Source: Thiobacillus denitrificans DSM 12475 (GTDB lineage Bacteria; Pseudomonadota; Gammaproteobacteria; Burkholderiales; Thiobacillaceae). Taken from it: DNA of 64,000 bases. The translations under genes were made by a program, and so were the position numbers. The notes below the pieces were generated by a model. That model searched no databases. It was not told where the DNA came from and was given only the letters and a program-made list of their open reading frames with translations. Where the stretch lies: contig NZ_AQWL01000011.1 in NCBI RefSeq assembly GCF_000376425.1, forward strand, positions 1 to 64,000. Direction: 5' to 3'. This document shows positions 1 through 64,000 of this stretch, in pieces. The first letter of the stretch is position 1. Each line of letters opens with the position of its first letter.

Positions 1-52
1 ACATCAAGGCTTTCTGGCTTTCCGTGTAATAGATCCGAGGTCTTCGTTTCAT
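1..52 (-). CDS. IS30-family transposase, N-terminal 17 residues (partial)
   Basis: Reading leftward from the ATG at 52-50 gives MKRRPRIYYTESQKALM, which I recognise as the N-terminus of IS30-family transposases, just before their helix-turn-helix. A gaaggagtg stretch upstream serves as the ribosome site. Nothing catalytic is visible because the DDE domain lies beyond the window edge. The family assignment rests on this short stretch plus the adjoining terminal-repeat-like sequence. Confidence 0.6.
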   Translation of the reverse strand, partial: MKRRPRIYYTESQKALM

Positions 53-113
53 CTGCAACACTCCTTCTGCTTACGCAGTCTCTAGTGTGTTGCATCCACC
101 GGTTGAATCCGCC
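1..113 (-). mobile_element. IS30-family insertion sequence, 5' end only
   Basis: The minus strand from about 113 holds a terminal sequence reading ggcggattcaaccggtggat, then a short leader, then the start of an IS30-type transposase at 52. It lies within the reading frame of a gene that starts at 203, so it interrupts the ubiquitin-like operon. The outer boundary is placed at about 113, where the host frame stops making sense; it could shift by a few bases. The rest of the IS lies outside the window. Confidence 0.65.
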
Positions 114-203
114 AGCCCTTTCATGACTTTCAGGGTGAGATTCTAGGTAGGTGGTGACGGCATCATGTTGCGAGCCGAGCAATGTGATTCTTGCCCCAGT
201 CAT
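114..203 (-). pseudogene. 5' fragment of a probable JAB/E1-type ubiquitin-pathway gene, cut by IS30
   Basis: An ATG at 203-201 overlaps the stop codon of the E2-like gene as ATGA, the tight coupling expected of an operon partner. About 30 codons follow (starting MTGARITLLGSQHDAV and ending near HPESHERA) before the IS30 end begins at about 113. The pattern 'xITLxGxQHxxVxxYL...ERA' resembles the start of the JAB-domain or JAB-E1 fusion proteins that normally follow Prok-E2_E genes; this is inference from a short segment and from context. The frame stays open through the IS end to the window edge, so a non-native fusion peptide could be made. The catalytic parts are lost from this copy unless they persist beyond the IS. 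Confidence 0.5.
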
Positions 204-607
204 TTCTTGGCGTCCGGATTACCGAGAGCCCACACGATGCGGCCCAGGATCGTGACGACATTGTCCTTGCCGGGCTTCCATATGACTGGCGCATGATTCC
301 AGTGCCGCGACCAGCGGCAGAACTCCTTGCCGTCAAAGGTTCTGTTGTCGCCGCCGCCGGGCCGGTTCATTGCGGGGATGGGCTTGCCATCATTGCGCGT
401 CAGGTGGGGAAACGTCCAGAACATATCGATACCACCTTGGTTGTAGTTCTGCGGGATGATTACAAGAACGTCACAGATCTTCTCGTGGTAGAGCCCTTCG
501 GGCAGAAGAAAGTTACGCAGCACCAGAAAGCGCTGCGCTTCATCTTCTACGTAGTCGAGGCCGCATTCCAGGATTTCCGCATAGTCGGTGTCAAGAAGCA
601 GCGGCAT
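200..607 (-). CDS. Prokaryotic E2-like ubiquitin-conjugating protein (Prok-E2_E type)
   Basis: This 135-residue protein resembles Prok-E2_E, the E2/UBC-fold proteins found in bacterial operons with ubiquitin-like proteins, E1-like ThiF enzymes and JAB peptidases. Visible features are an LPEGLY segment (35-40), a strand leading to VLVIIPQNY (47-55), and DMFWTFP (61-67). A GKEFCRWSRHW segment has Cys97, followed by WKPG (110-113). In E2 enzymes the catalytic Cys sits in a G-x-C context ahead of a W-x-P motif, so Cys97 is the best candidate for the thioester. The gene starts 6 bp after the ubiquitin-like gene, with a ggtgat ribosome site, and overlaps the truncated next gene by 4 bp. The presumed role is to transfer an E1-activated ubiquitin-like protein to a target. 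Confidence 0.8.
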   Translation of the reverse strand: MPLLLDTDYAEILECGLDYVEDEAQRFLVLRNFLLPEGLYHEKICDVLVIIPQNYNQGGIDMFWTFPHLTRNDGKPIPAMNRPGGGDNRTFDGKEFCRWSRHWNHAPVIWKPGKDNVVTILGRIVWALGNPDAKK

Positions 608-613
608 ATCGGA

Positions 614-859
614 TCACCCCGCCTGCGAGCCGACCGGTTGCGTCCAGAACCGCTCTGGTCCCTTCTGCTTGGTCAGATCAACGACTGTATCGTCCTTGAT
701 TTCTTGGTCAGGATGGCCGGGAACCTTATGAAAAATTTGGACGTCATCCGGAAGCGACGCAAGAACACGAATCTGCCTGCCGGTGATGGTGTCCTCATCC
801 CAGTCGTAACGCTCGTTGTCAATGAAGAGTTCGGGTCGGTTGGATTTTTCAATACTCAT
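614..859 (-). CDS. Ubiquitin-like (multiubiquitin-family) protein, single domain
   Basis: This 81-residue protein has the layout of a beta-grasp ubiquitin-like domain. The segment ELFIDNERYDWDEDTITGRQI matches the first hairpin and helix entry of the Multi_ubiq family, and a HPDQEIKDDTVVDL-type strand completes the fold. Family members often carry two or more repeats; this one has a single domain. It ends ...GSQAG, so the chain terminates at a glycine with no extension, compatible with direct C-terminal activation by an E1. It lies between the DUF2188 gene (27 bp upstream) and the E2-like gene (6 bp downstream). It is probably the modifier protein of this conjugation system; its targets are unknown. 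Confidence 0.75.
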   Translation of the reverse strand: MSIEKSNRPELFIDNERYDWDEDTITGRQIRVLASLPDDVQIFHKVPGHPDQEIKDDTVVDLTKQKGPERFWTQPVGSQAG

Positions 860-886
860 GATGCTGGCCTTCTTTACTTTAAGTGT

Positions 887-1114
887 TCAGCCTTTCGGCG
901 GGAAAGGGTCGTGCCCGTGGCTGTCGCGGCTCTGGATCTTGCCGTCACGCCCGTGAACGATGAGCTCGGTTCCTTGGTTTCGGCTGATTTCCCGAGCCCG
1001 CCCGACGGCCTGACTCTTTGTGGAGAGGATCTCGGTCGCCCTGCTGGATCCCGCCCCCGTCACCGCCCAATCCTTTCCGCTAGGGACCACATGCTGATTA
1101 CGCTTAGTTGCCAT
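887..1114 (-). CDS. DUF2188-family small protein
   Basis: This 75-residue basic protein has the DUF2188 pattern: a HVVPSGKDWAV strand, a short helix (TKSQAVGRAREISRNQG) and a closing strand ELIVHGRDGKIQSRDSHGHDP. Its start is supported by a caggag ribosome site about 10 bp upstream. It is the first gene of the leftward operon and is divergent from the sigma-like gene. DUF2188 proteins have no established biochemical function. Here the small lysine-rich protein could be a regulator or a substrate of the ubiquitin-like system, but that is only suggested by position. Confidence 0.75.
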   Translation of the reverse strand: MATKRNQHVVPSGKDWAVTGAGSSRATEILSTKSQAVGRAREISRNQGTELIVHGRDGKIQSRDSHGHDPFPPKG

Positions 1115-1248
1115 CTTTTATACTCCTGTGAAAACGAGCAATGCACGCTCAATTACCTAAGGCGCTGTCCTCCAGAAATCCGGACAAGAAATTTATGTCC
1201 GGGCATGCGGAACTCCCCGCCTTAGAAATAACGACAGGAGGATTCGCG

Positions 1249-1848
1249 TTGGAAAGCAACTACGGAGCTCCGGCGACGCTGGAGCAAATCGAGCAGGCCA
1301 TCGTCGGCTTGAGCGATATCGAGTGGATCCGGCTTCGCAAGATGGCCTGGGGCCACCTGTGGGGAACCCGCTTTGAGGGTCCGGATGAACTCATCAACGA
1401 AACTATCGAGCGGATGATCGCCGGCAGGAGGACTTGGAACATCGGGATGGCCTTCGTGCCTTGGATGGATTCGGCGATGAAAAGCGTCGCCAATAACCTG
1501 CGCACCCTCAAGCGGCAGCCGAAGGTGGCTCTCGCCGGAGACTTGGTGGATAGCGGCGACGACCCACCGGAAGAGGCCCTCGATATTCTCAGCGAGGACG
1601 GAGAAACGCCCTTGGATGCCCTCCTGACGCAAGAGGCTCGCGCCATGGCCGAAAAGGACCTCGCCAAGATCGAAGGGCGGTTCAAGGACGACCAAGAGGT
1701 CGGATGGATTCTTATGGGGCTTGAGGATGGGCTGGGGGCGAGCGATATCCAAGCCATGGGCGAGATGACCAAGACACAATACGAGACGGCGAGGAAACGG
1801 CTGCGCCGAGAGCGCGAGCGGCTGTTCCCTGGCGGGAGAAAATCATGA
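1249..1848 (+). CDS. ECF sigma-factor-like protein
   Basis: I chose the TTG at 1,249 because a perfect aggagg lies 7 bp upstream; the alternative ATG at 1,141 has no ribosome site. The 199-residue product looks like a small sigma-70 family protein. Its segment GPDELINETIERMIAGRR through WMDSAMKSVANNLRTLKR resembles region 2. The C-terminal EVGWILMGLEDGLGASDIQ plus KTQYETARKRLRRERERL resembles the region 4 helix-turn-helix. An acidic linker (DLVDSGDDPPEEALDILSED) joins them. The next gene overlaps by 4 bp. It probably directs or modulates transcription of the adjacent cargo. Divergence from canonical ECF sigma factors is substantial, so promoter recognition is unproven. Confidence 0.65.
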   Translation: MESNYGAPATLEQIEQAIVGLSDIEWIRLRKMAWGHLWGTRFEGPDELINETIERMIAGRRTWNIGMAFVPWMDSAMKSVANNLRTLKRQPKVALAGDLVDSGDDPPEEALDILSEDGETPLDALLTQEARAMAEKDLAKIEGRFKDDQEVGWILMGLEDGLGASDIQAMGEMTKTQYETARKRLRRERERLFPGGRKS

Positions 1849-2276
1849 AAGAGGCGAAAGGAATGGGGGCAGAAACCCAAATGGCTGCCCTCGAGCGGCT
1901 CATTTCCGAGGATCTACTGGCGATGAGCGACGAGGATCTGCTCAAGGAGGCGATCGAGGACGGTATCGATCCCGCCGCAAAAGCTTCCGAGTTGCGGTCC
2001 TCCGCATTGGCGAAGATCAACCAAGCCAAGCGCGAGAAGCTGACAGCAGCTCGCCGAGGCTATGACGCCTCTCTCCGGGAATCCCCGGTTGCCAAGGCAA
2101 GGCCCACGCTTGAGGAGATCAAGCGCCAGATCCAGGCTCTGATCCGTGGCGGGGCCTCTAATGGGCTGTCGCTGGCGTTCCGCAAAGGGGAAACGATGTC
2201 GGATGCCGACTGGGAAAGCCTTTGGGATGACATGGTGGAAAGCGGCCTGATCGGAGACTCGAGGAAGGATGACTGA
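1845..2276 (+). CDS. Hypothetical helical protein between sigma-like and ImmA/IrrE genes
   Basis: This 143-residue protein is charged, with no signal peptide or membrane segment. It is predicted helical, with an acidic N-terminal part (EDLLAMSDEDLLKEAIEDGI), a basic middle (KINQAKREKLTAARRGY) and a C-terminal segment rich in Trp and acidic residues (MSDADWESLWDDMVESGLIG). It overlaps the sigma-like gene by 4 bp (ATGA) and the peptidase gene by 8 bp, so the three are probably translated together. I do not recognise the family. By analogy with ImmA/IrrE pairs, it could be the regulator (for example an anti-sigma factor) that the peptidase cleaves; that is a hypothesis. Confidence 0.6.
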   Translation: MKEAKGMGAETQMAALERLISEDLLAMSDEDLLKEAIEDGIDPAAKASELRSSALAKINQAKREKLTAARRGYDASLRESPVAKARPTLEEIKRQIQALIRGGASNGLSLAFRKGETMSDADWESLWDDMVESGLIGDSRKDD

Positions 2277-3030
2277 TCATCGAGCGCTTTCGAAAGGCGA
2301 ACTGATCCTCAAGAGATTCGGGATAGATAGCCCGGAGCAGATCGATCTAGAGGCGATCGCCTTTGACCTCGGTGCGAAGGTTCGCTACCGGAAGATCGAT
2401 GGGAGTGAGGCCCGCATCGTCGGGAATGGGGCCTCCGCGATCATCACGGTCAATGAGAACCACAAACCGACTCGGCAGCGCTTCTCCATCGCCCATGAGC
2501 TCGGGCATTGGGTGGAGCGGCATGGGAAGGGGGGATTCGTCTGCACCAAGGAGGACATCTCGCCCCAAAACGACGCAGCCAAGAGCGCGGAAGCCATCGC
2601 GAACGGCTTCGCTTCTCAGCTGATCCTGCCCTCGTATCTGTTTGACTCCATCGCAGCGGGGATGCCAATAACCTTGGATTCGGCAGACAAGATCCGAATG
2701 GATTTCAAGGCCGGGCTCACGACCACGGCGCTCAAGCTGGTCAAGGGGACGGGAAAAACCGCCGCGATCGTCTGCCATGGGCTGCAGGGGCGGCAGTGGT
2801 TCGCGCTGAGCCCCGGATGGCCCGAATATCTGAGGCTCGCCGCGGAGCTCAACTACGAGACGGAAGCCTTCGAACTTCTCTATGCCGCCGACAAGCGCGG
2901 TAAGACGACGCTTCGCCAAGAGGCCGCATCACGATGGATTTCCGGCAGGCAAGGGCAGGAGCTGAAGGTGCGCTCCCAGTCCGTGAAGCTCGCAGATGGT
3001 GTTGTGCTTAGCGTGATCGCCGTGACTTAA
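2269..3030 (+). CDS. ImmA/IrrE-family metallo-endopeptidase
   Basis: This 253-residue protein carries the zinc-peptidase motif HELGH at residues 76-80 within RFSIAHELGHWVERH, the signature of the ImmA/IrrE (M78-type) family. A further helix, AEAIANGFASQLILPSYLF, has the family's usual 'ExxAxxFAxxLLMP' pattern and supplies the third ligand region. It starts with a gaggaagg ribosome site and overlaps the previous gene by 8 bp. Relatives cleave a transcription regulator in response to DNA damage or other stress (IrrE/DdrO, ImmA/ImmR). The target here may be one of its two operon partners, or a component of the divergent ubiquitin-like operon. Confidence 0.85.
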   Translation: MTDHRALSKGELILKRFGIDSPEQIDLEAIAFDLGAKVRYRKIDGSEARIVGNGASAIITVNENHKPTRQRFSIAHELGHWVERHGKGGFVCTKEDISPQNDAAKSAEAIANGFASQLILPSYLFDSIAAGMPITLDSADKIRMDFKAGLTTTALKLVKGTGKTAAIVCHGLQGRQWFALSPGWPEYLRLAAELNYETEAFELLYAADKRGKTTLRQEAASRWISGRQGQELKVRSQSVKLADGVVLSVIAVT

Positions 3031-3074
3031 CGTCTTTTCATACAGCAATATACGGACCGAGCAGGGAGGAAATC

Positions 3075-3170
3075 GTGCAAAAACAACAAAATAGAGGGCC
3101 CTTTAGGCATGCCTCCTCGCTAGTAACATACGGCCCCCTGCGTCCGTGTATTAACTGTTGGGGCTCTTAG
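3075..3170 (+). CDS. Possible 31-aa small ORF with strong ribosome site
   Basis: A GTG at 3,075 is preceded by gggaggaaatc, an unusually good ribosome site, and opens a 31-codon frame ending at 3,170. The peptide begins MQKQQNRGPFRHASS and ends INCWGS. It lies in the 150-bp gap between the peptidase gene and the HEPN gene, an otherwise AT-richer stretch. No family is recognisable, and the ribosome site could equally be a relic. Listed as a candidate only. Confidence 0.2.
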   Translation: MQKQQNRGPFRHASSLVTYGPLRPCINCWGS

Positions 3171-3181
3171 GCTGAGCGCAT

Positions 3182-4132
3182 ATGCAAGAAAAGCTACTTC
3201 TACTCACATCGAAACAAGTTGCCCGTCGATTGACCGAGGTATTTGATTTCGTATGGCCCACTGCCACAGCAATCTGGAATCTCCGGTGGCAAGTAGCCGG
3301 CTATGTCTCCGCGTCTCCTGCTGCCACGGTGAGTGAATTGGATGGACGCTTTGTTGCTGGAAGCGGTATTCGAGGAGCCAATTTGCGCCGTTCCTGCATT
3401 GACTCTTCTTGGGAAGATCAACAGCAGGAGTTTGCTCGCTTTCTACTGTTCGAGTTTTGCTCCCTATATGAAGCTTGGTGCGAAGGCACGCTCAATGAAC
3501 TCGGTGCTGCCGCATCGCTATCGAAACATCTGCAATTTCCAACAACATTTACAAATGGCGCCCCTACAAAGGGTCTCCGCCATGCTGTCAATTCGATAGT
3601 GCAAGGTGGTTCACCGATCATGTCTGGGTCGATCTATCCTGCTATCACCAAGAACAAAAAGAACTCGCCGCTGCATATCGAGCAACTCTTGGTCTGCTAC
3701 CGCTATTTCAAAGAGGCAAGAAACTCGCTCGTCCACGCCGGTGGTAGCACATCAACCCAATTTGTTTCGGCAGAAGCCGCATATAACCAGCTTACGCCCG
3801 TGCAAGTGGGGCTCAAGGAAGTGCCGGTTATCAATGGGCATACGGCGGGCAGTCCGATCGAAATCAGCCTTCGCGGTGTTGTCGGCTTCGGGGATATTGT
3901 CCTTCGCCTTGTATCAACGCTTGATGCCGAGTTCTCTAAGTCCCCAGGGGCTGAGCACGCTTTCTTGCAGCGCTGGAGGGCGTGTCACGGCGGCTCTGCC
4001 GTTCAGGTATCTGCCAACCCAAACTTATGTCGTGAGCGAATCAAGCGGCTTGTGCGGAAATTGGATCTTCCGACTCCGGCGGTTACGGCTCAGTTTGAAA
4101 CTTGGCTCCGAAACAACCAATGCATCGTCTGA
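3182..4132 (+). CDS. HEPN-domain protein (RiboL-PSP-HEPN-like)
   Basis: This 316-residue soluble protein has one recognisable hallmark, EARNSLVHAGG, giving Arg180-Asn-x3-His185. This matches the R-x4-6-H motif of HEPN nucleases and their relatives. It is preceded by long helices (QQEFARFLLFEFCSLYEAWCEG and HIEQLLVCYRYFKE) typical of the HEPN bundle. HEPN proteins frequently act as RNases in toxin-antitoxin and anti-phage systems. No nucleotidyltransferase (MNT) or other antitoxin gene is adjacent, so its partner is unclear. GC content is visibly lower than in the core genes, fitting horizontal cargo. It converges on the P-loop gene 11 bp away. Function beyond the HEPN assignment is unknown. 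Confidence 0.6.
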   Translation: MQEKLLLLTSKQVARRLTEVFDFVWPTATAIWNLRWQVAGYVSASPAATVSELDGRFVAGSGIRGANLRRSCIDSSWEDQQQEFARFLLFEFCSLYEAWCEGTLNELGAAASLSKHLQFPTTFTNGAPTKGLRHAVNSIVQGGSPIMSGSIYPAITKNKKNSPLHIEQLLVCYRYFKEARNSLVHAGGSTSTQFVSAEAAYNQLTPVQVGLKEVPVINGHTAGSPIEISLRGVVGFGDIVLRLVSTLDAEFSKSPGAEHAFLQRWRACHGGSAVQVSANPNLCRERIKRLVRKLDLPTPAVTAQFETWLRNNQCIV

Positions 4133-4143
4133 TTCGGTCATTT

Positions 4144-5070
4144 TTAGCTCCTATCTTTCTTGCCCACGATAGGGTTGACATTACCTTTCGCCGCGACCTT
4201 CTTCTTAAGTTGCCGAAGGAGCGCGTCGGTTGGTACCCAACTTGCCTTCATGCCGTGCAGTACGGCCGAAGAAACACCGTGAAGGGATTTCCCGTGTCCC
4301 GCTGCCTCGACAACTTCGTAATCAAACCCAAGATCGACGTAGGGCTTGATATCCTCCACCCCGGAAAAGACGTTGGTGACAACCACATGAGCGCCCGCAG
4401 CAAGGGTATCCTTGGTCTGTTGCAAGCACCATGCGTGGGCCTCGGGCAGCTTCTTCTCGACAAAGGCGTACTCGCCATCAACCTCAAAGAACATATCCGC
4501 CTCGAAGTGCTCATAGCCCTTTTTCTTGTAGCCTTGAGCGCGCGTGGTCTTGCCACTGCCCGGCAGCCCGCGAATCAGTACCAAACGCGGTAACGGCTGG
4601 GCTCCTTTGGAAGGCAGGCTGGCTACCTTGTGCAGTTCCCTCAATTCCTTGCGGGATTGCGCAACCACTTTTTCCAATTGCTTGGCGTTTTCTTCGGCGG
4701 TCATGCGCGCTGTGAAGTGCGCCGCGATCTGCAACTGCAGGAGCTTTTTCTGCGCTTTCTCCTGAGCGAGATCGGCGCGCAGGTTCTGAATCAGTTGGGT
4801 ATAGGTAGTCGGATGCGTTGTCTTGCCGCCCTTGGAAAGACGGATCGCTTCCCGCACCTTGGGATAGCGACACTCATGCATTGCAATCAGAGTGCGCGAG
4901 TGACCGGCTTCCAGCGATACATTTACAGCATTAACCGCGAGCTTGCCCTTTTTCTTGAGCAAGGCTTTCAGGGTCTTCTGGGTGGGCTTGCCATCTACAA
5001 GACGCTGCAGTGCGTCCATAAAGGCCTGCTCGATGGGATCAAGAACTTCAGTGGACTCGGGCAAGGGCAT
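4144..5070 (-). CDS. Coiled-coil / P-loop protein of the recombinase module
   Basis: This 308-residue protein is the last gene of the four-gene recombinase operon and overlaps the previous one by 23 bp. The N-terminal part (about 15-80) is helical and lysine-rich (KPTQKTLKALLKKKGKLAV, with GHSRTLI) and looks like a DNA-binding domain. Residues 95-150 form a coiled coil. A kinase-like P-loop follows: RLVLIRGLPGSGKTTRA, Walker A at 168-176, as in AAA_33 / polynucleotide-kinase-like ATPases. Small helical third or fourth genes accompany the recombinases in Tn554-type elements (TnpC), but a P-loop fusion is unusual. The C-terminal half could instead be a cargo function, such as phosphorylation of a nucleic acid or protein. 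Confidence 0.6.
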   Translation of the reverse strand: MPLPESTEVLDPIEQAFMDALQRLVDGKPTQKTLKALLKKKGKLAVNAVNVSLEAGHSRTLIAMHECRYPKVREAIRLSKGGKTTHPTTYTQLIQNLRADLAQEKAQKKLLQLQIAAHFTARMTAEENAKQLEKVVAQSRKELRELHKVASLPSKGAQPLPRLVLIRGLPGSGKTTRAQGYKKKGYEHFEADMFFEVDGEYAFVEKKLPEAHAWCLQQTKDTLAAGAHVVVTNVFSGVEDIKPYVDLGFDYEVVEAAGHGKSLHGVSSAVLHGMKASWVPTDALLRQLKKKVAAKGNVNPIVGKKDRS

Positions 5071-7276
5071 GATCTTCCTTCAGCGTCATCTTCACCTGCC
5101 GCTCCAACGCCTTCATGTCTGCGCCCACTTTCTTGAGTAACTTGCCCGCCTGCTGTGCGCGGTCCAGAAAGACGCGGAACTGGCCTCCACTGGTCTCTCC
5201 CCGTTTCTCTGCCTGCTTGTAGGTGATCCAGTTCTGTAGATAGCGCTCCTGCCAGAAAGGAATGTGACGGTAATCTATGGCGAAATTGTCACAACCGGCA
5301 CATAGGCTTGACTCCCGCGTGGCGTAGTTGGGTTTCAGGCGTAGACCAACGGGTGTGTGTGCCTCGTCATGGCAGCGCATGGTTGAAGTGTGAATTGGTA
5401 GACAGGTGGCGTAGGGACTAAAGAAGATCGTTAGGCCCTGCTCATCGCAGAACTCGACGGTACGCTGCCAGGCTTCACTTATGGGTAGGTTTTTGAAGTC
5501 CTCGGTGAGGCCGCGGGTGGCTCGCTCTATCTGTTCGCCCATTTTTCCTGCGATGGGAGAACGGCCCATTATGGTCTCGAAGACCATAAGGTTACGCTGC
5601 TGTTCGGCCACTTGATTCATGCTCGTCATGAGCAGCGGATTGGAGCCAATATAACCCGTATCTGTCATAGCCAGCGAAAGGTGGTGGAACTGCAACTGAA
5701 TAGCTGGCGCTAGGGCAGGATCGACGGCAAAGACATACTGTGCCCAGCTCTTGCGCAGCATGTGCGTAGTAAAGATTGTCCCTTTGGACTCCCGCCACGC
5801 CACTAGATCGTTGTCCCTGATCTTATGCTTGCTTTCGTCGGGTAGACCGGACAGATCCACCCAGCGCTCGAAGAAACGCTTCATTCCCCCTGTCATTGTT
5901 TGACTAGTCATAGCAGACTGGCTGGTCGTCTTGAGACGAAATGTTTCTCCACCGGTATCCATTATGAACAGGCGGCTAGTATTGGCCCAAGGCCGCCAGG
6001 GCTCATATAAGCGATTCAGCAGGCGCAGTGCGCGCACCGCCAGCGGCTCCTCGGTCGAGTCTTTGGGTCGCAGACCAAGAACCCAGTCGACCTCTCTCGG
6101 GAGCCCCTTCTCAGTCTTGGCCAGTTCAGTCCGGATCAAGTAGACGTCATACAGACCCGTAGCCGAGCTCTCGATGCGTACGCCCAACGGCAGATCAGTT
6201 ACCGGGTCTAGCCCAGCCTTGATACCCATCAATTCTGAGATCCGCATTCCGGTCGTGCCCTGGATGTTGATCGCACAAGCCTCTCTTACCGCCTCAAACA
6301 ACTGCCGAACGCGCGCCGTCGGCGTCATGCCCCTGCTGGCTTCGTAGTTTTCATTGAGGGGGGGATGCCAGGGATGCGTGTCACCAGGCAGCGTGCTGAA
6401 CTGGAATGAATCCAGAAACTTCTTTGCACGTCTTTGGCGCGGAGCTGGCCTTTTCCCGGGCTTTCGACGGCGGATATGCTCTTTCCCCTTCATTACCACC
6501 ACAACCTCTATGCAGTCGGAATCGGCGATTGGGTCACGCACAACATCAAGCAGCTGGATCACATCTTCAGCGGGTGTGTTGAGGAACCAAGCGGCCTTGT
6601 TGAACATCGGAATAGCGACTTCATCCGGCAACGGCTGGATCCATCCTCGTGTCTTCGTGGCGATCTGCTTCGCGTGAGAGCCTGCGCTTTTGGTGCCGAA
6701 CGGATTGACCGGCATCGAGGGGACACCCCACAAGGTGAGGACACGTCTCTCTGTCCAAAGACACGTCAGTATTTTTAGGCCAAGCGCGGCTTGACTGCCA
6801 GAAATCCCCTCGCTTTCCTGATGATCCAACAAGATGCGGGGTAGGTCTTCTAGGTAATGACTTACCACGTCTGGCGTCAATTCGTGAGGGTGATGGTAGC
6901 CGTGGTTAGACATCCACGAAAGCAGCCACTGGAATCCACGCCTGAAGCTTCCGGTCGACGCGACCGCTGGACCGAAACAGTCGCTAGGCGCCTTAAGTAG
7001 CACTGCCATCAGCTTGCGAGCCCACAGGAGGCGCCTAGAATTCTGTGGATCGGTAAGGCGGGTACCGTCAAACAGTTCGATGCCCCAGTTGAGTCTTCCA
7101 ATACTCTCACGCTGCCCCGCCGTGGTAGGTTTCCGTTCCCAGGTATGGTCGAGGAACGTGCTGAACTCTGTTACGCGGAGCATATGCAACTCCTCGTCGG
7201 AATATTCCCACAGCGGCTTTAATTGATCGTCGGCCCGATTCGGGAGGTCTGTGAGGATTCTTGATTCGATAGTCAT
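5048..7276 (-). CDS. Large tyrosine recombinase (third recombinase of module)
   Basis: I use the ATG at 7,276 (MTIESRILTDL), preceded by tgaggtc; a TTG at 7,288 would add four residues. The product is 742 aa. A tyrosine-recombinase catalytic domain is visible in the middle: Arg in TTGMRISELMGI, H-x-x-R in FTTHMLRKSW, His in LQFHHLSLAMTDTGYIG, and the likely nucleophile Tyr in the same segment. A cysteine pair (SLCAGCDNF) near the C-terminus may bind metal. The protein is much longer than phage integrases (about 330-400 aa), as is usual for the large partner recombinases of Tn554-like elements. It follows the degenerate recombinase by 8 bp. Confidence 0.75.
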   Translation of the reverse strand: MTIESRILTDLPNRADDQLKPLWEYSDEELHMLRVTEFSTFLDHTWERKPTTAGQRESIGRLNWGIELFDGTRLTDPQNSRRLLWARKLMAVLLKAPSDCFGPAVASTGSFRRGFQWLLSWMSNHGYHHPHELTPDVVSHYLEDLPRILLDHQESEGISGSQAALGLKILTCLWTERRVLTLWGVPSMPVNPFGTKSAGSHAKQIATKTRGWIQPLPDEVAIPMFNKAAWFLNTPAEDVIQLLDVVRDPIADSDCIEVVVVMKGKEHIRRRKPGKRPAPRQRRAKKFLDSFQFSTLPGDTHPWHPPLNENYEASRGMTPTARVRQLFEAVREACAINIQGTTGMRISELMGIKAGLDPVTDLPLGVRIESSATGLYDVYLIRTELAKTEKGLPREVDWVLGLRPKDSTEEPLAVRALRLLNRLYEPWRPWANTSRLFIMDTGGETFRLKTTSQSAMTSQTMTGGMKRFFERWVDLSGLPDESKHKIRDNDLVAWRESKGTIFTTHMLRKSWAQYVFAVDPALAPAIQLQFHHLSLAMTDTGYIGSNPLLMTSMNQVAEQQRNLMVFETIMGRSPIAGKMGEQIERATRGLTEDFKNLPISEAWQRTVEFCDEQGLTIFFSPYATCLPIHTSTMRCHDEAHTPVGLRLKPNYATRESSLCAGCDNFAIDYRHIPFWQERYLQNWITYKQAEKRGETSGGQFRVFLDRAQQAGKLLKKVGADMKALERQVKMTLKEDHALARVH

Positions 7277-7284
7277 GCTCGACC

Positions 7285-9420
7285 TCAACCTACGTTGGGA
7301 AGCTCAACGCGGAAGCGCCGCGATTCGACCAGCACAGACTCGGGAACCAGCACTATCAGCGCCTTGAGGTCTGCAGCCACCGGCGCCCATCGCTCCATCC
7401 ACATGGGCGCAGTCATTGTAGAAACGCTGCGATGGATTGCCCTCTGCAAAGCCTCCCAGTACATGACCGCCGTTGGATTGAAAGGTTTTACTGCCACGAG
7501 CGGACAGGCAGGACATTCCCCGTAGGCACGACACAACCGCCCCTTATTTTGGTTAGGCCGTGGCGAATCGAAGGGGTCGAGGCAATCGAAACCGGGGCTC
7601 GCGCTCGATTTGTCCGAGCCGATCGGCGTTGTGCGCGGATCGATGCGGCCGCCGGTATCGATCCAGCGCTCACGCGTAAGCAGTATCTCGCCGGTACCCT
7701 CCTGCAGTAGCCGGCGCATCAGACCTGATGTGTAGTGAGTCCACGTTGTGATGCGCCCTTCATGATTGCCTACTTGCCGTGAAGCCTCCAAGCTGCCCCG
7801 ATTGACCAGTTGCACATAATCGAGCAGCGTAAATCGGATTTGCTTTAGGCTGAATTTCGGCAGGTCGTGGTCTTTGCAGAAATTTCGGAGGGAACGACAC
7901 CAGACGTTATCTCCCGAAGGCGAGTCCCTAGTTCTTCCATATCCTTTGGGTCCACTGTAATTTTTCGAAGCAACGTATATGAACAGCCTGTCTTGGTGAT
8001 CAGGCAGCAGTTCCGGCCGGATTCGGTCTGTCAAGTCACGCAGTAGATCGAGAACCAAGCTCAGGCTTGCCTGGGATGGATCGCTCGCGGTCGGATCAAG
8101 CAGACGACGAAGCATACGGCTGGCACGAGGCTTAACGCCCTGGATAGACAATAGAGGTTCCTCTTCTTGATCGGGCGCTACCGATCCCTCGGTATAACCC
8201 TCGACCGCCTCTTCAGCGCAAATTCGCACCGCGGCGGTCCCAAGACGGTCGACCTCTCGGTCGACATTTTTCCATTCGAGTGACAACAGCGTATCCGGGT
8301 TAAACGCTGTAGCGAACCCGAGCAGCAAGACCAGTGGCACAAGGTCTCGGCTGGAGGCATACAGGTACCCCGTAATTTCGTCCCGCCCAAAGGCATATTT
8401 GACCGAATTCCCCATCGAGAGATTTGTTGATTGAATGCTGGCCAATTCCGGGACGACGCTGGGGAAGGCCGCATCGATCATAGCCAGACAGAGGGCGAGG
8501 TTTGCATCAGACGTAGACTCAGCGCTATCTCGTTCCTGCTTCCCAGGATTCGGCACCAACCGGTGCCCTTGCGCCCACAACCGGCGTCCCTGTGTTAGCA
8601 ACGTTTGACCACGCACCCAACGGTCACGCAGAGCGAAGGTTTCCTTTTCCGCAGCCTTCCAGATCGCCATAAGTATGGGCCACGAAATACCCTCCGTCGG
8701 CGTCGTTTTGCGGATAGCCCCGCGCGGACCAGCGGGAACACGTGCGGCGATGGATTCACCCGCTGAAATCGTCCTGAGGGTGGTCCTAACAGATTCGAGC
8801 GCTTTGCGGATGGTATTGGGGTGAAGCGGCTGTCCGTTTTTTTTGGTTCTCGTGTGCAGCCATTGATTGAAACCGGCAAGCACGTCCTCCTGAACTCGCG
8901 CCGGAGTTATGAAGCGTTGGTCAAAATTGGCCAAAAACACAAACCAATAACGTAATTGTTTTACCCGCTCCAGCCGAGTTCCGTTGGTCTTGCCGCGCCC
9001 CCATGCGAGGAATCCCTGGGCAAACAGATCCGTCAATCCCGGGAATTCAAGCAAAAGAGTGATATCAATACGATGTGGTTCACCACCGCCTTTTCTCGGG
9101 AAAATGGCCGTTAGTGTTGGATTGCCATTCTCATCGAAGCCTTCTTCCAGGCGGGTTGTGGGTAGTTCGGCGACACGCTGCTCATTTTCCGCGCGCACCT
9201 TAGACTGTTTCACCACCGACTCGGCGGATGATCGTTTCTTCCTGCTCCTCGGTTGTTGGAACTGCGGATCGAAGTCGTCGCGCTTTATGGTTATATCCTC
9301 AGGAGTCTGCGAATGTCGGTGATGCCGTGCTTCTCCCCAAAGAGTTCGACGTAGGCAAGATAGGTGTCCACGGTGACCTTGAGTGACTTGTGGCCTAACT
9401 TGACCTGCACGGTCTTCCAT
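7285..9420 (-). CDS. Large, partly degenerate tyrosine recombinase (second of module)
   Basis: The frame opens at an ATG at 9,420, but the first ~43 codons run inside the preceding recombinase gene and look like shadow sequence. The real start is probably near 9,290, where a ctgagga site precedes only weak codons (ATA, or GTG about 30 codons further in). The core fold is that of a tyrosine recombinase, with an N-terminal helical DNA-binding region (RLERVKQLRYWFVFLANF). The catalytic set is incomplete: the usual first Arg is replaced (LGFATAFNPDTLLSLEW) and H-x-x-R reads KQIR. The C-terminal Tyr region (TTWTHYTSGLM) remains. A Cys cluster (CRAYGECPACP) is near the end. It is likely a structural partner of the other two recombinases. 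Confidence 0.65.
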   Translation of the reverse strand: MEDRAGQVRPQVTQGHRGHLSCLRRTLWGEARHHRHSQTPEDITIKRDDFDPQFQQPRSRKKRSSAESVVKQSKVRAENEQRVAELPTTRLEEGFDENGNPTLTAIFPRKGGGEPHRIDITLLLEFPGLTDLFAQGFLAWGRGKTNGTRLERVKQLRYWFVFLANFDQRFITPARVQEDVLAGFNQWLHTRTKKNGQPLHPNTIRKALESVRTTLRTISAGESIAARVPAGPRGAIRKTTPTEGISWPILMAIWKAAEKETFALRDRWVRGQTLLTQGRRLWAQGHRLVPNPGKQERDSAESTSDANLALCLAMIDAAFPSVVPELASIQSTNLSMGNSVKYAFGRDEITGYLYASSRDLVPLVLLLGFATAFNPDTLLSLEWKNVDREVDRLGTAAVRICAEEAVEGYTEGSVAPDQEEEPLLSIQGVKPRASRMLRRLLDPTASDPSQASLSLVLDLLRDLTDRIRPELLPDHQDRLFIYVASKNYSGPKGYGRTRDSPSGDNVWCRSLRNFCKDHDLPKFSLKQIRFTLLDYVQLVNRGSLEASRQVGNHEGRITTWTHYTSGLMRRLLQEGTGEILLTRERWIDTGGRIDPRTTPIGSDKSSASPGFDCLDPFDSPRPNQNKGRLCRAYGECPACPLVAVKPFNPTAVMYWEALQRAIHRSVSTMTAPMWMERWAPVAADLKALIVLVPESVLVESRRFRVELPNVG

Positions 9421-10562
9421 GGCTCGGAATTTCCACGAGCCTTTTCCGCATGGTAGGTTAGCACAGCGCAGTTGTGCCGGAGATCGTGGAAGCTGTGCTT
9501 TGGAGCGACCCTCTGAATATTTTTCCCAGTCTCAGGATCTACCCTCTCCACCATCTCGACGATCCCCGCCTTTTGGCAGGCTAGCGCGATCATCTTCTGA
9601 ATCGCGCTGTGGCTTATGGGTTTCCCTGCACCCCTGCTGTCAGCGTGCCCGAGAAACAGTCTTGTTTCCGCCTTGGCATGCCTGACCTTTGTCGATTTTT
9701 CGCGCTCGGTCTCGATGTAATGCTGTATGTCGAGGACCAACCATCCCGGTACACTGACCAATCTAGCGACCTTGCCCTTACTCTTCTCGACAACCACAGG
9801 GAAGTCCTGAAACTCCTGCCCCGGCTCAACCGTGAGACTTAAGAACTTTAGCGTGGTCAGGTGCAAGACGTCATTAAGACGCATCCCGCACACCCAGCCG
9901 CAGTCTAGGATGATGCGATCTCTTACCCGGCGCATGTCGCCTTGACGATCGTCTGTGCTCGGGCCAACGCTCGCGCGTAGCTTCCTCAATTCTTTCACCA
10001 AGAGTGGTCGTACAACGTCATTTCGTCCGATCTTGCGCAGAAGCGGATCTTTCTCAACCCTCCTCCCAGTTGTCGAGCGAATGTGCGCCAATGCGTCAGC
10101 GTCAATTGGACTATTCGAAATATGAATCATCTGCACGGATTCCCCGATGTCGCCCGAATACCACCCATGCTGGCGCGCAAAGCCATAGAAGGCGCGAACG
10201 GTGGACAGCCTCCGATTTGTCGTTCCCTCCCCGAACTCGTGTCCCGTGCGCGAAGAAATCGACTGCGAATAGTCGTCAGCAAACGCTGCCCGATCGTGCT
10301 CGCTAGCATCGCGCCAGTGCCCGCCCCTCGCCTGAATGTACTGAAACCAACACTTCATATCGTGCGCGGCCGCAGCCCAGGTGTGCTTACTCGCAGTACC
10401 GGCACGGGTCACATAGTGCTTGTGCAGAAACCACGTTGGCTCCTCAAATAAGGTCACAGCATTAGCTCGCCAGAGAAAAAAAATCGGCTGCCCCTTCTTG
10501 ACATCTTCCCTTCTCTCTGGCGAGAAGAATATGGAAACCTCAGCGTCAGAAAAATTGTTCAT
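9291..10562 (-). CDS. Tyrosine recombinase/integrase (first of module)
   Basis: This 423-residue protein has all the catalytic residues: Arg228 (CGMRLNDVLHL), His359-x-x-Arg362 (HSFHDLRHN), His391 (KLGHKSL) and Tyr401 (VTVDTYLAYV). The N-terminal part (about 50-150) carries the SAM-like core-binding helices. It is the first gene of the module nearest the comEC junction, facing inward, with about 190 bp of AT-rich DNA between its start and the junction. It probably performs strand cleavage at the element ends together with the two large partners. Sizes and order recall Tn554 TnpA/TnpB and the 'gamma-mobile-trio' recombinases; I cannot test homology here. Confidence 0.85.
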   Translation of the reverse strand: MNNFSDAEVSIFFSPERREDVKKGQPIFFLWRANAVTLFEEPTWFLHKHYVTRAGTASKHTWAAAAHDMKCWFQYIQARGGHWRDASEHDRAAFADDYSQSISSRTGHEFGEGTTNRRLSTVRAFYGFARQHGWYSGDIGESVQMIHISNSPIDADALAHIRSTTGRRVEKDPLLRKIGRNDVVRPLLVKELRKLRASVGPSTDDRQGDMRRVRDRIILDCGWVCGMRLNDVLHLTTLKFLSLTVEPGQEFQDFPVVVEKSKGKVARLVSVPGWLVLDIQHYIETEREKSTKVRHAKAETRLFLGHADSRGAGKPISHSAIQKMIALACQKAGIVEMVERVDPETGKNIQRVAPKHSFHDLRHNCAVLTYHAEKARGNSEPWKTVQVKLGHKSLKVTVDTYLAYVELFGEKHGITDIRRLLRI

Positions 10563-10755
10563 GCGAACGCCATAGCTTTAAGCTTTTGTGTGAACAATGC
10601 AACACCAACACGTGACAAAGTCATTACAGTTAGTGGACATGTTAACTTCTATGAACATAATAACGACTTGTTTAATACTAGTTCTGAAAAACTTTTTTCA
10701 GTGCCTCGTCCGTTGAAAATAGGCGATATTCTTCACATTGGAGAATTCCACATAA
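10563..10755. other. Right terminal region of the comEC-inserted element
   Basis: This AT-rich stretch has no convincing gene between the integrase start and the comEC junction. It contains an imperfect palindrome at 10,735-10,753 (acattggagaattccacat) directly at the junction, and scattered atgaaca/gtggaca repeats (for example near 10,634 and 10,650). These would suit recombinase binding sites and the integrase promoter. The junction is placed where comEC codons stop matching, at about 10,755/10,756. The left end needed to define attachment repeats is outside the window. Confidence 0.45.
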
Positions 10756-11830
10756 CGGCCGACAGCACCGCCCACGGATCGATCAGCAACACGGCAAACA
10801 AAGCCCACGCCAGTGCCGAAAAGGGACGCGGTTCGCGGCGCCCCCAGAATGCCAGCGCCAGCACGCCGAGCATGAACAGGGTGCGTTGCGCCGGCACCTG
10901 AAAACCGGCCAGCACGGCATAGGCGCACGCCGCCATGACCGCGGCCAGCAGCCCCGCCTGCCGTGCCGGCAGCCGCTCCGCCGCACGCGGCCAGCGCCGC
11001 CAGCCGAACGCCAGCACCCAGCCGGCGAGCGCGGCGATCATGGTGACGTGCAGGCCGGAAATCGACAGCAGATGATTGACCCCGGTGCGGGTGAACGCAC
11101 GCCATTGCTCGTGCGGAATGCCGCGCTGGTCGCCGATCACCAGCGCCGCGATGACGCCGGCATAGGGCGCATCCCCCAGCGTCGAATTGATCCGCTCGCG
11201 GATCGCGGCGCGCGTGGCGGCAATCCAGGCAACCGGTGTGGCCGCGCGTGCATCGAGGCGGCGCGGCAGAGGGTGTTCGCGCACGTATCCGGTAGCGGCG
11301 ATGCCGCGCTCGAGCATCCAGGCTTCGAGATCGAATCCATGCGGGTTGTGCGTGCCGTAAGGCCGTTTCAGCCGCACCGTGAACTGCCAGCGTTCGCCCG
11401 CCTGCACGCTCGGCGTGCGCGTCACAGCATCGCGCAGCCAGTAACGCGCGAGCTGGATGCGCCGCAGGTTCGGCGCAGCCGGCGTGACGACCCGCTCGAT
11501 GTCGAGCTGGAAGCGCTCGCCGCGCGGGTCGGCCTGCGGCAAATCACTCACCACACCAACCACGGTGATGTCCACGCCCTGCCAGTGATCGGGCAGGCGA
11601 TCGGCCAGTTGCAGTCCGGCCCGCCAGGCCGCCCAGCCAAAGCCGAGCGCGGCGCACAGCAGCGCCACCGCCAACCGGCGCAGCGTTTCCGGCAAAACCC
11701 TGGGGAAATTCGGGACCAACAGAACGACCGACGCCAGCGGCAGCAACCACAAGCCGCGCGCGGCAGGCAACGTCGCCTGCTGTTGCAGCAGCCATACGCC
11801 GAGACAGAACGCGATGAGATAGGCCCGCAT
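10756..11830 (-). pseudogene. comEC: ComEC competence channel, truncated 5' part
   Basis: The ~358 native codons encode the N-terminal half of ComEC, the inner-membrane channel that imports DNA during natural transformation. Membrane segments sit at the start (MRAYLIAFCLGVWLL...). They are followed by the soluble DUF4131-type domain with its Arg/Trp-rich strands, and by the beginning of the Competence domain (GVNHLLSISGLHVTMIAALAG). Full-length ComEC is about 750-800 aa. Here, after LLIDPWAVLSA, the frame runs into element DNA and stops at 10,733. The metallo-beta-lactamase domain is missing. It is the third gene of a lolC-lolD-comEC run, 12 bp after lolD. Unless the element excises, the strain should lack ComEC-dependent transformation. 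Confidence 0.85.
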
Positions 11831-11842
11831 CGCGTCGAACGT

Positions 11843-12523
11843 TCAGACCGGTTGCAGCGCCCCGTCCACCAGTCTCAACTGCCGGTCCATGCATGCGGCA
11901 AGCTCGCTGTCGTGGGTGACGACGATCAGGCTGGCACCCTCTTTGCGGTTGAGCTCGCGCATCAGGCCGAACACGGCATGGGCGGTATGACGGTCGAGAT
12001 TGCCGGTCGGCTCGTCGGCGAGAATGCACGCGGGTCGCGTAACCAGCGCACGCGCAATGGCGACGCGCTGCCGCTCGCCGCCGGAAAGCTCGCCGGGGCG
12101 ATGGGAAAGCCGGTGGCCCAGCCCGACTTCGCCCAGCACCTCGGCCGCGCGCGCCAGCGCCTGGGCGTGCTCCAGGCGACGGACGATGAGCGGCATGGCC
12201 GCATTTTCCAGCGCCGAAAACTCCGGCAGCAGATGATGGAACTGATAGACGAAACCCAGCGCGGTGTTGCGCAGCTCGCAGCGCGCCGCTTCGGAAATGG
12301 CGAACGGATCGCGTCCCAGCAGTTCGACCTGGCCGCAGGTCGGCGCGTCGAGTCCGCCCAGCAGGTGCAGCAAGGTGCTTTTGCCCGATCCCGAGGCGCC
12401 GACGACGGCAAGCGACTCACCGGCGCGGACTTCGAGATCGACGCCCGTCAGCACCGGAACGTCATTCTTTCCCTGGCGGAAGGTTTTACCCAGACCGCGG
12501 CAGCGCAGCACAGCCTCATTCAT
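11843..12523 (-). CDS. lolD: Lipoprotein-releasing ABC transporter ATPase LolD
   Basis: I start at the ATG at 12,523 ([15 protein letters not shown]), which overlaps the lolC stop by 8 bp; the longer frame adds shadow codons. The 226-residue ATPase has Walker [11 protein letters not shown], the Q-loop [12 protein letters not shown] characteristic of LolD/MacB-type ATPases, signature [10 protein letters not shown], Walker [13 protein letters not shown] and the H-loop (VVTHD). With LolC it releases outer-membrane lipoproteins from the inner membrane to LolA. The family and neighbour (lolC) agree, so the assignment is firm. Confidence 0.95.
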
Positions 12524-13760
12524 AGCGCAGCGCCTCCGCCGGATTGATGCGCGACGCGCGCCAGCTCGGGTACAGCGTCGCAACCAGGCTGATCAGCAGC
12601 GAGACCCCGCCGATGATGCCGACATCGCCCCACACCAGTTTGGACGGCAACTGGCTGATGTAATACACGTCCGCCGGAAATAGGTCCATGCCGGCCAGAC
12701 GTTCGATGAAAGGCACGACGGTTTCGACGTTGAGCGCGAGCAGCACCCCGCTGGCCACGCCGAGCAGGGTTCCGAACACGCCGATGAATGCACCCTGTAC
12801 GATGAAAATCGCCATGATGGACGCGGGTCTGGCACCCAGCGTGCGCAGGATGGCGATGTCCGACTGCTTGTCGGTGACGGCCATCACCAGGGTGGAGACG
12901 ATGTTGAACGCAGCCACCGCCACGATGAGCAACAGGATCAGGAACATCATGCGCTTCTCGATCGCCACCGCACGGAAGAAATTGGCGTGGCTCTGCGTCC
13001 AGTCGGTGAGGTAATAATGACCGGACAGGCTTTGCGATAGCTCGCGCGTGACAAACGGCGCACGGAACAGCTCGTCAAGCTTCAGCCGCACGCCCGACAC
13101 TTCGTTGCCCAGCCGCAACAGCTTTTGCGCATCCTGCAGATGAATCAGCGCAAGCCCGGAATCGTATTCGAACATGCCGGCTTCGAAGATGCCGGTGACG
13201 GTGAACTGTTTGACCCGCGGCATCACGCCCGCCGGCGTGATATTGCCCTGCGGCGTGAGCAGCACCAGCTTGTCGCCCGGGTAGACATTCAACGCACGCG
13301 CCAGCTCCGCGCCCAGAACGATGCCAAAATCGCCGGGCCTGAGATCGGCCAGCTTTCCCGCCTTCATGTGCTGCGCAAAGTCGGCCACCCGGCTTTCCAG
13401 GTCCGGCAGCACGCCGCGGATGATCGCGCCGCGCACCAGGTCGCCGTTGGCCAGCATGCCCTGCGCGTTGACATAGGGGGCGCCGGACAATACCTCCTTG
13501 TTCTGCTTTGCTTGCGCCAGCACGCCGCGCCAGTCGGCCAGTCGATCCGCCGGGCCGCTGATTTCCAGATGCGCCGCCACGCCGAGAATGCGCGCACGCA
13601 GTTCTTCCTGGAAACCGTTCATCACGGAGAGCACCACGATCAGCGCCATCACGCCCAGCGCAATGCCCGCCATCGAGACGATGGAAATGAAGGAGATGAA
13701 ATGATTGCGGCGCTTAGCGTGGGTGTAACGCAGGCCGACCAGAAGCTCAAAGGGAAGCAA
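12516..13760 (-). CDS. lolC: Lipoprotein-releasing ABC transporter permease LolC/LolE
   Basis: This 414-residue FtsX-like permease has one N-terminal membrane segment after the hallmark [22 protein letters not shown], a large periplasmic domain (about 50-265) and three C-terminal membrane segments, ending ...[16 protein letters not shown] as in LolC/LolE/MacB proteins. It is translated just ahead of lolD with an 8-bp overlap. Many betaproteobacteria have a single LolC/E-type permease that presumably homodimerises (LolF-like); only one is seen here. Confidence 0.93.
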
Positions 13761-13803
13761 AACGCGACTCGCTGAAGGAATGGCTGGAGTATGCCACAGC
13801 CCC

Positions 13804-14232
13804 CTACTCGCCCAGCAGGTGCAGCACCACAGTGCGGGCCTGCACGGCGCGCCGGTGCTCGAATACGTAAATTCCCTGCCAGGTGCCGAGCAGCGGTCCG
13901 CCGCCCGCGACCGGGATCGCCAGATGAGTTTGCGTCAGTGCCGCGCGCACGTGCGCCGGCATGTCGTCCGCGCCTTCCAGCGTGTGTTCGTAGATCAGGT
14001 CGCCTTCCGGCACCAGCCGCGACAGGAAGCGTTCCAGATCGGTCTGCACGGTCCGATCGCAGTTTTCCTGAATCAACAGACTCGCCGAGGTATGGCGGAT
14101 ATACAGGGTGAGCAGACCCTGCCTGATGCCGCTCGCCTGCACCCAGTCGCGCACCTGCGGGGTAAAGCCATACAGGCCTTTGCCGCGGGTGGGAACGGTG
14201 ATGTCATGGAAGATCTGGCGCATCCCCGCCAT
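13804..14232 (-). CDS. YjbQ/UPF0047-family protein
   Basis: This 142-residue protein contains the UPF0047 signature, LYIRHTSASLLIQENCD followed by a D-x-E segment and YEHTLEGADDMPAHVRAAL, with conserved histidines that likely bind a metal. Family members have been linked to thiamine phosphate synthase activity when overproduced, but their physiological role is unsettled. Two start codons, at 14,232 and 14,223, are possible. It is divergent from the gene at 14,264. Confidence 0.9.
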   Translation of the reverse strand: MAGMRQIFHDITVPTRGKGLYGFTPQVRDWVQASGIRQGLLTLYIRHTSASLLIQENCDRTVQTDLERFLSRLVPEGDLIYEHTLEGADDMPAHVRAALTQTHLAIPVAGGGPLLGTWQGIYVFEHRRAVQARTVVLHLLGE

Positions 14233-14263
14233 TCTAGCGAATCCGCTTTGTTACACTCGCCGC

Positions 14264-15325
14264 ATGCTGTTCCTCGTTCCGCATCTGTTCCCGTCTGCGC
14301 GCCTGCTGGAAACGGCGACACAGGACCTGCCCCTGCCCGCGCTGGAAACGCTGCTGGCACGCGGCGCCCTTCATTCCGGCCCGGCCGAGGGCGTGGAGGC
14401 TGCGCTGTGCGGGGCATTGGGCATCAAGCGCCAGCAGGACTGGCCGCTCGCGCCGATCACGCTGGAAGCGGACGGCGGGATGGCCGGAGACGCATATTGG
14501 CTGCGCGCCGACCCGGTACACCTGCGGGTCATGCGCGACCGTATCGTGCTGGCAGACAGCCGCGATCTGGCACTGCCGCTGCAGGAAGCCACAACCCTGG
14601 CTGCCGCGATTGGCCGGCACTTCGGCGCAGACCTGAGCCCGATCCCGCTCACCGCCAAGCACTGGTATCTGCGCTTTCCGCAGGCCCCGCGCCTGACCAC
14701 CACCGCCCCGTCAGTCGCGGTGGGCAGCGATATCGATTCTCTGTTACCGAACGGCGCCGACGCAATGCGGTTCCGCGCGCAATTGAACGAACTGCAAATG
14801 CTGCTGCATGAACATCCGGTCAACCAGGCGCGCGAAGCACGCGGCGAATTGCCGGTGAATTCGCTGTGGCTGTGGGGGGGCGGCACCAAGCCGGCCGTAT
14901 CGGCAATCCGCATGCCCGTATATGCGCGTGATGGCGAGGCGCACGCGCTGGGGACATTCTGCGGCGCGCCGCTGCATCCGCTGCCGCGGCGTCTGGAAAA
15001 ATCCATGCTTGAAACGGAATGCGTGATCCTGCTCGAGGAATTGACGAACGCCGGACAGTACGGCGATGCCTACGGCTGGCGCGAGGCCATCCGCGAACTG
15101 GAAGCAAACTGGTTCGTGCCGCTGCTCGGCAGCCTGCGCACGCTTGGCCGGCCGGGGCTGTGCCTGGCCGACCCGGTCAGCGGCAGAATGCTGCATCTGC
15201 AACGAGCGGACTACTGGAAAATCTGGCGGCGGCCGCGCCGCCTGAACGCAATGCCGGATTGCGGGGAACTCAGAGCGGCACCGCCCACAGGTCGTGCTCG
15301 TCAGCCTCTTCGACCCGGACCTTGA
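14264..15325 (+). CDS. Conserved hypothetical protein (RpfE / 'phosphoglycerate mutase-like' type)
   Basis: This 353-residue protein starts [16 protein letters not shown]. It has the features of a betaproteobacterial family often labelled RpfE-type regulator or phosphoglycerate mutase: a central [11 protein letters not shown] segment and a late [14 protein letters not shown] helix. No catalytic signature of a true mutase is evident, so the label should not be taken as function. The last 56 bp overlap the 3' end of rimO on the other strand, an unusual convergent overlap. A shorter native end cannot be excluded. Confidence 0.65.
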
Positions 15326-16601
15326 GGCGCGTGCCCGGCTGCAGATCGAACACGCCCTCAAGATAGACCACGCCGTCGATTTCCGGCGCATCGGCATGGC
15401 TGCGCGCCAGCGTGCCCGCCGCGTCTTCTTCGTCGACGATCACCTCGATCTCGCGGCCGATCTTGGCATCGAGTCTGGCCGCCGATATTTCCGCCTGCGC
15501 CTCCATGAAGCGCTCAAGCCGCTCCTCTTTCAGCTCTTCAGGCACCGCACCGGGCAATTCGTTGGCAGTCGCGCCCTCGACCGGCGAATACTTGAAGCAG
15601 CCGACACGATCGAGTTGCGCCTCCTTGAGGAAGGCCAGCAATTCCTCGAACTCGGCGTCGGTCTCGCCGGGAAAGCCAACGATGAAGGTGGAGCGCAGCG
15701 TGAGATCGGGCACGGCGGTACGCCAGGACTGGATGCGATCCAGCGTTTTTTCGACCGCGCCGGGGCGCTTCATCAATTTCAGGATGCGCGGACTGGCATG
15801 CTGAAACGGAATATCGAGGTAGGGCAGGACGATGCCGTCGGCCATCAGCGGGATTACGTCGTCCACGCTGGGATACGGATAGACGTAATGCAGCCGCACC
15901 CATGCCCCCAGGCTACCCAGCGCGCCTGCGAGCTCGGTCATGCGGGTCTTCAGCGGGCGGCCGTTCCAGAAGCCGGGGCGGTACTTCACGTCCACTCCGT
16001 AGGCGCTGGTATCCTGCGACACCACCAGCAATTCCTGCACGCCTGCGCCGACCAGGGCTTCCGCCTCGCGCATCACCTCGCCGATCGGGCGGCTCACCAG
16101 ATCGCCGCGCAGCGACGGAATGATGCAGAAGGTGCAGCGGTGATTGCAGCCCTCCGAAATCTTCAGGTAAGCGTAATGGCGCGGGGTGAGCTTGATGCCG
16201 CCGGGCGGAATCAGGTCCTCGAACGGGTCGTGCGGTTTCGGCAGCGCGGTGTGCACCGCCTCCATCACTTCGTCGAGCGCATGCGGGCCGGACACCGCCA
16301 ACACCTTGGGATGCGCCTCGCGCACCACGTCGCCCTTGGCGCCAAGACAGCCGGTGACGATGACCTTGCCGTTTTCCGCCAATGCCTCGCCGATCGCCTC
16401 CAATGATTCCTGCACCGCAGCGTCGATGAAACCGCAGGTGTTGACCACCACCACATCGGCATCATCGTAGCTGCCGACGATGCCGTAGCCTTCGGCGCGC
16501 AGCCGGGTAAGGATGCGTTCGGAATCAACCGTCGCCTTCGGGCAGCCGAGAGAAACAAATCCGACGTTCGGCGAACGGGCGCGTTTAGCTTTGGTTACCA
16601 T
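15270..16601 (-). CDS. rimO: Ribosomal protein uS12 methylthiotransferase RimO
   Basis: This 443-residue radical-SAM enzyme has the three-part structure of methylthiotransferases. The N-terminal UPF0004 domain has Cys in [18 protein letters not shown] and VTGCLG. The radical-SAM domain has the CNHRCTFC cluster motif inside [14 protein letters not shown]-terminal TRAM domain follows (about 375-443). SLGCPKxxVDSE is specific for RimO rather than MiaB. The enzyme adds a methylthio group to Asp88 of ribosomal protein uS12. Its 3' end overlaps the convergent gene by 56 bp. Confidence 0.96.
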
Positions 16602-16627
16602 GACGTTCTATCCTGATGGAGCATGAG

Positions 16628-16846
16628 ATGTATATCGTAGCGATTGGCTGGGCCTACGTGATCCTGATGATGGCGATCACTGCCAGCAGTGTCGGCAAGG
16701 CGCTGGCCGTCCTGATTTTCCTGGGCGTGCTGCCGCTGGCACTGTTTGTGTATGTAGCCGACCGGCCGCGGCGGCGCTCAGTGGCCGCTTCCAATCAGAT
16801 GACCGACCAGCCCGACACTGCCGATTCCCAGTCCGATCAACGCTAG
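16628..16846 (+). CDS. Small two-helix membrane protein
   Basis: The start at 16,628 (MYIVAIGWAYVILMMA) is favoured by a ggag 7 bp upstream; the ATG at 16,616 adds four residues. The 72-residue product has two hydrophobic helices (about 3-18 and 24-42) and a polar C-terminal tail. It is divergent from rimO by about 25 bp. Its last 69 bp lie antisense to the end of the ZIP transporter gene, so the tail sequence is constrained by that gene. Function is unknown; similar small proteins are common beside rimO in betaproteobacteria. Confidence 0.6.
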   Translation: MYIVAIGWAYVILMMAITASSVGKALAVLIFLGVLPLALFVYVADRPRRRSVAASNQMTDQPDTADSQSDQR

Positions 16847-17554
16847 CTGCTGCAAGGTTGCGCCGATTTCCGCACGCTTGTGCAGACCCGGTATCAGATC
16901 GGACAAGGCCACATACAACATGCTCGCCCCCGCCATCCCCAACAGCACCGGCATCCAGCCTTCCAGCATCGACAGTGCGTAATAACCGACCAAGGCACCG
17001 ATCAGCGTTGCCACCCCGGTCAGGAAATTGAGCAAAAGCGCCTGAGTGCGGGTATAACCCGAGTGCAGCAGGATGAGAAAATCGCCGATTTCCTGCGGAA
17101 TCTCGTGTGCAATGATCGCCAGCGCAGTGACCGCTCCCAGGCGGAAGTCGACCAGAAAAGCCCCTGCAATGATGATGCCGTCGACAAAATTGTGGAAGGT
17201 GTCGCCCACCGTGATCATCATGCCGGAACGCCCGTGGTCATGGCTGTGGCCATGACTGCCATGGGCTTCGCAGACCTCGTCGTGGCAGTGCCGCCACAAC
17301 ACCAGTTTTTCCAGCAGGAAAAACAGCAAGATACCGCCGAGCAAGGCCTTGGCGACGGTTTCGATGTCGCCCCCCATTTCGACCGCTTCCGGCAATACCT
17401 CCAATAGCGATGCCCCCAGCAACGCGCCAATGGCATAACTCACGAGAACCGGCACCCAGCTGGGACGGGCCGAGAAAGCCAGAACCGCCGCCAGCAGCAA
17501 GCTCAGCAAGCTGCCCGCGGCAGTTGCGATCAAAATGATGGCGAGGGTGGACAT
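16778..17554 (-). CDS. ZIP-family metal transporter
   Basis: This 258-residue protein has about eight membrane segments and a cytoplasmic His-rich loop (GSHGHSHDHG, about 97-107). The two metal-site helices of ZIP transporters are present: DTFHNFVDGIIIAG (H-N-x-x-D) and AHEIPQEIGDF (H-E-x-P-x-E). It likely imports divalent metal such as zinc. The loop histidines would sense or bind metal. No metal-responsive operator is obvious upstream at 17,555-17,600. Confidence 0.9.
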   Translation of the reverse strand: MSTLAIILIATAAGSLLSLLLAAVLAFSARPSWVPVLVSYAIGALLGASLLEVLPEAVEMGGDIETVAKALLGGILLFFLLEKLVLWRHCHDEVCEAHGSHGHSHDHGRSGMMITVGDTFHNFVDGIIIAGAFLVDFRLGAVTALAIIAHEIPQEIGDFLILLHSGYTRTQALLLNFLTGVATLIGALVGYYALSMLEGWMPVLLGMAGASMLYVALSDLIPGLHKRAEIGATLQQLALIGLGIGSVGLVGHLIGSGH

Positions 17555-17642
17555 GGGAAACCGGAGAGACCAGGAAAGGGGGGATTATACTGGGCCGGGG
17601 CATAAGCGGCCGCCGACTTGCCCGAATGGATGAATCGCCTTT

Positions 17643-17674
17643 GTATCCCGCAGCATTTGCCGGTCACGGGATAC
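17643..17674. repeat. Inverted repeat between ZIP and helicase genes
   Basis: GTATCCCG (17,643-17,650) and CGGGATAC (17,667-17,674) form a perfect 8-bp stem with a 16-nt loop. It lies 9 bp past the helicase stop on the minus strand. It could end that transcript, but no T-run follows on either strand. Confidence 0.4.
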
Positions 17675-17682
17675 GTCAATGG

Positions 17683-19647
<1,965 letters not shown>

Positions 19648-19768
19648 ATCGCGATCGACTTCAAGCGCAGTGTAACACCCGGCATCGGCTGCATCGGCTG
19701 TGCGCAACCTCAAGTTTGCGCGTATTGCTGCCGTTAGTATCGCAGGTGCGGCCTACTCCATTCTGCTC

Positions 19769-20623
19769 ATGCGCATATCCTTGTTCTGCTTGCTGCTGGC
19801 ACTCGTCCCGATCTCAACCCACGCTGCGATCGTCCACCTGGAGATGCGCCCCGGAATTGATGCCAGTGCCGAATATCTTGCGGGGCAGCGCAACAAACCT
19901 GCAGTACTGCTGCTGCACGGTTTTTTGCAGACACGCGAGTTTCCGACGGTCGCCACGCTGGCGCGCGGCCTGCAGGATGCAGGCTATCCCGTACTGATCC
20001 CCACGCTCAGCCTCGGCATTCCCAACCGGGTGCAAAGCCTGGCCTGCGAAGCGGCGCACCAACACGACCTGGATGAGGATGTCGCCGAAATTGCGCGCTG
20101 GGTGGGCTGGCTGAAATCGCGTGGCCACCGTTCCATCATCCTGGTCGGCCATAGCTTCGGCAGCATGCAATTGCTGGCCTATCTGACAGCCGGGCCGGAC
20201 GCCGCGGTAAAAGGTTATATCGGCGCCTCACTGATCGAAGTCCAGATCGGCACGACTCCGCGTGCCTCGCTCTTCGCCCAGCTGGAAAGCCGCATTCAGC
20301 GCAGCCAGCGCGACCTGGTCACCCAGCATGTGTCTTATTGCAGAAAATACCGGTCGACGCCGAAAGCCCTGTTGTCGTACGTGCGCTGGGATCAGGCGCG
20401 CACGCTGGCGGCATTGAAGCACTCACCGGTCAACGTAAAACTCATCATGGGAGACGCCGACGACACGCTTGGCAAGGGCTGGCTCAAGATGTTGCAGCAG
20501 ATACAAACCCCCATGGTGATCGTGATGGGCGCCAACCATTTCATGGATGGCGAACACGAATTCGATCTGCTGGAACATACCCTCAAATCCATGGAACCCA
20601 CCCAGCGGCCCTTGCCTCGATGA
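19769..20623 (+). CDS. Secreted alpha/beta-hydrolase (DUF3530-like)
   Basis: The start at 19,769 gives a clear signal peptide (MRISLFCLLLALVPISTHAA) and a 284-residue protein. An oxyanion-type VLLLHGFLQTREFP motif, a nucleophile elbow VGHSFGS (Ser) and a late ANHFMDGE (His) complete an alpha/beta-hydrolase triad. The substrate is not indicated. Its stop overlaps the next gene's ATG as ATGA, so it may be coexpressed with the GGDEF-EAL protein. Confidence 0.75.
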   Translation: MRISLFCLLLALVPISTHAAIVHLEMRPGIDASAEYLAGQRNKPAVLLLHGFLQTREFPTVATLARGLQDAGYPVLIPTLSLGIPNRVQSLACEAAHQHDLDEDVAEIARWVGWLKSRGHRSIILVGHSFGSMQLLAYLTAGPDAAVKGYIGASLIEVQIGTTPRASLFAQLESRIQRSQRDLVTQHVSYCRKYRSTPKALLSYVRWDQARTLAALKHSPVNVKLIMGDADDTLGKGWLKMLQQIQTPMVIVMGANHFMDGEHEFDLLEHTLKSMEPTQRPLPR

Positions 20624-22920
20624 AATGGTCTGAATCCATCTCCATCAGGCAGATCGCACTCGCTTTCGTCACCGGGCTTCTGGTGCTGGTGAGTTTGATC
20701 GGTGGCTTTGCCGCCTACCAGACGCGCGCCGTCACGCGCAGCCTGGAACAGCACAGCCGGGAAGCCGCGCAGTCCGAGCTTGCCGCCGGGGTCGAGCGCT
20801 TGCTGGCGCAGACGGAGGATTTTGCGAACAATCTGGCGCATTGGGATGAAACCCGGCAACAATTGGTGACGCCCGAGTATTACACCTACTGGCGAGACCA
20901 GCGGGTATACGAAAGCGGCATGCTGAACAGCCATTTTGCCCGGGCGGCACTGTATACCCGCGACGGCACGCTACTTGCCCCCAGACCGGCAAAAACCAGG
21001 CTGCCGTCGAAACTGCCCGCTGGCCTGCCGTTGCGGCAGACCATCAGCTGGCTGAGCAACGAGGCCGGCACCATTGCCCTCTATCACGCGTTTCCGGTAT
21101 ATGGAGACGAGCGTCGGCAAACCCTGCTCGGCCACGGGATGATCCGGATCGATTTCATGCCGGCACTGGTGCGGCAGGCAAAATTCCATTTCACGGACAC
21201 GTCAAATCTCAAACTGGCACTTGAGCCGGGCGAAACGCTGGCCGCGTCGCAGCTGTTTTCGCGCCTGAACTTCGGCGCCCGCCCCGACCCCGATCAGCTC
21301 CGATTCCAGACGATCCTGTCGCGCACCCTGCTCGCGCTGTTTGTGCTGCTGCTAAGCGCTTCACTGCTGGGTTTCGTGGCATACAACCGTCTGTTGGTAC
21401 GCCCGCTGGGACGCCTGACGCAGGATATCGATGCCATGCAACACGGCCACTTCAGCCACAATCCATCGCGCTCGCAGCCGATGCGCATCAGCGAACTCGA
21501 AAACATCCGCCGCTCGCTGCATGATTACCAGCTGCAATTGCGCGAACTGCATGGCTCGCTGGAACACCAGAACCGCGAATTCCACTCGCAGGCGCGGCAG
21601 GATGCACTCACCGGCAGCCACAACCGGCGCGCCTATGAAGAAGACTGGGAAAATTTCCGCCAGCAACTGAAAACCGCGCCGCAGGGCGTGGCTTTCCTGT
21701 TGTTCGATTGCGACCGCTTCAAGACCATCAACGATACTTACGGCCATGCCAAGGGCGACCGCGTACTCACCATCGTCGCCGATGCGCTGGTGATGGCGCT
21801 GCGCGCCAACGATCGCCTGTACCGCCTCGGCGGCGACGAATTCGCCACCTTTCTGTCGCACACCACGCCTGCCCAGGCCAAGCAGATCGCTCAACGCTGC
21901 CAAAGCCTGCTCGAAGCGTCCGCCTTCAGCGACCTGGGAATCAGCGAACCGGTCGGGATCAGCATCGGCATTGCTTTCTGCGCGGCCGATCAGCTAGTGC
22001 ACATCGACGAACTGCCCAAACAGGCCGACATCGCCATGTATACCGCCAAGCAGCCGGGGCGCAGCCGCATCGCACTGTACGGCGAAGACACCGAGCGTGC
22101 CGCGCAGGCTCTGGTGGCAAGCCGCGAGACCAGCGCACTATTCCAGGCACTGGCCACGCCCGGCATGGTCGAGCTGCATTACCAGCCCATCCATGGCCTG
22201 CCCGGACGCAAAGTGGCGTATTACGAGGCGCTGGCGCGTATCCGCTACAACGGCGAACTCATCATGCCGGGCGCCTTCCTGCCGGTAGTCAGCAGCCGCC
22301 GGCTGGAAACCGAATTCGATCTGGCGGTGCTGCATCAAGTCGACGCTGACCTCTCGTCGCAGCGAATGCCGCCAGGAAGCGGCGTCTCGATCAACCTGTC
22401 GGCACAAAGCATTTCACGTCCTGAAATCGTGTCGCTGCTGCTGGAACTGTCGCGCCACGGCACCCGCCATCCCCTGATGCTGGAGATCACGGAAACCTCG
22501 CTGATCACCCAGATGATCGAAGTGCGCACCTATCTCGATTTGCTGCACACGGTCAACTACCGCATCGCCATGGACGACTTCGGCACCGGTTATTCGCCGC
22601 TGCGCTACCTGGTGGATTTGCCGGTGGATGTGGTCAAGTTCGACATTTCGCTGGTGAACAAGCTGGGGCAGGACAACCGCGCCGGCCAGGTGGTGGCCGA
22701 TTTCGCCCGCATGATGAAAGACGCCGGCTATGCGCTGGTGGCCGAGGGCGTGGAGACCGAAACCGTGCTGCAGAAAGTCGAAAGCCTGGGTTTTGCCCAT
22801 GTGCAGGGTTATCTGCTGGGGCGCCCGGTCCCCCTGTCGCAGCTGACCGTGCAACCCGGCGCCGCCGGCATGGGAGCGCCGTATCCTCCGCTCGGCGAAG
22901 ACGGATCAGTGTTTGCCTGA
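20620..22920 (+). CDS. GGDEF-EAL cyclic-di-GMP protein with periplasmic sensor
   Basis: This 766-residue protein has an N-terminal membrane helix (about 10-32), a CHASE4-like periplasmic domain, a second membrane helix (about 230-252) and a HAMP-like region. A GGDEF domain follows with intact GGDEF at about 405-409 (RLGGDEFATF). The EAL domain has YYEALARI at about 534-541 and MDDFGTGYS. Both domains look catalytically complete, so it may both make and degrade c-di-GMP under control of a periplasmic signal. It overlaps the hydrolase gene by 4 bp and converges with ubiB by 15 bp. Confidence 0.93.
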   Translation: MKWSESISIRQIALAFVTGLLVLVSLIGGFAAYQTRAVTRSLEQHSREAAQSELAAGVERLLAQTEDFANNLAHWDETRQQLVTPEYYTYWRDQRVYESGMLNSHFARAALYTRDGTLLAPRPAKTRLPSKLPAGLPLRQTISWLSNEAGTIALYHAFPVYGDERRQTLLGHGMIRIDFMPALVRQAKFHFTDTSNLKLALEPGETLAASQLFSRLNFGARPDPDQLRFQTILSRTLLALFVLLLSASLLGFVAYNRLLVRPLGRLTQDIDAMQHGHFSHNPSRSQPMRISELENIRRSLHDYQLQLRELHGSLEHQNREFHSQARQDALTGSHNRRAYEEDWENFRQQLKTAPQGVAFLLFDCDRFKTINDTYGHAKGDRVLTIVADALVMALRANDRLYRLGGDEFATFLSHTTPAQAKQIAQRCQSLLEASAFSDLGISEPVGISIGIAFCAADQLVHIDELPKQADIAMYTAKQPGRSRIALYGEDTERAAQALVASRETSALFQALATPGMVELHYQPIHGLPGRKVAYYEALARIRYNGELIMPGAFLPVVSSRRLETEFDLAVLHQVDADLSSQRMPPGSGVSINLSAQSISRPEIVSLLLELSRHGTRHPLMLEITETSLITQMIEVRTYLDLLHTVNYRIAMDDFGTGYSPLRYLVDLPVDVVKFDISLVNKLGQDNRAGQVVADFARMMKDAGYALVAEGVETETVLQKVESLGFAHVQGYLLGRPVPLSQLTVQPGAAGMGAPYPPLGEDGSVFA

Positions 22921-24585
22921 ACGCCAGATGGAAAAGATGATCCACAGGCTGTTGAAAAACGCGATCAGGAATCCCATCAGCCCGAAAAAAGGCAGGCCGA
23001 ACAGTTGAGGGCCGCCTTCCACTGTCATGATGATGCTGGAGCCGACGACCAGCGAGGCGGTCAGAATGCCCATGGTCAGCCGGTTGCTGGCGCGGTCCAG
23101 CTGGTGGCCGAACTGGTCCAGCCGTTTCAGGTCGAGATCGACCTTCACCCGCCCGCGCCGCATGTCGCGCAGCAGATGACGCAGGTCGCGCGGCAAGTCG
23201 GCCAGCACGTCCAGCGTTTCGCGCATGCTTTTGCGCCCGCGCGCCAGCAATGCCTGCGGCGTGTAGCGCCGCTGAATGACGCGTTCCACGAACGGCGTCA
23301 CGTGGTCAATCATATGAAACTCCGGATCGAGCTGCTGCCCCAGCCCTTCCAGCGTGATCAGGGTCTTGAATAGCAGGGTCAGATCGGCCGGCAGCATCAG
23401 GTTGTTGTCGCGCATCAGCGCCGTGATGTCATTCAGCAATGCTCCGATCTTGACGTCCTTGAGCTGCAGATCGTCGTAGCTGTACAACAGTTCCGCTACG
23501 TCGTAGGCCAGGCGATCCTCATCCAGTACCGACTCGCCGCTCCAGTCGAGCAGTATCTGCAGCAGACCTTGCTCGTCCTTGCGCGCCAGCGCGTGCAGCA
23601 GGTCGACAATCTGGTGGCGGCGAGGATTGGTCAGCATCCCCACCATGCCGAAATCGATCATGCCGATGCGGTTATCCGGCAGGAACAGCACATTGCCCGG
23701 GTGCGGATCGGCATGAAAATAGCCGTGTTCCAGCACCATGCGCAGCACAGTATCGGCGCCGCGCGCAGCCAGCAGTCTGGGGTCGAGTCCGCGAGCGCGC
23801 AGCTTGTCGGGCGCCACGCCCGCCATGCCGACGATTTCTTCCTGCACGTTGACGCGGTCGCGGGTGAATTCCCAATACACCCGGGGAATCTTCACCAGCG
23901 GATCGTTGGCAAAGTGGCGTGCGAACTGGTCGATGTTGCGCGCCTCCTTGGCCAGGTCGAGTTCGCGGTTCAACGAACGGCGGAACTGCGACACCATGTG
24001 CACCGGATCGTAGCGCCGGAAATCCGCAACTTCGCTGTCCAGCAGCTTGGCGGCATGTTCGAGGATGCGTAGATCGGCCCGGATCACCGCCTCGATGCCG
24101 GGGCGGCGGATTTTGACGACGACCGGCGTGCCGTCCTTGAGCGTGGCGCGGTGCACCTGCGCGATGGACGCGGCCGCCAGCGGCAGCGGATCGAATCCGG
24201 CAAACACCTCAGTAGGCTCGCCCCCGAGCACTTCGACCAGATCGGCGTGCAGAATTTCATAGGGGACCGCAGGCACCTGGCTATGCAGTTTCTCGAATTC
24301 GGCAATCCAGTGCGGCGGAAACATGTCCACCCGGGTCGCCAGCAGCTGCCCGAGTTTGACAAAGGTGGGGCCGAGTTCTTCCAGTGCGCGGCGGATGCGC
24401 ACGGGCGCATCGAGCTGGCTGATTTCGCTGGTGCTGTGCCAGTGCAGCACCCGTCCGGCGCGTTCCAGAACGCCGCTGATACCCAGCAGGCGCACCAGAT
24501 CGCCCCAGCCATAGCGAATCATTACCGAGGCGATTTCATGCAATCGCGGCAGGTCGCGCACGACCGAAATGGTTTCCCAGAGCAT
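22906..24585 (-). CDS. ubiB: UbiB-type ABC1 atypical kinase
   Basis: The start at 24,585 gives MLWETISVVRDLPRLHEI, a 559-residue protein. ABC1-kinase hallmarks are visible: the GPTFVKLGQLLATR segment, an Ala-rich loop AAASIAQVHRATLKDGTPVVVKIRRPG with the KxGQ-like replacement of the glycine-rich loop, and HADPHPGN for the catalytic and metal region. Two C-terminal membrane helices (about 505-555) anchor it. UbiB supports ubiquinone biosynthesis in aerobic proteobacteria. It is not next to ubiE or ubiJ here. The 196-bp leader contains two 56-bp direct repeats. Confidence 0.88.
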   Translation of the reverse strand: MLWETISVVRDLPRLHEIASVMIRYGWGDLVRLLGISGVLERAGRVLHWHSTSEISQLDAPVRIRRALEELGPTFVKLGQLLATRVDMFPPHWIAEFEKLHSQVPAVPYEILHADLVEVLGGEPTEVFAGFDPLPLAAASIAQVHRATLKDGTPVVVKIRRPGIEAVIRADLRILEHAAKLLDSEVADFRRYDPVHMVSQFRRSLNRELDLAKEARNIDQFARHFANDPLVKIPRVYWEFTRDRVNVQEEIVGMAGVAPDKLRARGLDPRLLAARGADTVLRMVLEHGYFHADPHPGNVLFLPDNRIGMIDFGMVGMLTNPRRHQIVDLLHALARKDEQGLLQILLDWSGESVLDEDRLAYDVAELLYSYDDLQLKDVKIGALLNDITALMRDNNLMLPADLTLLFKTLITLEGLGQQLDPEFHMIDHVTPFVERVIQRRYTPQALLARGRKSMRETLDVLADLPRDLRHLLRDMRRGRVKVDLDLKRLDQFGHQLDRASNRLTMGILTASLVVGSSIIMTVEGGPQLFGLPFFGLMGFLIAFFNSLWIIFSIWRSGKH

Positions 24586-24616
24586 CGTTGGTTGTTGGAA
24601 TCGGTAATGCCGAGAG

Positions 24617-24728
24617 TGTACCCGCAAGGGGCACGCCGGATTCGTAAGCCGCTAAACCGGCAACGACTCCGCTGTACCCGCAAGGGGCACGCCGGATTCG
24701 TAAGCCGTTAAAACGGCAACGATTCCGC
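24617..24728. repeat. Two tandem 56-bp direct repeats upstream of ubiB
   Basis: Unit 1 (24,617-24,672) and unit 2 (24,673-24,728) both begin tgtacccgcaaggggcacgc, continue through ggattcgtaagcc, and differ at about three positions. A degenerate third start (tgcagccgcggggg) follows at 24,729. They lie between ubiB and the gene at 24,782, in the ubiB leader. No array or protein-coding character is seen. Confidence 0.85.
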
Positions 24729-24781
24729 TGCAGCCGCGGGGGGCGCAATGGGCGCGCTTCCTGCTGCCGGGTGGCGGGTCG

Positions 24782-25471
24782 TCAGGAACGCAGGCGCTCG
24801 CTCTGCCGTTTGAGCGATTCGGACAGCGCAGCCAGGATGCCGCTCGCCACCTGCGACAGGCGCTCGGTGGCCGTGCTGGCCGACTCGCCCAGCCCGGCGC
24901 GTCCCGCCGTGCTGCTGGCTTTCACGCCGCTCGCCATCTGCCGGAGCGATTCGAGTACCTGCTCGCCGGTACGGGTGCCGCTGATCTTCAGGTGATCGCT
25001 CAGATAGCCGAGTTCTTCCTTCAGCTTGCCACCCGACTGGCTGGCGGCCTGCTTCAGCGCCTCGACAATCTGCCCCTCCAGGTCGCGGAGCTGCTCGAGA
25101 CTGGCTTTGAGTTCGTTGTCCCTGAAGGCCTGACCCTGGGTGGCCGCTTCGCGCAGGGTGTAGGACGCCGCCTGCGCTGCGCTGCCGACGGCCTCGTCCA
25201 GGCCGGCTATCGCCTGTTTGAGCCCATCCTTCATTTCGCCGCCGCGCGACGTCAGGCCGCTGCCCACGCCGGAGGCAATCGCGGCGACGATCTCGCGCAG
25301 GTCGCCCAATGCCATGCGGCGTTCGTGCAGCGCGCGCGCGGTCAATTCGCGTACGCGTTCGCGCAGGTCGGGCGTGGACACGGCTGCTGCGGCTTCGTCG
25401 TGCAATTGCATGAGTTGCGTATTGTCGGGGATACTGGTCTGGCTTGAAACTGGGGTTTGCGCGTCATTCAT
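24782..25471 (-). CDS. Hypothetical alanine-rich helical protein (DUF6781-like)
   Basis: This 229-residue soluble protein is almost wholly helical, with long Ala/Glu/Leu-rich repeats such as GLDEAVGSAAQAASYTLREAA and LEQLRDLEGQIVEALKQAA. It has no cysteine, signal or membrane segment. It resembles phasin-like or DUF6781 proteins of betaproteobacteria. It starts with the ATG at 25,471 after a gaggac site. Function is unknown; a scaffold or granule-associated role is only a guess from composition. It is divergent from the NlpC/P60 gene, about 80 bp apart. Confidence 0.65.
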   Translation of the reverse strand: MNDAQTPVSSQTSIPDNTQLMQLHDEAAAAVSTPDLRERVRELTARALHERRMALGDLREIVAAIASGVGSGLTSRGGEMKDGLKQAIAGLDEAVGSAAQAASYTLREAATQGQAFRDNELKASLEQLRDLEGQIVEALKQAASQSGGKLKEELGYLSDHLKISGTRTGEQVLESLRQMASGVKASSTAGRAGLGESASTATERLSQVASGILAALSESLKRQSERLRS

Positions 25472-25549
25472 GGTGCTGTCCTCGGGTCAAGATTCGCTAC
25501 GCATAGCCGTAATTCGCATTTCAACCACTATAGAGCAGATTGTCATTCG

Positions 25550-26023
25550 ATGAAGTCTGTACTGCTGTTCCTGCTGGCCTTGCTGTCGACATCCCACGCA
25601 TTGGCGGCACCGGAGGACGATATTCATATGTACGCCGTCAGCCTGGTAGGCAGCCCCTACCGACTGGGCGGCAGCGCGCCTGGCAGCGGACTCGATTGCA
25701 GCGGTTTCGTCGGCCACGTATTCAGGCAGACGACCGGCATCCAGCTCCCGCGCGACAGCCGCGCGATCAGCGAAGCGACGCAGCCGCTCGCGCTGGCCGA
25801 ACTCCAGCCCGGCGATCTGGTCTTCTTCAATACCCTCAACCGCGCGTTCTCACATGTCGGCATTTACCTGGGCGAAGACCGTTTTGTGCACGCTGCGAGC
25901 AGCCGCACCGGGGCGGTCATGGTCTCCAGCCTCGGCGACCGTTACTGGCGCGAACGCTTCGACGGTGCCCGCCGCGTCGTCCCGGCCGGTGACGTTTCGC
26001 CCGCGATTGCCGCGCTGCAATAA
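25550..26023 (+). CDS. NlpC/P60-family cell-wall hydrolase
   Basis: This 157-residue exported protein has a signal peptide (MKSVLLFLLALLSTSHALAA) and a complete NlpC/P60 domain. The catalytic Cys is in GLDCSGFVGHVF, His in FSHVGIYLG and a further polar residue in RFVHAASS. Such enzymes cleave D-glutamyl-meso-diaminopimelate bonds in peptidoglycan stem peptides. It is short, with no SH3 or LysM targeting domain. The following gene probably starts inside its 3' end. Confidence 0.9.
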   Translation: MKSVLLFLLALLSTSHALAAPEDDIHMYAVSLVGSPYRLGGSAPGSGLDCSGFVGHVFRQTTGIQLPRDSRAISEATQPLALAELQPGDLVFFNTLNRAFSHVGIYLGEDRFVHAASSRTGAVMVSSLGDRYWRERFDGARRVVPAGDVSPAIAALQ

Positions 26024-26669
26024 GCGCTGCCTGGACACGCTCCGGCACGGCGTGCTGGCAGCGGTGTTGTTGATGCATTTTGCGCATGCGGCAACCGATC
26101 TCAGCCTGGAAAGCGCGGACGCCGTCAACGAGGGGCAGCTGCACTTCCTCGAAACGCCGCCCGCCAAACCCCTCCATCATCACCAGAATCACATCCGCAT
26201 CGATACCGACAGCCTGGCTACCGGCTGGGTCGGGCTGTATCAGTGCCACGACCAGCTGGACGCCGTGCCGCTCCTGCAGATCACCTTCCGCGAGGACTTT
26301 GTGCGCGATCTCAAAATCGACCTCGCCCGCGGCATCGAACACGCCCAGGTCGAAGGTGCCAGCGTGCAGCTGCGCAATATCGAACCCGGTGCGCGGCTGT
26401 GCCTGTCTGCGCAAGCCCGTGCCCTGCGCAACACCGGAAACGGCTATTTCAGCCTGTTCAGCGGGCCCTACATGCGCAAATTTCTCGACGGCTATTACCC
26501 CATGCGAGTGACGCTCGACGTCGATTACCCCGCTGAGTCGCTCCAGCTGATCGACGCCAGCCCTGCGCAGCAACCCGGACTGAGTTTCGCCGAACGGCCC
26601 GGCAACATCCGGCTGGATGCCCTGTTCGAAGGCGAACTGCGCCTCCTGCTCCAGTTCGAACGCCACTGA
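25989..26669 (+). CDS. Exported hypothetical protein
   Basis: The GTG at 25,989, overlapping the NlpC gene by 35 bp, is the most economical start because it gives a signal peptide (MTFRPRLPRCNKRCLDTLRH then VLAAVLLMHFAHAA). The product is 226 residues. The mature part has paired cysteines (YQCHDQLD; ARLCLSAQ) and strands such as NHIRIDTDSLATGWVGLYQC. I do not recognise a family. Conservation beside an NlpC/P60 enzyme suggests an envelope role. The upstream frame extension to 25,854 is shadow coding. Confidence 0.6.
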   Translation: MTFRPRLPRCNKRCLDTLRHGVLAAVLLMHFAHAATDLSLESADAVNEGQLHFLETPPAKPLHHHQNHIRIDTDSLATGWVGLYQCHDQLDAVPLLQITFREDFVRDLKIDLARGIEHAQVEGASVQLRNIEPGARLCLSAQARALRNTGNGYFSLFSGPYMRKFLDGYYPMRVTLDVDYPAESLQLIDASPAQQPGLSFAERPGNIRLDALFEGELRLLLQFERH

Positions 26670-26701
26670 CCGATGCCGGATGATTATATTTACCATGTAT
26701 T

Positions 26702-26720
26702 GATAACCGTTCTCATTTTT
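26702..26720. promoter_or_regulatory. Fur-box-like site upstream of fbpA
   Basis: gataaccgttctcattttt matches about 12 of 19 positions of the classical Fur consensus, including both outer half-sites GATAA and TCATT. It lies about 40 bp before the fbpA ATG, in the only AT-rich stretch of the region, where a promoter would sit. Iron repression of fbpABC through Fur would be expected. Confidence 0.5.
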
Positions 26721-26760
26721 AGTACGATCGCACGCATCGACCCAACCGAGAAAACCCGAG

Positions 26761-27774
26761 ATGAAACCGATCCTGACCCGGCTGCTTGCCGCCCTGGCAT
26801 TCACCGCCGCCACCCTGCCTGCGCTGGCCGAGGAAGTCGTGGTGTATTCCGCGCGTAACGAGCAGCTCATCAAACCCTTGTTCGACGCCTATACCCGCGA
26901 TACCGGCGTACAAATCAAGTTCATCACCGACAAGGAAGGACCGCTGATGGCGCGCCTGAAAGCCGAGGGTAAGAACACGCCGGCCGACATGCTGCTGACC
27001 GTCGACGCTGGCAACCTGTGGCAGGCGTCCGAAGAGGGCCTGCTGCGCCCGATCCAGTCGAAAATCCTGCAAGCCAACGTGCCGGCCCATCTGCGCGACC
27101 CTGACAGCGAGTGGTTCGGCCTGTCGGTGCGCGCCCGCACCATCGTGTACAACACCGGCAAGGTAAAACCGGCCGAGCTGTCGACCTACGAGGATCTGGC
27201 CAAGCCGCAATGGAAAGGCCGCCTCTGTCTGCGCACCTCGAAAAAGGTCTACAACCAGAGCCTGGTAGCGATGATGATCACCGAATACGGCGAAGGCAAA
27301 ACCGAAGACATGGTGCGTGGCTGGGTCGACAACCTGGCGACCTCGCCCTTTCCCGACGACACCAAGGCAATGGAAGCGGTGGCTGCCGGCCAGTGCGACG
27401 TCACGCTGGTCAACACCTATTATTTCGGCCGCCTGATGGAGAAGAGCCCCAATCTGCCGCTGGCGATTTTCTGGCCCAACCAGAATCTGAAAAACAAGGC
27501 GGCCGGCGTGCACGTCAACATCTCCGGTGCCGGGGTCACGCGCCATGCCAAGAACCCGGCCGGCGCGCAGAAACTGATCGAATGGCTGTCGTCCGACAAG
27601 GCGCAAAACCTGTTCGCCGACGTCAACCTGGAATACCCGGTCAATCCGAAAGTGTCGCCCGACAAGACGGTCGCAGCCTGGGGCGGCTTCAAGCAGAACC
27701 TGATCAACGTAAAAGAGGCTGGCAGCCTGCAGACCAAGGCCGTAAAATTGATGGATCGCGCCGGCTACAAATAA
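26761..27774 (+). CDS. fbpA: Fe(III) ABC transporter substrate-binding protein FbpA
   Basis: This 337-residue periplasmic protein has a signal peptide (through TLPALA at residue about 21) and mature start [16 protein letters not shown], typical of FbpA/FutA/SfuA ferric-binding proteins. The C-lobe NTYYFGRL segment supplies the adjacent tyrosines that bind iron. It is followed by a terminator-like hairpin before the permease gene, which would make FbpA more abundant than the membrane parts. The Fur-like site upstream supports iron regulation. Confidence 0.93.
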
Positions 27775-27810
27775 GCATCCATCTTGTCTGACACTGTTGC
27801 AGTTCCAACA

Positions 27811-27839
27811 AAAGCGCCCTCAGCGGGCGTTTTTGTTTT
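27811..27839 (+). terminator. Intra-operon hairpin/terminator between fbpA and fbpB
   Basis: CGCCC (27,815-27,819), loop tcagc and GGGCG (27,825-27,829) are followed by TTTTT and flanked by an A-run. This is a short intrinsic-terminator shape, 37 bp after the fbpA stop. Partial termination would set the ratio of binding protein to permease. The permease frame can be read through it from a TTG at 27,784, but that reading (KAPSAGVF) is what a terminator gives when translated. Confidence 0.65.
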
Positions 27840-29460
27840 GCCTGACGCCCGCCCCCGCATCGGCGGCTGGATGCTGTTCGCCCTGGCGGTCGCCGCGCTG
27901 GTGCTGGTGCCGGTGGCGGTCACCTTCTCCTCGTTCGCCCAGGTCGAGGGCGACATCCTCGCTCACCTGACCGAGTTCGTGCTGCCCGAACTGGTGGGCA
28001 ACACGCTGTGGCTGGTGCTCGGGGTGGCAGTCGGCGTCGGCGTACTGGGCGTGTCGCTGGCCTGGCTCACGGCGATGTGCGAATTTCCCGGCCGCCGCCT
28101 GTTCGACTGGGCGTTGCTGCTGCCGCTGGCACTGCCCGCCTACGTCACTGCCTTCGTCGCGATCGGCCTCTTGGACTTCACCGGCCCGCTGCAGACCTGG
28201 CTGCGCGAAGGCTGGGGCCTCACCGGCCTGCCCGAAATCCGCTCGCGTGGCGGCGTCATCCTGGTGATGTCGCTGGCGCTCTATCCCTATGTTTATCTCA
28301 TTGCAAAAAATGCCTTCGCCACCCAGGGCGCGATCGCGCTGGAAGCGGCGCAGTCGCTCGGACTCTCCCGCACCCAGGGCTTCTTCCGGGTGGCGCTGCC
28401 GATGGCGCGGCCGTGGATCGCCGCCGGGATGATGCTGGCGCTGATGGAAACCCTGGCCGATTTCGGCACCATGGCGATCTTCAACTACGACACCTTCACC
28501 ACTGCCATCTACAAGGCCTGGTACAGCCTGTTCTCGCTGCCGGCAGCGGCGCAGCTGGCCTCGATCCTGATCCTGTTCGTGCTGGTCGCGGTGGTGTTCG
28601 AGCAGCGCTCGCGCACCCGGATGCGCTACGGCACGGTGGGCCGCAGCGCCGCTTCTCGACGTATCAAGCTGTCGCCGGCGCTGGCCGGGCTGGCCCTGCT
28701 GTATGCCGGTGCAGTACTGGCGGTGGCCTTTCTCATTCCGATCACGCAACTGGCACTGTGGACACGCGACGTCATCGCCGACGATCTCGATAGCCGCTAC
28801 TGGGCATTTGCCTGGCATTCGGTGCTGCTGGCCGGCATGGGCGCGCTGATGGTGGTGGCCATGGCGTTGCTGCTCGCCTATGCCGGGCGCCAGCGCCCCG
28901 GTACGGTGATGATGTGGGTGCAGCGCCTCGCCACCCTCGGCTATGCCTTCCCCGGCGCGGTGCTGGCGGTGGGCCTGTTCATCCCGGTGGCGGCGCTGGA
29001 CAACTGGCTGATCGACACCGGCCGCGCCTGGTTCGGCTTCGACGGCAGCGAAATCCTCAAGGGCACGCTGCTGGTGATGCTGCTGGCCTACCTGGTGCGC
29101 TTTCTCGCGGTAGGCTTCGGCCCCATCGACAGCGGACTGCACCGCATCACCCGCAACGTCGACGAAGCCGCGCGCAACCTGGGCACCGGCGCGGCTGGCC
29201 TGCTCACCCGCATCCACCTTCCCATGTTACGCGCCAGCCTGCTGACCGCCGGAGCGCTGGCCTTCGTCGACATCATGAAGGAAATGCCGATCACCCTGAT
29301 GACCCGCCCGTTCGGCTGGGACACGCTGGCGGTACGGGTATTCGAGATGACCGCGGAAGGCGAATGGGAGCGCGCCGCGCTGCCTTCGCTCGCCATTGTC
29401 GTTGCCGGTATCATCCCCATCATTCTCATGACCTGGCGCGGAGCGCATTCCCATGGCTGA
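27838..29460 (+). CDS. fbpB: Fe(III) ABC transporter permease FbpB
   Basis: This is a double-length permease of about 540 residues with two copies of the binding-protein-dependent transport domain, about 12 membrane helices in all. EAA-type loops are seen in EAAQSLGLSRTQGFFRVALPM and EAARNLGTGAAGLLTRIHLPM, where the ATPase docks. Starts at 27,784 (TTG), 27,838 (TTG) and 27,871 (ATG) are possible. I favour one of the latter two because the first places a terminator hairpin inside the gene. It overlaps fbpC by 8 bp. Confidence 0.9.
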   Translation: MPDARPRIGGWMLFALAVAALVLVPVAVTFSSFAQVEGDILAHLTEFVLPELVGNTLWLVLGVAVGVGVLGVSLAWLTAMCEFPGRRLFDWALLLPLALPAYVTAFVAIGLLDFTGPLQTWLREGWGLTGLPEIRSRGGVILVMSLALYPYVYLIAKNAFATQGAIALEAAQSLGLSRTQGFFRVALPMARPWIAAGMMLALMETLADFGTMAIFNYDTFTTAIYKAWYSLFSLPAAAQLASILILFVLVAVVFEQRSRTRMRYGTVGRSAASRRIKLSPALAGLALLYAGAVLAVAFLIPITQLALWTRDVIADDLDSRYWAFAWHSVLLAGMGALMVVAMALLLAYAGRQRPGTVMMWVQRLATLGYAFPGAVLAVGLFIPVAALDNWLIDTGRAWFGFDGSEILKGTLLVMLLAYLVRFLAVGFGPIDSGLHRITRNVDEAARNLGTGAAGLLTRIHLPMLRASLLTAGALAFVDIMKEMPITLMTRPFGWDTLAVRVFEMTAEGEWERAALPSLAIVVAGIIPIILMTWRGAHSHG

Positions 29461-30520
29461 GTTGATCCTCGATTCGGTTTCGCAGTCGTACGCCAAGCGG
29501 CAAATCATCGCCGACCTCACCTTCACCCTGCCGGAAGGCGCGATCGGCTGCCTGCTGGGCCCGTCGGGGTGCGGCAAGACCACGGCGCTGCGCTGCATCT
29601 CCGGCTTCGAGCCGATCCAGAGCGGCGAAATCCGTATCGGTGGCGAAGTCGTCAGCCGCCCCGGCTGGATGCTGGCCGCCGAAAAACGCCGCATCGGCAT
29701 GGTGTTCCAGGACTACGCGCTGTTTCCACACCTCAGCGTGGCCGACAACGTCGGCTTCGGCCTGCGCAACGACGCCAGGGCCGCACGCCAGGCGCGTATC
29801 GACGAACTGCTCGTATTGGTGGGACTGTCGGCCCACGCCGATCAGTACCCCCATCAACTATCCGGCGGCCAGCAGCAGCGCGTGGCACTGGCGCGCGCGC
29901 TGGCGCCGCGGCCGCGCCTGATCCTGATGGACGAGCCGTTCTCCAACCTCGACGTGGAACTGCGCGAACGCCTGTCGCTCGAGGTACGCGACATTCTCAA
30001 GCGCGAAGCCACCACCGCGCTCATCGTGACCCACGACCAGCACGAGGCGTTTGCGCTGGCCGACTGGGTCGGCGTGATGCACCAGGGCCGCATCCAGCAA
30101 TGGGATACGCCCTACAACCTGTACCACGAACCGGGCAACCGCTTCGTCGCCGATTTCGTCGGCCAGGGTGCGCTGGTGCCGGGAGAGGTGATCAACGACC
30201 ATCAGGTGGAGATCGAGCTCGGCGTACTGGAAGGGCACATCCCGGTCGAATGCGACGCCAGCGGCTGCGAGCACTGCGTGCGCAACTGCCACGTCGACGT
30301 ACTGCTGCGCCCGGACGACATCATCCACGACGACGACAGCCTGCTGCTGGCCGAGGTCGAAAACAAGGCCTTCCGCGGCGCCGATTTCCTCTACACGCTG
30401 AAACTGCCGAGCGGCCAGCACGCCCTGTCGCTGGTGCCCTCGCACCACAACCATGCCATTGGCGAAAAGATCGGCATCAAGCTGGCGGTCGACCACGTCG
30501 TGGCGTTCCGGCGCGAATAA
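29453..30520 (+). CDS. fbpC: Fe(III) ABC transporter ATPase FbpC
   Basis: This 355-residue ATPase has Walker [13 protein letters not shown]-loop [11 protein letters not shown], signature [15 protein letters not shown], Walker [13 protein letters not shown] and H-loop IVTHDQHEA. The C-terminal regulatory domain (about 240-355) carries an unusual cysteine group, C-x4-C-x2-C-x3-C in [15 protein letters not shown], which could bind iron or an Fe-S cluster and sense import status. It energises uptake through FbpB. The hybrid kinase gene starts 12 bp downstream. Confidence 0.93.
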
Positions 30521-30531
30521 TCCTCCAGCCC

Positions 30532-33051
30532 ATGCTGCCCTCTCCGCTGCGCGGCTTGCTGTTCAATGTGGGGCTTGGTTTCACCTCCGCCCTGTTGCTG
30601 ATGCTGGCGGTGATCGGGCTGGGGGTCACCCAGATGGAGCATCTGAACGCCGAGCTGGCCAATGTGGTTTCGGTCAACAACGTCAAGACCCGGCTGGCCT
30701 CGCGCATGCGCGACTCCATTCGCGACCGGCAGATGCTGATGCACAACATCGTAATCGCCGTCGATCCCTGGGAAAAGGACGCGCTCTTCATGCAATTCCA
30801 GGATTACGGCGAACGCTACGCCAAGGACCGCGGCCAGTTGGGCACCATGCTCAGCACGCCGGACGAGAAACTGTTGATGGATGAACTCGACGTCCTCACC
30901 TCCTTCAACCAGCCGATCATGTTCAACGTGGTCCAGGCGGCTCTCGACGAGAACAATTACAGCGCCCTCAAGCAGTTGCAGGAGGAGGCCATTCCCCTGC
31001 AAAACGAGTTGATGGAATCGCTCAACAACATGACCAGCCTGCAGCGCGAGGCCAACGAAGCGGCGCTCGGCAAAACCTTCACCGCCTATCAGGCCACCCG
31101 CAACCTGATGCTGGTGCTGGGCATCAGCGCAACCCTGCTGGCGACCCTGGTTGCGGTTCTGGTCAGCCGCCGCATGCTGACGCAGACGCGCCAACTCGAA
31201 ACTGAAAAGCAGAAATACCAGACCCTGTTCGAAACCAACTCTGATGCCGTCGTCATTCTCGACGACAAGGGTTTCACCGACTGCAACCCCGCCACGCTAT
31301 CGCTGTTCGGCATGGATTCGGTCGCCACCTTCCTCGGCAAATCCATCTCCCAGCTCGGCACCCCGCTCCAGGCCCATGGCATGAGCGCCCACGATCACGC
31401 CATGCAGGCGATCCGCCAGGCACGCAGCCAGGGACATGCGGTGATGGACTGGCAGGGGCGGCGCCAGGACGGCTCCGTGTTCTCGGCCGAGATCGCCATG
31501 CACGCAATGCAACTGGAAGGCAGGCCGGTGATCCAGGCGATCATGCGCGACGTGTCCGAACGCCGCGCCGCCGAGGCCGCCAAGGAAGCGGCGCGCGAAG
31601 CCGCCCTGCAAATGGCGCATGCCAAATCGGGGTTCATCGCCAACGTCAGCCATGAAATCCGCACCCCCATGCACGGCATCCTGGGGATGAGCGGATTGCT
31701 GCTGAAAACCCCGCTCGACGGACAGCAGCGCGAATACGTGGCAACCCTGAAAAGCTCGGCGGAAGGCCTGCTTACCATCATCAACGACATCCTCGACTTT
31801 TCCAAAATCGAGGCCGGCAAACTGGACATCGAGCAGGTCGCCTTCTCGCCGGCAACGCTGGCGCAGGGCGTAGCCACGCTGTTCCAGGCGCGCGCACTGG
31901 AAAAGAACCTGCACCTGAAGCTGACCCTGCCCGAAGCGCTGCCCGCCGCCCTGCTGGGCGACCCTACGCGTATCCGCCAGATCCTGCTCAACCTAGTCGA
32001 CAACGCCATCAAGTTCACGCACCAGGGCGAAGTCGAGTTGCGCGCGGAATTCGAGACGGTGGAAGGAGCAGTCAATTGTCTGTTCACCGTCCGGGACAGC
32101 GGCATCGGCATGAACGCCGAAACGCAGGCGCGCCTATTCCAGGCCTTTTCACAAGCCGACTCGTCGACCACGCGACGTTACGGCGGCACCGGCCTGGGGC
32201 TCGCTGTCAGCAGCCAGCTCGCTGAATTGATGGGTGGACAGCTCACAGTCGAGAGCGAGCCCGGTAAGGGCAGCCGCTTCAGTTTGGCGCTGCGCCTGCC
32301 GACAACGACGCTGCCGCTGGTTGAGCTGCCGACGCAGGCCGCCATCCGGCTGCAGGGGCGCATCCTGGCTGTGGAAGACCATCCGGTGAACCAGAAAATG
32401 CTGGCGCACCAGCTACGCGAAATGGGTCTGCAATATGCCATTGCGGCCAGCGGAACGCAGGCACTGGACATGCTGGAGAAGGAGCGGTTCGATCTGGTGC
32501 TGATGGACTGGCAAATGCCGGAAATGGACGGGCTGGACGCCACCCGGCAGATCCGCCGGCTGCCGACCGACGTCCGCCATATCCCCGTCATCGCGCTGAC
32601 CGCCAATGCCAACACCGATTTCCGCGAAGTCTGCCTCGCGGCCGGGGCGAACGATTATATGAGCAAGCCCTATACCGAGGCTGCGCTGGCGGCATTGCTG
32701 AAGCAATGGCTGCCGCAGGCCAGACCTGCCGCCCCCCCCGTTCCGCTGCTCGACCTGCCCGCCCTGCACGCACGTTACCCAGGCAATCCGGAACTGGTGA
32801 ACGATCTGGCCACGGTCTTCGCCAGCACCACCGAAGCCAGCCTGGCGGCGCTGAAGCGCGCGATCGGGCAGGGCCATATCGAAGCATGCCGCAAGGAAGC
32901 CCATGCCCTGAAAGGCGCTGCAGCCAGCGTGATGGCCACGGCCATCCAGCAAGGTGCCGCCCGTATCGAAAGCAGCGTGCAAAGGGGCGACTTCACCGCC
33001 GCCGCCACCGAACTGGCGGCGCTGGAAAACACCTTTCGCAGCCATGCCTGA
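30532..33051 (+). CDS. Hybrid sensor histidine kinase with REC and Hpt domains
   Basis: This 839-residue protein has a membrane helix at about 12-32, a helical periplasmic sensor (4HB/CHASE3-like, [14 protein letters not shown]) and a second membrane helix at about 190-212. A PAS domain follows (about 225-345), then HisKA with the phosphorylated His in [14 protein letters not shown] (about 373) and an HATPase with DSGIGM and [10 protein letters not shown]. The receiver domain has its Asp in [13 protein letters not shown] (about 658), and Hpt reads [12 protein letters not shown] (about 792). It is a complete phosphorelay in one chain. It sits 12 bp after fbpC, suggesting cotranscription with iron uptake. 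No DNA-binding output partner is adjacent. Confidence 0.92.
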
Positions 33052-33116
33052 CCGCGCATTGACGCGCGCGCTGCAGCGTGCGTAGGATGAGAAGGTCACA
33101 GTCCAGGAGACACGCC

Positions 33117-33842
33117 ATGCTGCGCATCCTTTCATTCCCATTCGTTCTCGCCTGGCTTTGCAGCCTGCCGGCGTTCGCTGCCGAGCCGCCCGCTCCCCCA
33201 GTCGACCGCAATCCGCAGGGTGCGCCAGCGCAGGGCTGGATCGGTGTAGAACCGACGCCCTACGGCCCGATGCTGATCCAGCAGGCATCACCGCCACCTT
33301 ATCGGGACTACCAGATGAATCGCATTCTGACGCCCGAGGAAAAGAAACGCTGGCGGCAGACGATGATGCCCATGATGGCCAACATGGCGCAGATGGATCC
33401 GCGTGAAACGATGAACTATTTCACCGTCAAGTACAAAGCCAAACCGGGCGTGTCGTTCGATGAAGTGGTCGAATCGATGATGCTGCGCGCCAACCAGGTG
33501 AATCTGAAACACGTCGGCAGCAATTTGATGTGGAAGGATTTCCAGACCGTCCTGGGAGACAACAACGCGCCACGCGTCGAAGTGTTCAGTTTCTGCGACA
33601 TCGCGATTGGCCGCGAACTGCTGAAGATCATCCCGGAAATGGTGGTTTTTCTTCCCTGTCGCATCGCGGTGATGGAAGACGCCGACAAAAACATCTGGGT
33701 GATGATGATGGACTGGGATGTGACCGCGCTGCAGCTGGTAGGCAACCAGAAGGGCATCCCTGAGGAACTGCGCAAAGATGCCATCACGATCCGCGAAAAG
33801 ATGGAAAACGTGATGCGCGCCGGCGCCAATGGCGAACTCTGA
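33117..33842 (+). CDS. Exported DUF302-family protein
   Basis: The ATG at 33,117 has a ccaggaga ribosome site. The 241-residue protein has a signal peptide (MLRILSFPFVLAWLCSLPAFA), a Pro-rich linker and a DUF302-like domain. That domain shows FDEVVESMMLRANQVNLKHVGSN, then VEVFSFCDIAIGRELLKIIPEM and LPCRIAVMED, the usual pattern of an alpha-beta sandwich with a conserved Cys. Function of the domain is unknown; some members are linked to sulfur or thiol metabolism. It overlaps the following gene by 14 bp. Confidence 0.75.
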   Translation: MLRILSFPFVLAWLCSLPAFAAEPPAPPVDRNPQGAPAQGWIGVEPTPYGPMLIQQASPPPYRDYQMNRILTPEEKKRWRQTMMPMMANMAQMDPRETMNYFTVKYKAKPGVSFDEVVESMMLRANQVNLKHVGSNLMWKDFQTVLGDNNAPRVEVFSFCDIAIGRELLKIIPEMVVFLPCRIAVMEDADKNIWVMMMDWDVTALQLVGNQKGIPEELRKDAITIREKMENVMRAGANGEL

Positions 33843-34917
33843 GTTTTCAATTCGCCGAATGCGGTCGCCTGCTCCGAACCCCATGCCGCTGCCCTGCCAT
33901 CCGTTCGTCTCCGCTGCGCCGCTGCAACAAGGTTTTGCCGACGGACTGGCCGCGATGCTGGAAAAGCATTCAGGACTGGGCGCCTACATCCTCGTGCTGG
34001 CCAATGCCGCCTACGACCCGAAGCTGTGGGCGCAGCTCTCGCCGGCACTGTCGGCACGGCATGCCGAACTCGCCACCGCACTCACGGACACGCTCCGGAA
34101 CGGCCAGGCGCTCACCGAACCGGATGATGACGTGCAGGTCTTTCTCAAGCTCCTCGCCATCGGCTTCGATCATCTGAGGGCCATGGAAAGCCGCCATGCC
34201 GGGCCATGGGCGCTGCTCTTCAACCCCATCCGTGCGCTGCGCCCGCCGCGCAGCAGCGGAATGAAGTTTGAAAGCCTGCTGTGTCCCTTCGACACCTCCG
34301 GTTTCCATTTCAACAAACCGTTTCTCGCCAAGGAAGTTTTCTGGGAGGGCGAACTTGCCGGCAAACCGGCGCGCCTGCTGTACAACAAATTCCCTTTCGC
34401 CCGTCTGCACGGCTTGCTGGTGCCGGAGCCCTTGCGCCAGGCGCCGCAATATCTCACACCGGAACTGCACGGCTGGGCCTGGGACGTCTGTGCGCAGTCC
34501 AGCGTGCCCGGCCTGTGCCTCGGCTACAACAGCACCGGCGCCGGCGCGTCGGTCAACCACCTGCATTTCCAGAGCTTCGTGCAAACAACTCCGCTGCCGA
34601 TACAGGATGCCTGTTTTTCCCACAATGGCGGTGTCAAGCCCTATCCGCTGCCCTGCCGGTGTTTCACCGATGCCGAGCACGCATGGATTCATCTCGACGA
34701 ATTGCATCAACGCAACCTCCCCTACAACCTCATCTACAGCAAGGGGGGGCTTCACCTCGTTGCACGCGTACCGCAGGACAGCAGCACTCTCAGTCCGCAA
34801 AACCGCGGCTATGGCTGGAGCGAAATGGCTGGCGCCGTCACCCTGTTCAGCCGGGAGGCGTTTGAAGGCTTGAATGCGGCGGCGTTTGAGGCGGAACTGG
34901 CGAGCTTTGCACCCTGA
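33829..34917 (+). CDS. HIT-superfamily phosphorylase-like protein
   Basis: The frame is 362 residues. Starts at 33,859 or 33,883 (MPLPCHPFVSAAPLQQGFAD) are also possible and none has a good ribosome site. The core resembles GalT/Ap4A-phosphorylase/GDP-glucose phosphorylase proteins: LLYNKFPFARLHGLLVPEP corresponds to the family's 'NKFPF-x5-L-VP' strand, and GASVNHLHFQSF gives the H-x-H-x-Q catalytic triad core with His as nucleophile. It likely cleaves or transfers a nucleotidyl group from an unidentified substrate. Confidence 0.7.
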   Translation: MANSEFSIRRMRSPAPNPMPLPCHPFVSAAPLQQGFADGLAAMLEKHSGLGAYILVLANAAYDPKLWAQLSPALSARHAELATALTDTLRNGQALTEPDDDVQVFLKLLAIGFDHLRAMESRHAGPWALLFNPIRALRPPRSSGMKFESLLCPFDTSGFHFNKPFLAKEVFWEGELAGKPARLLYNKFPFARLHGLLVPEPLRQAPQYLTPELHGWAWDVCAQSSVPGLCLGYNSTGAGASVNHLHFQSFVQTTPLPIQDACFSHNGGVKPYPLPCRCFTDAEHAWIHLDELHQRNLPYNLIYSKGGLHLVARVPQDSSTLSPQNRGYGWSEMAGAVTLFSREAFEGLNAAAFEAELASFAP

Positions 34918-34923
34918 AAGGGG

Positions 34924-34976
34924 GCGATGTGTCCTTATTATCACCGGGCCCAAACGGACCATAACCCACACATCGC
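34924..34976. repeat. Inverted repeat upstream of the frameshifted gene
   Basis: GCGATGTGT (34,924-34,932) and ACACATCGC (34,968-34,976) are perfect complements separated by 35 nt that themselves contain gggccc. It begins 7 bp after the HIT-like gene stop. It may end that transcript or mark a regulatory site for the gene at 35,031; no T-run is present. Confidence 0.4.
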
Positions 34977-35030
34977 CGTGTCAAGATCCCACCGATAAGC
35001 TCCTCCGGCCCTACCTGAGGAGAAACGGCC

Positions 35031-35461
35031 ATGCGCGAAAGAATGCATGCCCTGACGCTGATGCGCGCGCTGAGCGCAGCTTTCCCTTCGGCTACCTCAG
35101 CCATCAGCATTGCAGGTGCCAATGGTCCATTTGCCTCCCTTCCTGCAGTGGCCACCTCCATTACGGGCGCAGACGGTCCGCTTGCACCTGCCGCTGACTA
35201 CGCCCTGCCCTACCGTGCCGCTGGCATTTTGATTTATCCGCGATCGATCTTGGTGCCGGCATCACGCTCCGCTTCGATTCGCAGATGCAGCGCGTGAAGC
35301 TGCTTTCGCTGGGCACCATCATGATCGCCGGCGTGATCGATACCACTGGAATCAACCTTGCACGGGAAGCGCCAGGGCAAGGTCTTATCTCGGGTTCGAT
35401 CTCGACGGACACCTTTTCGCTTATGGCGCCTCCGACGGGGGCGATCACGTGCGTGCAGTAA
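35031..35461 (+). pseudogene. Frameshifted secreted/surface protein gene
   Basis: An ATG at 35,031 with a gaggag site opens a frame reading MRERMHALTLMRAL... then GADGPLAPAADYALPYRAAGI. Sense is then lost, but the frame open from 35,198 continues it: FDLSAIDLGAGITLRFD, then LLSLGTIMIAGVID and SGSISTDTFSLMAP to a stop at 35,461. Inserting one T into the TTTT at 35,227-35,230 joins the two as GI-FDLSAID. The restored ~143-residue product has the 'GxDGxxxPxxxxxLP...FDxxxIxLxAGxTLxF' pattern of secreted beta-rich proteins such as PEP-CTERM or haemagglutinin-like N-terminal domains. It may be a true frameshift or a sequencing error. Confidence 0.55.
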
Positions 35462-35556
35462 AAGCGTATTTATACGTATTACAGCCCTCACTCGGATGCC
35501 TTATAAAAACCGCTCGCAGCGTATTTTTTTGCGATAACCCTCAAAGGAGACAAGAC

Positions 35557-35775
35557 ATGCCGTTTATCAATATCAAGATTATCGAAGGGGTTTTTACCGA
35601 CGCGCAGAAGCAGGAAATCATCAAAAAAATGACGGATACCATGGTCTCGATCGAAGGCGAGAACATGCGGGGGGTGACCTGGACGGTAATCGAGGAAGTT
35701 AAGAGCGGAGACTGGGGTATCGGTGGAAAAGGATTGACGTCTGAGGACGTCAAATCGCTGGCTGCGGGTAAATAG
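35557..35775 (+). CDS. 4-oxalocrotonate tautomerase-family protein
   Basis: This 72-residue protein starts MPFINIKIIEGVFTDAQKQEII. Removal of Met exposes Pro1, the catalytic base of the tautomerase superfamily. The length and the MTDTMVSIEGENMRGVTWTVIEEV helix-strand unit match 4-OT monomers, which assemble as hexamers. An aaaggaga ribosome site is well placed. There is no meta-cleavage pathway nearby, so the substrate is unknown. Confidence 0.88.
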   Translation: MPFINIKIIEGVFTDAQKQEIIKKMTDTMVSIEGENMRGVTWTVIEEVKSGDWGIGGKGLTSEDVKSLAAGK

Positions 35776-35942
35776 TGTTTCCCGCCGCAGACAGATAGGC
35801 TTCCCGGGCAACGAGCCAAAGTCTCTCGACAGGCAACGCAAACGCTCTATCGATAGGTAACTCGAACCAGTAGAAAATTTGAGTGATTACCCTTAGGCTT
35901 GCGAAACTCGTGCCCGGGGCCGGCCTCTGCAAAGAACCTCGC

Positions 35943-35970
35943 ACCAACCATGTCACCTGGCATGGTTGGT
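35943..35970. repeat. Perfect 10-bp hairpin downstream of the phosphodiesterase gene
   Basis: ACCAACCATG and CATGGTTGGT form a perfect stem around an 8-nt loop. It lies 32 bp past the stop of the minus-strand phosphodiesterase gene, in a 226-bp gap (35,776-36,001) that otherwise holds nothing recognisable. It may terminate the four-gene operon, though the following tract (gcgaggttcttt on that strand) is only weakly T-rich. Confidence 0.5.
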
Positions 35971-36001
35971 ACTGCGGAAAGTCCGGCTACGCGCATCTTC
36001 C

Positions 36002-36766
36002 CTATAAGACAATTACCTGTCCTTGCTGCAAAGCCTCCAGCCCCCAATTTGGCGCAGCGATGCGCAATTCATCCATGATCGCCGACTCGTTGCCGGGTTT
36101 CAGATGCGTGATCCAAACTTCTGGACGGACGCTGAGCATGTGCAGTTCCGCTGCCAGCGAATCCGGCCAGTGATGTTTCGACACCTTGGCGATCTCGACC
36201 AGTTCGTTTTCGAATGAGGTTTCGATGATGAGATGGCGCAAGTCGGGGATGGCGTTGAGCGCGGCGACGAAGGCGTCGCTGTGGGTCGTGTCGCCACTGA
36301 ATGCCAGGCTGCCCGCTGTCGTCGCTACATGCAAGCCGCATGCCGGCACCACGTGATTGGCCGGCAATGGCCGGAACCTCCGTCCTTTCAGGGTGAACGC
36401 TTCGCCCGGTCCGAGCGGTTCGAAGCGCAGCCACGGTGCCTCCTCGCTCGGTATCTTGCGAAAATCGGGCCACAGCTGCCAATTGAACAAGTGGATAGAC
36501 AGCACGTCCAGCACCTCGGGTAGCGCATGCACCGTCACCGGCGTACTGCGCAGGTCGCCGACGCTGTCGAGCAGCAGCGGCAGGCCCAGCACATGATCGA
36601 GGTGGGCATGGGTGAGGAACACGTGGTCGATCTTCAGCAGCTGTTCGAAGTCGAGCGTAGTGAGGCCGCTGCCGGCGTCGATCAACACGTCGTCGTCGAC
36701 CAGCAGGCTGGTGGTGTGGCGTCCGCTGCCGATGCCGCCGCTGCAGCCCAATACGGTGAGTTTCAT
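36002..36766 (-). CDS. Class II cyclic-nucleotide phosphodiesterase-like MBL-fold protein
   Basis: The start at 36,766 (MKLTVLGCSGGIGSGRHT) gives 254 residues. The metal site THAHLDHVLGLPLLLDS closely follows the class II phosphodiesterase signature H-x-H-L-D-H-[LIVM]-x-[GS]. AFSGDTTHSD supplies the bridging Asp, and the late WITHLKP segment a further His. It lies 17 bp after the adenylate cyclase gene on the same strand. A product that hydrolyses the cyclase's cAMP is the obvious reading. Other MBL phosphodiesterase substrates cannot be excluded. Confidence 0.8.
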   Translation of the reverse strand: MKLTVLGCSGGIGSGRHTTSLLVDDDVLIDAGSGLTTLDFEQLLKIDHVFLTHAHLDHVLGLPLLLDSVGDLRSTPVTVHALPEVLDVLSIHLFNWQLWPDFRKIPSEEAPWLRFEPLGPGEAFTLKGRRFRPLPANHVVPACGLHVATTAGSLAFSGDTTHSDAFVAALNAIPDLRHLIIETSFENELVEIAKVSKHHWPDSLAAELHMLSVRPEVWITHLKPGNESAIMDELRIAAPNWGLEALQQGQVIVL

Positions 36767-36783
36767 CGCTGTTTTTATCGTGG

Positions 36784-39000
36784 CTATTTGGTTGTGTAGA
36801 CGAACACGCCGTCCCAGTCGGCGGGCGGCGGCGTTTCGCGGAAATGCGCGATGCGTTCGAGATAGATATCGTACAGCGTGCGTGGCGTGCGGGCATTGAG
36901 CGCGGTGAGCGCCGATTCGGCCGCAACCCAATCCTGTGACTGATAGCGCGCGAAGGCAAGCTCGAAATCGGCGGCGCCCTGACGCACCGACTCGTCAAGG
37001 CTGGCCTTCCCGCCCAGCGGTTCGTATATCGCCACCGGAGTTTCCTTGCCCTTGACGCGCACGTCGTCGATCTTCATGAAGACATGATCCGGATCGGCCT
37101 CGACCGTCGTCTGCGTGACCAGGATGCCGACGCCGTATTGCTTGGTGATGCCTTCGAGGCGCGAGCCGAGGTTCACCGCGTCGCCCATCACTGTGTAGGC
37201 CATGCGGAATTCGGAGCCCATGTTGCCGACGCTCATGCGCCCGCTGTTGACGCCGACGCCGATCTTCACCTCGGGCCAGCCGCGCGCGGCGAACTCCCGA
37301 TTCAGTTGGGGCAGCGCAGCCTGCATGTCGAGCGCGGTCTGCACCGCGCGGGAAGCGTGGTCACTCAGATCGACCGGCGCGTTCCAGAACGCCATGATGG
37401 CGTCGCCGATGTACTTGTCGATGGTGCCGCGCTGCTGCTGCACGATGCGTGTCATGGTCGACAGGTAGGCGTTGAGCACTTCGGCGAGTTCGGCCGGCGG
37501 CAGCTTTTCGGAGAAATTGGTGAAGCCGCGGATGTCGGAAAACAGCACGCTCATGTCGCGCGACTGTCCTTCCATCGTGTAATGCGCGGGGTTCTGGCTC
37601 ATTTCGGCCGCCAGCTCGGGCGGCACATACTGGCCGAACAGTTTGGTGATCTGGCGCTTGCTGCGGGTGGCGGCAAAAAAACCGTAGGCGGTGTTGAGCG
37701 CATACAGGCCGAGCAGCGTCAGCATCGGCGCCGCCATCGGCACCACCATGAAGCGCGACCACGCTGCGCCATAGGCGGCCAGCAGCAATGCCAGCAACGC
37801 AATACTGGCTGCCAGCCCGATGGCCGGCCCGAACCGTAGCAGCACTGCCGTCAGCAAGGCACCCAGCAGCAGCACGGCGATCAGCCGCGCGTCGTCCGCC
37901 CACGGCGGGGTGGCGCGGGTGGTGCCGTCGAGCATGCCGGTGATCAGGTGGGCATGGATCTCGACTCCCGGGAAGGCGTTGGAAAATGGCGTCACACGCA
38001 GGTCGGCCAGTCCCGGCGCGGTCGAGCCCAGCAGCACGATGCGGTTTTCCAGCTGCTCCGGCGGCGCCTTGCCGTCCAGCACCCGGGCCACTGAAATGTA
38101 GGGGAAAGGCGAACCGGAACGGTACGGCACATGCACACTGCCGTCCGCACTGAGCGGGACGCGAAGGCCGCCCACCTCCACCCACGGCGCAACGTACTGC
38201 CGCCCCAGCAAGGTCTGCCGATCGACGCCGGCATGAACCGGCTCGCCGCCGAACGCCACCCGCAGGGTAGCGGCCGACAGCGCCAGGTAGTAGCCTGCGC
38301 CATACGGGCTGACCAGATTCATCTGGCGCGCCGTGCCATCCTCGTCGGCCCGCATGTTGAAAAATCCCGCGCCCTGGGCCGCATTCTGGAAAACCGCCAG
38401 GTTCGCGCCGTAACCCGTCGGCGGCGGCATACCCGGCCGCAGCGGCGCGAACGCCGCGGCAGGCAGGGAGGGCGGCGGCAACACGCCGCTTTTGGCGTTG
38501 CCGTAGCCCTGCGGAATGAAGTAATAGCCCAGCGACAGCGGGCGTTCGGCGAGCATCTGCGCGAAGCGGGCGTCGTAATCGAGACGCGGCGCAAGCCGTT
38601 CGAGCGCCGCCCGGAAATCGCGGCTGCCCGCCAGATCGCGTTGCGCCAGTTGTTGAAGGGTGGCGAGCCCCGAGCTCGTGTCCGGCTCGGCAAACACCAC
38701 GTCGAAGCCGACCGCCGCCACGCCATAGCGGTCGAACAGCTGCCCGACCAGCGCGCTCATGGTGTCGCGGCTCCACGGCCAGCGGCCGAGGCTTTTCAGG
38801 CTGGCCTCGTCGATGTCGAGGATGGCGATGCGGTCGTCCGCCCCGGTTGGCGCGGTGCGCTTCAGCCAGGCGTCATACAGCCAGGCCTCGGCGCGCTGCA
38901 TCGGCGCGATGTGGATCAGTCCCGCGACATGCGCCGCTATCAGCAGGACAAACAGTGCAGACAGCCCGGCCTGCACCAGCCTGGATAAAACGCGCTTCAC
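36784..39000 (-). CDS. CHASE2-domain class III adenylate cyclase
   Basis: The GTG start at 39,000 overlaps the M48 stop (GTGA). The 738-residue protein has one N-terminal membrane helix, a periplasmic CHASE2 domain (about 35-340; IAILDIDEASLKSLGRWPWSRD) and three membrane helices (about 365-435). A cytoplasmic cyclase domain follows. VLFSDIRGFTNF and DKYIGDAIMAF supply the two metal Asp, Lys in DKYIGD and Asp in TVMGDAVN specify adenine, and NLGSRLEG supplies the Asn/Arg of the transition state. So it should make cAMP in response to an envelope signal. The neighbours suggest peptidoglycan or proteolysis as that signal. Confidence 0.9.
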   Translation of the reverse strand: MKRVLSRLVQAGLSALFVLLIAAHVAGLIHIAPMQRAEAWLYDAWLKRTAPTGADDRIAILDIDEASLKSLGRWPWSRDTMSALVGQLFDRYGVAAVGFDVVFAEPDTSSGLATLQQLAQRDLAGSRDFRAALERLAPRLDYDARFAQMLAERPLSLGYYFIPQGYGNAKSGVLPPPSLPAAAFAPLRPGMPPPTGYGANLAVFQNAAQGAGFFNMRADEDGTARQMNLVSPYGAGYYLALSAATLRVAFGGEPVHAGVDRQTLLGRQYVAPWVEVGGLRVPLSADGSVHVPYRSGSPFPYISVARVLDGKAPPEQLENRIVLLGSTAPGLADLRVTPFSNAFPGVEIHAHLITGMLDGTTRATPPWADDARLIAVLLLGALLTAVLLRFGPAIGLAASIALLALLLAAYGAAWSRFMVVPMAAPMLTLLGLYALNTAYGFFAATRSKRQITKLFGQYVPPELAAEMSQNPAHYTMEGQSRDMSVLFSDIRGFTNFSEKLPPAELAEVLNAYLSTMTRIVQQQRGTIDKYIGDAIMAFWNAPVDLSDHASRAVQTALDMQAALPQLNREFAARGWPEVKIGVGVNSGRMSVGNMGSEFRMAYTVMGDAVNLGSRLEGITKQYGVGILVTQTTVEADPDHVFMKIDDVRVKGKETPVAIYEPLGGKASLDESVRQGAADFELAFARYQSQDWVAAESALTALNARTPRTLYDIYLERIAHFRETPPPADWDGVFVYTTK

Positions 39001-39950
39001 CGAATGCGGTAGAAACGGTCGGCCAGTTCCTTGCCGCGAACGGCATCGAAACGCCCATCCACGGCTTCACCCAGCGCAGCGAGCCGCTCAGCCGGATGCG
39101 GATGGGTTTTGTAGAGCAGGCTGGTGCGGTTGTCCTTGGCAGGCAGCCCTGCCATGTCCTGCAGCACTTCTGGCAGGCCCCACGGGGTATAGCCCGCGCG
39201 TGCGGCATAGACGACGCCGATGCGATCAGCCTCGAATTCGGCATTCTTGTCGAGCCCGCGCGCCATGATTTCGGCGCCGTTGCCGATCAGGTTCTGCACC
39301 GCCTGATCGCTGCCCTTCGCCTTGCTGCTGGCGGCCTGCCCCAGCGCACCGATCAGGCTGGATTGTTTCAGTACCTTGAGATGATGCTTCTGGCTGACAT
39401 GGGCGATTTCATGTCCCAGCACGCCGGCCAGCTCGGCCTCGTTGGTGAGGCGCCGGTACAGGCCCTTCGTCACGAACACATAGCCGCCGGGCGCGGCGAA
39501 GGCGTTGATGTCTTCGGTGTCGAGCACGCCGAAGTGCCAGGCAATGTCCTTGCGCCCGCTCTGCAGCGCCACCCAGTTGCCCACCAGGTTGACGTAGCGT
39601 TGCAGTTTGTCGTCTCGCACCAGCGGCACCGCGCCCAGCAGGTTGCCCGAAATCTGCTTGCCGATGCGCATTTCCTCTTCGGGAGAGTAATCGCCGAACA
39701 GGGCAAACCCCAACTGGCGGGCATCGATTTTCTGCTTGGCCGGAGGCGGGGGGGCGGCGGCGTCTTGTGCCGTTGCGGGAGCCTGAGTTGGGGACGGCGC
39801 CGGCTGCTGCGCAGGCGCCGGCTGGCTTTGCTTGTCCTTGTTCAATTCCTGCTTGATGCGCTCTTCCAGCAATTTTCCCAGATCGAGACCGGCGGACATC
39901 CCGCTGAAAGAAGCCAGCGAAACCGCCAATACCATCAATTTGATTTTCAT
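38997..39950 (-). CDS. M48-family metalloprotease (exported)
   Basis: The start at 39,950 has a good gggag site (GTG at 39,965 is the alternative). The 317-residue protein has a signal sequence (MKIKLMVLAVSLASFSGMSA), a Pro/Gln/Ala-rich linker (about 40-75) and an M48 domain with VLGHEIAHVSQKHH (HExxH) and EFEADRIGV supplying the third ligand. Similar to BepA/YfgC-type or LoiP-type envelope proteases, but without TPR repeats, so closer to the LoiP/YcaL group. Stop and start overlaps on both sides (TGATG upstream, GTGA downstream) indicate tight cotranslation. Confidence 0.88.
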   Translation of the reverse strand: MKIKLMVLAVSLASFSGMSAGLDLGKLLEERIKQELNKDKQSQPAPAQQPAPSPTQAPATAQDAAAPPPPAKQKIDARQLGFALFGDYSPEEEMRIGKQISGNLLGAVPLVRDDKLQRYVNLVGNWVALQSGRKDIAWHFGVLDTEDINAFAAPGGYVFVTKGLYRRLTNEAELAGVLGHEIAHVSQKHHLKVLKQSSLIGALGQAASSKAKGSDQAVQNLIGNGAEIMARGLDKNAEFEADRIGVVYAARAGYTPWGLPEVLQDMAGLPAKDNRTSLLYKTHPHPAERLAALGEAVDGRFDAVRGKELADRFYRIR

Positions 39951-40480
39951 CAGTTGTTCTCCCACGGTGACGACGCCTGTTGGGGTCTGGGCTCGGGTAA
40001 GCCCGGCACATTGACCGCCGCCAGGCCGGACTGGCCGGCAAAACTTCTGGCCTGTGCGGTCGTCGCCGCCCAGTTGTCCAGCCGCGCCAGTTCGTCGCCA
40101 TTGAACTTGGCCTGCTTCAACTCTTCGTCATTCAGGCCGCGCAAGCCGGCCACCGCGACCACGCGGCTGGGATCTGACTTGGTGGTGGCGGCGCCCACCA
40201 CGTCGCCCAGCCCCGCGCCGCCGATCCCGCCGGCACCGGCACGCACCGACAGCAGGCGGATCCAGCCGGTGGTTTTGCCCGAGCTCACGCGCAGCCAGCC
40301 GCCCTGCTTGGCGAGGATGTTGACGCTGGCGCCCTTGGCCGCGCTGCCCGTCACCGTGGAGGTGGCGCTGGGTTGACTGTAGAGCTTGTCGTTGCGCAAG
40401 ACCGTGCCGGACGCAGCCCAGGCGGATGCGGCGCTCACGCACAGCGTCAATGCCGTTAGCGGAATCAGGAAATTTTTCAT
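39950..40480 (-). CDS. Exported SH3-domain protein
   Basis: This 176-residue protein has a signal peptide (MKNFLIPLTALTLCVSAASAWA) and a bacterial SH3 domain (about 25-80: LYSQPSATSTVTGSAAKGASVNILAKQ then GWLRVSSGKTTGWI). A Gly-rich linker and a helical C-terminal part (LRGLNDEELKQAKFNGDEL) follow. SH3_3 domains typically bind peptidoglycan or peptides in the envelope. It is the first gene of the four-gene operon and likely works with the M48 protease or as part of the signal detected by the CHASE2 cyclase. Confidence 0.82.
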   Translation of the reverse strand: MKNFLIPLTALTLCVSAASAWAASGTVLRNDKLYSQPSATSTVTGSAAKGASVNILAKQGGWLRVSSGKTTGWIRLLSVRAGAGGIGGAGLGDVVGAATTKSDPSRVVAVAGLRGLNDEELKQAKFNGDELARLDNWAATTAQARSFAGQSGLAAVNVPGLPEPRPQQASSPWENN

Positions 40481-40563
40481 GGTGTGTCTTCTCCGTCTGA
40501 GGCAAAACTGTATGGCCTGCCACCCGATGGCGCAAGCGCCTTTGATGACGTTATGATGCCGCG

Positions 40564-41358
40564 ATGAGTTTTCTTGCGGCTTCCATCGAATCGCTCGGCG
40601 CCAAAGTCGCCGGCTGGTTCACCGTCGGTTACGGCATGTTCGCCTTCCTGGCCAAGGCCGCTCTGCTGCTGCTGGACCGCACCACCTGGAACCGCGCCAC
40701 CTTCGACGTGGTGGTGAAGCAGGTCTACTTTACCGCGGTGCAGATTCTGCATGTTTTTCTCGGCTACGCGCTGGTCATTTCGTGGCTGATCATCACCATC
40801 ATCCTGTCGACTGCACGCGACTTCGGCCTCACCGAATTTGCCAGCGAAATGACCATCCGCGTGCTGGTGCTGGAACTGCTGCCCTTCCTCACTGCACTCT
40901 TCATCGCACTGCGATCCGGCAGCGCCATCAACACGGAAGTCGCGCTGATGCAGGTCAATAACGAATTGGATGCGTTGGCACATTGCAAGGTTCCGCCGAT
41001 GCAGTTCGAGTTCCTGCCACGGCTGATCGGCGGCGTCATCTCAGTCGTCACCCTGGCAAGCCTCGCCGGCCTGCTCGCGCTGCTGATGGGCTACCTCGCG
41101 ATTTACGGTACGAACGCAGCGGGTTTTGCGCCATTCACCCAGACCATCGCCAAGATTTTCGACTTCAAGATCATGGCCGGACTGCTCGTCAAATGTGCGC
41201 TGTTCGGACTGGCCGTCACCCTGATCCCGGTCACCGCCGGCCTGGAAACACCGAAAAAGCTCTTCATGGTTCCGGTCTCCGTATTGCGCGGCATGATGCG
41301 GGTGTTCTTCGCCATCGTGGCGATCGAGGTGGTGTCATTAGCGCTCAAATACGTCTGA
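40564..41358 (+). CDS. mlaE: MlaE-family lipid ABC transporter permease
   Basis: This 264-residue protein with five to six membrane helices matches the MlaE/YrbE permease fold: an N-terminal amphipathic helix (VKQVYFTAVQILHVFLGYALVIS), the conserved central stretch LLPFLTALFIALRSGSAINTEVALMQVNNELDAL, and a late LPRLIGGVISVVTLA. The usual 'E-x-GP-x-LTALx-AGR-x-GS-x-x-A-ELG-x-M' motif is altered at several places (LRSGSAINTEVALM), so it is a divergent paralogue. It is the first gene of an operon with a degenerate ATPase, an MCE protein and a lipoprotein. Confidence 0.85.
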   Translation: MSFLAASIESLGAKVAGWFTVGYGMFAFLAKAALLLLDRTTWNRATFDVVVKQVYFTAVQILHVFLGYALVISWLIITIILSTARDFGLTEFASEMTIRVLVLELLPFLTALFIALRSGSAINTEVALMQVNNELDALAHCKVPPMQFEFLPRLIGGVISVVTLASLAGLLALLMGYLAIYGTNAAGFAPFTQTIAKIFDFKIMAGLLVKCALFGLAVTLIPVTAGLETPKKLFMVPVSVLRGMMRVFFAIVAIEVVSLALKYV

Positions 41359-41807
41359 TCCCGTTTGCCGACCGTACCGCACTGCTGGCAGCGACCGCCG
41401 CCCTGCCCGACGACGTGGCGCGCGTTGCGCCCGATCTGCCGCTGCGTGCCAACCTGTCTGCGCTCGACAACATCGCGCTGATCCCGCTTTATCAACGCCA
41501 TTACAGCGCAGCGGAATCGAACCGTCAGGCACAGCAATTTCTGGAACAGCTCGGCCATGCCGACATCGCACTGCTGCGTGATCCCGACATGACGGCGGCG
41601 CAGCGCTTCATCGCCAAGCTGGCGCGTGCGCTCATCCTCAGGCGTCCCCGCCTGGTCATCGACCACCCCGGCGCCATGCTTTACGATGTGCCCTACCCGA
41701 GTTTCATCCGGCAACTGGCGGCGCAGGAAGAGATAGCCGGCACCTGGGAAATTTACGACTTCAGCTGGAACCAGACTCTATACAACCAGGCACTTCATCC
41801 GGAATGA
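41337..41807 (+). CDS. Degenerate MlaF-like ABC ATPase without a P-loop
   Basis: No ATG, GTG or TTG occurs before the conserved part. An ATT at 41,337, six bases after gaggt, is the best start and overlaps mlaE by 22 bp. The 156-residue product follows the second half of an MlaF ATPase: ANLSALDNIALIPLYQRH for the Q-loop neighbourhood, DMTAAQRFIAKLARALILRRP where LSGGQ normally lies, and LVIDHPGAML where Walker B and the catalytic Glu would be. Walker A is absent, and the signature and the catalytic Glu (His here) are changed. The frame is intact and overlaps mlaD by 4 bp, so it is probably a maintained pseudo-ATPase rather than debris. Confidence 0.7.
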   Translation: MSAQIRLIPFADRTALLAATAALPDDVARVAPDLPLRANLSALDNIALIPLYQRHYSAAESNRQAQQFLEQLGHADIALLRDPDMTAAQRFIAKLARALILRRPRLVIDHPGAMLYDVPYPSFIRQLAAQEEIAGTWEIYDFSWNQTLYNQALHPE

Positions 41808-42751
41808 ACAAACTGCATTTCAAAGTGGGATTGTTTGCTGCGGCATCGCTGCTGCTGGCAGGCGCCTTCATCGTTTACCTGCTGCATGCGCGCGGATTTT
41901 TCGAAGACACCTTCCACCTGCAACTGGCGGCATCGAGTGCCGACGGCGTCGCTCCCGGCGTGCCCATCGTGTTTTCCGGCATCGAAATCGGCCGCGTCAC
42001 CACGCTGGGGCTGAACGACGCCGGCGGCATCGTCATCCATGCCGAATTCCTCGGCCGCAACGCCAAATGGCTGAAGCAGAACAGTACCTTCACGCTGGAC
42101 AAACCTCTCGTCGGCGGCGCCAGGATCCGCGTTGACTCGCCCGACCTCGACGCGCCCGCCCTGCCCGACAATTCCACCATGCTGCTGCTCACTTCCGACA
42201 TCAGCAAGGAGATTCCGCTGCTGGTCGAGCGGGTCAAGGCGATTCTGGCCAACGTCGAGCATCTCACCCGCAAGGATGGCGAAATCAACGCCACGCTGGC
42301 CAACGTGAAGACCGTAACCGGACGCATGACCGGCGAATACGGCGTGCTCGAAGGCGTGCTCGGCAGCCCCGAAAAAGCCCGCGCCGTCACCGATTCGCTC
42401 GACAAGACCCGCGCCCTCATCGGCAAGCTCGACAGCCTGGCCCTGAAAGTGGACGGCATGGCCGGCAAAACCGACCGATGGCTGTTTGCACCCGACGGCG
42501 TGGCCGAGCAGACGCGCGAATCACTGGCCCAGGTGCGGCTGATGCTGGACGATGCACAATCCAGCCTGAAGAAAGCCGACGCCCTGATGACGAACGCGGT
42601 GGCGATTTCCGCCGACGTCAAGGGCGGCACGCAGGATATCGCCAGGCTGCGTGCCGAGATCGACGATGCGGTGCGCAAGGCCAACGCGCTGGTCAACGAG
42701 ATCAACAAGAAGTGGCCGTTTGCGCGGGATCCCGAGGTGAAACTGCCATGA
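41804..42751 (+). CDS. mlaD: MlaD/MCE-domain lipid-binding protein
   Basis: This 315-residue protein has an N-terminal membrane anchor (about 5-28; GLFAAASLLLAGAFIVYLL) and an MCE domain (about 35-125: SADGVAPGVPIVFSGIEIGRV, then GARIRVDSPDLD). A long helical C-terminal region (about 140-310) follows, like the barrel or needle-forming helices of MlaD/PqiB relatives. It forms the periplasmic hexamer that passes phospholipid through the transporter. It overlaps both neighbours by 4 bp. Confidence 0.88.
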   Translation: MNKLHFKVGLFAAASLLLAGAFIVYLLHARGFFEDTFHLQLAASSADGVAPGVPIVFSGIEIGRVTTLGLNDAGGIVIHAEFLGRNAKWLKQNSTFTLDKPLVGGARIRVDSPDLDAPALPDNSTMLLLTSDISKEIPLLVERVKAILANVEHLTRKDGEINATLANVKTVTGRMTGEYGVLEGVLGSPEKARAVTDSLDKTRALIGKLDSLALKVDGMAGKTDRWLFAPDGVAEQTRESLAQVRLMLDDAQSSLKKADALMTNAVAISADVKGGTQDIARLRAEIDDAVRKANALVNEINKKWPFARDPEVKLP

Positions 42752-43425
42752 AGACCCTCCTGCTTGCACTCGTCAGCCTGCTTGCGCTCGCTGCCTGCGG
42801 CAGCGGCGGCCCGCCGCCGCCGGACTGGAAAACCGATGCAGCCGACCTGATCGGACGCTATCAGAGGCACGCGCTGATGGGCGAAAACAGTCTGGCCGAG
42901 CGCTATTTCCAGCAGGCCGTCGCCGCCACCGGTGGTGCCGGCCGCGTCGCCGAGACGGCGCGCCTGTGGCTGGTGCGCTGCGCCACCCGCCGCGCCATGC
43001 TGATCGACGATGCCTGCAGCGAGTATGCCGAGCTGGCGCCACTCGAACCCAACGCCGCCGATCAGGTTTACTACCATTTCGTCACCCTGCGCTGGGAAGC
43101 CGTCGCAACGGCCCAGTTGCCCCGCCAGCACCGCGATCTGGTGAACGCAGCGGCCGGCAAGCGGCACGAGGTGCTCGGCAGAATCGAGGATCCGCTGGCG
43201 CGCCTGCTCGATGCCAGCCTGCTGGTGATGCGCAGGGAAGCCGATGCCGCCACGCTGGCGCTGGCTACGGAAACCGCTTCCGCCCAGGGCTGGCGGCAGC
43301 CCCTGCTGACCTATCTGAAGCTGCAGGAAAAACAGGCCGTGGCCCAGGGCAACGCCGCTGAACAGGCCCGGCTTGCCAGACGCATCCAGCTGGTCGAGCA
43401 GAGCTTCGCGCCCGGCGACAAGTAA
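42748..43425 (+). CDS. Lipoprotein of the MCE operon
   Basis: This 225-residue protein starts MKTLLLALVSLLALAACGSGG, a clean lipoprotein signal with the lipobox Cys at position 17. The mature part is helical and TPR-like (LAERYFQQAVAATGGAGRVAETARLWL; DDACSEYAELAPLEPNAADQ), with two cysteines. It overlaps mlaD as ATGA. It probably serves as an outer- or inner-membrane accessory to the lipid transporter, in the place where other operons carry MlaC/MlaB or ABC-type auxiliary lipoproteins; no sequence similarity to those is evident. Confidence 0.7.
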   Translation: MKTLLLALVSLLALAACGSGGPPPPDWKTDAADLIGRYQRHALMGENSLAERYFQQAVAATGGAGRVAETARLWLVRCATRRAMLIDDACSEYAELAPLEPNAADQVYYHFVTLRWEAVATAQLPRQHRDLVNAAAGKRHEVLGRIEDPLARLLDASLLVMRREADAATLALATETASAQGWRQPLLTYLKLQEKQAVAQGNAAEQARLARRIQLVEQSFAPGDK

Positions 43426-43668
43426 AGTCCGCCTTCAAACGCGGGCCACCATGACATGCCTTGGCGACATTCTTACGCCGCATTTTAAGTGCTGGTGGGC
43501 TGCGCCTGGTTTCCCGGCGACCGAGTGGCTTCCACTGCCCCGCCTGCGGGCTGGCAGGCCGCATTGACAAGCCTGCACGGCATGATTAACGTGCAGCCTC
43601 GGAGAGTTTCCTCTTCGTATATACAAATAAGTTGTAACCCAACATTCAATCAATAAGGAGGAGGTACC

Positions 43669-44178
43669 ATGAAATACACGCCAATCGCACTGGCCGCCCT
43701 GGCAGTATTCGCCACCGCTGCGCACGCTGCACCCGCCATGATGTCCACCGACTGGACCGCGCAGGCCTGCGACGCCTGGAACAAGGATGCTGCCCTGACC
43801 GGCGGCCTGGGCGACAAGTGGATCAAGAACGACAAGGAACGCGGCTACAAGATCATTCACCTGTATCGCACCGACTGCGGCGAGGCAACCCAGACGGAAC
43901 TGAAGATCGTCCACAAGGACGGCAAAGCCATGTGCGTCTACGGCGGCGCGGTACAGAACGCCAAGATGGATTACGCAGTCGACTACACCATGCACGCCAC
44001 CACCGAGCGCTGGAATGAAATGGGGGCGGGCGAATACGGCCCGATGAAAGCGATGATGTTCGGCCGCCTCAAGTTCACCGGCCCGAAAATGGAAGCCATG
44101 GGCGTGATGGGACCGTTCGAGGCCTTCCTGCGCCTGCCGGGCAAAATCCCCGGCGACCAGGCCTGCCCTGCCAAGTAA
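43669..44178 (+). CDS. Exported SCP2-like sterol/lipid-carrier domain protein
   Basis: A very strong ribosome site (aaggaggaggt) precedes this 169-residue protein with signal peptide MKYTPIALAALAVFATAAHA. The mature part has an SCP2-like pattern: a QACDAWNKDAAL helix, KIVHKDGKAMCVYGGAV strands, and the TERWNEMGAGEYGPMKAMMFGRLKFTGPKMEAMGVM helix-turn typical of the lipid-pocket end. It may carry a lipid in the periplasm. The 243-bp leader (43,426-43,668) holds a TTGACA at 43,564 and a CTGCACG/CGTGCAG inverted repeat at 43,573-43,596. A terminator follows at 44,195, so it is a single-gene unit. Confidence 0.7.
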   Translation: MKYTPIALAALAVFATAAHAAPAMMSTDWTAQACDAWNKDAALTGGLGDKWIKNDKERGYKIIHLYRTDCGEATQTELKIVHKDGKAMCVYGGAVQNAKMDYAVDYTMHATTERWNEMGAGEYGPMKAMMFGRLKFTGPKMEAMGVMGPFEAFLRLPGKIPGDQACPAK

Positions 44179-44194
44179 GCTCGCCGCACTACAA

Positions 44195-44224
44195 GAAAGC
44201 CGGGGGATTTTCCCGGCTTTTTTT
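44195..44224 (+). terminator. Intrinsic terminator after the SCP2-like gene
   Basis: AAAGCCGGGGGATTTTCCCGGCTTT forms a strong GC stem with an AT loop, followed by TTTTT. It lies 17 bp after the stop at 44,178. Confidence 0.9.
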
Positions 44225-44295
44225 ACGTCGGTACAACAGGAGGTGGTGCCAGGCGCATGACCGGGAACCGGTTCGGCAGGATCCCTGGCCGTTCG

Positions 44296-44793
44296 CTAAT
44301 CCGAGGCGGCCGTATTCACCAGCTTGGTGAGAAGCGAGACCAGTCGGTGGTTCTCGGCGCCCGTCAATGACCGGCGCATCCAGTCGCCTATAACCGTATG
44401 CAGTTCAGACATTGCCTTCTCCAGAACGGGCATCGCCTGAGCGGTAAGCGCAACGGGCTTGACGCGACGATCGGCGTGCTGCATCGAGCGGGTGACCAGG
44501 CCCCGTGTTTCCAGTTGCCGCAATACCTTGGTCAGCCCGCCGGAGGTGATCAACACCGCGCGTTGAATCTCCGACGGCGTCAGCGCATGGGGCGGCGGGG
44601 TGCGGCGCAGACTGGCCAGCACATCGAACTCAGCCGGGCTCAAGCCGTTGGCAGCCATGACCCTGGTCGCGCGGGAATGTTGTGCCGTGTAGGCCTGCGT
44701 AAGGACGAGCCCTAATGGCAGCATCTGTGCATCGTAGGATTCGGGCCAGTGCTGACGGTGCATATCAAGGGGATTGGCGATTCTGTCGGCCAT
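44296..44793 (-). CDS. MarR-family transcriptional regulator
   Basis: This 165-residue protein has the winged helix-turn-helix of MarR regulators: LSPAEFDVLASLRRTPPPHALTPSEIQRAVLITSGGLTKVLRQLETRGLVTRSMQHADRR, where the last part is the wing. It is divergent from the RND efflux operon, with a palindromic site between them, and most likely represses that operon and itself until a toxic ligand binds. Confidence 0.9.
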   Translation of the reverse strand: MADRIANPLDMHRQHWPESYDAQMLPLGLVLTQAYTAQHSRATRVMAANGLSPAEFDVLASLRRTPPPHALTPSEIQRAVLITSGGLTKVLRQLETRGLVTRSMQHADRRVKPVALTAQAMPVLEKAMSELHTVIGDWMRRSLTGAENHRLVSLLTKLVNTAASD

Positions 44794-44831
44794 GTCGGGG
44801 GCGCTTGTTCATGGAACGGTAATGCAGTTAA

Positions 44832-44847
44832 TTATCTTGCTAGATAA
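44832..44847. promoter_or_regulatory. Probable MarR operator
   Basis: TTATCT-tgct-AGATAA is a perfect 6-bp inverted repeat inside the AT-rich 44,822-44,860 stretch between the MarR gene and the efflux operon. Its form (TATCTNNNNAGATA) is typical for MarR proteins. It also overlaps the likely promoters for both directions. Confidence 0.65.
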
Positions 44848-45045
44848 ATAATTATGCAATATGCTTTACCGCTTGAAGCGGCTCTCAATACCAGTGACCA
44901 TACAGACACCAGATACACCGTTTTGCCACCCTGCTTCAAGCCCTGCAGCACAAATAGACTCTATCCTGCCCAACGCCCACCAAGGCCAAGACCGATGATT
45001 ACCCATCCCGAGCCCGCCCTCACCCCCCGCCAACAAGGATTGTCC

Positions 45046-46203
45046 ATGACCAAGCCGGGCCTCATGCTGCTGAGTGCCTTATTGCTCACTGCCTGTGGCG
45101 GTAAAACGGAACCCGGTGCGGCTCCCGGTGCCACAGTCCCTGCCGTGACGGTGGTGACGGTGCAGACCGAATCGGTGCCGGTGACAGCCGAACTGCCCGG
45201 ACGCACGTCGCCTTACCTGGTGGCCGAATTGCGGCCGCAGGTGAGCGGCATCGTCAAGCAGCGCCTGTTCAAGGAGGGCAGCGATGTCAAGGCGGGCCAG
45301 GTGCTGTACCGGATTGATCCGGCAACGTATCAGGCAGCCTACGACAGCGCCCGTGCCAATCTGGCCCGGGCCGAGGCGAATCTGGAGGTGGCGCGTCTGA
45401 AAGCCGGCCGCTACGCCGAACTGGTGAAGATCGAGGCCGTGAGCGCCCAGGCCAACGACGACGCGCAGGCCGCACAGAAACAGGCGCAAGCCGAAGTCGG
45501 CGCGGCGAAAGCAGCGCTCGACAAGGCGCGCGTCGATCTCGATTTCACCCGCGTTACGTCGCCCATCGCGGGCCGCATCGGGCGCTCGACGGTGACCGCG
45601 GGCGCGCTGGTCACCGCGAACCAGGCTGCGGCACTCGCCACCGTACAGCAACTCGATCCCATCTATGTCGATCTGACACAGTCCAGCACCGAACTGCTGG
45701 GACTGAAACGCAACCTCGATTCCGGCAAGCTGCAGCGCGCAGCGAGCAACACGGTGCCGGTAAAACTTGTGCTTGAAGACGGCAGCCTCTACGGCGCCGA
45801 AGGCAAGCTGGCATTCTCGGAAGTGACGGTCGACCAGGCCACCGGCAGCGTGACGCTGCGCGCGGTGTTCCCCAATCCCAAGGGCGAGCTGTTGCCCGGC
45901 ATGTACGTGCGCGCGCGGCTGACACAGGGCGTGAACCGCGATGCGGTGCTGGTGCCGCACGCGGCAGTCAGCCGCACGCCGCGCGGCGAGGCGCAGGTGA
46001 TGGTGGTGAACGGCGAGGCCAAGGTCGAGGCGCGCAGCGTCAAGGCGGAGCAGTCGGTCGGCGACAAATGGGTGGTGACCGGGGGCCTGGCCGCCGGCGA
46101 CCGCGTCATCGTCGAAGGCTTGCAGAAGGTGAAACCGGGCGCACCGGTGCAGGCACAGGAAGCCGCCGCTGCAGCGGCGCCCGCAGCGCCCGCGGCGAAG
46201 TGA
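45046..46203 (+). CDS. RND efflux periplasmic adaptor (MFP) lipoprotein
   Basis: The start at 45,046 gives MTKPGLMLLSALLLTACGG, a lipoprotein signal with Cys at the lipobox; the frame extends upstream as non-coding leader. The 385-residue protein has the AcrA-like order: barrel strand, lipoyl half-motifs (VSGIVKQRLFKEGSDVKAGQVLYRIDP and DFTRVTSPIAGRIGRSTVT), an alpha-hairpin (about 100-160), then beta-barrel and membrane-proximal domains. It links the RND pump to the outer-membrane channel. The C-terminus is Ala/Pro-rich. Confidence 0.93.
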   Translation: MTKPGLMLLSALLLTACGGKTEPGAAPGATVPAVTVVTVQTESVPVTAELPGRTSPYLVAELRPQVSGIVKQRLFKEGSDVKAGQVLYRIDPATYQAAYDSARANLARAEANLEVARLKAGRYAELVKIEAVSAQANDDAQAAQKQAQAEVGAAKAALDKARVDLDFTRVTSPIAGRIGRSTVTAGALVTANQAAALATVQQLDPIYVDLTQSSTELLGLKRNLDSGKLQRAASNTVPVKLVLEDGSLYGAEGKLAFSEVTVDQATGSVTLRAVFPNPKGELLPGMYVRARLTQGVNRDAVLVPHAAVSRTPRGEAQVMVVNGEAKVEARSVKAEQSVGDKWVVTGGLAAGDRVIVEGLQKVKPGAPVQAQEAAAAAAPAAPAAK

Positions 46204-46214
46204 GGTAACGGACC

Positions 46215-49200
46215 ATGGCCCGCTTTTTCATCGACCGGCCCATCTTCGCGTGGGTCATCGCCATCGTCATCATGCTCGCCGGCGGGCTGTCCATCCTGAC
46301 GCTGCCGGTATCGCAGTACCCGGCCATCGCGCCACCCACCGTCGCCATCAACGCCTTCTATCCCGGCGCCTCGGCGAAGACGGTGGAAGACTCCGTTACC
46401 CAGATCATCGAGCAGAAGATGACCGGCCTCGACAACCTGCTCTACATGAGCTCGTCGTCCGACTCCTATGGCCGCGCCACGACCACGCTGACCTTCGACG
46501 CCGGCACCGACCCCGACATCGCCCAGGTGCAGGTGCAGAACAAGCTGCAGATCGGTTTGCCGCTGCTGCCGCTGGCGGTGCAGCAGCAGGGTGTGCAGGT
46601 GGCGAAATCGACGCGCAACTTCCTTATGGTGCTCGGTTTCGTCGCCAAGGATGGCAGCCTGAGCCGGGAAGATCTCGCCGACTTCCTCACCGCCACGGTG
46701 CAGGATCCGCTGTCGCGGGTGACCGGCGTCGGCGAGGTGCAGGTGTTCGGCGCCCAGTACGCCATGCGCATCTGGCTCGACCCGGCCAAATTGACCAATT
46801 TCAAGCTTACACCCGGCGACGTGGAAGCCGCGCTGCGGGCGCAGAATGCTCAGGTCTCGGCCGGCCAGCTCGGCGGCACGCCGGCGGTCAAGGGCCAGGG
46901 CTTCACGGCCTCGGTCACGGCGCAGAGCCGGCTGCAGACGGCGGAGCAGTTCGAGCAGATCCTGCTGCGCAGTTCGGCGCAGGGGGGCGAGGTGCGTCTC
47001 AAGGACGTCGCCCGCGTCCAGATCGGCGCCGAGAACTACGGCATCGTCGGCCGCTTCAACGGCCAGCCCGCCTCCGGCATCGGCATCAAGCTCGCCGCCG
47101 GCGCCAACGCACTCGAAACGGCGGATGCAGTGCGCGCCAAGGTCGAGCAGATGAAGCCCTACTTCCCCGCCGGCATCGAGGTCGTGGTGCCCTACGACAC
47201 CACGCCCTTCGTCAAACTCTCCATCATGGGCGTAGTGCAGACGCTGGCCGAAGCGATTCTGCTGGTATTCCTGGTGATGTATCTGTTCCTGCAGAATTTC
47301 CGCGCCACCATCATTCCGACCATCGCGGTGCCGGTGGTGCTGCTCGGCACCTTCGGCGTGATGGCGGCGTTCGGCTTCTCGATCAACACCCTGACCATGT
47401 TCGGCCTGGTGCTGGCCATCGGCCTGCTGGTCGACGACGCTATCGTGGTGGTCGAGAACGTCGAGCGCGTGATGAGCGAGGAAGGCCTGTCGCCGAAGGA
47501 GGCGACCAAGAAGTCGATGCGCCAGATCACCGGCGCGCTGGTCGGCATCGGGCTGGTGCTGTCGGCCGTGTTCATTCCGATGGCCTTCTTCGGCGGCTCG
47601 ACCGGCGTCATCTACCGCCAGTTTTCGATCACCATCGCGGCAGCGATGGGGCTATCGGTCCTGGTGGCGATCGTGTTCACGCCGGCGCTGTGCGCAACGA
47701 TGCTGAAGCCGATCGAAAAGGGCCATGAACACGGCGAGGGGGGCTGGTTCTCCGGCTTCTTCCACTGGTTCAACGGCATGTTCACCCGCAACACCGAGCG
47801 CTACGAATCGGCGGTCGGCAAGATCCTGCAGCGCAGCGTCCGTTTCCTGGCGATCTATGCCGCGATCATCGGCGTGCTGGCGCTGCTGTTCCTGCGCATG
47901 CCGACCTCCTTCCTGCCGGAGGAGGACCAGGGCGTGATGTTCACCCAGATCATGCTGCCGGCCGGTGCGACCCAGGAACGCACCGTCGAGGTGTTGAAGA
48001 AAGTCGAGCATCATTTCCTCGTCAACGAGAAAGACAACGTGAGGTCGATCTTCACCGCTGCCGGCTTCAGCTTCGGCGGCAGCGGCCAGAACATGGGCCT
48101 CGGCTTCGTCGGCATGAAAGACTGGGACGAACGCCAAGAACCGGGGCAGGACGTGAAGTCGGTCGCCGGCCGCGCGATGGCTGCGTTCTCGCAAATCCGC
48201 GAGGCAATGGTGTTCGCCTTCGTGCCACCGGCGGTGATCGAACTCGGCACCGCGAGCGGCTTCAACGTGCAGCTACAGGATCGCGCCGGCCTCGGCCACG
48301 ACGCGCTGATCGCGGCGCGCAACCAGTTCCTCGGCATGGCCGCGCAGGACACGCGCCTGGTGGGCGTGCGTCCGAACGGCCAGGACGATGTCGCCGAGTA
48401 CCAGCTCGACATCGACCATGCGAAAGCCGGAGCGCTCGGCGTCTCGGTCGCCGACATCAACGACACCCTCGCCACCGCCTGGGGCGGCACTTACGTCAAC
48501 GACTTCATCGACCGCGGCCGCATCAAGAAGGTGTATCTACAGGCCGACGCCGAGGCGCGCATGAAGCCGGAGGATCTGGCCAAATGGTACGTGCGCAACA
48601 AGCAGGGCGACATGGTGCCGCTGTCGGCGTTCACGACCGCGCACTGGGCCTACGGCTCGCCGCGGCTGGAGCGCTACAACGGCCAGCCGTCGGTCGAGTT
48701 GCAAGGCCAGGCCGCGCCCGGCCTGTCGTCGGGCGAGGCGATGGCGGTCGTCGAGGAACTCATCGCCAAGCTGCCGCCCGGCATCGGCTACGAATGGACC
48801 GGCACCTCGTTCGAGGAGCGGCGCAGCGGCTCGCAGGCACCGGCGCTATATGCGCTGTCGCTGCTGGTGGTGTTCCTGTGCCTGGCGGCACTCTATGAAA
48901 GCTGGTCGGTGCCGTTCGCCGTGATGCTGGTGGTGCCGCTCGGCGTGCTCGGCGCGCTGCTCGCTGCGACCGGGCGCGGCCTGTCGAACGACGTCTATTT
49001 CCAGGTCGGCCTGCTGGCTACCATCGGCCTGTCGTCGAAAAACGCCATCCTGATCGTGGAATTCGCCAAGGCGCAGATGGAACAGGAAGGCAAGGATCTG
49101 ATCACGGCAACACTGGAGGCGGTACGCATGCGGCTGCGCCCGATCCTGATGACCTCGCTCGCTTTCGGTCTCGGCGTGCTGCCTCTGGCGATCGCCACCG

Positions 49201-49379
49201 GCGCCGGCTCGGGCAGCCAGAACGCGATCGGTACCGGGGTGCTCGGCGGCACCATCGCCGGCACCCTGCTCGGTCTCTTCTTCATCCCGCTGTTCTACGT
49301 GGTGATCAAGCGGATATTCAAGGGCAAGCCGCAGGCGGCAGACGCCGCCCCTGCTGCCGCCGCGCAGGAGGCCGAATGA
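46215..49379 (+). CDS. RND efflux pump inner-membrane transporter (AcrB/HAE1 type)
   Basis: This 1,054-residue protein starts [20 protein letters not shown], the canonical HAE1 N-terminus, and has twelve membrane helices and two large periplasmic loops. TM4 carries [18 protein letters not shown], with the two Asp of the proton relay. TM10-12 include [20 protein letters not shown]. Length and motifs match AcrB/MexB. It starts 11 bp after the adaptor gene and overlaps the channel gene by 4 bp. Likely substrates are hydrophobic drugs, dyes or solvents. Confidence 0.96.
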
Positions 49380-50779
49380 TGTTCCCGTTACGCACTCTGA
49401 CCGTCGCTCTCGTCGCCACCCTGGCGAGCGCCTGCAGCCTGATCCCGGATTACCAGCGCCCAGCGGCGCCAGTACCGGCAAGCTTCCCCGGCGCAACGCA
49501 GGCTGCTGCGGCAACACCGGCGGCCGACACCATCGCCTGGCGCGATTACTTCGCCGATACCCGACTGCGTGAGGTGATCGCGCTGGCGCTGACCAACAAC
49601 CGCGATCTGCGGGTCGCCGCGCTCAATATCGAGAAGGCGCGCGCACAATACCGCATCCAGCGCGCCGACCTGTTCCCTGCGATCGGCGCCAACGGCAGCC
49701 AGACCGCACAGCGCCTACCGGGCGATCTGACGTCTAGTGGCGAGGCCGACGTCACCCGCCAGTACAGTGCCACGATAGGCTTTGCTGCCTACGAACTGGA
49801 TTTCTTCGGCCGCATCCGCAGCCTCAACGCGCAGGCGCTGGAACTTTACCTCGGCACCGAGGAAGCGCGCCGCAGCGCGCAGATCAGTCTAGTGGCGGAA
49901 GTCGCCAACGCCTGGCTGATCCTCGCTGCCGACCGCGAGCGCCAGGCGCTGGCGCGCAGCACCTATGAAACGCGGCAGAAATCCTACGATCTGATCCGCC
50001 GCAGTTTCGAAGCCGGCGCGGTCTCGGCGCTCGACCTGCACCAGTCGCAGACGCTGCTGGAAAGCGCCCGTGCCGACGTTGCGCGTTACCGCACCTTCGT
50101 CGCGCAGGACGAGAACGCGCTCACACTCGTCGCTGGCGCCCCGGTGCCCGCCGAGCTGCTGCCCGGCACGCTCACCGGCAGCGTCAGCGCGGTGGCTGAA
50201 TTGCCGGCCGGCATCCCTTCCGACGTGCTCGCCCGACGCCCCGATATCCTGCAGGCCGAACGTGCGTTGCGCGCAGCCAATGCCAGCATCGGTGCCGCAC
50301 GCGCGGCCTTCTTCCCGAGCATCAGCCTGACCGCTGCCGCCGGTACCGCCAGCAGTACGCTCGGCGGCTTGTTTGACGGCGGATCCGGCACCTGGAGCTT
50401 CATGCCGCAGATCCGCATCCCGATTTTCGAGGCCGGCCGCTTGCAGGCGAGCCTCGACGTGACCGAGGTGCAACGCGACATCAACGTGGCGCAGTACGAG
50501 AAAGCCATCCAGAGCGCGTTCCGCGAAGTGGCCGACGCGCTGGCGGAACGCACCACGCTTGCCGAGCGGGTCGACGCGCGGCGGCGCCTGGTCGAGGCCA
50601 CCCGGGCGAGTTTCCGCCTGTCGGAGGCACGTTACCGGGGCGGGGTGGACAGCTACCTCGGCCTGCTCGACGCCCAGCGCACGCTCTATCTCGCCGAGCA
50701 GGAACTGATCGCCGTGCGGTTGCTCGATGCCTCCAATCGCGTGACACTGTACAAGGCGCTGGGCGGCGGCTGGCGGTGA
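49376..50779 (+). CDS. RND efflux outer-membrane channel (OprM/NodT family)
   Basis: This 467-residue lipoprotein has a lipobox in [18 protein letters not shown] and two copies of the outer-membrane efflux domain, each with the long helices and [13 protein letters not shown]-type loop. Conserved [25 protein letters not shown] marks the start of the second repeat. It completes the tripartite pump with the two upstream genes. It overlaps the pump stop by 4 bp. Confidence 0.95.
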
Positions 50780-50807
50780 GCGCCACGCTCCGCTAGTATC
50801 GTTTTGA

Positions 50808-50830
50808 GCGCCGGTGGTTCCTGCCGGCGC
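50808..50830 (+). terminator. GC-rich hairpin after the RND operon
   Basis: GCGCCGG (50,808-50,814) and CCGGCGC (50,824-50,830) form a perfect 7-bp stem 29 bp after the channel gene. No T-run follows, so its role as terminator is uncertain. Confidence 0.4.
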
Positions 50831-50897
50831 GATCCGTGCGTGCTCACCGCCATGAATGCAACCGCAGCATCCCGTCCTGTGCCGAATGGAGCTCGAC

Positions 50898-51710
50898 ATG
50901 AAACGACTGCCTACCTGCTTTCTGTCCCACGGCGGCGGCCCATGGCCGTATCTCACCGGTGAGTTCCGCGCGCACTATCGCCTGCTCGAAGCGTCGCTGC
51001 AGGCGTTTGCGCGGGAACTCGGCGCCAAGCCCCGCGCGGTTCTGATGGTGTCTGGCCACTGGGAGGCGAATGAATTCACTGTGATGGCGAGCCCGCGCCC
51101 GCCCATGGTCTACGACTACTACGGTTTTCCGGAGCACACCTACCATGTCCGCTACGATGCGCCCGGCTCGCCCGAACTGGCTGGCAGCGTGAAGAATCTG
51201 CTCGAAGCGGCAGGGCTCGGAGCCCGGCTCGATGCAAACCGCGGCTTCGATCACGGCTGTTTCACCCCGATGGCCGTGATGTATCCGGAAGCCGACGTCC
51301 CCATCGTGCAACTATCGCTGAAGACCGGCTACGACCCGCAAACCCATCTTGCTGCGGGCCGGGCGCTCGCGCCCCTGCGCGACGAAGGCATATTGATCGT
51401 CGGCAGCGGTTTGAGCTATCACAATCTGCGGGAGTTCGGCGAGCAGGCCAAGACGGCATCGGAGGCATTCGATGAATGGCTGCAGGAGACCCTCGTGCGC
51501 ACGCCGCCGGGACAGCGTTCGCAACGCCTGCTGCAATGGGAACACGCGCCATCGGCCCGGCGCGCCCATCCGCAGGCAGACCACCTGATCCCGCTGATGG
51601 TGGCAGTCGGCGCAGCCGAAGACGAAGCGGCCGCCTGCATTTACCACGAGCAGGGCTTCTTCGGTGGCGTGACGGCATCGAGCTTCCGCTTCGGCCAGAC
51701 GGCGGAATGA
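50898..51710 (+). CDS. DODA-type class III extradiol dioxygenase
   Basis: The ATG at 50,898 has a ggag site. The 270-residue LigB-like protein has the family's metal and acid/base histidines in FLSHGGGPWP, MVSGHWEANEF, NRGFDHGCFTP and GSGLSYHNL. Such proteins act on 4,5-DOPA or other catechols, and in bacteria are often of unknown substrate (YgiD-like). It stands alone after the efflux operon. Confidence 0.88.
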   Translation: MKRLPTCFLSHGGGPWPYLTGEFRAHYRLLEASLQAFARELGAKPRAVLMVSGHWEANEFTVMASPRPPMVYDYYGFPEHTYHVRYDAPGSPELAGSVKNLLEAAGLGARLDANRGFDHGCFTPMAVMYPEADVPIVQLSLKTGYDPQTHLAAGRALAPLRDEGILIVGSGLSYHNLREFGEQAKTASEAFDEWLQETLVRTPPGQRSQRLLQWEHAPSARRAHPQADHLIPLMVAVGAAEDEAAACIYHEQGFFGGVTASSFRFGQTAE

Positions 51711-51766
51711 CGGCGCGTTAGCCGATACCCGCTACTGCTCGAAGATAAACGCGCAATAAAGCACCT

Positions 51767-51789
51767 CCGGCCCGGCCCGGCCCGGCCGG
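51767..51789. repeat. CCGGC pentanucleotide tandem repeat
   Basis: About 4.6 copies of CCGGC lie in the short gap between the dioxygenase and the SlyD-type gene. Being an uninterrupted 5-bp unit, it could vary in copy number, but it is intergenic and outside both genes. Confidence 0.7.
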
Positions 51790-51826
51790 AAATCCTGGGC
51801 GATCGCTCCCGCCTCGTCCTGTCGCC

Positions 51827-52312
51827 TCAATGCATCGTGCCCGCGGCCGCGTCGAGCGGGCGGCCATTACGGATTTCCTCCGGCGTGGCATCGCGGATGT
51901 CCATCACATTCACCAGGCAGGTCACGCTCTGCCCGGCCAGCGAGGGATTGCCATCCAGCCTGAGTTTGCCATCCTCGATCGACGTGACGTAAAAAACCTT
52001 GGTCTCGCCCGACCCGTTTTCAAACATGACTTCGGCCCCAACCCGGCGGAATTGCGGCGGCACATTGTCAAGTTCCTCGACGAAAACCAGGCTCTCGTCG
52101 CGCAACCCGTACCCCTCCTCGGGCGCCAGCGTGATCTCGACCCGGTCGCCCACCTTGCGGCCCGTTACCGCCGATTCGATCGCCGGCAAAATACCGCTGT
52201 TGGCACCGTGCACAAAGCCGACCGGAATGTCGTGCTGCTCGACGACCATGCCGCGCGCATCGAGTATTGAATAGGTGATATATACGAGTTTGTTGTGTGT
52301 CACGGTAACCAT
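51827..52312 (-). CDS. SlyD-type FKBP peptidyl-prolyl isomerase
   Basis: The ATG at 52,312 gives MVTVTHNKLVYITYSILDARG, 161 residues. The FKBP core with an inserted IF chaperone domain is visible: GANSGILPAIESAVTGRKVGDRVEITLAPEEGYG is the SlyD pattern, followed by FRRVGAEVMFENGSG as the insert-in-flap. The His/Cys-rich metal tail of E. coli SlyD is missing (it ends PLDAAAGTMH), so a nickel-storage role is unlikely. It is divergent from pgi. Confidence 0.85.
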   Translation of the reverse strand: MVTVTHNKLVYITYSILDARGMVVEQHDIPVGFVHGANSGILPAIESAVTGRKVGDRVEITLAPEEGYGLRDESLVFVEELDNVPPQFRRVGAEVMFENGSGETKVFYVTSIEDGKLRLDGNPSLAGQSVTCLVNVMDIRDATPEEIRNGRPLDAAAGTMH

Positions 52313-52421
52313 GCTGTCCCATCCCGAACCGTCAAAGAAAGCGCTGCGCCCTGGCCTCGCTGGCGTCTGTGCTGCCTGCTGCTTATGATACCTTCGAAGC
52401 CTGCCCCACACACCGCCAGCC

Positions 52422-54074
52422 ATGAAACCACTCAAACACCTGCCCGCCTGGAAAACGCTGGAACAGCACTTCAAGGACATGCGCGCATTCGACATGCGCA
52501 ACGCATTCCGCGAAGACGCCCATCGCTTCGAACGCCTGTCGCTACGCTGCGGCAACCTGCTGCTCGACTATTCGAAGAACCGCGTCACGACGGATACGAT
52601 GCAGCATCTGATGCAACTGGCGCGCGAGTCCGATCTGGAGGGCATGCGCAATGCCATGTTCAGTGGCGAGCGTATCAACTTCACCGAGCGGCGCGCGGTG
52701 CTGCATACCGCCCTGCGTGCGCCGGTGCGCCCGCCGCTGGTAGTGGAAGGGATGGATGTCGAGCGTGAAGTCGCAGCCGTGCTCAACCGCATGCAGCGCT
52801 TCGTCGAATCGGTCCACAACGGCGGCTGGCGCGGCCATACCGGCAAGCCGATCCGCGACGTGGTGAACATCGGCATCGGCGGCTCCGACCTGGGGCCGGC
52901 GATGGTGTGCCACGCGCTCGATCATTACGCGGTGGAAAGCGTGCGGGTGCATTTCGTCTCCAACCTCGACCCCGCGCATCTGGCCAGCACGCTCGCGCAG
53001 ATCGACCCCGAGACCACCCTGTTCATCGTCGCCTCGAAAACCTTCACCACGCTGGAAACGCTGGCCAACGCCAATTCGGCCAAGGCCTGGCTGCTGGCTG
53101 CGCTGCGTACCCCCGCCGCGGTGGCACGGCATTTCGTGGCGCTGTCGACCAACGTGCAGGCAGTCGAGGCTTTCGGCATCGACCCGGACAACATGTTCAT
53201 CTTCTGGGACTGGGTGGGGGGACGCTATTCGCTGTGGTCGGCAATCGGCTTGTCGATAGCGCTGCAGATCGGCTGGGGCAATTTCCAGGCGCTGCTTGCC
53301 GGCGCCCACGCAATGGACATCCATTTCAGGGAGGCGCCGCTGGAAGCCAACATGCCGGTCATCCTCGGCATGCTCGGCATCTGGTACGCCAACTTCTGGG
53401 GCACCGACACCTACGGCATCTTCCCCTACGACCAGCGCCTGCGTCTGCTGGTGCCGTTCCTGCAGCAGCTCGACATGGAGTCGAATGGCAAGAACGTCAA
53501 CCGTGCCAACAAGCGGGTCAACTACAACACCGGCCCCATCGTGTGGGGCGCCCCCGGCACCAACGGCCAGCACGCGTTCTTCGAGCTGGTGCACCAGGGC
53601 ACGCGGCTGATTCCGACCGACTTTCTGGCAGCCGCGGTCAACCCCACGCCGCTGGCCGACCAGCACGAATGGCTGCTGGCCAACTGCCTGGCGCAGACCG
53701 AGGCGCTGCTGAAAGGCAAGTCGCGCGCGGTGATCGAGGCCGAGCTGATCGCCCAGGGCATGAGCCGCGAGGCCGCGCGCGCGCTGGCGCCGCACAAGGT
53801 GTTCCCCGGCAACCGCCCGAGCAATACGCTCCTCTACCAGAAACTCGACCCGCACACGCTGGGCATGCTGCTCGCGCTCTACGAACACAAGATTTTCGTA
53901 CAGGGCGTGATCTGGCAGATCAACAGCTTCGATCAGTGGGGCGTCGAACTCGGCAAGCAGCTGGCGCCGCCGATCCGCGCCGCGCTCAGCTCCGTCAGGG
54001 TCATCGGCGAGCACGACGGCTCCACCCTCGGGTTGATCACCGACATCCGCCGGCGGCGCGGCCTCAGTACCTGA
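52422..54074 (+). CDS. pgi: Glucose-6-phosphate isomerase
   Basis: This 550-residue enzyme interconverts glucose-6-phosphate and fructose-6-phosphate. Family signatures are clear: NIGIGGSDLGPAMV (phosphate binding), SKTFTTLETLANA, GGRYSLWSAIGL, WGAPGTNGQHAFFELVHQGT with catalytic His, and the late SFDQWGVELGKQLA. It is full length. Its end overlaps the convergent DUF4139 gene by 11 bp. Confidence 0.97.
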   Translation: MKPLKHLPAWKTLEQHFKDMRAFDMRNAFREDAHRFERLSLRCGNLLLDYSKNRVTTDTMQHLMQLARESDLEGMRNAMFSGERINFTERRAVLHTALRAPVRPPLVVEGMDVEREVAAVLNRMQRFVESVHNGGWRGHTGKPIRDVVNIGIGGSDLGPAMVCHALDHYAVESVRVHFVSNLDPAHLASTLAQIDPETTLFIVASKTFTTLETLANANSAKAWLLAALRTPAAVARHFVALSTNVQAVEAFGIDPDNMFIFWDWVGGRYSLWSAIGLSIALQIGWGNFQALLAGAHAMDIHFREAPLEANMPVILGMLGIWYANFWGTDTYGIFPYDQRLRLLVPFLQQLDMESNGKNVNRANKRVNYNTGPIVWGAPGTNGQHAFFELVHQGTRLIPTDFLAAAVNPTPLADQHEWLLANCLAQTEALLKGKSRAVIEAELIAQGMSREAARALAPHKVFPGNRPSNTLLYQKLDPHTLGMLLALYEHKIFVQGVIWQINSFDQWGVELGKQLAPPIRAALSSVRVIGEHDGSTLGLITDIRRRRGLST

Positions 54075-55506
54075 CGCGCACGCGGTAGTTGAGCGTCGCC
54101 CTGCCCTCGGCCGGCACCCGCACCCGCCATTCGGCAGTGCCGGCAGCCACCTTGGTGTGCGGCTGCGATTCGGAGAGCATCGTCCAGTCGCCCGGCATCG
54201 GCTCGCGCACTGTAACGGTGACCGCTTCCGGCTTGGCATTCTTCAGCACGATCTCGTAGGCCGACTCGAACACGTAGTTGGTGCGGTCGGTGCCGGCGAG
54301 CTTCCTGAAGTCGGTCTGTTTCCTGTCGGCGGTGACGTCGAAGGCGTCGCCCAGCTTGAGGCGTACGATCTCGTTCTTCGGTGTGTGGTCGATGCGATCC
54401 TCGCCGACAAACTGCGCGTTGCCCTGGCTGTCCTTCTTGTAAACCCGGACGATTCCCCGGGGCAGCGGCACGCCCATACCTTCGCCCTTGTTGTCGAATT
54501 CGACGAACACGCCCACCTTGATTTTCTGTCCCAGTTCGCCGTGCTGGCCCGAGTAGTAATAAGCCGCGCCTTCGAGCAGGAATGTCTTCTGCAGCGGCAC
54601 CCGGCCGGCCGACATCAGCGCCACCTGCTTGGTCTGGTTTTCCGCCAGCGTGGTGGGACGTTGCAGCGTATAGAGGTGATATTCGAACAGGGATTCCTGC
54701 TGCATCTCGGCAGCGTCGGCCGTTTTCGCCGCCATCGCCATTGTCGCGCGCGGCACCGGCTGGGCGTCACGCACCCGGTTGAGATCGCCCGCCACCAGTT
54801 GCAGCCTGGCGTTGGGATAGGCTGCGCCGCTCTGGTTGGTCAGCGTCACCCAGCCGTTGAGATCCATCCGGTCGTCAGCGGCATTGAGCTCGGCGACATA
54901 ATCGGCCCGCCACGACAGCCCGCCGGTCAGATAGGACAATTCCAGATCCTGTACGCCCGCCGACGGGTTGAGCAGCGAAATGACGAGTGTGGGCTTGTCG
55001 CGCAAGGTATCGGGCACACCCGCAAACGCCAGCCGCCCCGGCACGCCGGTTTCGATACGGTCGGCGAACTTGAGCACGACGCCGCCGTTGGTCGCCAGCA
55101 CGCTCGCCGTTTCGCGGGTTTCCGTGCCGCTGGTGGGGTGGGTGCGGATAACGCCAACCTCGCGTCCGACGTATTTTTCGAGCAGCTTTTGCGGCGTCAG
55201 CAAATCGAAATCGAAGTTCTGCTCCAGCAGGCGGAATCCGGCGGGGCTCGACACATTGCGCAGTTGAGCCGTCTCCGGGCGCATCTGCGCCGAGACTTCG
55301 CGCCACGCCAGCCGGTTGAAGTCGCGCCCGAGCCTGACCCGCCGCGCATCCTTAATCAAAGCCAGATTGTCGTTGTAGATGGTGACCGCGACGCCCTGCT
55401 GATCGGCTGCCGTACTGCCGATCTCATCGCCCGGCGCGCCCCAGCCTGGCTGAGAAGTGGCGAGCAGCCCGGCCATCATCACATGCAGCAGCAGCTTCTT
55501 CGTCAT
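54064..55506 (-). CDS. Exported DUF4139-domain protein
   Basis: The start at 55,506 (MTKKLLLHVMMAGLLATSQPGWG) gives a signal peptide and 480 residues. The domain pattern is that of DUF4139: VTIYNDNLALIKDARRVRL near the start, SYLTGGLSWRADYVAELNA in the middle, TNYVFESAYEIVLKNAKPEAVTVTVREPMPGDW later. It is a beta-rich periplasmic or secreted protein of unknown function, common in proteobacteria. A gaaggaggc ribosome site is present upstream. Confidence 0.82.
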   Translation of the reverse strand: MTKKLLLHVMMAGLLATSQPGWGAPGDEIGSTAADQQGVAVTIYNDNLALIKDARRVRLGRDFNRLAWREVSAQMRPETAQLRNVSSPAGFRLLEQNFDFDLLTPQKLLEKYVGREVGVIRTHPTSGTETRETASVLATNGGVVLKFADRIETGVPGRLAFAGVPDTLRDKPTLVISLLNPSAGVQDLELSYLTGGLSWRADYVAELNAADDRMDLNGWVTLTNQSGAAYPNARLQLVAGDLNRVRDAQPVPRATMAMAAKTADAAEMQQESLFEYHLYTLQRPTTLAENQTKQVALMSAGRVPLQKTFLLEGAAYYYSGQHGELGQKIKVGVFVEFDNKGEGMGVPLPRGIVRVYKKDSQGNAQFVGEDRIDHTPKNEIVRLKLGDAFDVTADRKQTDFRKLAGTDRTNYVFESAYEIVLKNAKPEAVTVTVREPMPGDWTMLSESQPHTKVAAGTAEWRVRVPAEGRATLNYRVRVRY

Positions 55507-55607
55507 GTCGCCTCCTTCATGTCTTGCGGCAACCGGCATGATGCCCGATACACGCGAAAAATGGTTCGCAGCGCTAGAATGACCGGACACACTTTGCACC
55601 GACAGCC

Positions 55608-56900
55608 ATGAGCGTAGACGACTTCCATTCATCCCGCATCGTCGGCGGCGGCATCAATACCCGCGAATCCGATCAGCCCGTGGCGGTGACGCAAATGCTG
55701 GGCATCGCCAGCAGCAGCCCGGTTCGCGAGGAAGCCCTGCGGGAGCGTTTCCTGTCGTTCGATCCCCTGTTCGATGCCGCTTCCAGCCTGGTCGCCCACC
55801 AGCTGGTGCTGCGCGGACGCACTGCGGGTGCCGATGCGCCGCCCGAACTCCGGCAAATGGACGAGGACATGTTGCTGACCGGCCTGTATTCGCTGACGCA
55901 GGACGGCCTGACCAGTGAATTGCCCCTGCTGGTGCGGATCAGCGCCGACGTGCTGTTCAGCGACATCCCGCAGCAACTCGATCACCGCCAGCTGATCTGG
56001 TGCGTAAGCCTTGATAACGAACAGCATTTGGCGCGCGCCCTCGCCCTGCAGGACGCCGGACTGACGTTCTGCCCCAGCCTCGACCGCAACCACGCGATGG
56101 TGCAGGACAGCGCTTCCGCCTGGCGCTATCTGGCCTGCCGCGCCGACGATATTCCACCCGCGGTGTCTGCGCGCCTGATCGTGGAAGGGGTACGGCACAC
56201 CCATTCCCAGGCACGCTGGCCTGCAAACGCCTGGTTCAAAGGCAGCCTGTTTTCGGGCGACACCCAGCCTGCCGCCCATACCCACGAGCAGGCCGTACAA
56301 CTCGACTTGCTGGCGATCGCGCTGCGTCATTCGCTCGATACGCTGATCCAGTTTTTCCGGCTGAACCCGGACATGGCGCCACGTCTGCTCGCGATCGCCA
56401 ATTCGCCGGTCGGTGGTCTGAGCCGCCCCGCCGAATCGGCCGCTCATGCACTGGTCATGCTGGGCCCCCAGCGCGCCGCCCGCGTGGCGATACTGCTGGC
56501 CCTGACCGGCAGGCAGCCTGGCGAAGCCACGCGCAACTATGCCGTGACCGCGCTCACGCGCGCACTCTTCATGGGCAAAGTCACGCGTCTGGGCGCGCCG
56601 GCCGAGAGCGCTGCCGCCGCATTCGAGATCGGCCTGCTGTCGGCCGCCCCCCATGCGCTGTCGCTATCGCTAGAGGCGCTGATCCGCAAGCTGGGGCTGG
56701 CGGCGACCAGCGTGCGGGCCTTGAGCGCACACCCCTCCCCCGAAGGCGCCATGCTGCAACTGGCGCACGCCTGTGAAAACAACGATGCCGGGATACTGGC
56801 CCACTATGCGCAGCAGCTGGATATCCCGTTGCATCAGATTTCGGTGGCCTACCTGGATGCCCTGATCGCGGCCTCGGCGCTCGACACAGCATTGCATTGA
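55608..56900 (+). CDS. HDOD-domain signalling protein with degenerate EAL-like N-terminus
   Basis: This 430-residue soluble protein has an N-terminal half laid out like an EAL domain but lacking EAL and metal-binding residues (FDPLFDAASSLVAHQLVLRG, LFSDIPQQLDHRQLIWCVS). Its C-terminal half has HDOD features: LDLLAIALRHSLDTLIQFFRLNPDMAPRLLAIANSPVGG, then AAHALVMLGPQRAARVAILLAL. YuxH-type proteins of this design bind or modulate other signalling enzymes rather than hydrolyse c-di-GMP. It is divergent from the DUF4139 gene. Confidence 0.78.
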   Translation: MSVDDFHSSRIVGGGINTRESDQPVAVTQMLGIASSSPVREEALRERFLSFDPLFDAASSLVAHQLVLRGRTAGADAPPELRQMDEDMLLTGLYSLTQDGLTSELPLLVRISADVLFSDIPQQLDHRQLIWCVSLDNEQHLARALALQDAGLTFCPSLDRNHAMVQDSASAWRYLACRADDIPPAVSARLIVEGVRHTHSQARWPANAWFKGSLFSGDTQPAAHTHEQAVQLDLLAIALRHSLDTLIQFFRLNPDMAPRLLAIANSPVGGLSRPAESAAHALVMLGPQRAARVAILLALTGRQPGEATRNYAVTALTRALFMGKVTRLGAPAESAAAAFEIGLLSAAPHALSLSLEALIRKLGLAATSVRALSAHPSPEGAMLQLAHACENNDAGILAHYAQQLDIPLHQISVAYLDALIAASALDTALH

Positions 56901-56940
56901 AGCAGCGTAAAATGGCGATTTTTGTCCGCACGCCTGTTCC

Positions 56941-57717
56941 ATGCACCCCACCCTGGTTTTCGACATTGAAACGATCCCCGACCTTGCCGGATTCGCCGCG
57001 GCCAACGGCCTGATCGAAGCGGCCCTCCCGCACGCCGAACTCGCCGAACTGGCACTGCTGAACCGTCGCCAGAAAACCGGCGGCGACTTCATGCCGCACC
57101 ACCTGCACCGCATCGTCGCCATTTCCTGCGTGCTGAGGAGCGGCGACCAGCTCCGCGTGTGGTCGCTCGGCGAGCCCGACAGCAGCGAGGCCGAACTGAT
57201 CCAGCGCTTCTACGACGGCATCGAGCGCTACACCCCGCAGCTGGTGTCGTGGAACGGCGGCGGCTTCGACCTGCCGGTGCTGCACTATCGCAGCCTGATC
57301 CATGGCGTGACGGCGGCACGCTACTGGGACTGGGGCGACGACGACAAGGATTTCAAGTGGAATAACTATCTGGGCCGCTACCACACCCGCCATCTGGATT
57401 TGATGGACGTGCTGGCGATGTACCAGCCGCGCGCCAACGCGCCGCTCGACCAGATGGCCAAGTTGTGCGGCTTTCCCGGCAAGCTCGGAATGGACGGCTC
57501 GAAAGTGCTGGACGCCTTTCAGCAAGGGGAAATCGAGGCCATCCGCAATTACTGCGAAACCGACGTGATGAACACCTGGCTGGTCTATCTGCGCTTCCAG
57601 AAAATACGCGGCACGCTCTCCGAGTCGGCCTACGCCGCCGAGATCGAACGTGCGCGCAGCACCGTGCAAGCCCATTCTGCCCCGCACTGGCAGGAATTCC
57701 TGGCAGCCTGGGCATGA
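56941..57717 (+). CDS. DEDD-type 3'-5' exonuclease (PolB-like)
   Basis: This 258-residue protein has the exonuclease motifs of the DNA_pol_B_exo2 family: [11 protein letters not shown] (D-x-E), [16 protein letters not shown] (N-G-x-x-F-D) and [21 protein letters not shown] (Y-C-x-x-D). The enzyme should remove nucleotides from a 3' end using two metals. It overlaps rlmD as ATGA, so the two are co-translated, an association seen widely in betaproteobacteria. Confidence 0.88.
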
Positions 57718-59012
57718 ACCCCATCGTCGACATTCTCTCTCTCGATCACGAAGGCCATGGCGTGGCGCGCATCGACGGCAAGGTCACCTTCGTCGACGGC
57801 GCCCTGGCGGGCGAACGCGCGGAAATCTCAGTCTATCGCAAGCATGCCAAATACAATTCGGCCAACGCGGTCGCCATCCTCAGCGCCAGCGCCCAGCGCG
57901 CCGAGCCGCGCTGCCGCTATTTCGGCCGTTGCGGCGGCTGTTCGATGCAGCATCTGGAGGCCAGCGCCCAGGTTGCTGCCAAGCAGCGCGTGCTGGAAGA
58001 AAGCCTCGCCCGCATCGGCAAAGTCCGCCCCGACGTCATCCTGCCCGCCCTGCATGGCCCCAGTTGGGGCTATCGCCACCGCGCCCGGCTATCGTCGCGC
58101 CTGGTCGACAAGAAAGGCGGGGTGCTGGTCGGCTTCCACGAAAAACGTTCCAGCTTCATTGCCGACATGGCGAGCTGCGAGATCCTCACTCCCGATGTCT
58201 CGGCGCTGATCCAGCCGCTGCGCGAGTTGATCGTGCAGCTGTCGAACGCCGACCGCACCCCGCAGATCGAGGTTGCGGTCGGCGAACACGTCACCGTGCT
58301 GGTGTTCCGCCTGCTTGAGCCATGGAATGACGAGGACGCCGCCAAAGTGCGCAGTTTCGCCGAACGCCACCGCGTGCAGGTGTGGGAGCAGAAAAAAGGC
58401 CCCGATACCGCGCGCCCGTTCTGGCCGGACATTGCGCCCGAACTCAGCTACACCCTGCCAGAGTTCGGTCTCGTCATGCCTTTCAGGCCGACCGAATTCA
58501 CCCAGGTCAACACCGCCATCAACCGCGCCCTGGTCGGCCGCGCCCTGCGCCTGCTGCAGCCCCGCGCCGGCGAGCGCATCGCTGACCTGTTCTGCGGCCT
58601 GGGCAATTTCACCCTGCCGATCGCCCGCAGCGGCGCCGAGGTGCTCGGCATCGAGGGCAGTGCCGACCTGGTTGCCCGCGCGCGTGAAAACGCCCTGCGC
58701 AACCACCTGCCCAATGCCCGCTTCGCGGTCGACAACCTGTTCGAGATGACGCCGGAAAAATTCGCCGCCCTTGGACATTTCGACAAATTGCTGATCGATC
58801 CACCGCGTTCCGGTGCCATCGAGGTCGTCAAATCCCTGCCCGACAGCGGTGGGCCGCAACGCATCGTCTATGTCTCGTGCGATCCCGCCACGCTGGCGCG
58901 CGACGCCGAGGTGCTGGTGCACCTCAAGGGCTACCGGATCGAAGCGGCAGGCGTCGCCAACATGTTCCCGCACACCGCGCACGTGGAGTCGATAGCGCTT
59001 TTCCAGCGCTAA
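57714..59012 (+). CDS. rlmD: 23S rRNA (uracil-1939-C5)-methyltransferase RlmD
   Basis: The start at 57,714 ([34 protein letters not shown]) gives a TRAM domain at the N-terminus. Then come the iron-sulfur cysteines [14 protein letters not shown] with a further Cys near 155, and the SAM-dependent domain with [22 protein letters not shown] and the catalytic Cys in [12 protein letters not shown]. It is full length, 432 residues. It is followed 38 bp later by lysC. Confidence 0.95.
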
Positions 59013-59050
59013 TCCATTAAACTCACGCGCTTAACTCATTATCGAAAAAC

Positions 59051-60280
59051 ATGGCACTCATCGTACAAAAATACGGCGGCAGCTCGGTCGCCAATGTCGA
59101 ACGCATCCGCGCAGTGGCCGAACGCGTGGCCAAATTCAAGATGCTCGGTCATCAGGTGGTGGTGGTGCTCTCGGCCATGTCGGGCGAGACCAATCGGCTG
59201 ATTGCGCTGGCCAAACAGATCCAGTCCACCCCCGACCCGCGCGAGCTGGACGTGATGGTATCCACCGGCGAACAGGTCACCATCGCCCTGCTGGCGATGG
59301 CGCTGAAAGACCTGGGCCTGAAAGCGAAAAGCTACACCGGCGCACAGGTGCGCATCCTCACCGACAATGCCTTCACCAAGGCGCGCATTCTGTCGATCGA
59401 CGAATCCAGAATGCGCGCCGACCTGGACTCCGGCCACGTGGTCGTGGTCGCCGGCTTCCAGGGAGTCGACGAACAGGGCAACACCACCACGCTGGGGCGC
59501 GGCGGCTCCGATACCACCGGCGTGGCGCTGGCAGCCGCGCTCAAGGCCGACGAATGCCAGATCTACACCGATGTCGATGGCGTCTACACCACCGATCCGC
59601 GCATCGTGCCCGAGGCACGCCGGCTGAAGACCATCACCTTCGAGGAAATGCTGGAAATGGCGAGCCTCGGCTCCAAGGTGCTGCAGATCCGCTCGGTCGA
59701 GTTTGCCGGCAAATACAAGGTCAAACTGCGGGTGCTGTCCAGCTTTCAGGACGAAGGCGACGGCACCCTCATCACATTCGAGGAAGACGACAACATGGAA
59801 CAGGCCATCATCTCCGGCATTGCATTCAACCGCGACGAAGCCAAGATCACCGTGGTCGGCGTGCCCGATCATCCCGGCATCGCCTACCAGATCCTCGGCC
59901 CGGTGGCCGATGCCAACATCGACGTCGACATGATCGTGCAGAACGTGGGGCACACCAATACCACCGACTTCACCTTCACCGTACACCGCAACGACTTCGC
60001 CAAGGCGATGGATATCGTCAAGGTGACCGCGGCCAGCATTGGCGCGCGCGAGGTCACCGGTGACGACAAGATCGCCAAAATCTCCATCGTCGGCGTCGGC
60101 ATGCGCTCGCACGTCGGCATTGCCCGCAAGATGTTCGAGACCCTGTCGGTCGAAAACATCAACCTGCAGATGATCTCCACATCCGAGATCAAAATCTCCG
60201 TCGTGGTCGAAGACAAATACATGGAACTTGCCGTGCGCGCACTGCACCAGGCGTTCGAGCTGGATAAAGCCACGGCCTGA
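59051..60280 (+). CDS. lysC: Aspartate kinase
   Basis: This 409-residue enzyme phosphorylates aspartate as the first step to lysine, threonine and methionine. Visible are KYGGSSVANVERIRAVAERV (kinase N-terminus), STGEQVTIALLAMAL, GRGGSDTTGVALAAAL and, after about residue 265, two ACT domains (KITVVGVPDHPGIAYQIL; ISIVGVGMRSHVGIARKMF) for feedback inhibition. No homoserine dehydrogenase is fused. Confidence 0.97.
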   Translation: MALIVQKYGGSSVANVERIRAVAERVAKFKMLGHQVVVVLSAMSGETNRLIALAKQIQSTPDPRELDVMVSTGEQVTIALLAMALKDLGLKAKSYTGAQVRILTDNAFTKARILSIDESRMRADLDSGHVVVVAGFQGVDEQGNTTTLGRGGSDTTGVALAAALKADECQIYTDVDGVYTTDPRIVPEARRLKTITFEEMLEMASLGSKVLQIRSVEFAGKYKVKLRVLSSFQDEGDGTLITFEEDDNMEQAIISGIAFNRDEAKITVVGVPDHPGIAYQILGPVADANIDVDMIVQNVGHTNTTDFTFTVHRNDFAKAMDIVKVTAASIGAREVTGDDKIAKISIVGVGMRSHVGIARKMFETLSVENINLQMISTSEIKISVVVEDKYMELAVRALHQAFELDKATA

Positions 60281-60323
60281 GGTGGCGTTTGCCCGCGCAT
60301 TCCGCTACAATGCGCGGCGGTTC

Positions 60324-60417
60324 GGAGACGTGGCCGAGTGGTTGAAGGTACTCCCCTGCTAAGGGAGCATGCGGGCTTAAACCTGCATCGAGGGTTCGAA
60401 TCCCTCCGTCTCCGCCA
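60324..60417 (+). tRNA. tRNA-Ser (anticodon GCU)
   Basis: GGAGACG (60,324-60,330) pairs with CGTCTCC (60,407-60,413) to form the acceptor stem. The D-arm tggccgagtggttgaaggt, anticodon stem-loop ctcccctgctaagggag (anticodon GCU, reading AGC/AGU), a long variable arm (catgcgggcttaaacctgcat) and the T-arm ggttcgaatcc are all present. The long variable arm is diagnostic of serine tRNA. CCA is encoded. Its 3' end is the likely attachment site of the island that follows. Confidence 0.97.
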
Positions 60418-60544
60418 AAACCCCATATCAGCAAGACTCAAAAAGCCTCACCCGCCCATGTAACTCAAGGGTTTCACAAAAAAGCTTGACTCACACCGCC
60501 TCATCCATAACCATCAAATCTCAGTCCGATTGATGGGAAAATAG

Positions 60545-61840
60545 ATGGGCAGGAAAACCGTAGCACCCCTTAGCGTCAAAGAAGTCATCAAGAAGGCGAA
60601 GACCCCCGGCTTTCATGCCGTTGGTGGCACGGCTGGCCTGTACCTTAAAGTCACCGACGAAGGCGCGCGGTCATGGCTGCTGCGCTACAGCTTTAACGGC
60701 AAGCGGCGCGACATGGGGCTTGGGTCTTTCGACGATGTGACCCTTGAAGCCGCCCGAACCAAGGCGCAAGAATGGCGCGGGAAGGCCAAGACAGGGATAG
60801 ACCCCATCGCAGCGCGCCGCCAGACAGCCGCCACCGACAAAGCAGACGCCGCCAAGGGCACCACCTTTGCCGAGTGCGCACAGGCCTTCATCTCAATGAA
60901 GGGCACCGAATGGAAGAACCTCAAGCATCGCCAGCAATGGGAAAACACCCTCACCACCTACGCCTACCCATCAATCGGGGCGCTTCCGGTGGGTCAGGTT
61001 GATACAGACAAGGTCTTGGCTGTGCTGACTCAGCCAGTCAAGGTTTTGGGCGCGCATTACCCGCTGTGGAACGCGAAGACCGAGACCGCCACACGCCTGC
61101 GTGGACGCATCGAGAATATTCTCGACTGGGCAGCCGCGAAGCCGCGTGAGTACCGCAGTGGTGACAATCCTGCGCGATGGGCTGGCCATCTTGAGAACTC
61201 ACTGCCAGACCCCAATAGAATCAGGACTGTGAAGAATCATGCCGCCCTGCCCCATAAAGAGCTTGGGCTGTTCATGACGCGGCTGGTCAAGATTGATGGA
61301 ATGGGGTCTCGGGCGCTGGAATTCGCCATCCTGACCGCCGCCCGATCTGGTGAGGTGCGCGGCGCGACATGGTCTGAGATCGACTTTGATGCTGCCGTCT
61401 GGACTGTGCCGGCCAAACGCATGAAGGGTGGAATAGAGCATCGTGTCCCACTGTCCGGACGGGCAATCCAGCTACTCATGAGGACACCCCGCTACGAGGG
61501 CACAGACCTGATTTTCCCCGGAATGTTAAATCAGCCGTTGTCAGATATGAGCCTAACAGCCGTTCTCCGTCGCATGGCCGACAAGGGCTTGGTTTCTGCC
61601 GGCCTGACTGTTCACGGCTTCCGTTCGACGTTTCGGACATGGGTTTCCGATACCGAGCGATCCGGTGACGCAGCGGAACGTGCGCTCGCCCACAAGCCCC
61701 CGACCAAGCTTGCGCAGGCATACGACAGGACGGACATGTTCGAGCCGCGCCGCAAGTTGATGAACGAGTGGGCGAATTTTTGCGACTTGGCGGTTCTTGA
61801 GGCCGCAAGGACAAGCCCACCAGTCTGGACACCGCCGTAA
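60545..61840 (+). CDS. P4-type tyrosine integrase (tRNA-targeting)
   Basis: This 431-residue integrase has an N-terminal arm-binding DUF4102 domain (GLYLKVTDEGARSWLLRYSFNGKRRDMGLGSF), a core-binding domain and a catalytic domain with Arg in TAARSGEVRGATW, H-x-x-R in VHGFRSTFRTW, His in ERALAHKPP and Tyr in LAQAYDRTDMF. It lies 127 bp after tRNA-Ser in the orientation usual for integrases of tRNA islands. The last ~8 codons (VWTPP) are read inside the ISL3 remnant, so the native C-terminus may have been replaced. Confidence 0.9.
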   Translation: MGRKTVAPLSVKEVIKKAKTPGFHAVGGTAGLYLKVTDEGARSWLLRYSFNGKRRDMGLGSFDDVTLEAARTKAQEWRGKAKTGIDPIAARRQTAATDKADAAKGTTFAECAQAFISMKGTEWKNLKHRQQWENTLTTYAYPSIGALPVGQVDTDKVLAVLTQPVKVLGAHYPLWNAKTETATRLRGRIENILDWAAAKPREYRSGDNPARWAGHLENSLPDPNRIRTVKNHAALPHKELGLFMTRLVKIDGMGSRALEFAILTAARSGEVRGATWSEIDFDAAVWTVPAKRMKGGIEHRVPLSGRAIQLLMRTPRYEGTDLIFPGMLNQPLSDMSLTAVLRRMADKGLVSAGLTVHGFRSTFRTWVSDTERSGDAAERALAHKPPTKLAQAYDRTDMFEPRRKLMNEWANFCDLAVLEAARTSPPVWTPP

Positions 61841-62035
61841 AAGCCATTTCCCGGCACATCATCATGATCAGCGCTTCGAAGAACAAGGTAAATCCACTGA
61901 GCCGGCCCACCCAATCCGGTTCGACCTGACGAATGCTGCCATCGGACAAGCGCATTCGCGTAACCACGCGCTGCTGCGCAGACCGAAGGGCTGGCGTCTG
62001 CCTGATGATGCTTTCATGGGCAATGGCGGCTTACT
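61815..62035 (-). pseudogene. ISL3-family transposase remnant
   Basis: On the minus strand a frame with no intact start reads HESIIRQTPALRSAQQR, then DGSIRQVEPDWVGRLSGFTL and FFEALIMMMCREMAF, ending near SRLVGLS. The 'DGSxRxVEPxWxGRLSGFTLxFEALxxxxCxxMxFxAVxR' stretch is typical for ISL3-family transposases, just before the DDE domain. It is bounded by a stop codon on one side and by the integrase 3' end on the other, so both ends are lost. Confidence 0.6.
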
Positions 62036-62440
62036 GATCATAAAGCTGCCGGTGGAGAGAATCTGATGTCGGCCCGCTTCTGTTAAGGGTTGTACGATGC
62101 CTGCCCTCACCCGCAGGCCTGACAGTACGCGAGCGAGCCAGGCGGGCAGGCGTCGGACAAGCCTCGAGGGAGGAAACCGCGGGATGCACCGATGGCGGCT
62201 GGGGAGCCTACCGGTCTATGGGGATTTGAAGGGTTGCACTCGAGCTGGACGTGGCGATGAGGCGGATCAACTTCTGCTGGGCAGCTGTTCGATATCGCCA
62301 CCCGGAGCGGATACGCTCAATGATCCGGGATGGTCTCAGGCACCAAACCCCATTATTCCAGCGCAGGGCAAAGCCGTCCGCTATCGGCACTGGACACTGA
62401 AGAGCCGACGGTTGGCTGATGCATCGGGAAGCGGTCACGC
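62036..62440. other. Unassigned region between ISL3 remnant and IS91-type transposase
   Basis: These ~400 bp have no convincing gene. The frames present are short and lack ribosome sites or recognisable motifs. The part next to 62,441 probably contains the downstream end (terminus) of the IS91-family element, but I could not locate its exact border. Confidence 0.5.
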
Positions 62441-63637
62441 TCATGGCGCACCTCGAAACGGTGGTGGTGCACGGATCGGTTGCCCGCGCATCAGAACCTC
62501 AACCACGATCATCGCTGCCCCACAGTCCGGACAGACAAAGGTCGGCTGAGCAACGTTGGGGGCTGCATCCGTACCCGGGGAATCGGCGTCAGCGTTGGCT
62601 ACGACGTGAAGCAATTCACGAACCTTCGCCAGGTGATCCCTCCGTCCGCTATTGGCAAGCAGCCCATAGTGGCGGATGCGGTGGAAGCCCCCAGGCAGCA
62701 CATGCAGCAGGAAGCGCCGCATGAACTCGTCGGCGCTGAGCGTCATGCTCTTGTAGCGCGTCCTGCCCTTGGCCCGGTAATCCTTCCAGCGGAAGCTGAC
62801 GCCGCGCTCGTCGAGGGCGATCAATCGGCTGTTGGAGATCGCCACCCGATGGGTATAGCGCGACAGATATGCCAGCACCGCCGCCGGCCCGGCAAACGGG
62901 CGCTTGGCGTAGACCACCCACTCACATTTCCGCAACGGTTGCAGCCAGTCGGCGAAGACCGTCGCGTCGGCGAGTTGCGCGTAGTCACCGAAGAACTGCA
63001 ATTGACCGCTGCGATACGCCGTCTCGAGCGCTTCGAGGAAGCGGCGACGAAACAACCGCGACAGCACCCGCACCGGCAGGAAGAAGCCCGGCTTGCATGA
63101 GACCCAGCGCGTGCCGTTGGGCGACAGCCCGCCGCCGGGGACGATGCCATGCACGTGGGGATGGTGCGTTAGCGCCGATCCCCACGTGTGCAGCACCAGG
63201 GTCACGCCGATGTGCGCGCCCAGATGCTTCGGGTCGGCGGCAATGGTGCGCAGGGTCTCGGCGGCGACCTCGAACAGCAGTGCATAGATCACCGCCTTGT
63301 TGGTGTAGGCGATGGCACTGATCGGGGCCGGCAGGGTGAACACCACGTGGTAATAGTCCACCGGCAGCAGATCGGCCTGGCGGGCTTCGAGCCAACGCCG
63401 TGCGGCGGTTCCCTGGCATTTCGGGCAATGCCGGTTACGGCAGGAATTGTAGGCGATCTCGGTGTGCTCGCAGGCGTTGCAGTGCAGCACATGTCCCCCC
63501 AGCGCCGCGCTGCGGCACTGTTCGATGGCCGACATGACCTTGAGCTGACCCCGGCTCAGGTGGCCACACTCAGCTTGCCGCCAGGCTGGCCCGTGGACAC
63601 GGAAGATATCCGCGACCTCCAGGGCGCAACGTCCCAT
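62441..63637 (-). CDS. IS91-family (HUH/Y2) transposase
   Basis: This 398-residue rolling-circle-type transposase has the N-terminal zinc-finger region HCNACEHTEIAYNSCRNRHCPKCQ, the HUH metal site in LTHHPHVHGIVPGGG and the catalytic Tyr region LAYLSRYTHRVAISNSRL, followed by VSFRWKDYR. A second cysteine pair (CPDCG) lies near the C-terminus. It starts just after the tyrosine-recombinase gene on the same strand, an arrangement common for IS91 relatives. Confidence 0.92.
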   Translation of the reverse strand: MGRCALEVADIFRVHGPAWRQAECGHLSRGQLKVMSAIEQCRSAALGGHVLHCNACEHTEIAYNSCRNRHCPKCQGTAARRWLEARQADLLPVDYYHVVFTLPAPISAIAYTNKAVIYALLFEVAAETLRTIAADPKHLGAHIGVTLVLHTWGSALTHHPHVHGIVPGGGLSPNGTRWVSCKPGFFLPVRVLSRLFRRRFLEALETAYRSGQLQFFGDYAQLADATVFADWLQPLRKCEWVVYAKRPFAGPAAVLAYLSRYTHRVAISNSRLIALDERGVSFRWKDYRAKGRTRYKSMTLSADEFMRRFLLHVLPGGFHRIRHYGLLANSGRRDHLAKVRELLHVVANADADSPGTDAAPNVAQPTFVCPDCGAAMIVVEVLMRGQPIRAPPPFRGAP

Positions 63638-63646
63638 GGCCGCGAC

Positions 63647-64000
63647 CTATGCGGGGTGCAGGGTCTCGATGGGACTGACCACCTCGCGCAGGATGTCGGT
63701 GGCGACCTGAGCATACAGTGCGGTGGTCTCGAGCTTCTTGTGTCCGAGCAGAACCTGGATCACCCGGATATCCACCTTGGCTTCCAGCAGGTGGGTGGCG
63801 AAGCTGTGACGCAGCGTATGCATGGAGACGCGCTTGTCGATGCCCGCTGCGTCTGCTGCGGCATGGATGGCCCGGTTGAGCTGACGGGTGCTGAGCGGGT
63901 CGATCGGATCGAGGCCCGGAAACAGCCAGCCGCCATCGAGCATCCTGCCCTGGGCACGCGCGACCCGCCACCAGCTGCGCAGGCGCTTGAGCAGCACCGG
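63647..64000 (-). CDS. Tyrosine recombinase accompanying IS91 element (3' part)
   Basis: About 117 residues of the C-terminal catalytic domain are present, with H-x-x-R in MHTLRHSFATHLLE, His in LLGHKKLETT and Tyr in TALYAQVA. The protein continues past the window edge. It is an XerC/D-like integrase of about 300 residues in complete copies, generally found directly upstream of IS91-type transposases. A GTG at 63,997 is an internal codon, not a start. Confidence 0.85.
   Translation of the reverse strand, partial: PVLLKRLRSWWRVARAQGRMLDGGWLFPGLDPIDPLSTRQLNRAIHAAADAAGIDKRVSMHTLRHSFATHLLEAKVDIRVIQVLLGHKKLETTALYAQVATDILREVVSPIETLHPA

Follow-up and report, generated by a model that had tools for sequence, protein, structure and literature searches.

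A ubiquitination-like operon of Thiobacillus denitrificans, split by an insertion sequence, adjoins a sigma factor and protease trio that may act as a releasable switch

The left edge of the 64,000-nucleotide stretch of the Thiobacillus denitrificans DSM 12475 genome analyzed here (the window) carries what is probably a mobile immune-type cassette, in which a bacterial ubiquitination-like (Bub) operon, split by an insertion sequence (IS), is controlled by a divergent switch: a CapP-type protease would cut a 143-aa anti-sigma factor, and the freed sigma factor would read the promoters of both operons. The identities of the genes, the insertion, the order of the three control genes, and the paired divergent promoter-like motifs between the two operons are apparent from sequence comparisons. 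The first base of the window is also base 1 of contig C11, one of 38 contigs in the assembly of this 3.6-Mb genome.

Reading leftward, the Bub operon is led by a gene for a 75-aa DUF2188 protein (887..1114, minus strand; Pfam DUF2188, 4.7e-22; PADLOC PDC-S16, 2.8e-35), followed by genes for an 81-aa ubiquitin-like protein (Ubl) with one domain and the C-terminus -QPVGSQAG (614..859, minus strand; Multi_ubiq, 2.1e-10) and for a 135-aa BubB-like E2 protein (200..607, minus strand; Prok-E2_E, 6.6e-33; Citrobacter BubB, 5.9e-8). The Pfam scores of all three are well over the family cut-offs. The leftward DUF2188, Ubl, and E2 genes described by the first-pass annotation are thus real reading frames of the families named, and the profile check that it had suggested for 200-607 and 614-859 returned Prok-E2_E and Multi_ubiq. 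Among PDB sequences, the Ubl matches the multi-ubiquitin structure 9d59 (9.7e-9) and, weakly, BubA (0.23). The fourth gene, encoding a BubCD-like JAB-E1 fusion, is represented by its first 30 codons (113..203, minus strand), beyond which it is cut by the IS; the remainder lies at G000:C8:153530-154894 on the minus strand. When the JAB-E1 protein of an intact relative was compared with the T. denitrificans genome, the window accounted for its residues 1-32 and the right end of C8 for residues 28-482 (99% identity), so that the search for the missing E1/JAB part beyond the IS, proposed in the first pass, succeeded. The identity anticipated for the fourth gene was also correct, the uninterrupted relatives carrying a JAB-ThiF fusion in that place. 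JAB-E1 matches Citrobacter BubCD (1.4e-19); in three intact relatives, ThiF is far over its cut-off and Prok-JAB is below it (19.2-21.6 bits vs 25), and the JAMM residues and many ThiF residues are invariant across an alignment of 12 JAB-E1 proteins. Next to the JAB-E1 remainder on C8 is a gene for a DUF6527 protein nearly identical to that of the relative L015, where the match to DUF6527 is 1.4e-22. The complete leftward order is, therefore, DUF2188, Ubl, E2, JAB/E1, and DUF6527. The earlier account of the operon had the first four genes right and missed DUF6527 as well as the adjoining control operon.

By gene content and homology this is a Bub operon. The E1 domain would activate the Ubl with ATP and hand it to the E2, whereupon the Ubl would be joined to target proteins, with the JAB domain removing it again. 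Assignment to Bil or type II CBASS conjugation systems was rejected: the E2 and Ubl of the window have no PADLOC matches at E 1, and the E1-E2 models match the L015 JAB-E1 over the E1 core only, with BilC matched weakly (0.0017). Cys97, which the first reading had taken for the catalytic residue of the E2, has to be abandoned in that role. Position 97 is Cys in just 4 of the 13 aligned E2 proteins, all from the window's own clade, and Gln in BubB, whereas Ser100 and His102 (in the motif WSRH) are invariant in all 13. A paper on the Bub mechanism reportedly discusses non-cysteine intermediates.

The same gene content is found in the Bub operons of Citrobacter (9ea4, 9ea5, 9ea8, 9eae, and 9eav), with BubA as the Ubl, BubB as the E2, and BubCD as the JAB-E1. 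Unlike these, the window operon has a single-domain Ubl, a leading DUF2188 gene, Cys97 in its E2, and a JAB-E1 gene cut by an IS. It also corresponds, by its Ubl, E2-like, JAB-E1, and metal-binding gene content, to operon type 6e as described in the available text of Iyer et al. 2006 (PMC1779556), which comprises a poly-Ubl, an RWD/E2-like protein, JAB fused to E1, and a metal-binding protein. The Ubl of the window is a solo one, a form noted in that text for one species, and the description of type 6e there includes no DUF2188; the same text calls this class of E2 inactive for want of the usual cysteine (PMC1779556). According to the portions of PMC13373217 available to us, type 6e operons are now named Bub.

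The interruption of the operon can be traced to the base. Positions 1..112 (minus strand) are the end of an IS30-type element, which includes the transposase start (ATG at 52) and runs off the contig; the first 113-119 bases of the window are found again near five other contig ends of the same genome, less than 300 bases from each. In a longer copy of the element, the start of the transposase matches Pfam HTH_38 (E 2e-8), which we take to be a mark of IS30-type transposases, and the features of an IS30 element present are inverted ends, a short target duplication, and an HTH_38 transposase. The last 38 residues of the transposase gave no informative match, and the middle of the element is absent from the assembly. 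The bases ...GAAAGGGCT precede the element in the window, its other end on C8 is followed by GCTGCGG..., and across the insertion site the uninterrupted relative has ...GAAAGGGCTGCGG..., once. GCT thus stands on either side of the element and in a single copy in the relative, which indicates that the target was duplicated, as transposition would leave it. We conclude from these junctions that an IS30-type element was inserted in codon 30 of the JAB-E1 gene and that the operon is split over two contigs, in agreement with the first-pass proposal of an IS30 end cutting the fourth gene near that codon, for which the repeated end, HTH_38, and the GCT duplication all speak. Because the assembly breaks at the element, the order C8-IS-C11 is our reconstruction. 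In another Bub operon, on the Celeribacter plasmid pP73C (L144, 2430-3701), the E2 and E1 genes are separated by an IS256 transposase gene.

A scan of genome contigs yielded three uninterrupted loci. L015, from a gammaproteobacterial MAG and identical to a contig of the same-genus genome G080, has consecutive genes for DUF2188, Ubl, E2, JAB-E1 (482 aa), and DUF6527; L016 (Woeseiaceae) and L017 (Halothiobacillus) have the last four of these. The Ubl N-termini of the latter two (L016, 5706-5993; L017, 5656-5994) are rich in His and Asp and could bind metal. The block common to the window genome and G080 covers window positions 113-4134 (97%) along with 2 kb of C8 (98%), and the compared flanks outside the block gave no match between the two genomes. 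Since ~6 kb are shared while the compared flanks differ, the block behaves as a cassette, which supports the earlier view of the operon as accessory cargo. At its right end, the block includes a gene for a 316-aa protein with no assigned family (3182..4132, plus strand; no Pfam match at E 0.01). This protein contains RNSLVH, which we regard as reminiscent of a HEPN-type motif. Directly outside the block are genes for a P-loop (AAA_33) protein (4144-5070, minus strand) and for a 746-aa protein with a weak, sub-cut-off phage-integrase match (5048-7288, minus strand). On C8, past the DUF6527 gene (L023, 678-3789), there are genes that resemble, by eye, those for SRAP, a nuclease, UmuD, and UmuC, a DNA-damage theme. 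Relatives of the E2 were found in 4 of 118 genomes, the own genome included, in a family-wide search, and Prok-E2_E was matched in 8 of 369 genomes of a class sample, in seven of them over the cut-off. The E2 was matched in 91 of 72,556 plasmid records and in none of 50,697 phage records.

Within 1115-3030, divergent from the Bub genes, is an operon for an extracytoplasmic function (ECF)-like sigma factor, a 143-aa protein, and a CapP-type protease. The predicted sigma factor (1249..1848, plus strand; 199 aa) starts at a TTG after aggagg, picked by eye. The nine best PDB sequences matched by a profile of its family, built from 25 relatives, are ECF sigma factors, four of them below 0.001; the top two matches (9.6e-7 and 1.7e-6) cover both sigma regions, and the alignment with SigH extends over positions 13-185 of 193, with unrelated proteins also appearing in the weaker tail of the 23 PDB rows listed. 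Sigma70_r2 is matched in 11 of the 25 relatives, weakly (best 2.8e-4). Speaking against the proposed switch, the window's own sigma protein alone has no Pfam match. Its structural model is all helical, with helices grouped in residues 11-89 and 122-192, and of poor quality (mean pLDDT 52.9). By the family profile, the gene product is predicted to have ECF sigma regions 2 and 4. The third gene (2269..3030, plus strand) encodes a 253-aa CapP-like M78 (ImmA/IrrE) metallopeptidase with the motif HELGH (PADLOC capP, 3e-48; Peptidase_M78, 1.3e-14), and its family profile matches the PDB CapP 7t5t (3.9e-36).

Between these two, in every trio seen, lies the gene for the 143-aa protein (1845..2276, plus strand), the proposed anti-sigma factor and CapP substrate. 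Its A111 and R113, forming a conserved A-x-R, are invariant in all 21 aligned members (an alignment that does not include L015, L141, L145, L153, and L061), and the protein is otherwise conserved as a family only. It has no recognized anti-sigma fold and no convincing PDB match, which counts against the switch. It also differs from the helix-turn-helix repressor CapH: at E 1 it matches no Pfam family, helix-turn-helix families included, and its match to PADLOC capH is weak (6.8e-4 for the window member). The gene overlaps each of its two neighbors in 17 of 19 annotated loci per junction, which fits coupled expression of the trio.

In the 134-base intergenic region, TGTCCG-N16-CGCCTTAG occurs on both strands, back to back, with the inner ends 9 bases apart and a palindromic core, CGGACA-N9-TGTCCG. 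The predicted Bub operon promoter (1157..1186, minus strand) consists of TGTCCG (1186-1181), a 16-base spacer, and CGCCTTAG (1164-1157), and the predicted sigma operon promoter (1196..1225, plus strand) of TGTCCG (1196-1201), a 16-base spacer, and CGCCTTAG (1218-1225). The exact motif has two copies in the 3.6-Mb genome, both here; with one mismatch allowed, one further site appears genome-wide, the backward control then giving four. Relatives have pairs of the same layout with other -10 boxes, such as CGCATA, CAGCATGG, GAGCATA, and CGTATAGG, usually alike within a locus. Exact TGTCCG pairs were found in 12 of 22 loci, the window included (a count that leaves out L015, L141, L060, and L061), and the 280,525 bases of the same loci that lie beyond the tested regions contain none. 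Among 79 CapP-like controls without the trio, one has an exact pair, lacking a -10 box. Part of the tally tells against the switch: the pair is mismatched in six of the 22 loci, with the picks for L144 and L148 looking wrong, and absent in four (L050, L051, L140, and L152). L050 and L144 have boxes on both sides, far apart, and L140, L051, and L152 are without the motif.

The fuller motif, a pattern defined after these loci had been seen, matches one or both sides of 13 of 20 regions and both sides of seven, compared with 0.17 and 0.0 in shuffles and none in four controls; the 20 regions include the near copies L015/window, L048/L049, L050/L144, and L053/L054. Among five loci not used in defining the motif, L145, L146, and L153 have exact pairs, L151 has one side, and L061, whose sigma gene is broken, has no pair. 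Within 11 loci, the two -10 boxes agree at 71 of 88 bases vs 40.8 expected (p 5e-5), a test that omits the near copies L015, L144, L048, and L053; since L053 and L144 (as picked) have unlike -10 boxes, omitting both favors the reading as shared promoters. The pairless loci L050, L051, L052, L140, and L152 also fall outside this test. The spacers, too, are more alike than expected (68/176 vs 47.2, p 4.5e-4), so that part of the likeness of the -10 boxes could be due to descent or base composition. A motif-first scan of viral contigs gave no matches, another result against the switch. The corresponding genome scan, run with a pattern one base off in spacing that missed the window itself, gave 8/339 vs ~25 in the backward control, and these matches, therefore, look like chance.

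The trio is found beside operons of several types. A CapP search of plasmids matched 90 records, and in all 21 plasmid loci opened from the best 30 of these 90, the trio has the same gene order; two of the loci come from strains of the same Cereibacter species, and in one of these two the copy is broken. Paracoccus marcusii (pMARC5) and Cereibacter sphaeroides are among the hosts of intact copies. Of the nine remaining records of the best 30, five are from species already represented among the 21 and four match less well. Neighbors were tallied for 24 loci: the 21 plasmid loci, the window, L153, and L061, leaving out L015 (a near copy) and L060 (truncated by its contig end at the sigma gene). 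The neighboring operon is Bub in eight and a CBASS cyclase operon in five; another five have DUF2188 without Bub genes, with IS21 intervening in L048. The rest are one each: E1-E2-JAB with patatin, Pycsar, PADLOC 'beta', DUF3892, two small unassigned genes, and one unclassified. Bub remnants with a truncated JAB-E1 adjoin the trio in L061 (an IMG/VR contig, with a broken sigma gene) and L152 (an Aestuarium plasmid). On G421:C23, the trio (L153) has DUF2188, HNH, and recombinase genes as neighbors; the contig also carries, ~30 kb from the trio, a separate Bub operon (L044), without the motif upstream of the Ubl gene. In L043 (7309-7605), a DUF2188 gene whose product is 52% identical heads an operon adjoining genes for an HTH protein and a CapP-like protein, with a Bub-like E2/E1 pair nearby.

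The association has its limits. L150 and L151, opened from a sigma search, have a sigma relative without the 143-aa and CapP genes, which goes against the switch. Eight further Bub-like loci in the sampled genomes (L039-L046) all lack an adjacent trio, and some have HTH or M78 genes instead, so that the trio appears to be one regulator among several. By its sequence relatives, the trio is rare in the sampled genomes: the 143-aa family was found in at least 1 of 398 genomes of the phylum sample and at least 2 of 369 of the class sample, the own genome counted in both; these are lower bounds, because in many genomes scoring was limited to ~10-11 candidates. Viral contigs scanned with one CapP protein gave two loci with partial matches, and with another single CapP protein no match.

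Collectively, we infer the following protein steps. The 143-aa protein would keep the sigma factor inactive; CapP, switched on by single-stranded DNA after DNA damage, would cut the 143-aa protein, perhaps near the invariant A-x-R; and the freed sigma factor would read both promoters, raising its own level and that of the Bub operon. CapP and PprI are described as proteases activated by single-stranded DNA in the available text of PMC10904395 and PMC13373217. Such a switch would resemble CapH+CapP while releasing an activator rather than destroying a repressor. The palindromic form of CGGACA-N9-TGTCCG raises the alternative that the TGTCCG pair is an operator, with the 143-aa protein (as a diverged CapH) or the sigma-like protein as the repressor removed by CapP, as in CapH+CapP; the strong CapP match and the weak fit of the capH model to 7 of 12 relatives of the 143-aa protein (best 1.8e-4) are consistent with this. 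However, an operator needs no -10-like box, and many loci have one beyond each half at the same 16-base distance, the two sides tending to co-vary; moreover, the 143-aa protein is without the helix-turn-helix expected of a repressor, and the best profile matches of the sigma family are the nine ECF sigma factors noted above. We consider an operator unlikely.

As gene order is the sole link among the three genes, the protease might instead cut the sigma factor itself, or both proteins, and the trio might shut the operon off or limit a burst of expression. The constant position of the 143-aa gene between the other two in every trio, with its overlaps, and the invariance of A111 and R113, as might be expected of a substrate site, make this very improbable. 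The preferred switch, in which the sigma factor is freed from the 143-aa protein, is compatible with a further alternative that concerns the IS: the C8 part of JAB-E1 may be translated from a start inside the element, the Bub operon still working and the IS altering just its expression. C8 has an open frame of 461 codons beginning at a TTG inside the element, and the JAMM His-x-His and ThiF motifs are kept, but the frame lacks about the first 30 residues, including Glu28, which all 12 aligned relatives share, and is cut off from the predicted promoter of the operon. A working operon is, thus, quite unlikely, and the Bub operon has likely been inactivated by the IS, as the first-pass annotation had it. 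A defensive role of the operon is plausible; PMC13373217 states that protection against phage has yet to be shown for Bub operons.

The Bub operon type was already known; the form of CapP control that includes a sigma factor looks new. As in CapH+CapP, the CapP protease is encoded adjoining and divergent from the operon that it would control, but an ECF-like sigma factor and a 143-aa protein with no recognized HTH replace CapH in the window, and paired promoter-like motifs are added. CapK+CapS, which likewise adjoins Bub operons, is a kinase and a STAS-wHTH repressor, without a sigma factor or protease, in the available text of PMC13373217; genes resembling CapK and CapS by eye precede the Bub operon of L016. 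PprI-DdrO of Deinococcus likewise has an M78 protease activated by single-stranded DNA, and its substrate is a repressor. The DNA-damage regulators of immune operons covered in the available part of PMC13373217 are CapW, CapH+CapP, and CapK+CapS, all acting via repressors. Literature searched by title and abstract start contains no description of a sigma factor combined with CapP, CBASS, IrrE, or M78 control; the main Bub papers lie outside that coverage, and the trio may, therefore, be counted there under CapH+CapP, perhaps among the 219 Bub operons credited with CapW or CapH+CapP. Literature searches found no paper on DUF6527 and, by title, none on this subject among the seven on DUF2188.

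We lean towards a general form of this arrangement, in which a damage-triggered protease frees a private ECF sigma factor for mirror-image promoters, and the module is exchanged among Bub, CBASS, Pycsar, and other operons, its own promoter variants preventing cross-activation in one cell. If so, immune operons would be switched on by release of a sigma factor that has a promoter code of its own, unlike under the repressor-based regulators, and DNA damage would induce transcription starts at TGTCCG-N16-CGCCTTAG. The trio provides a handle for finding immune operons not yet recognized, and a small Bub operon with a single Ubl is brought within reach of testing.
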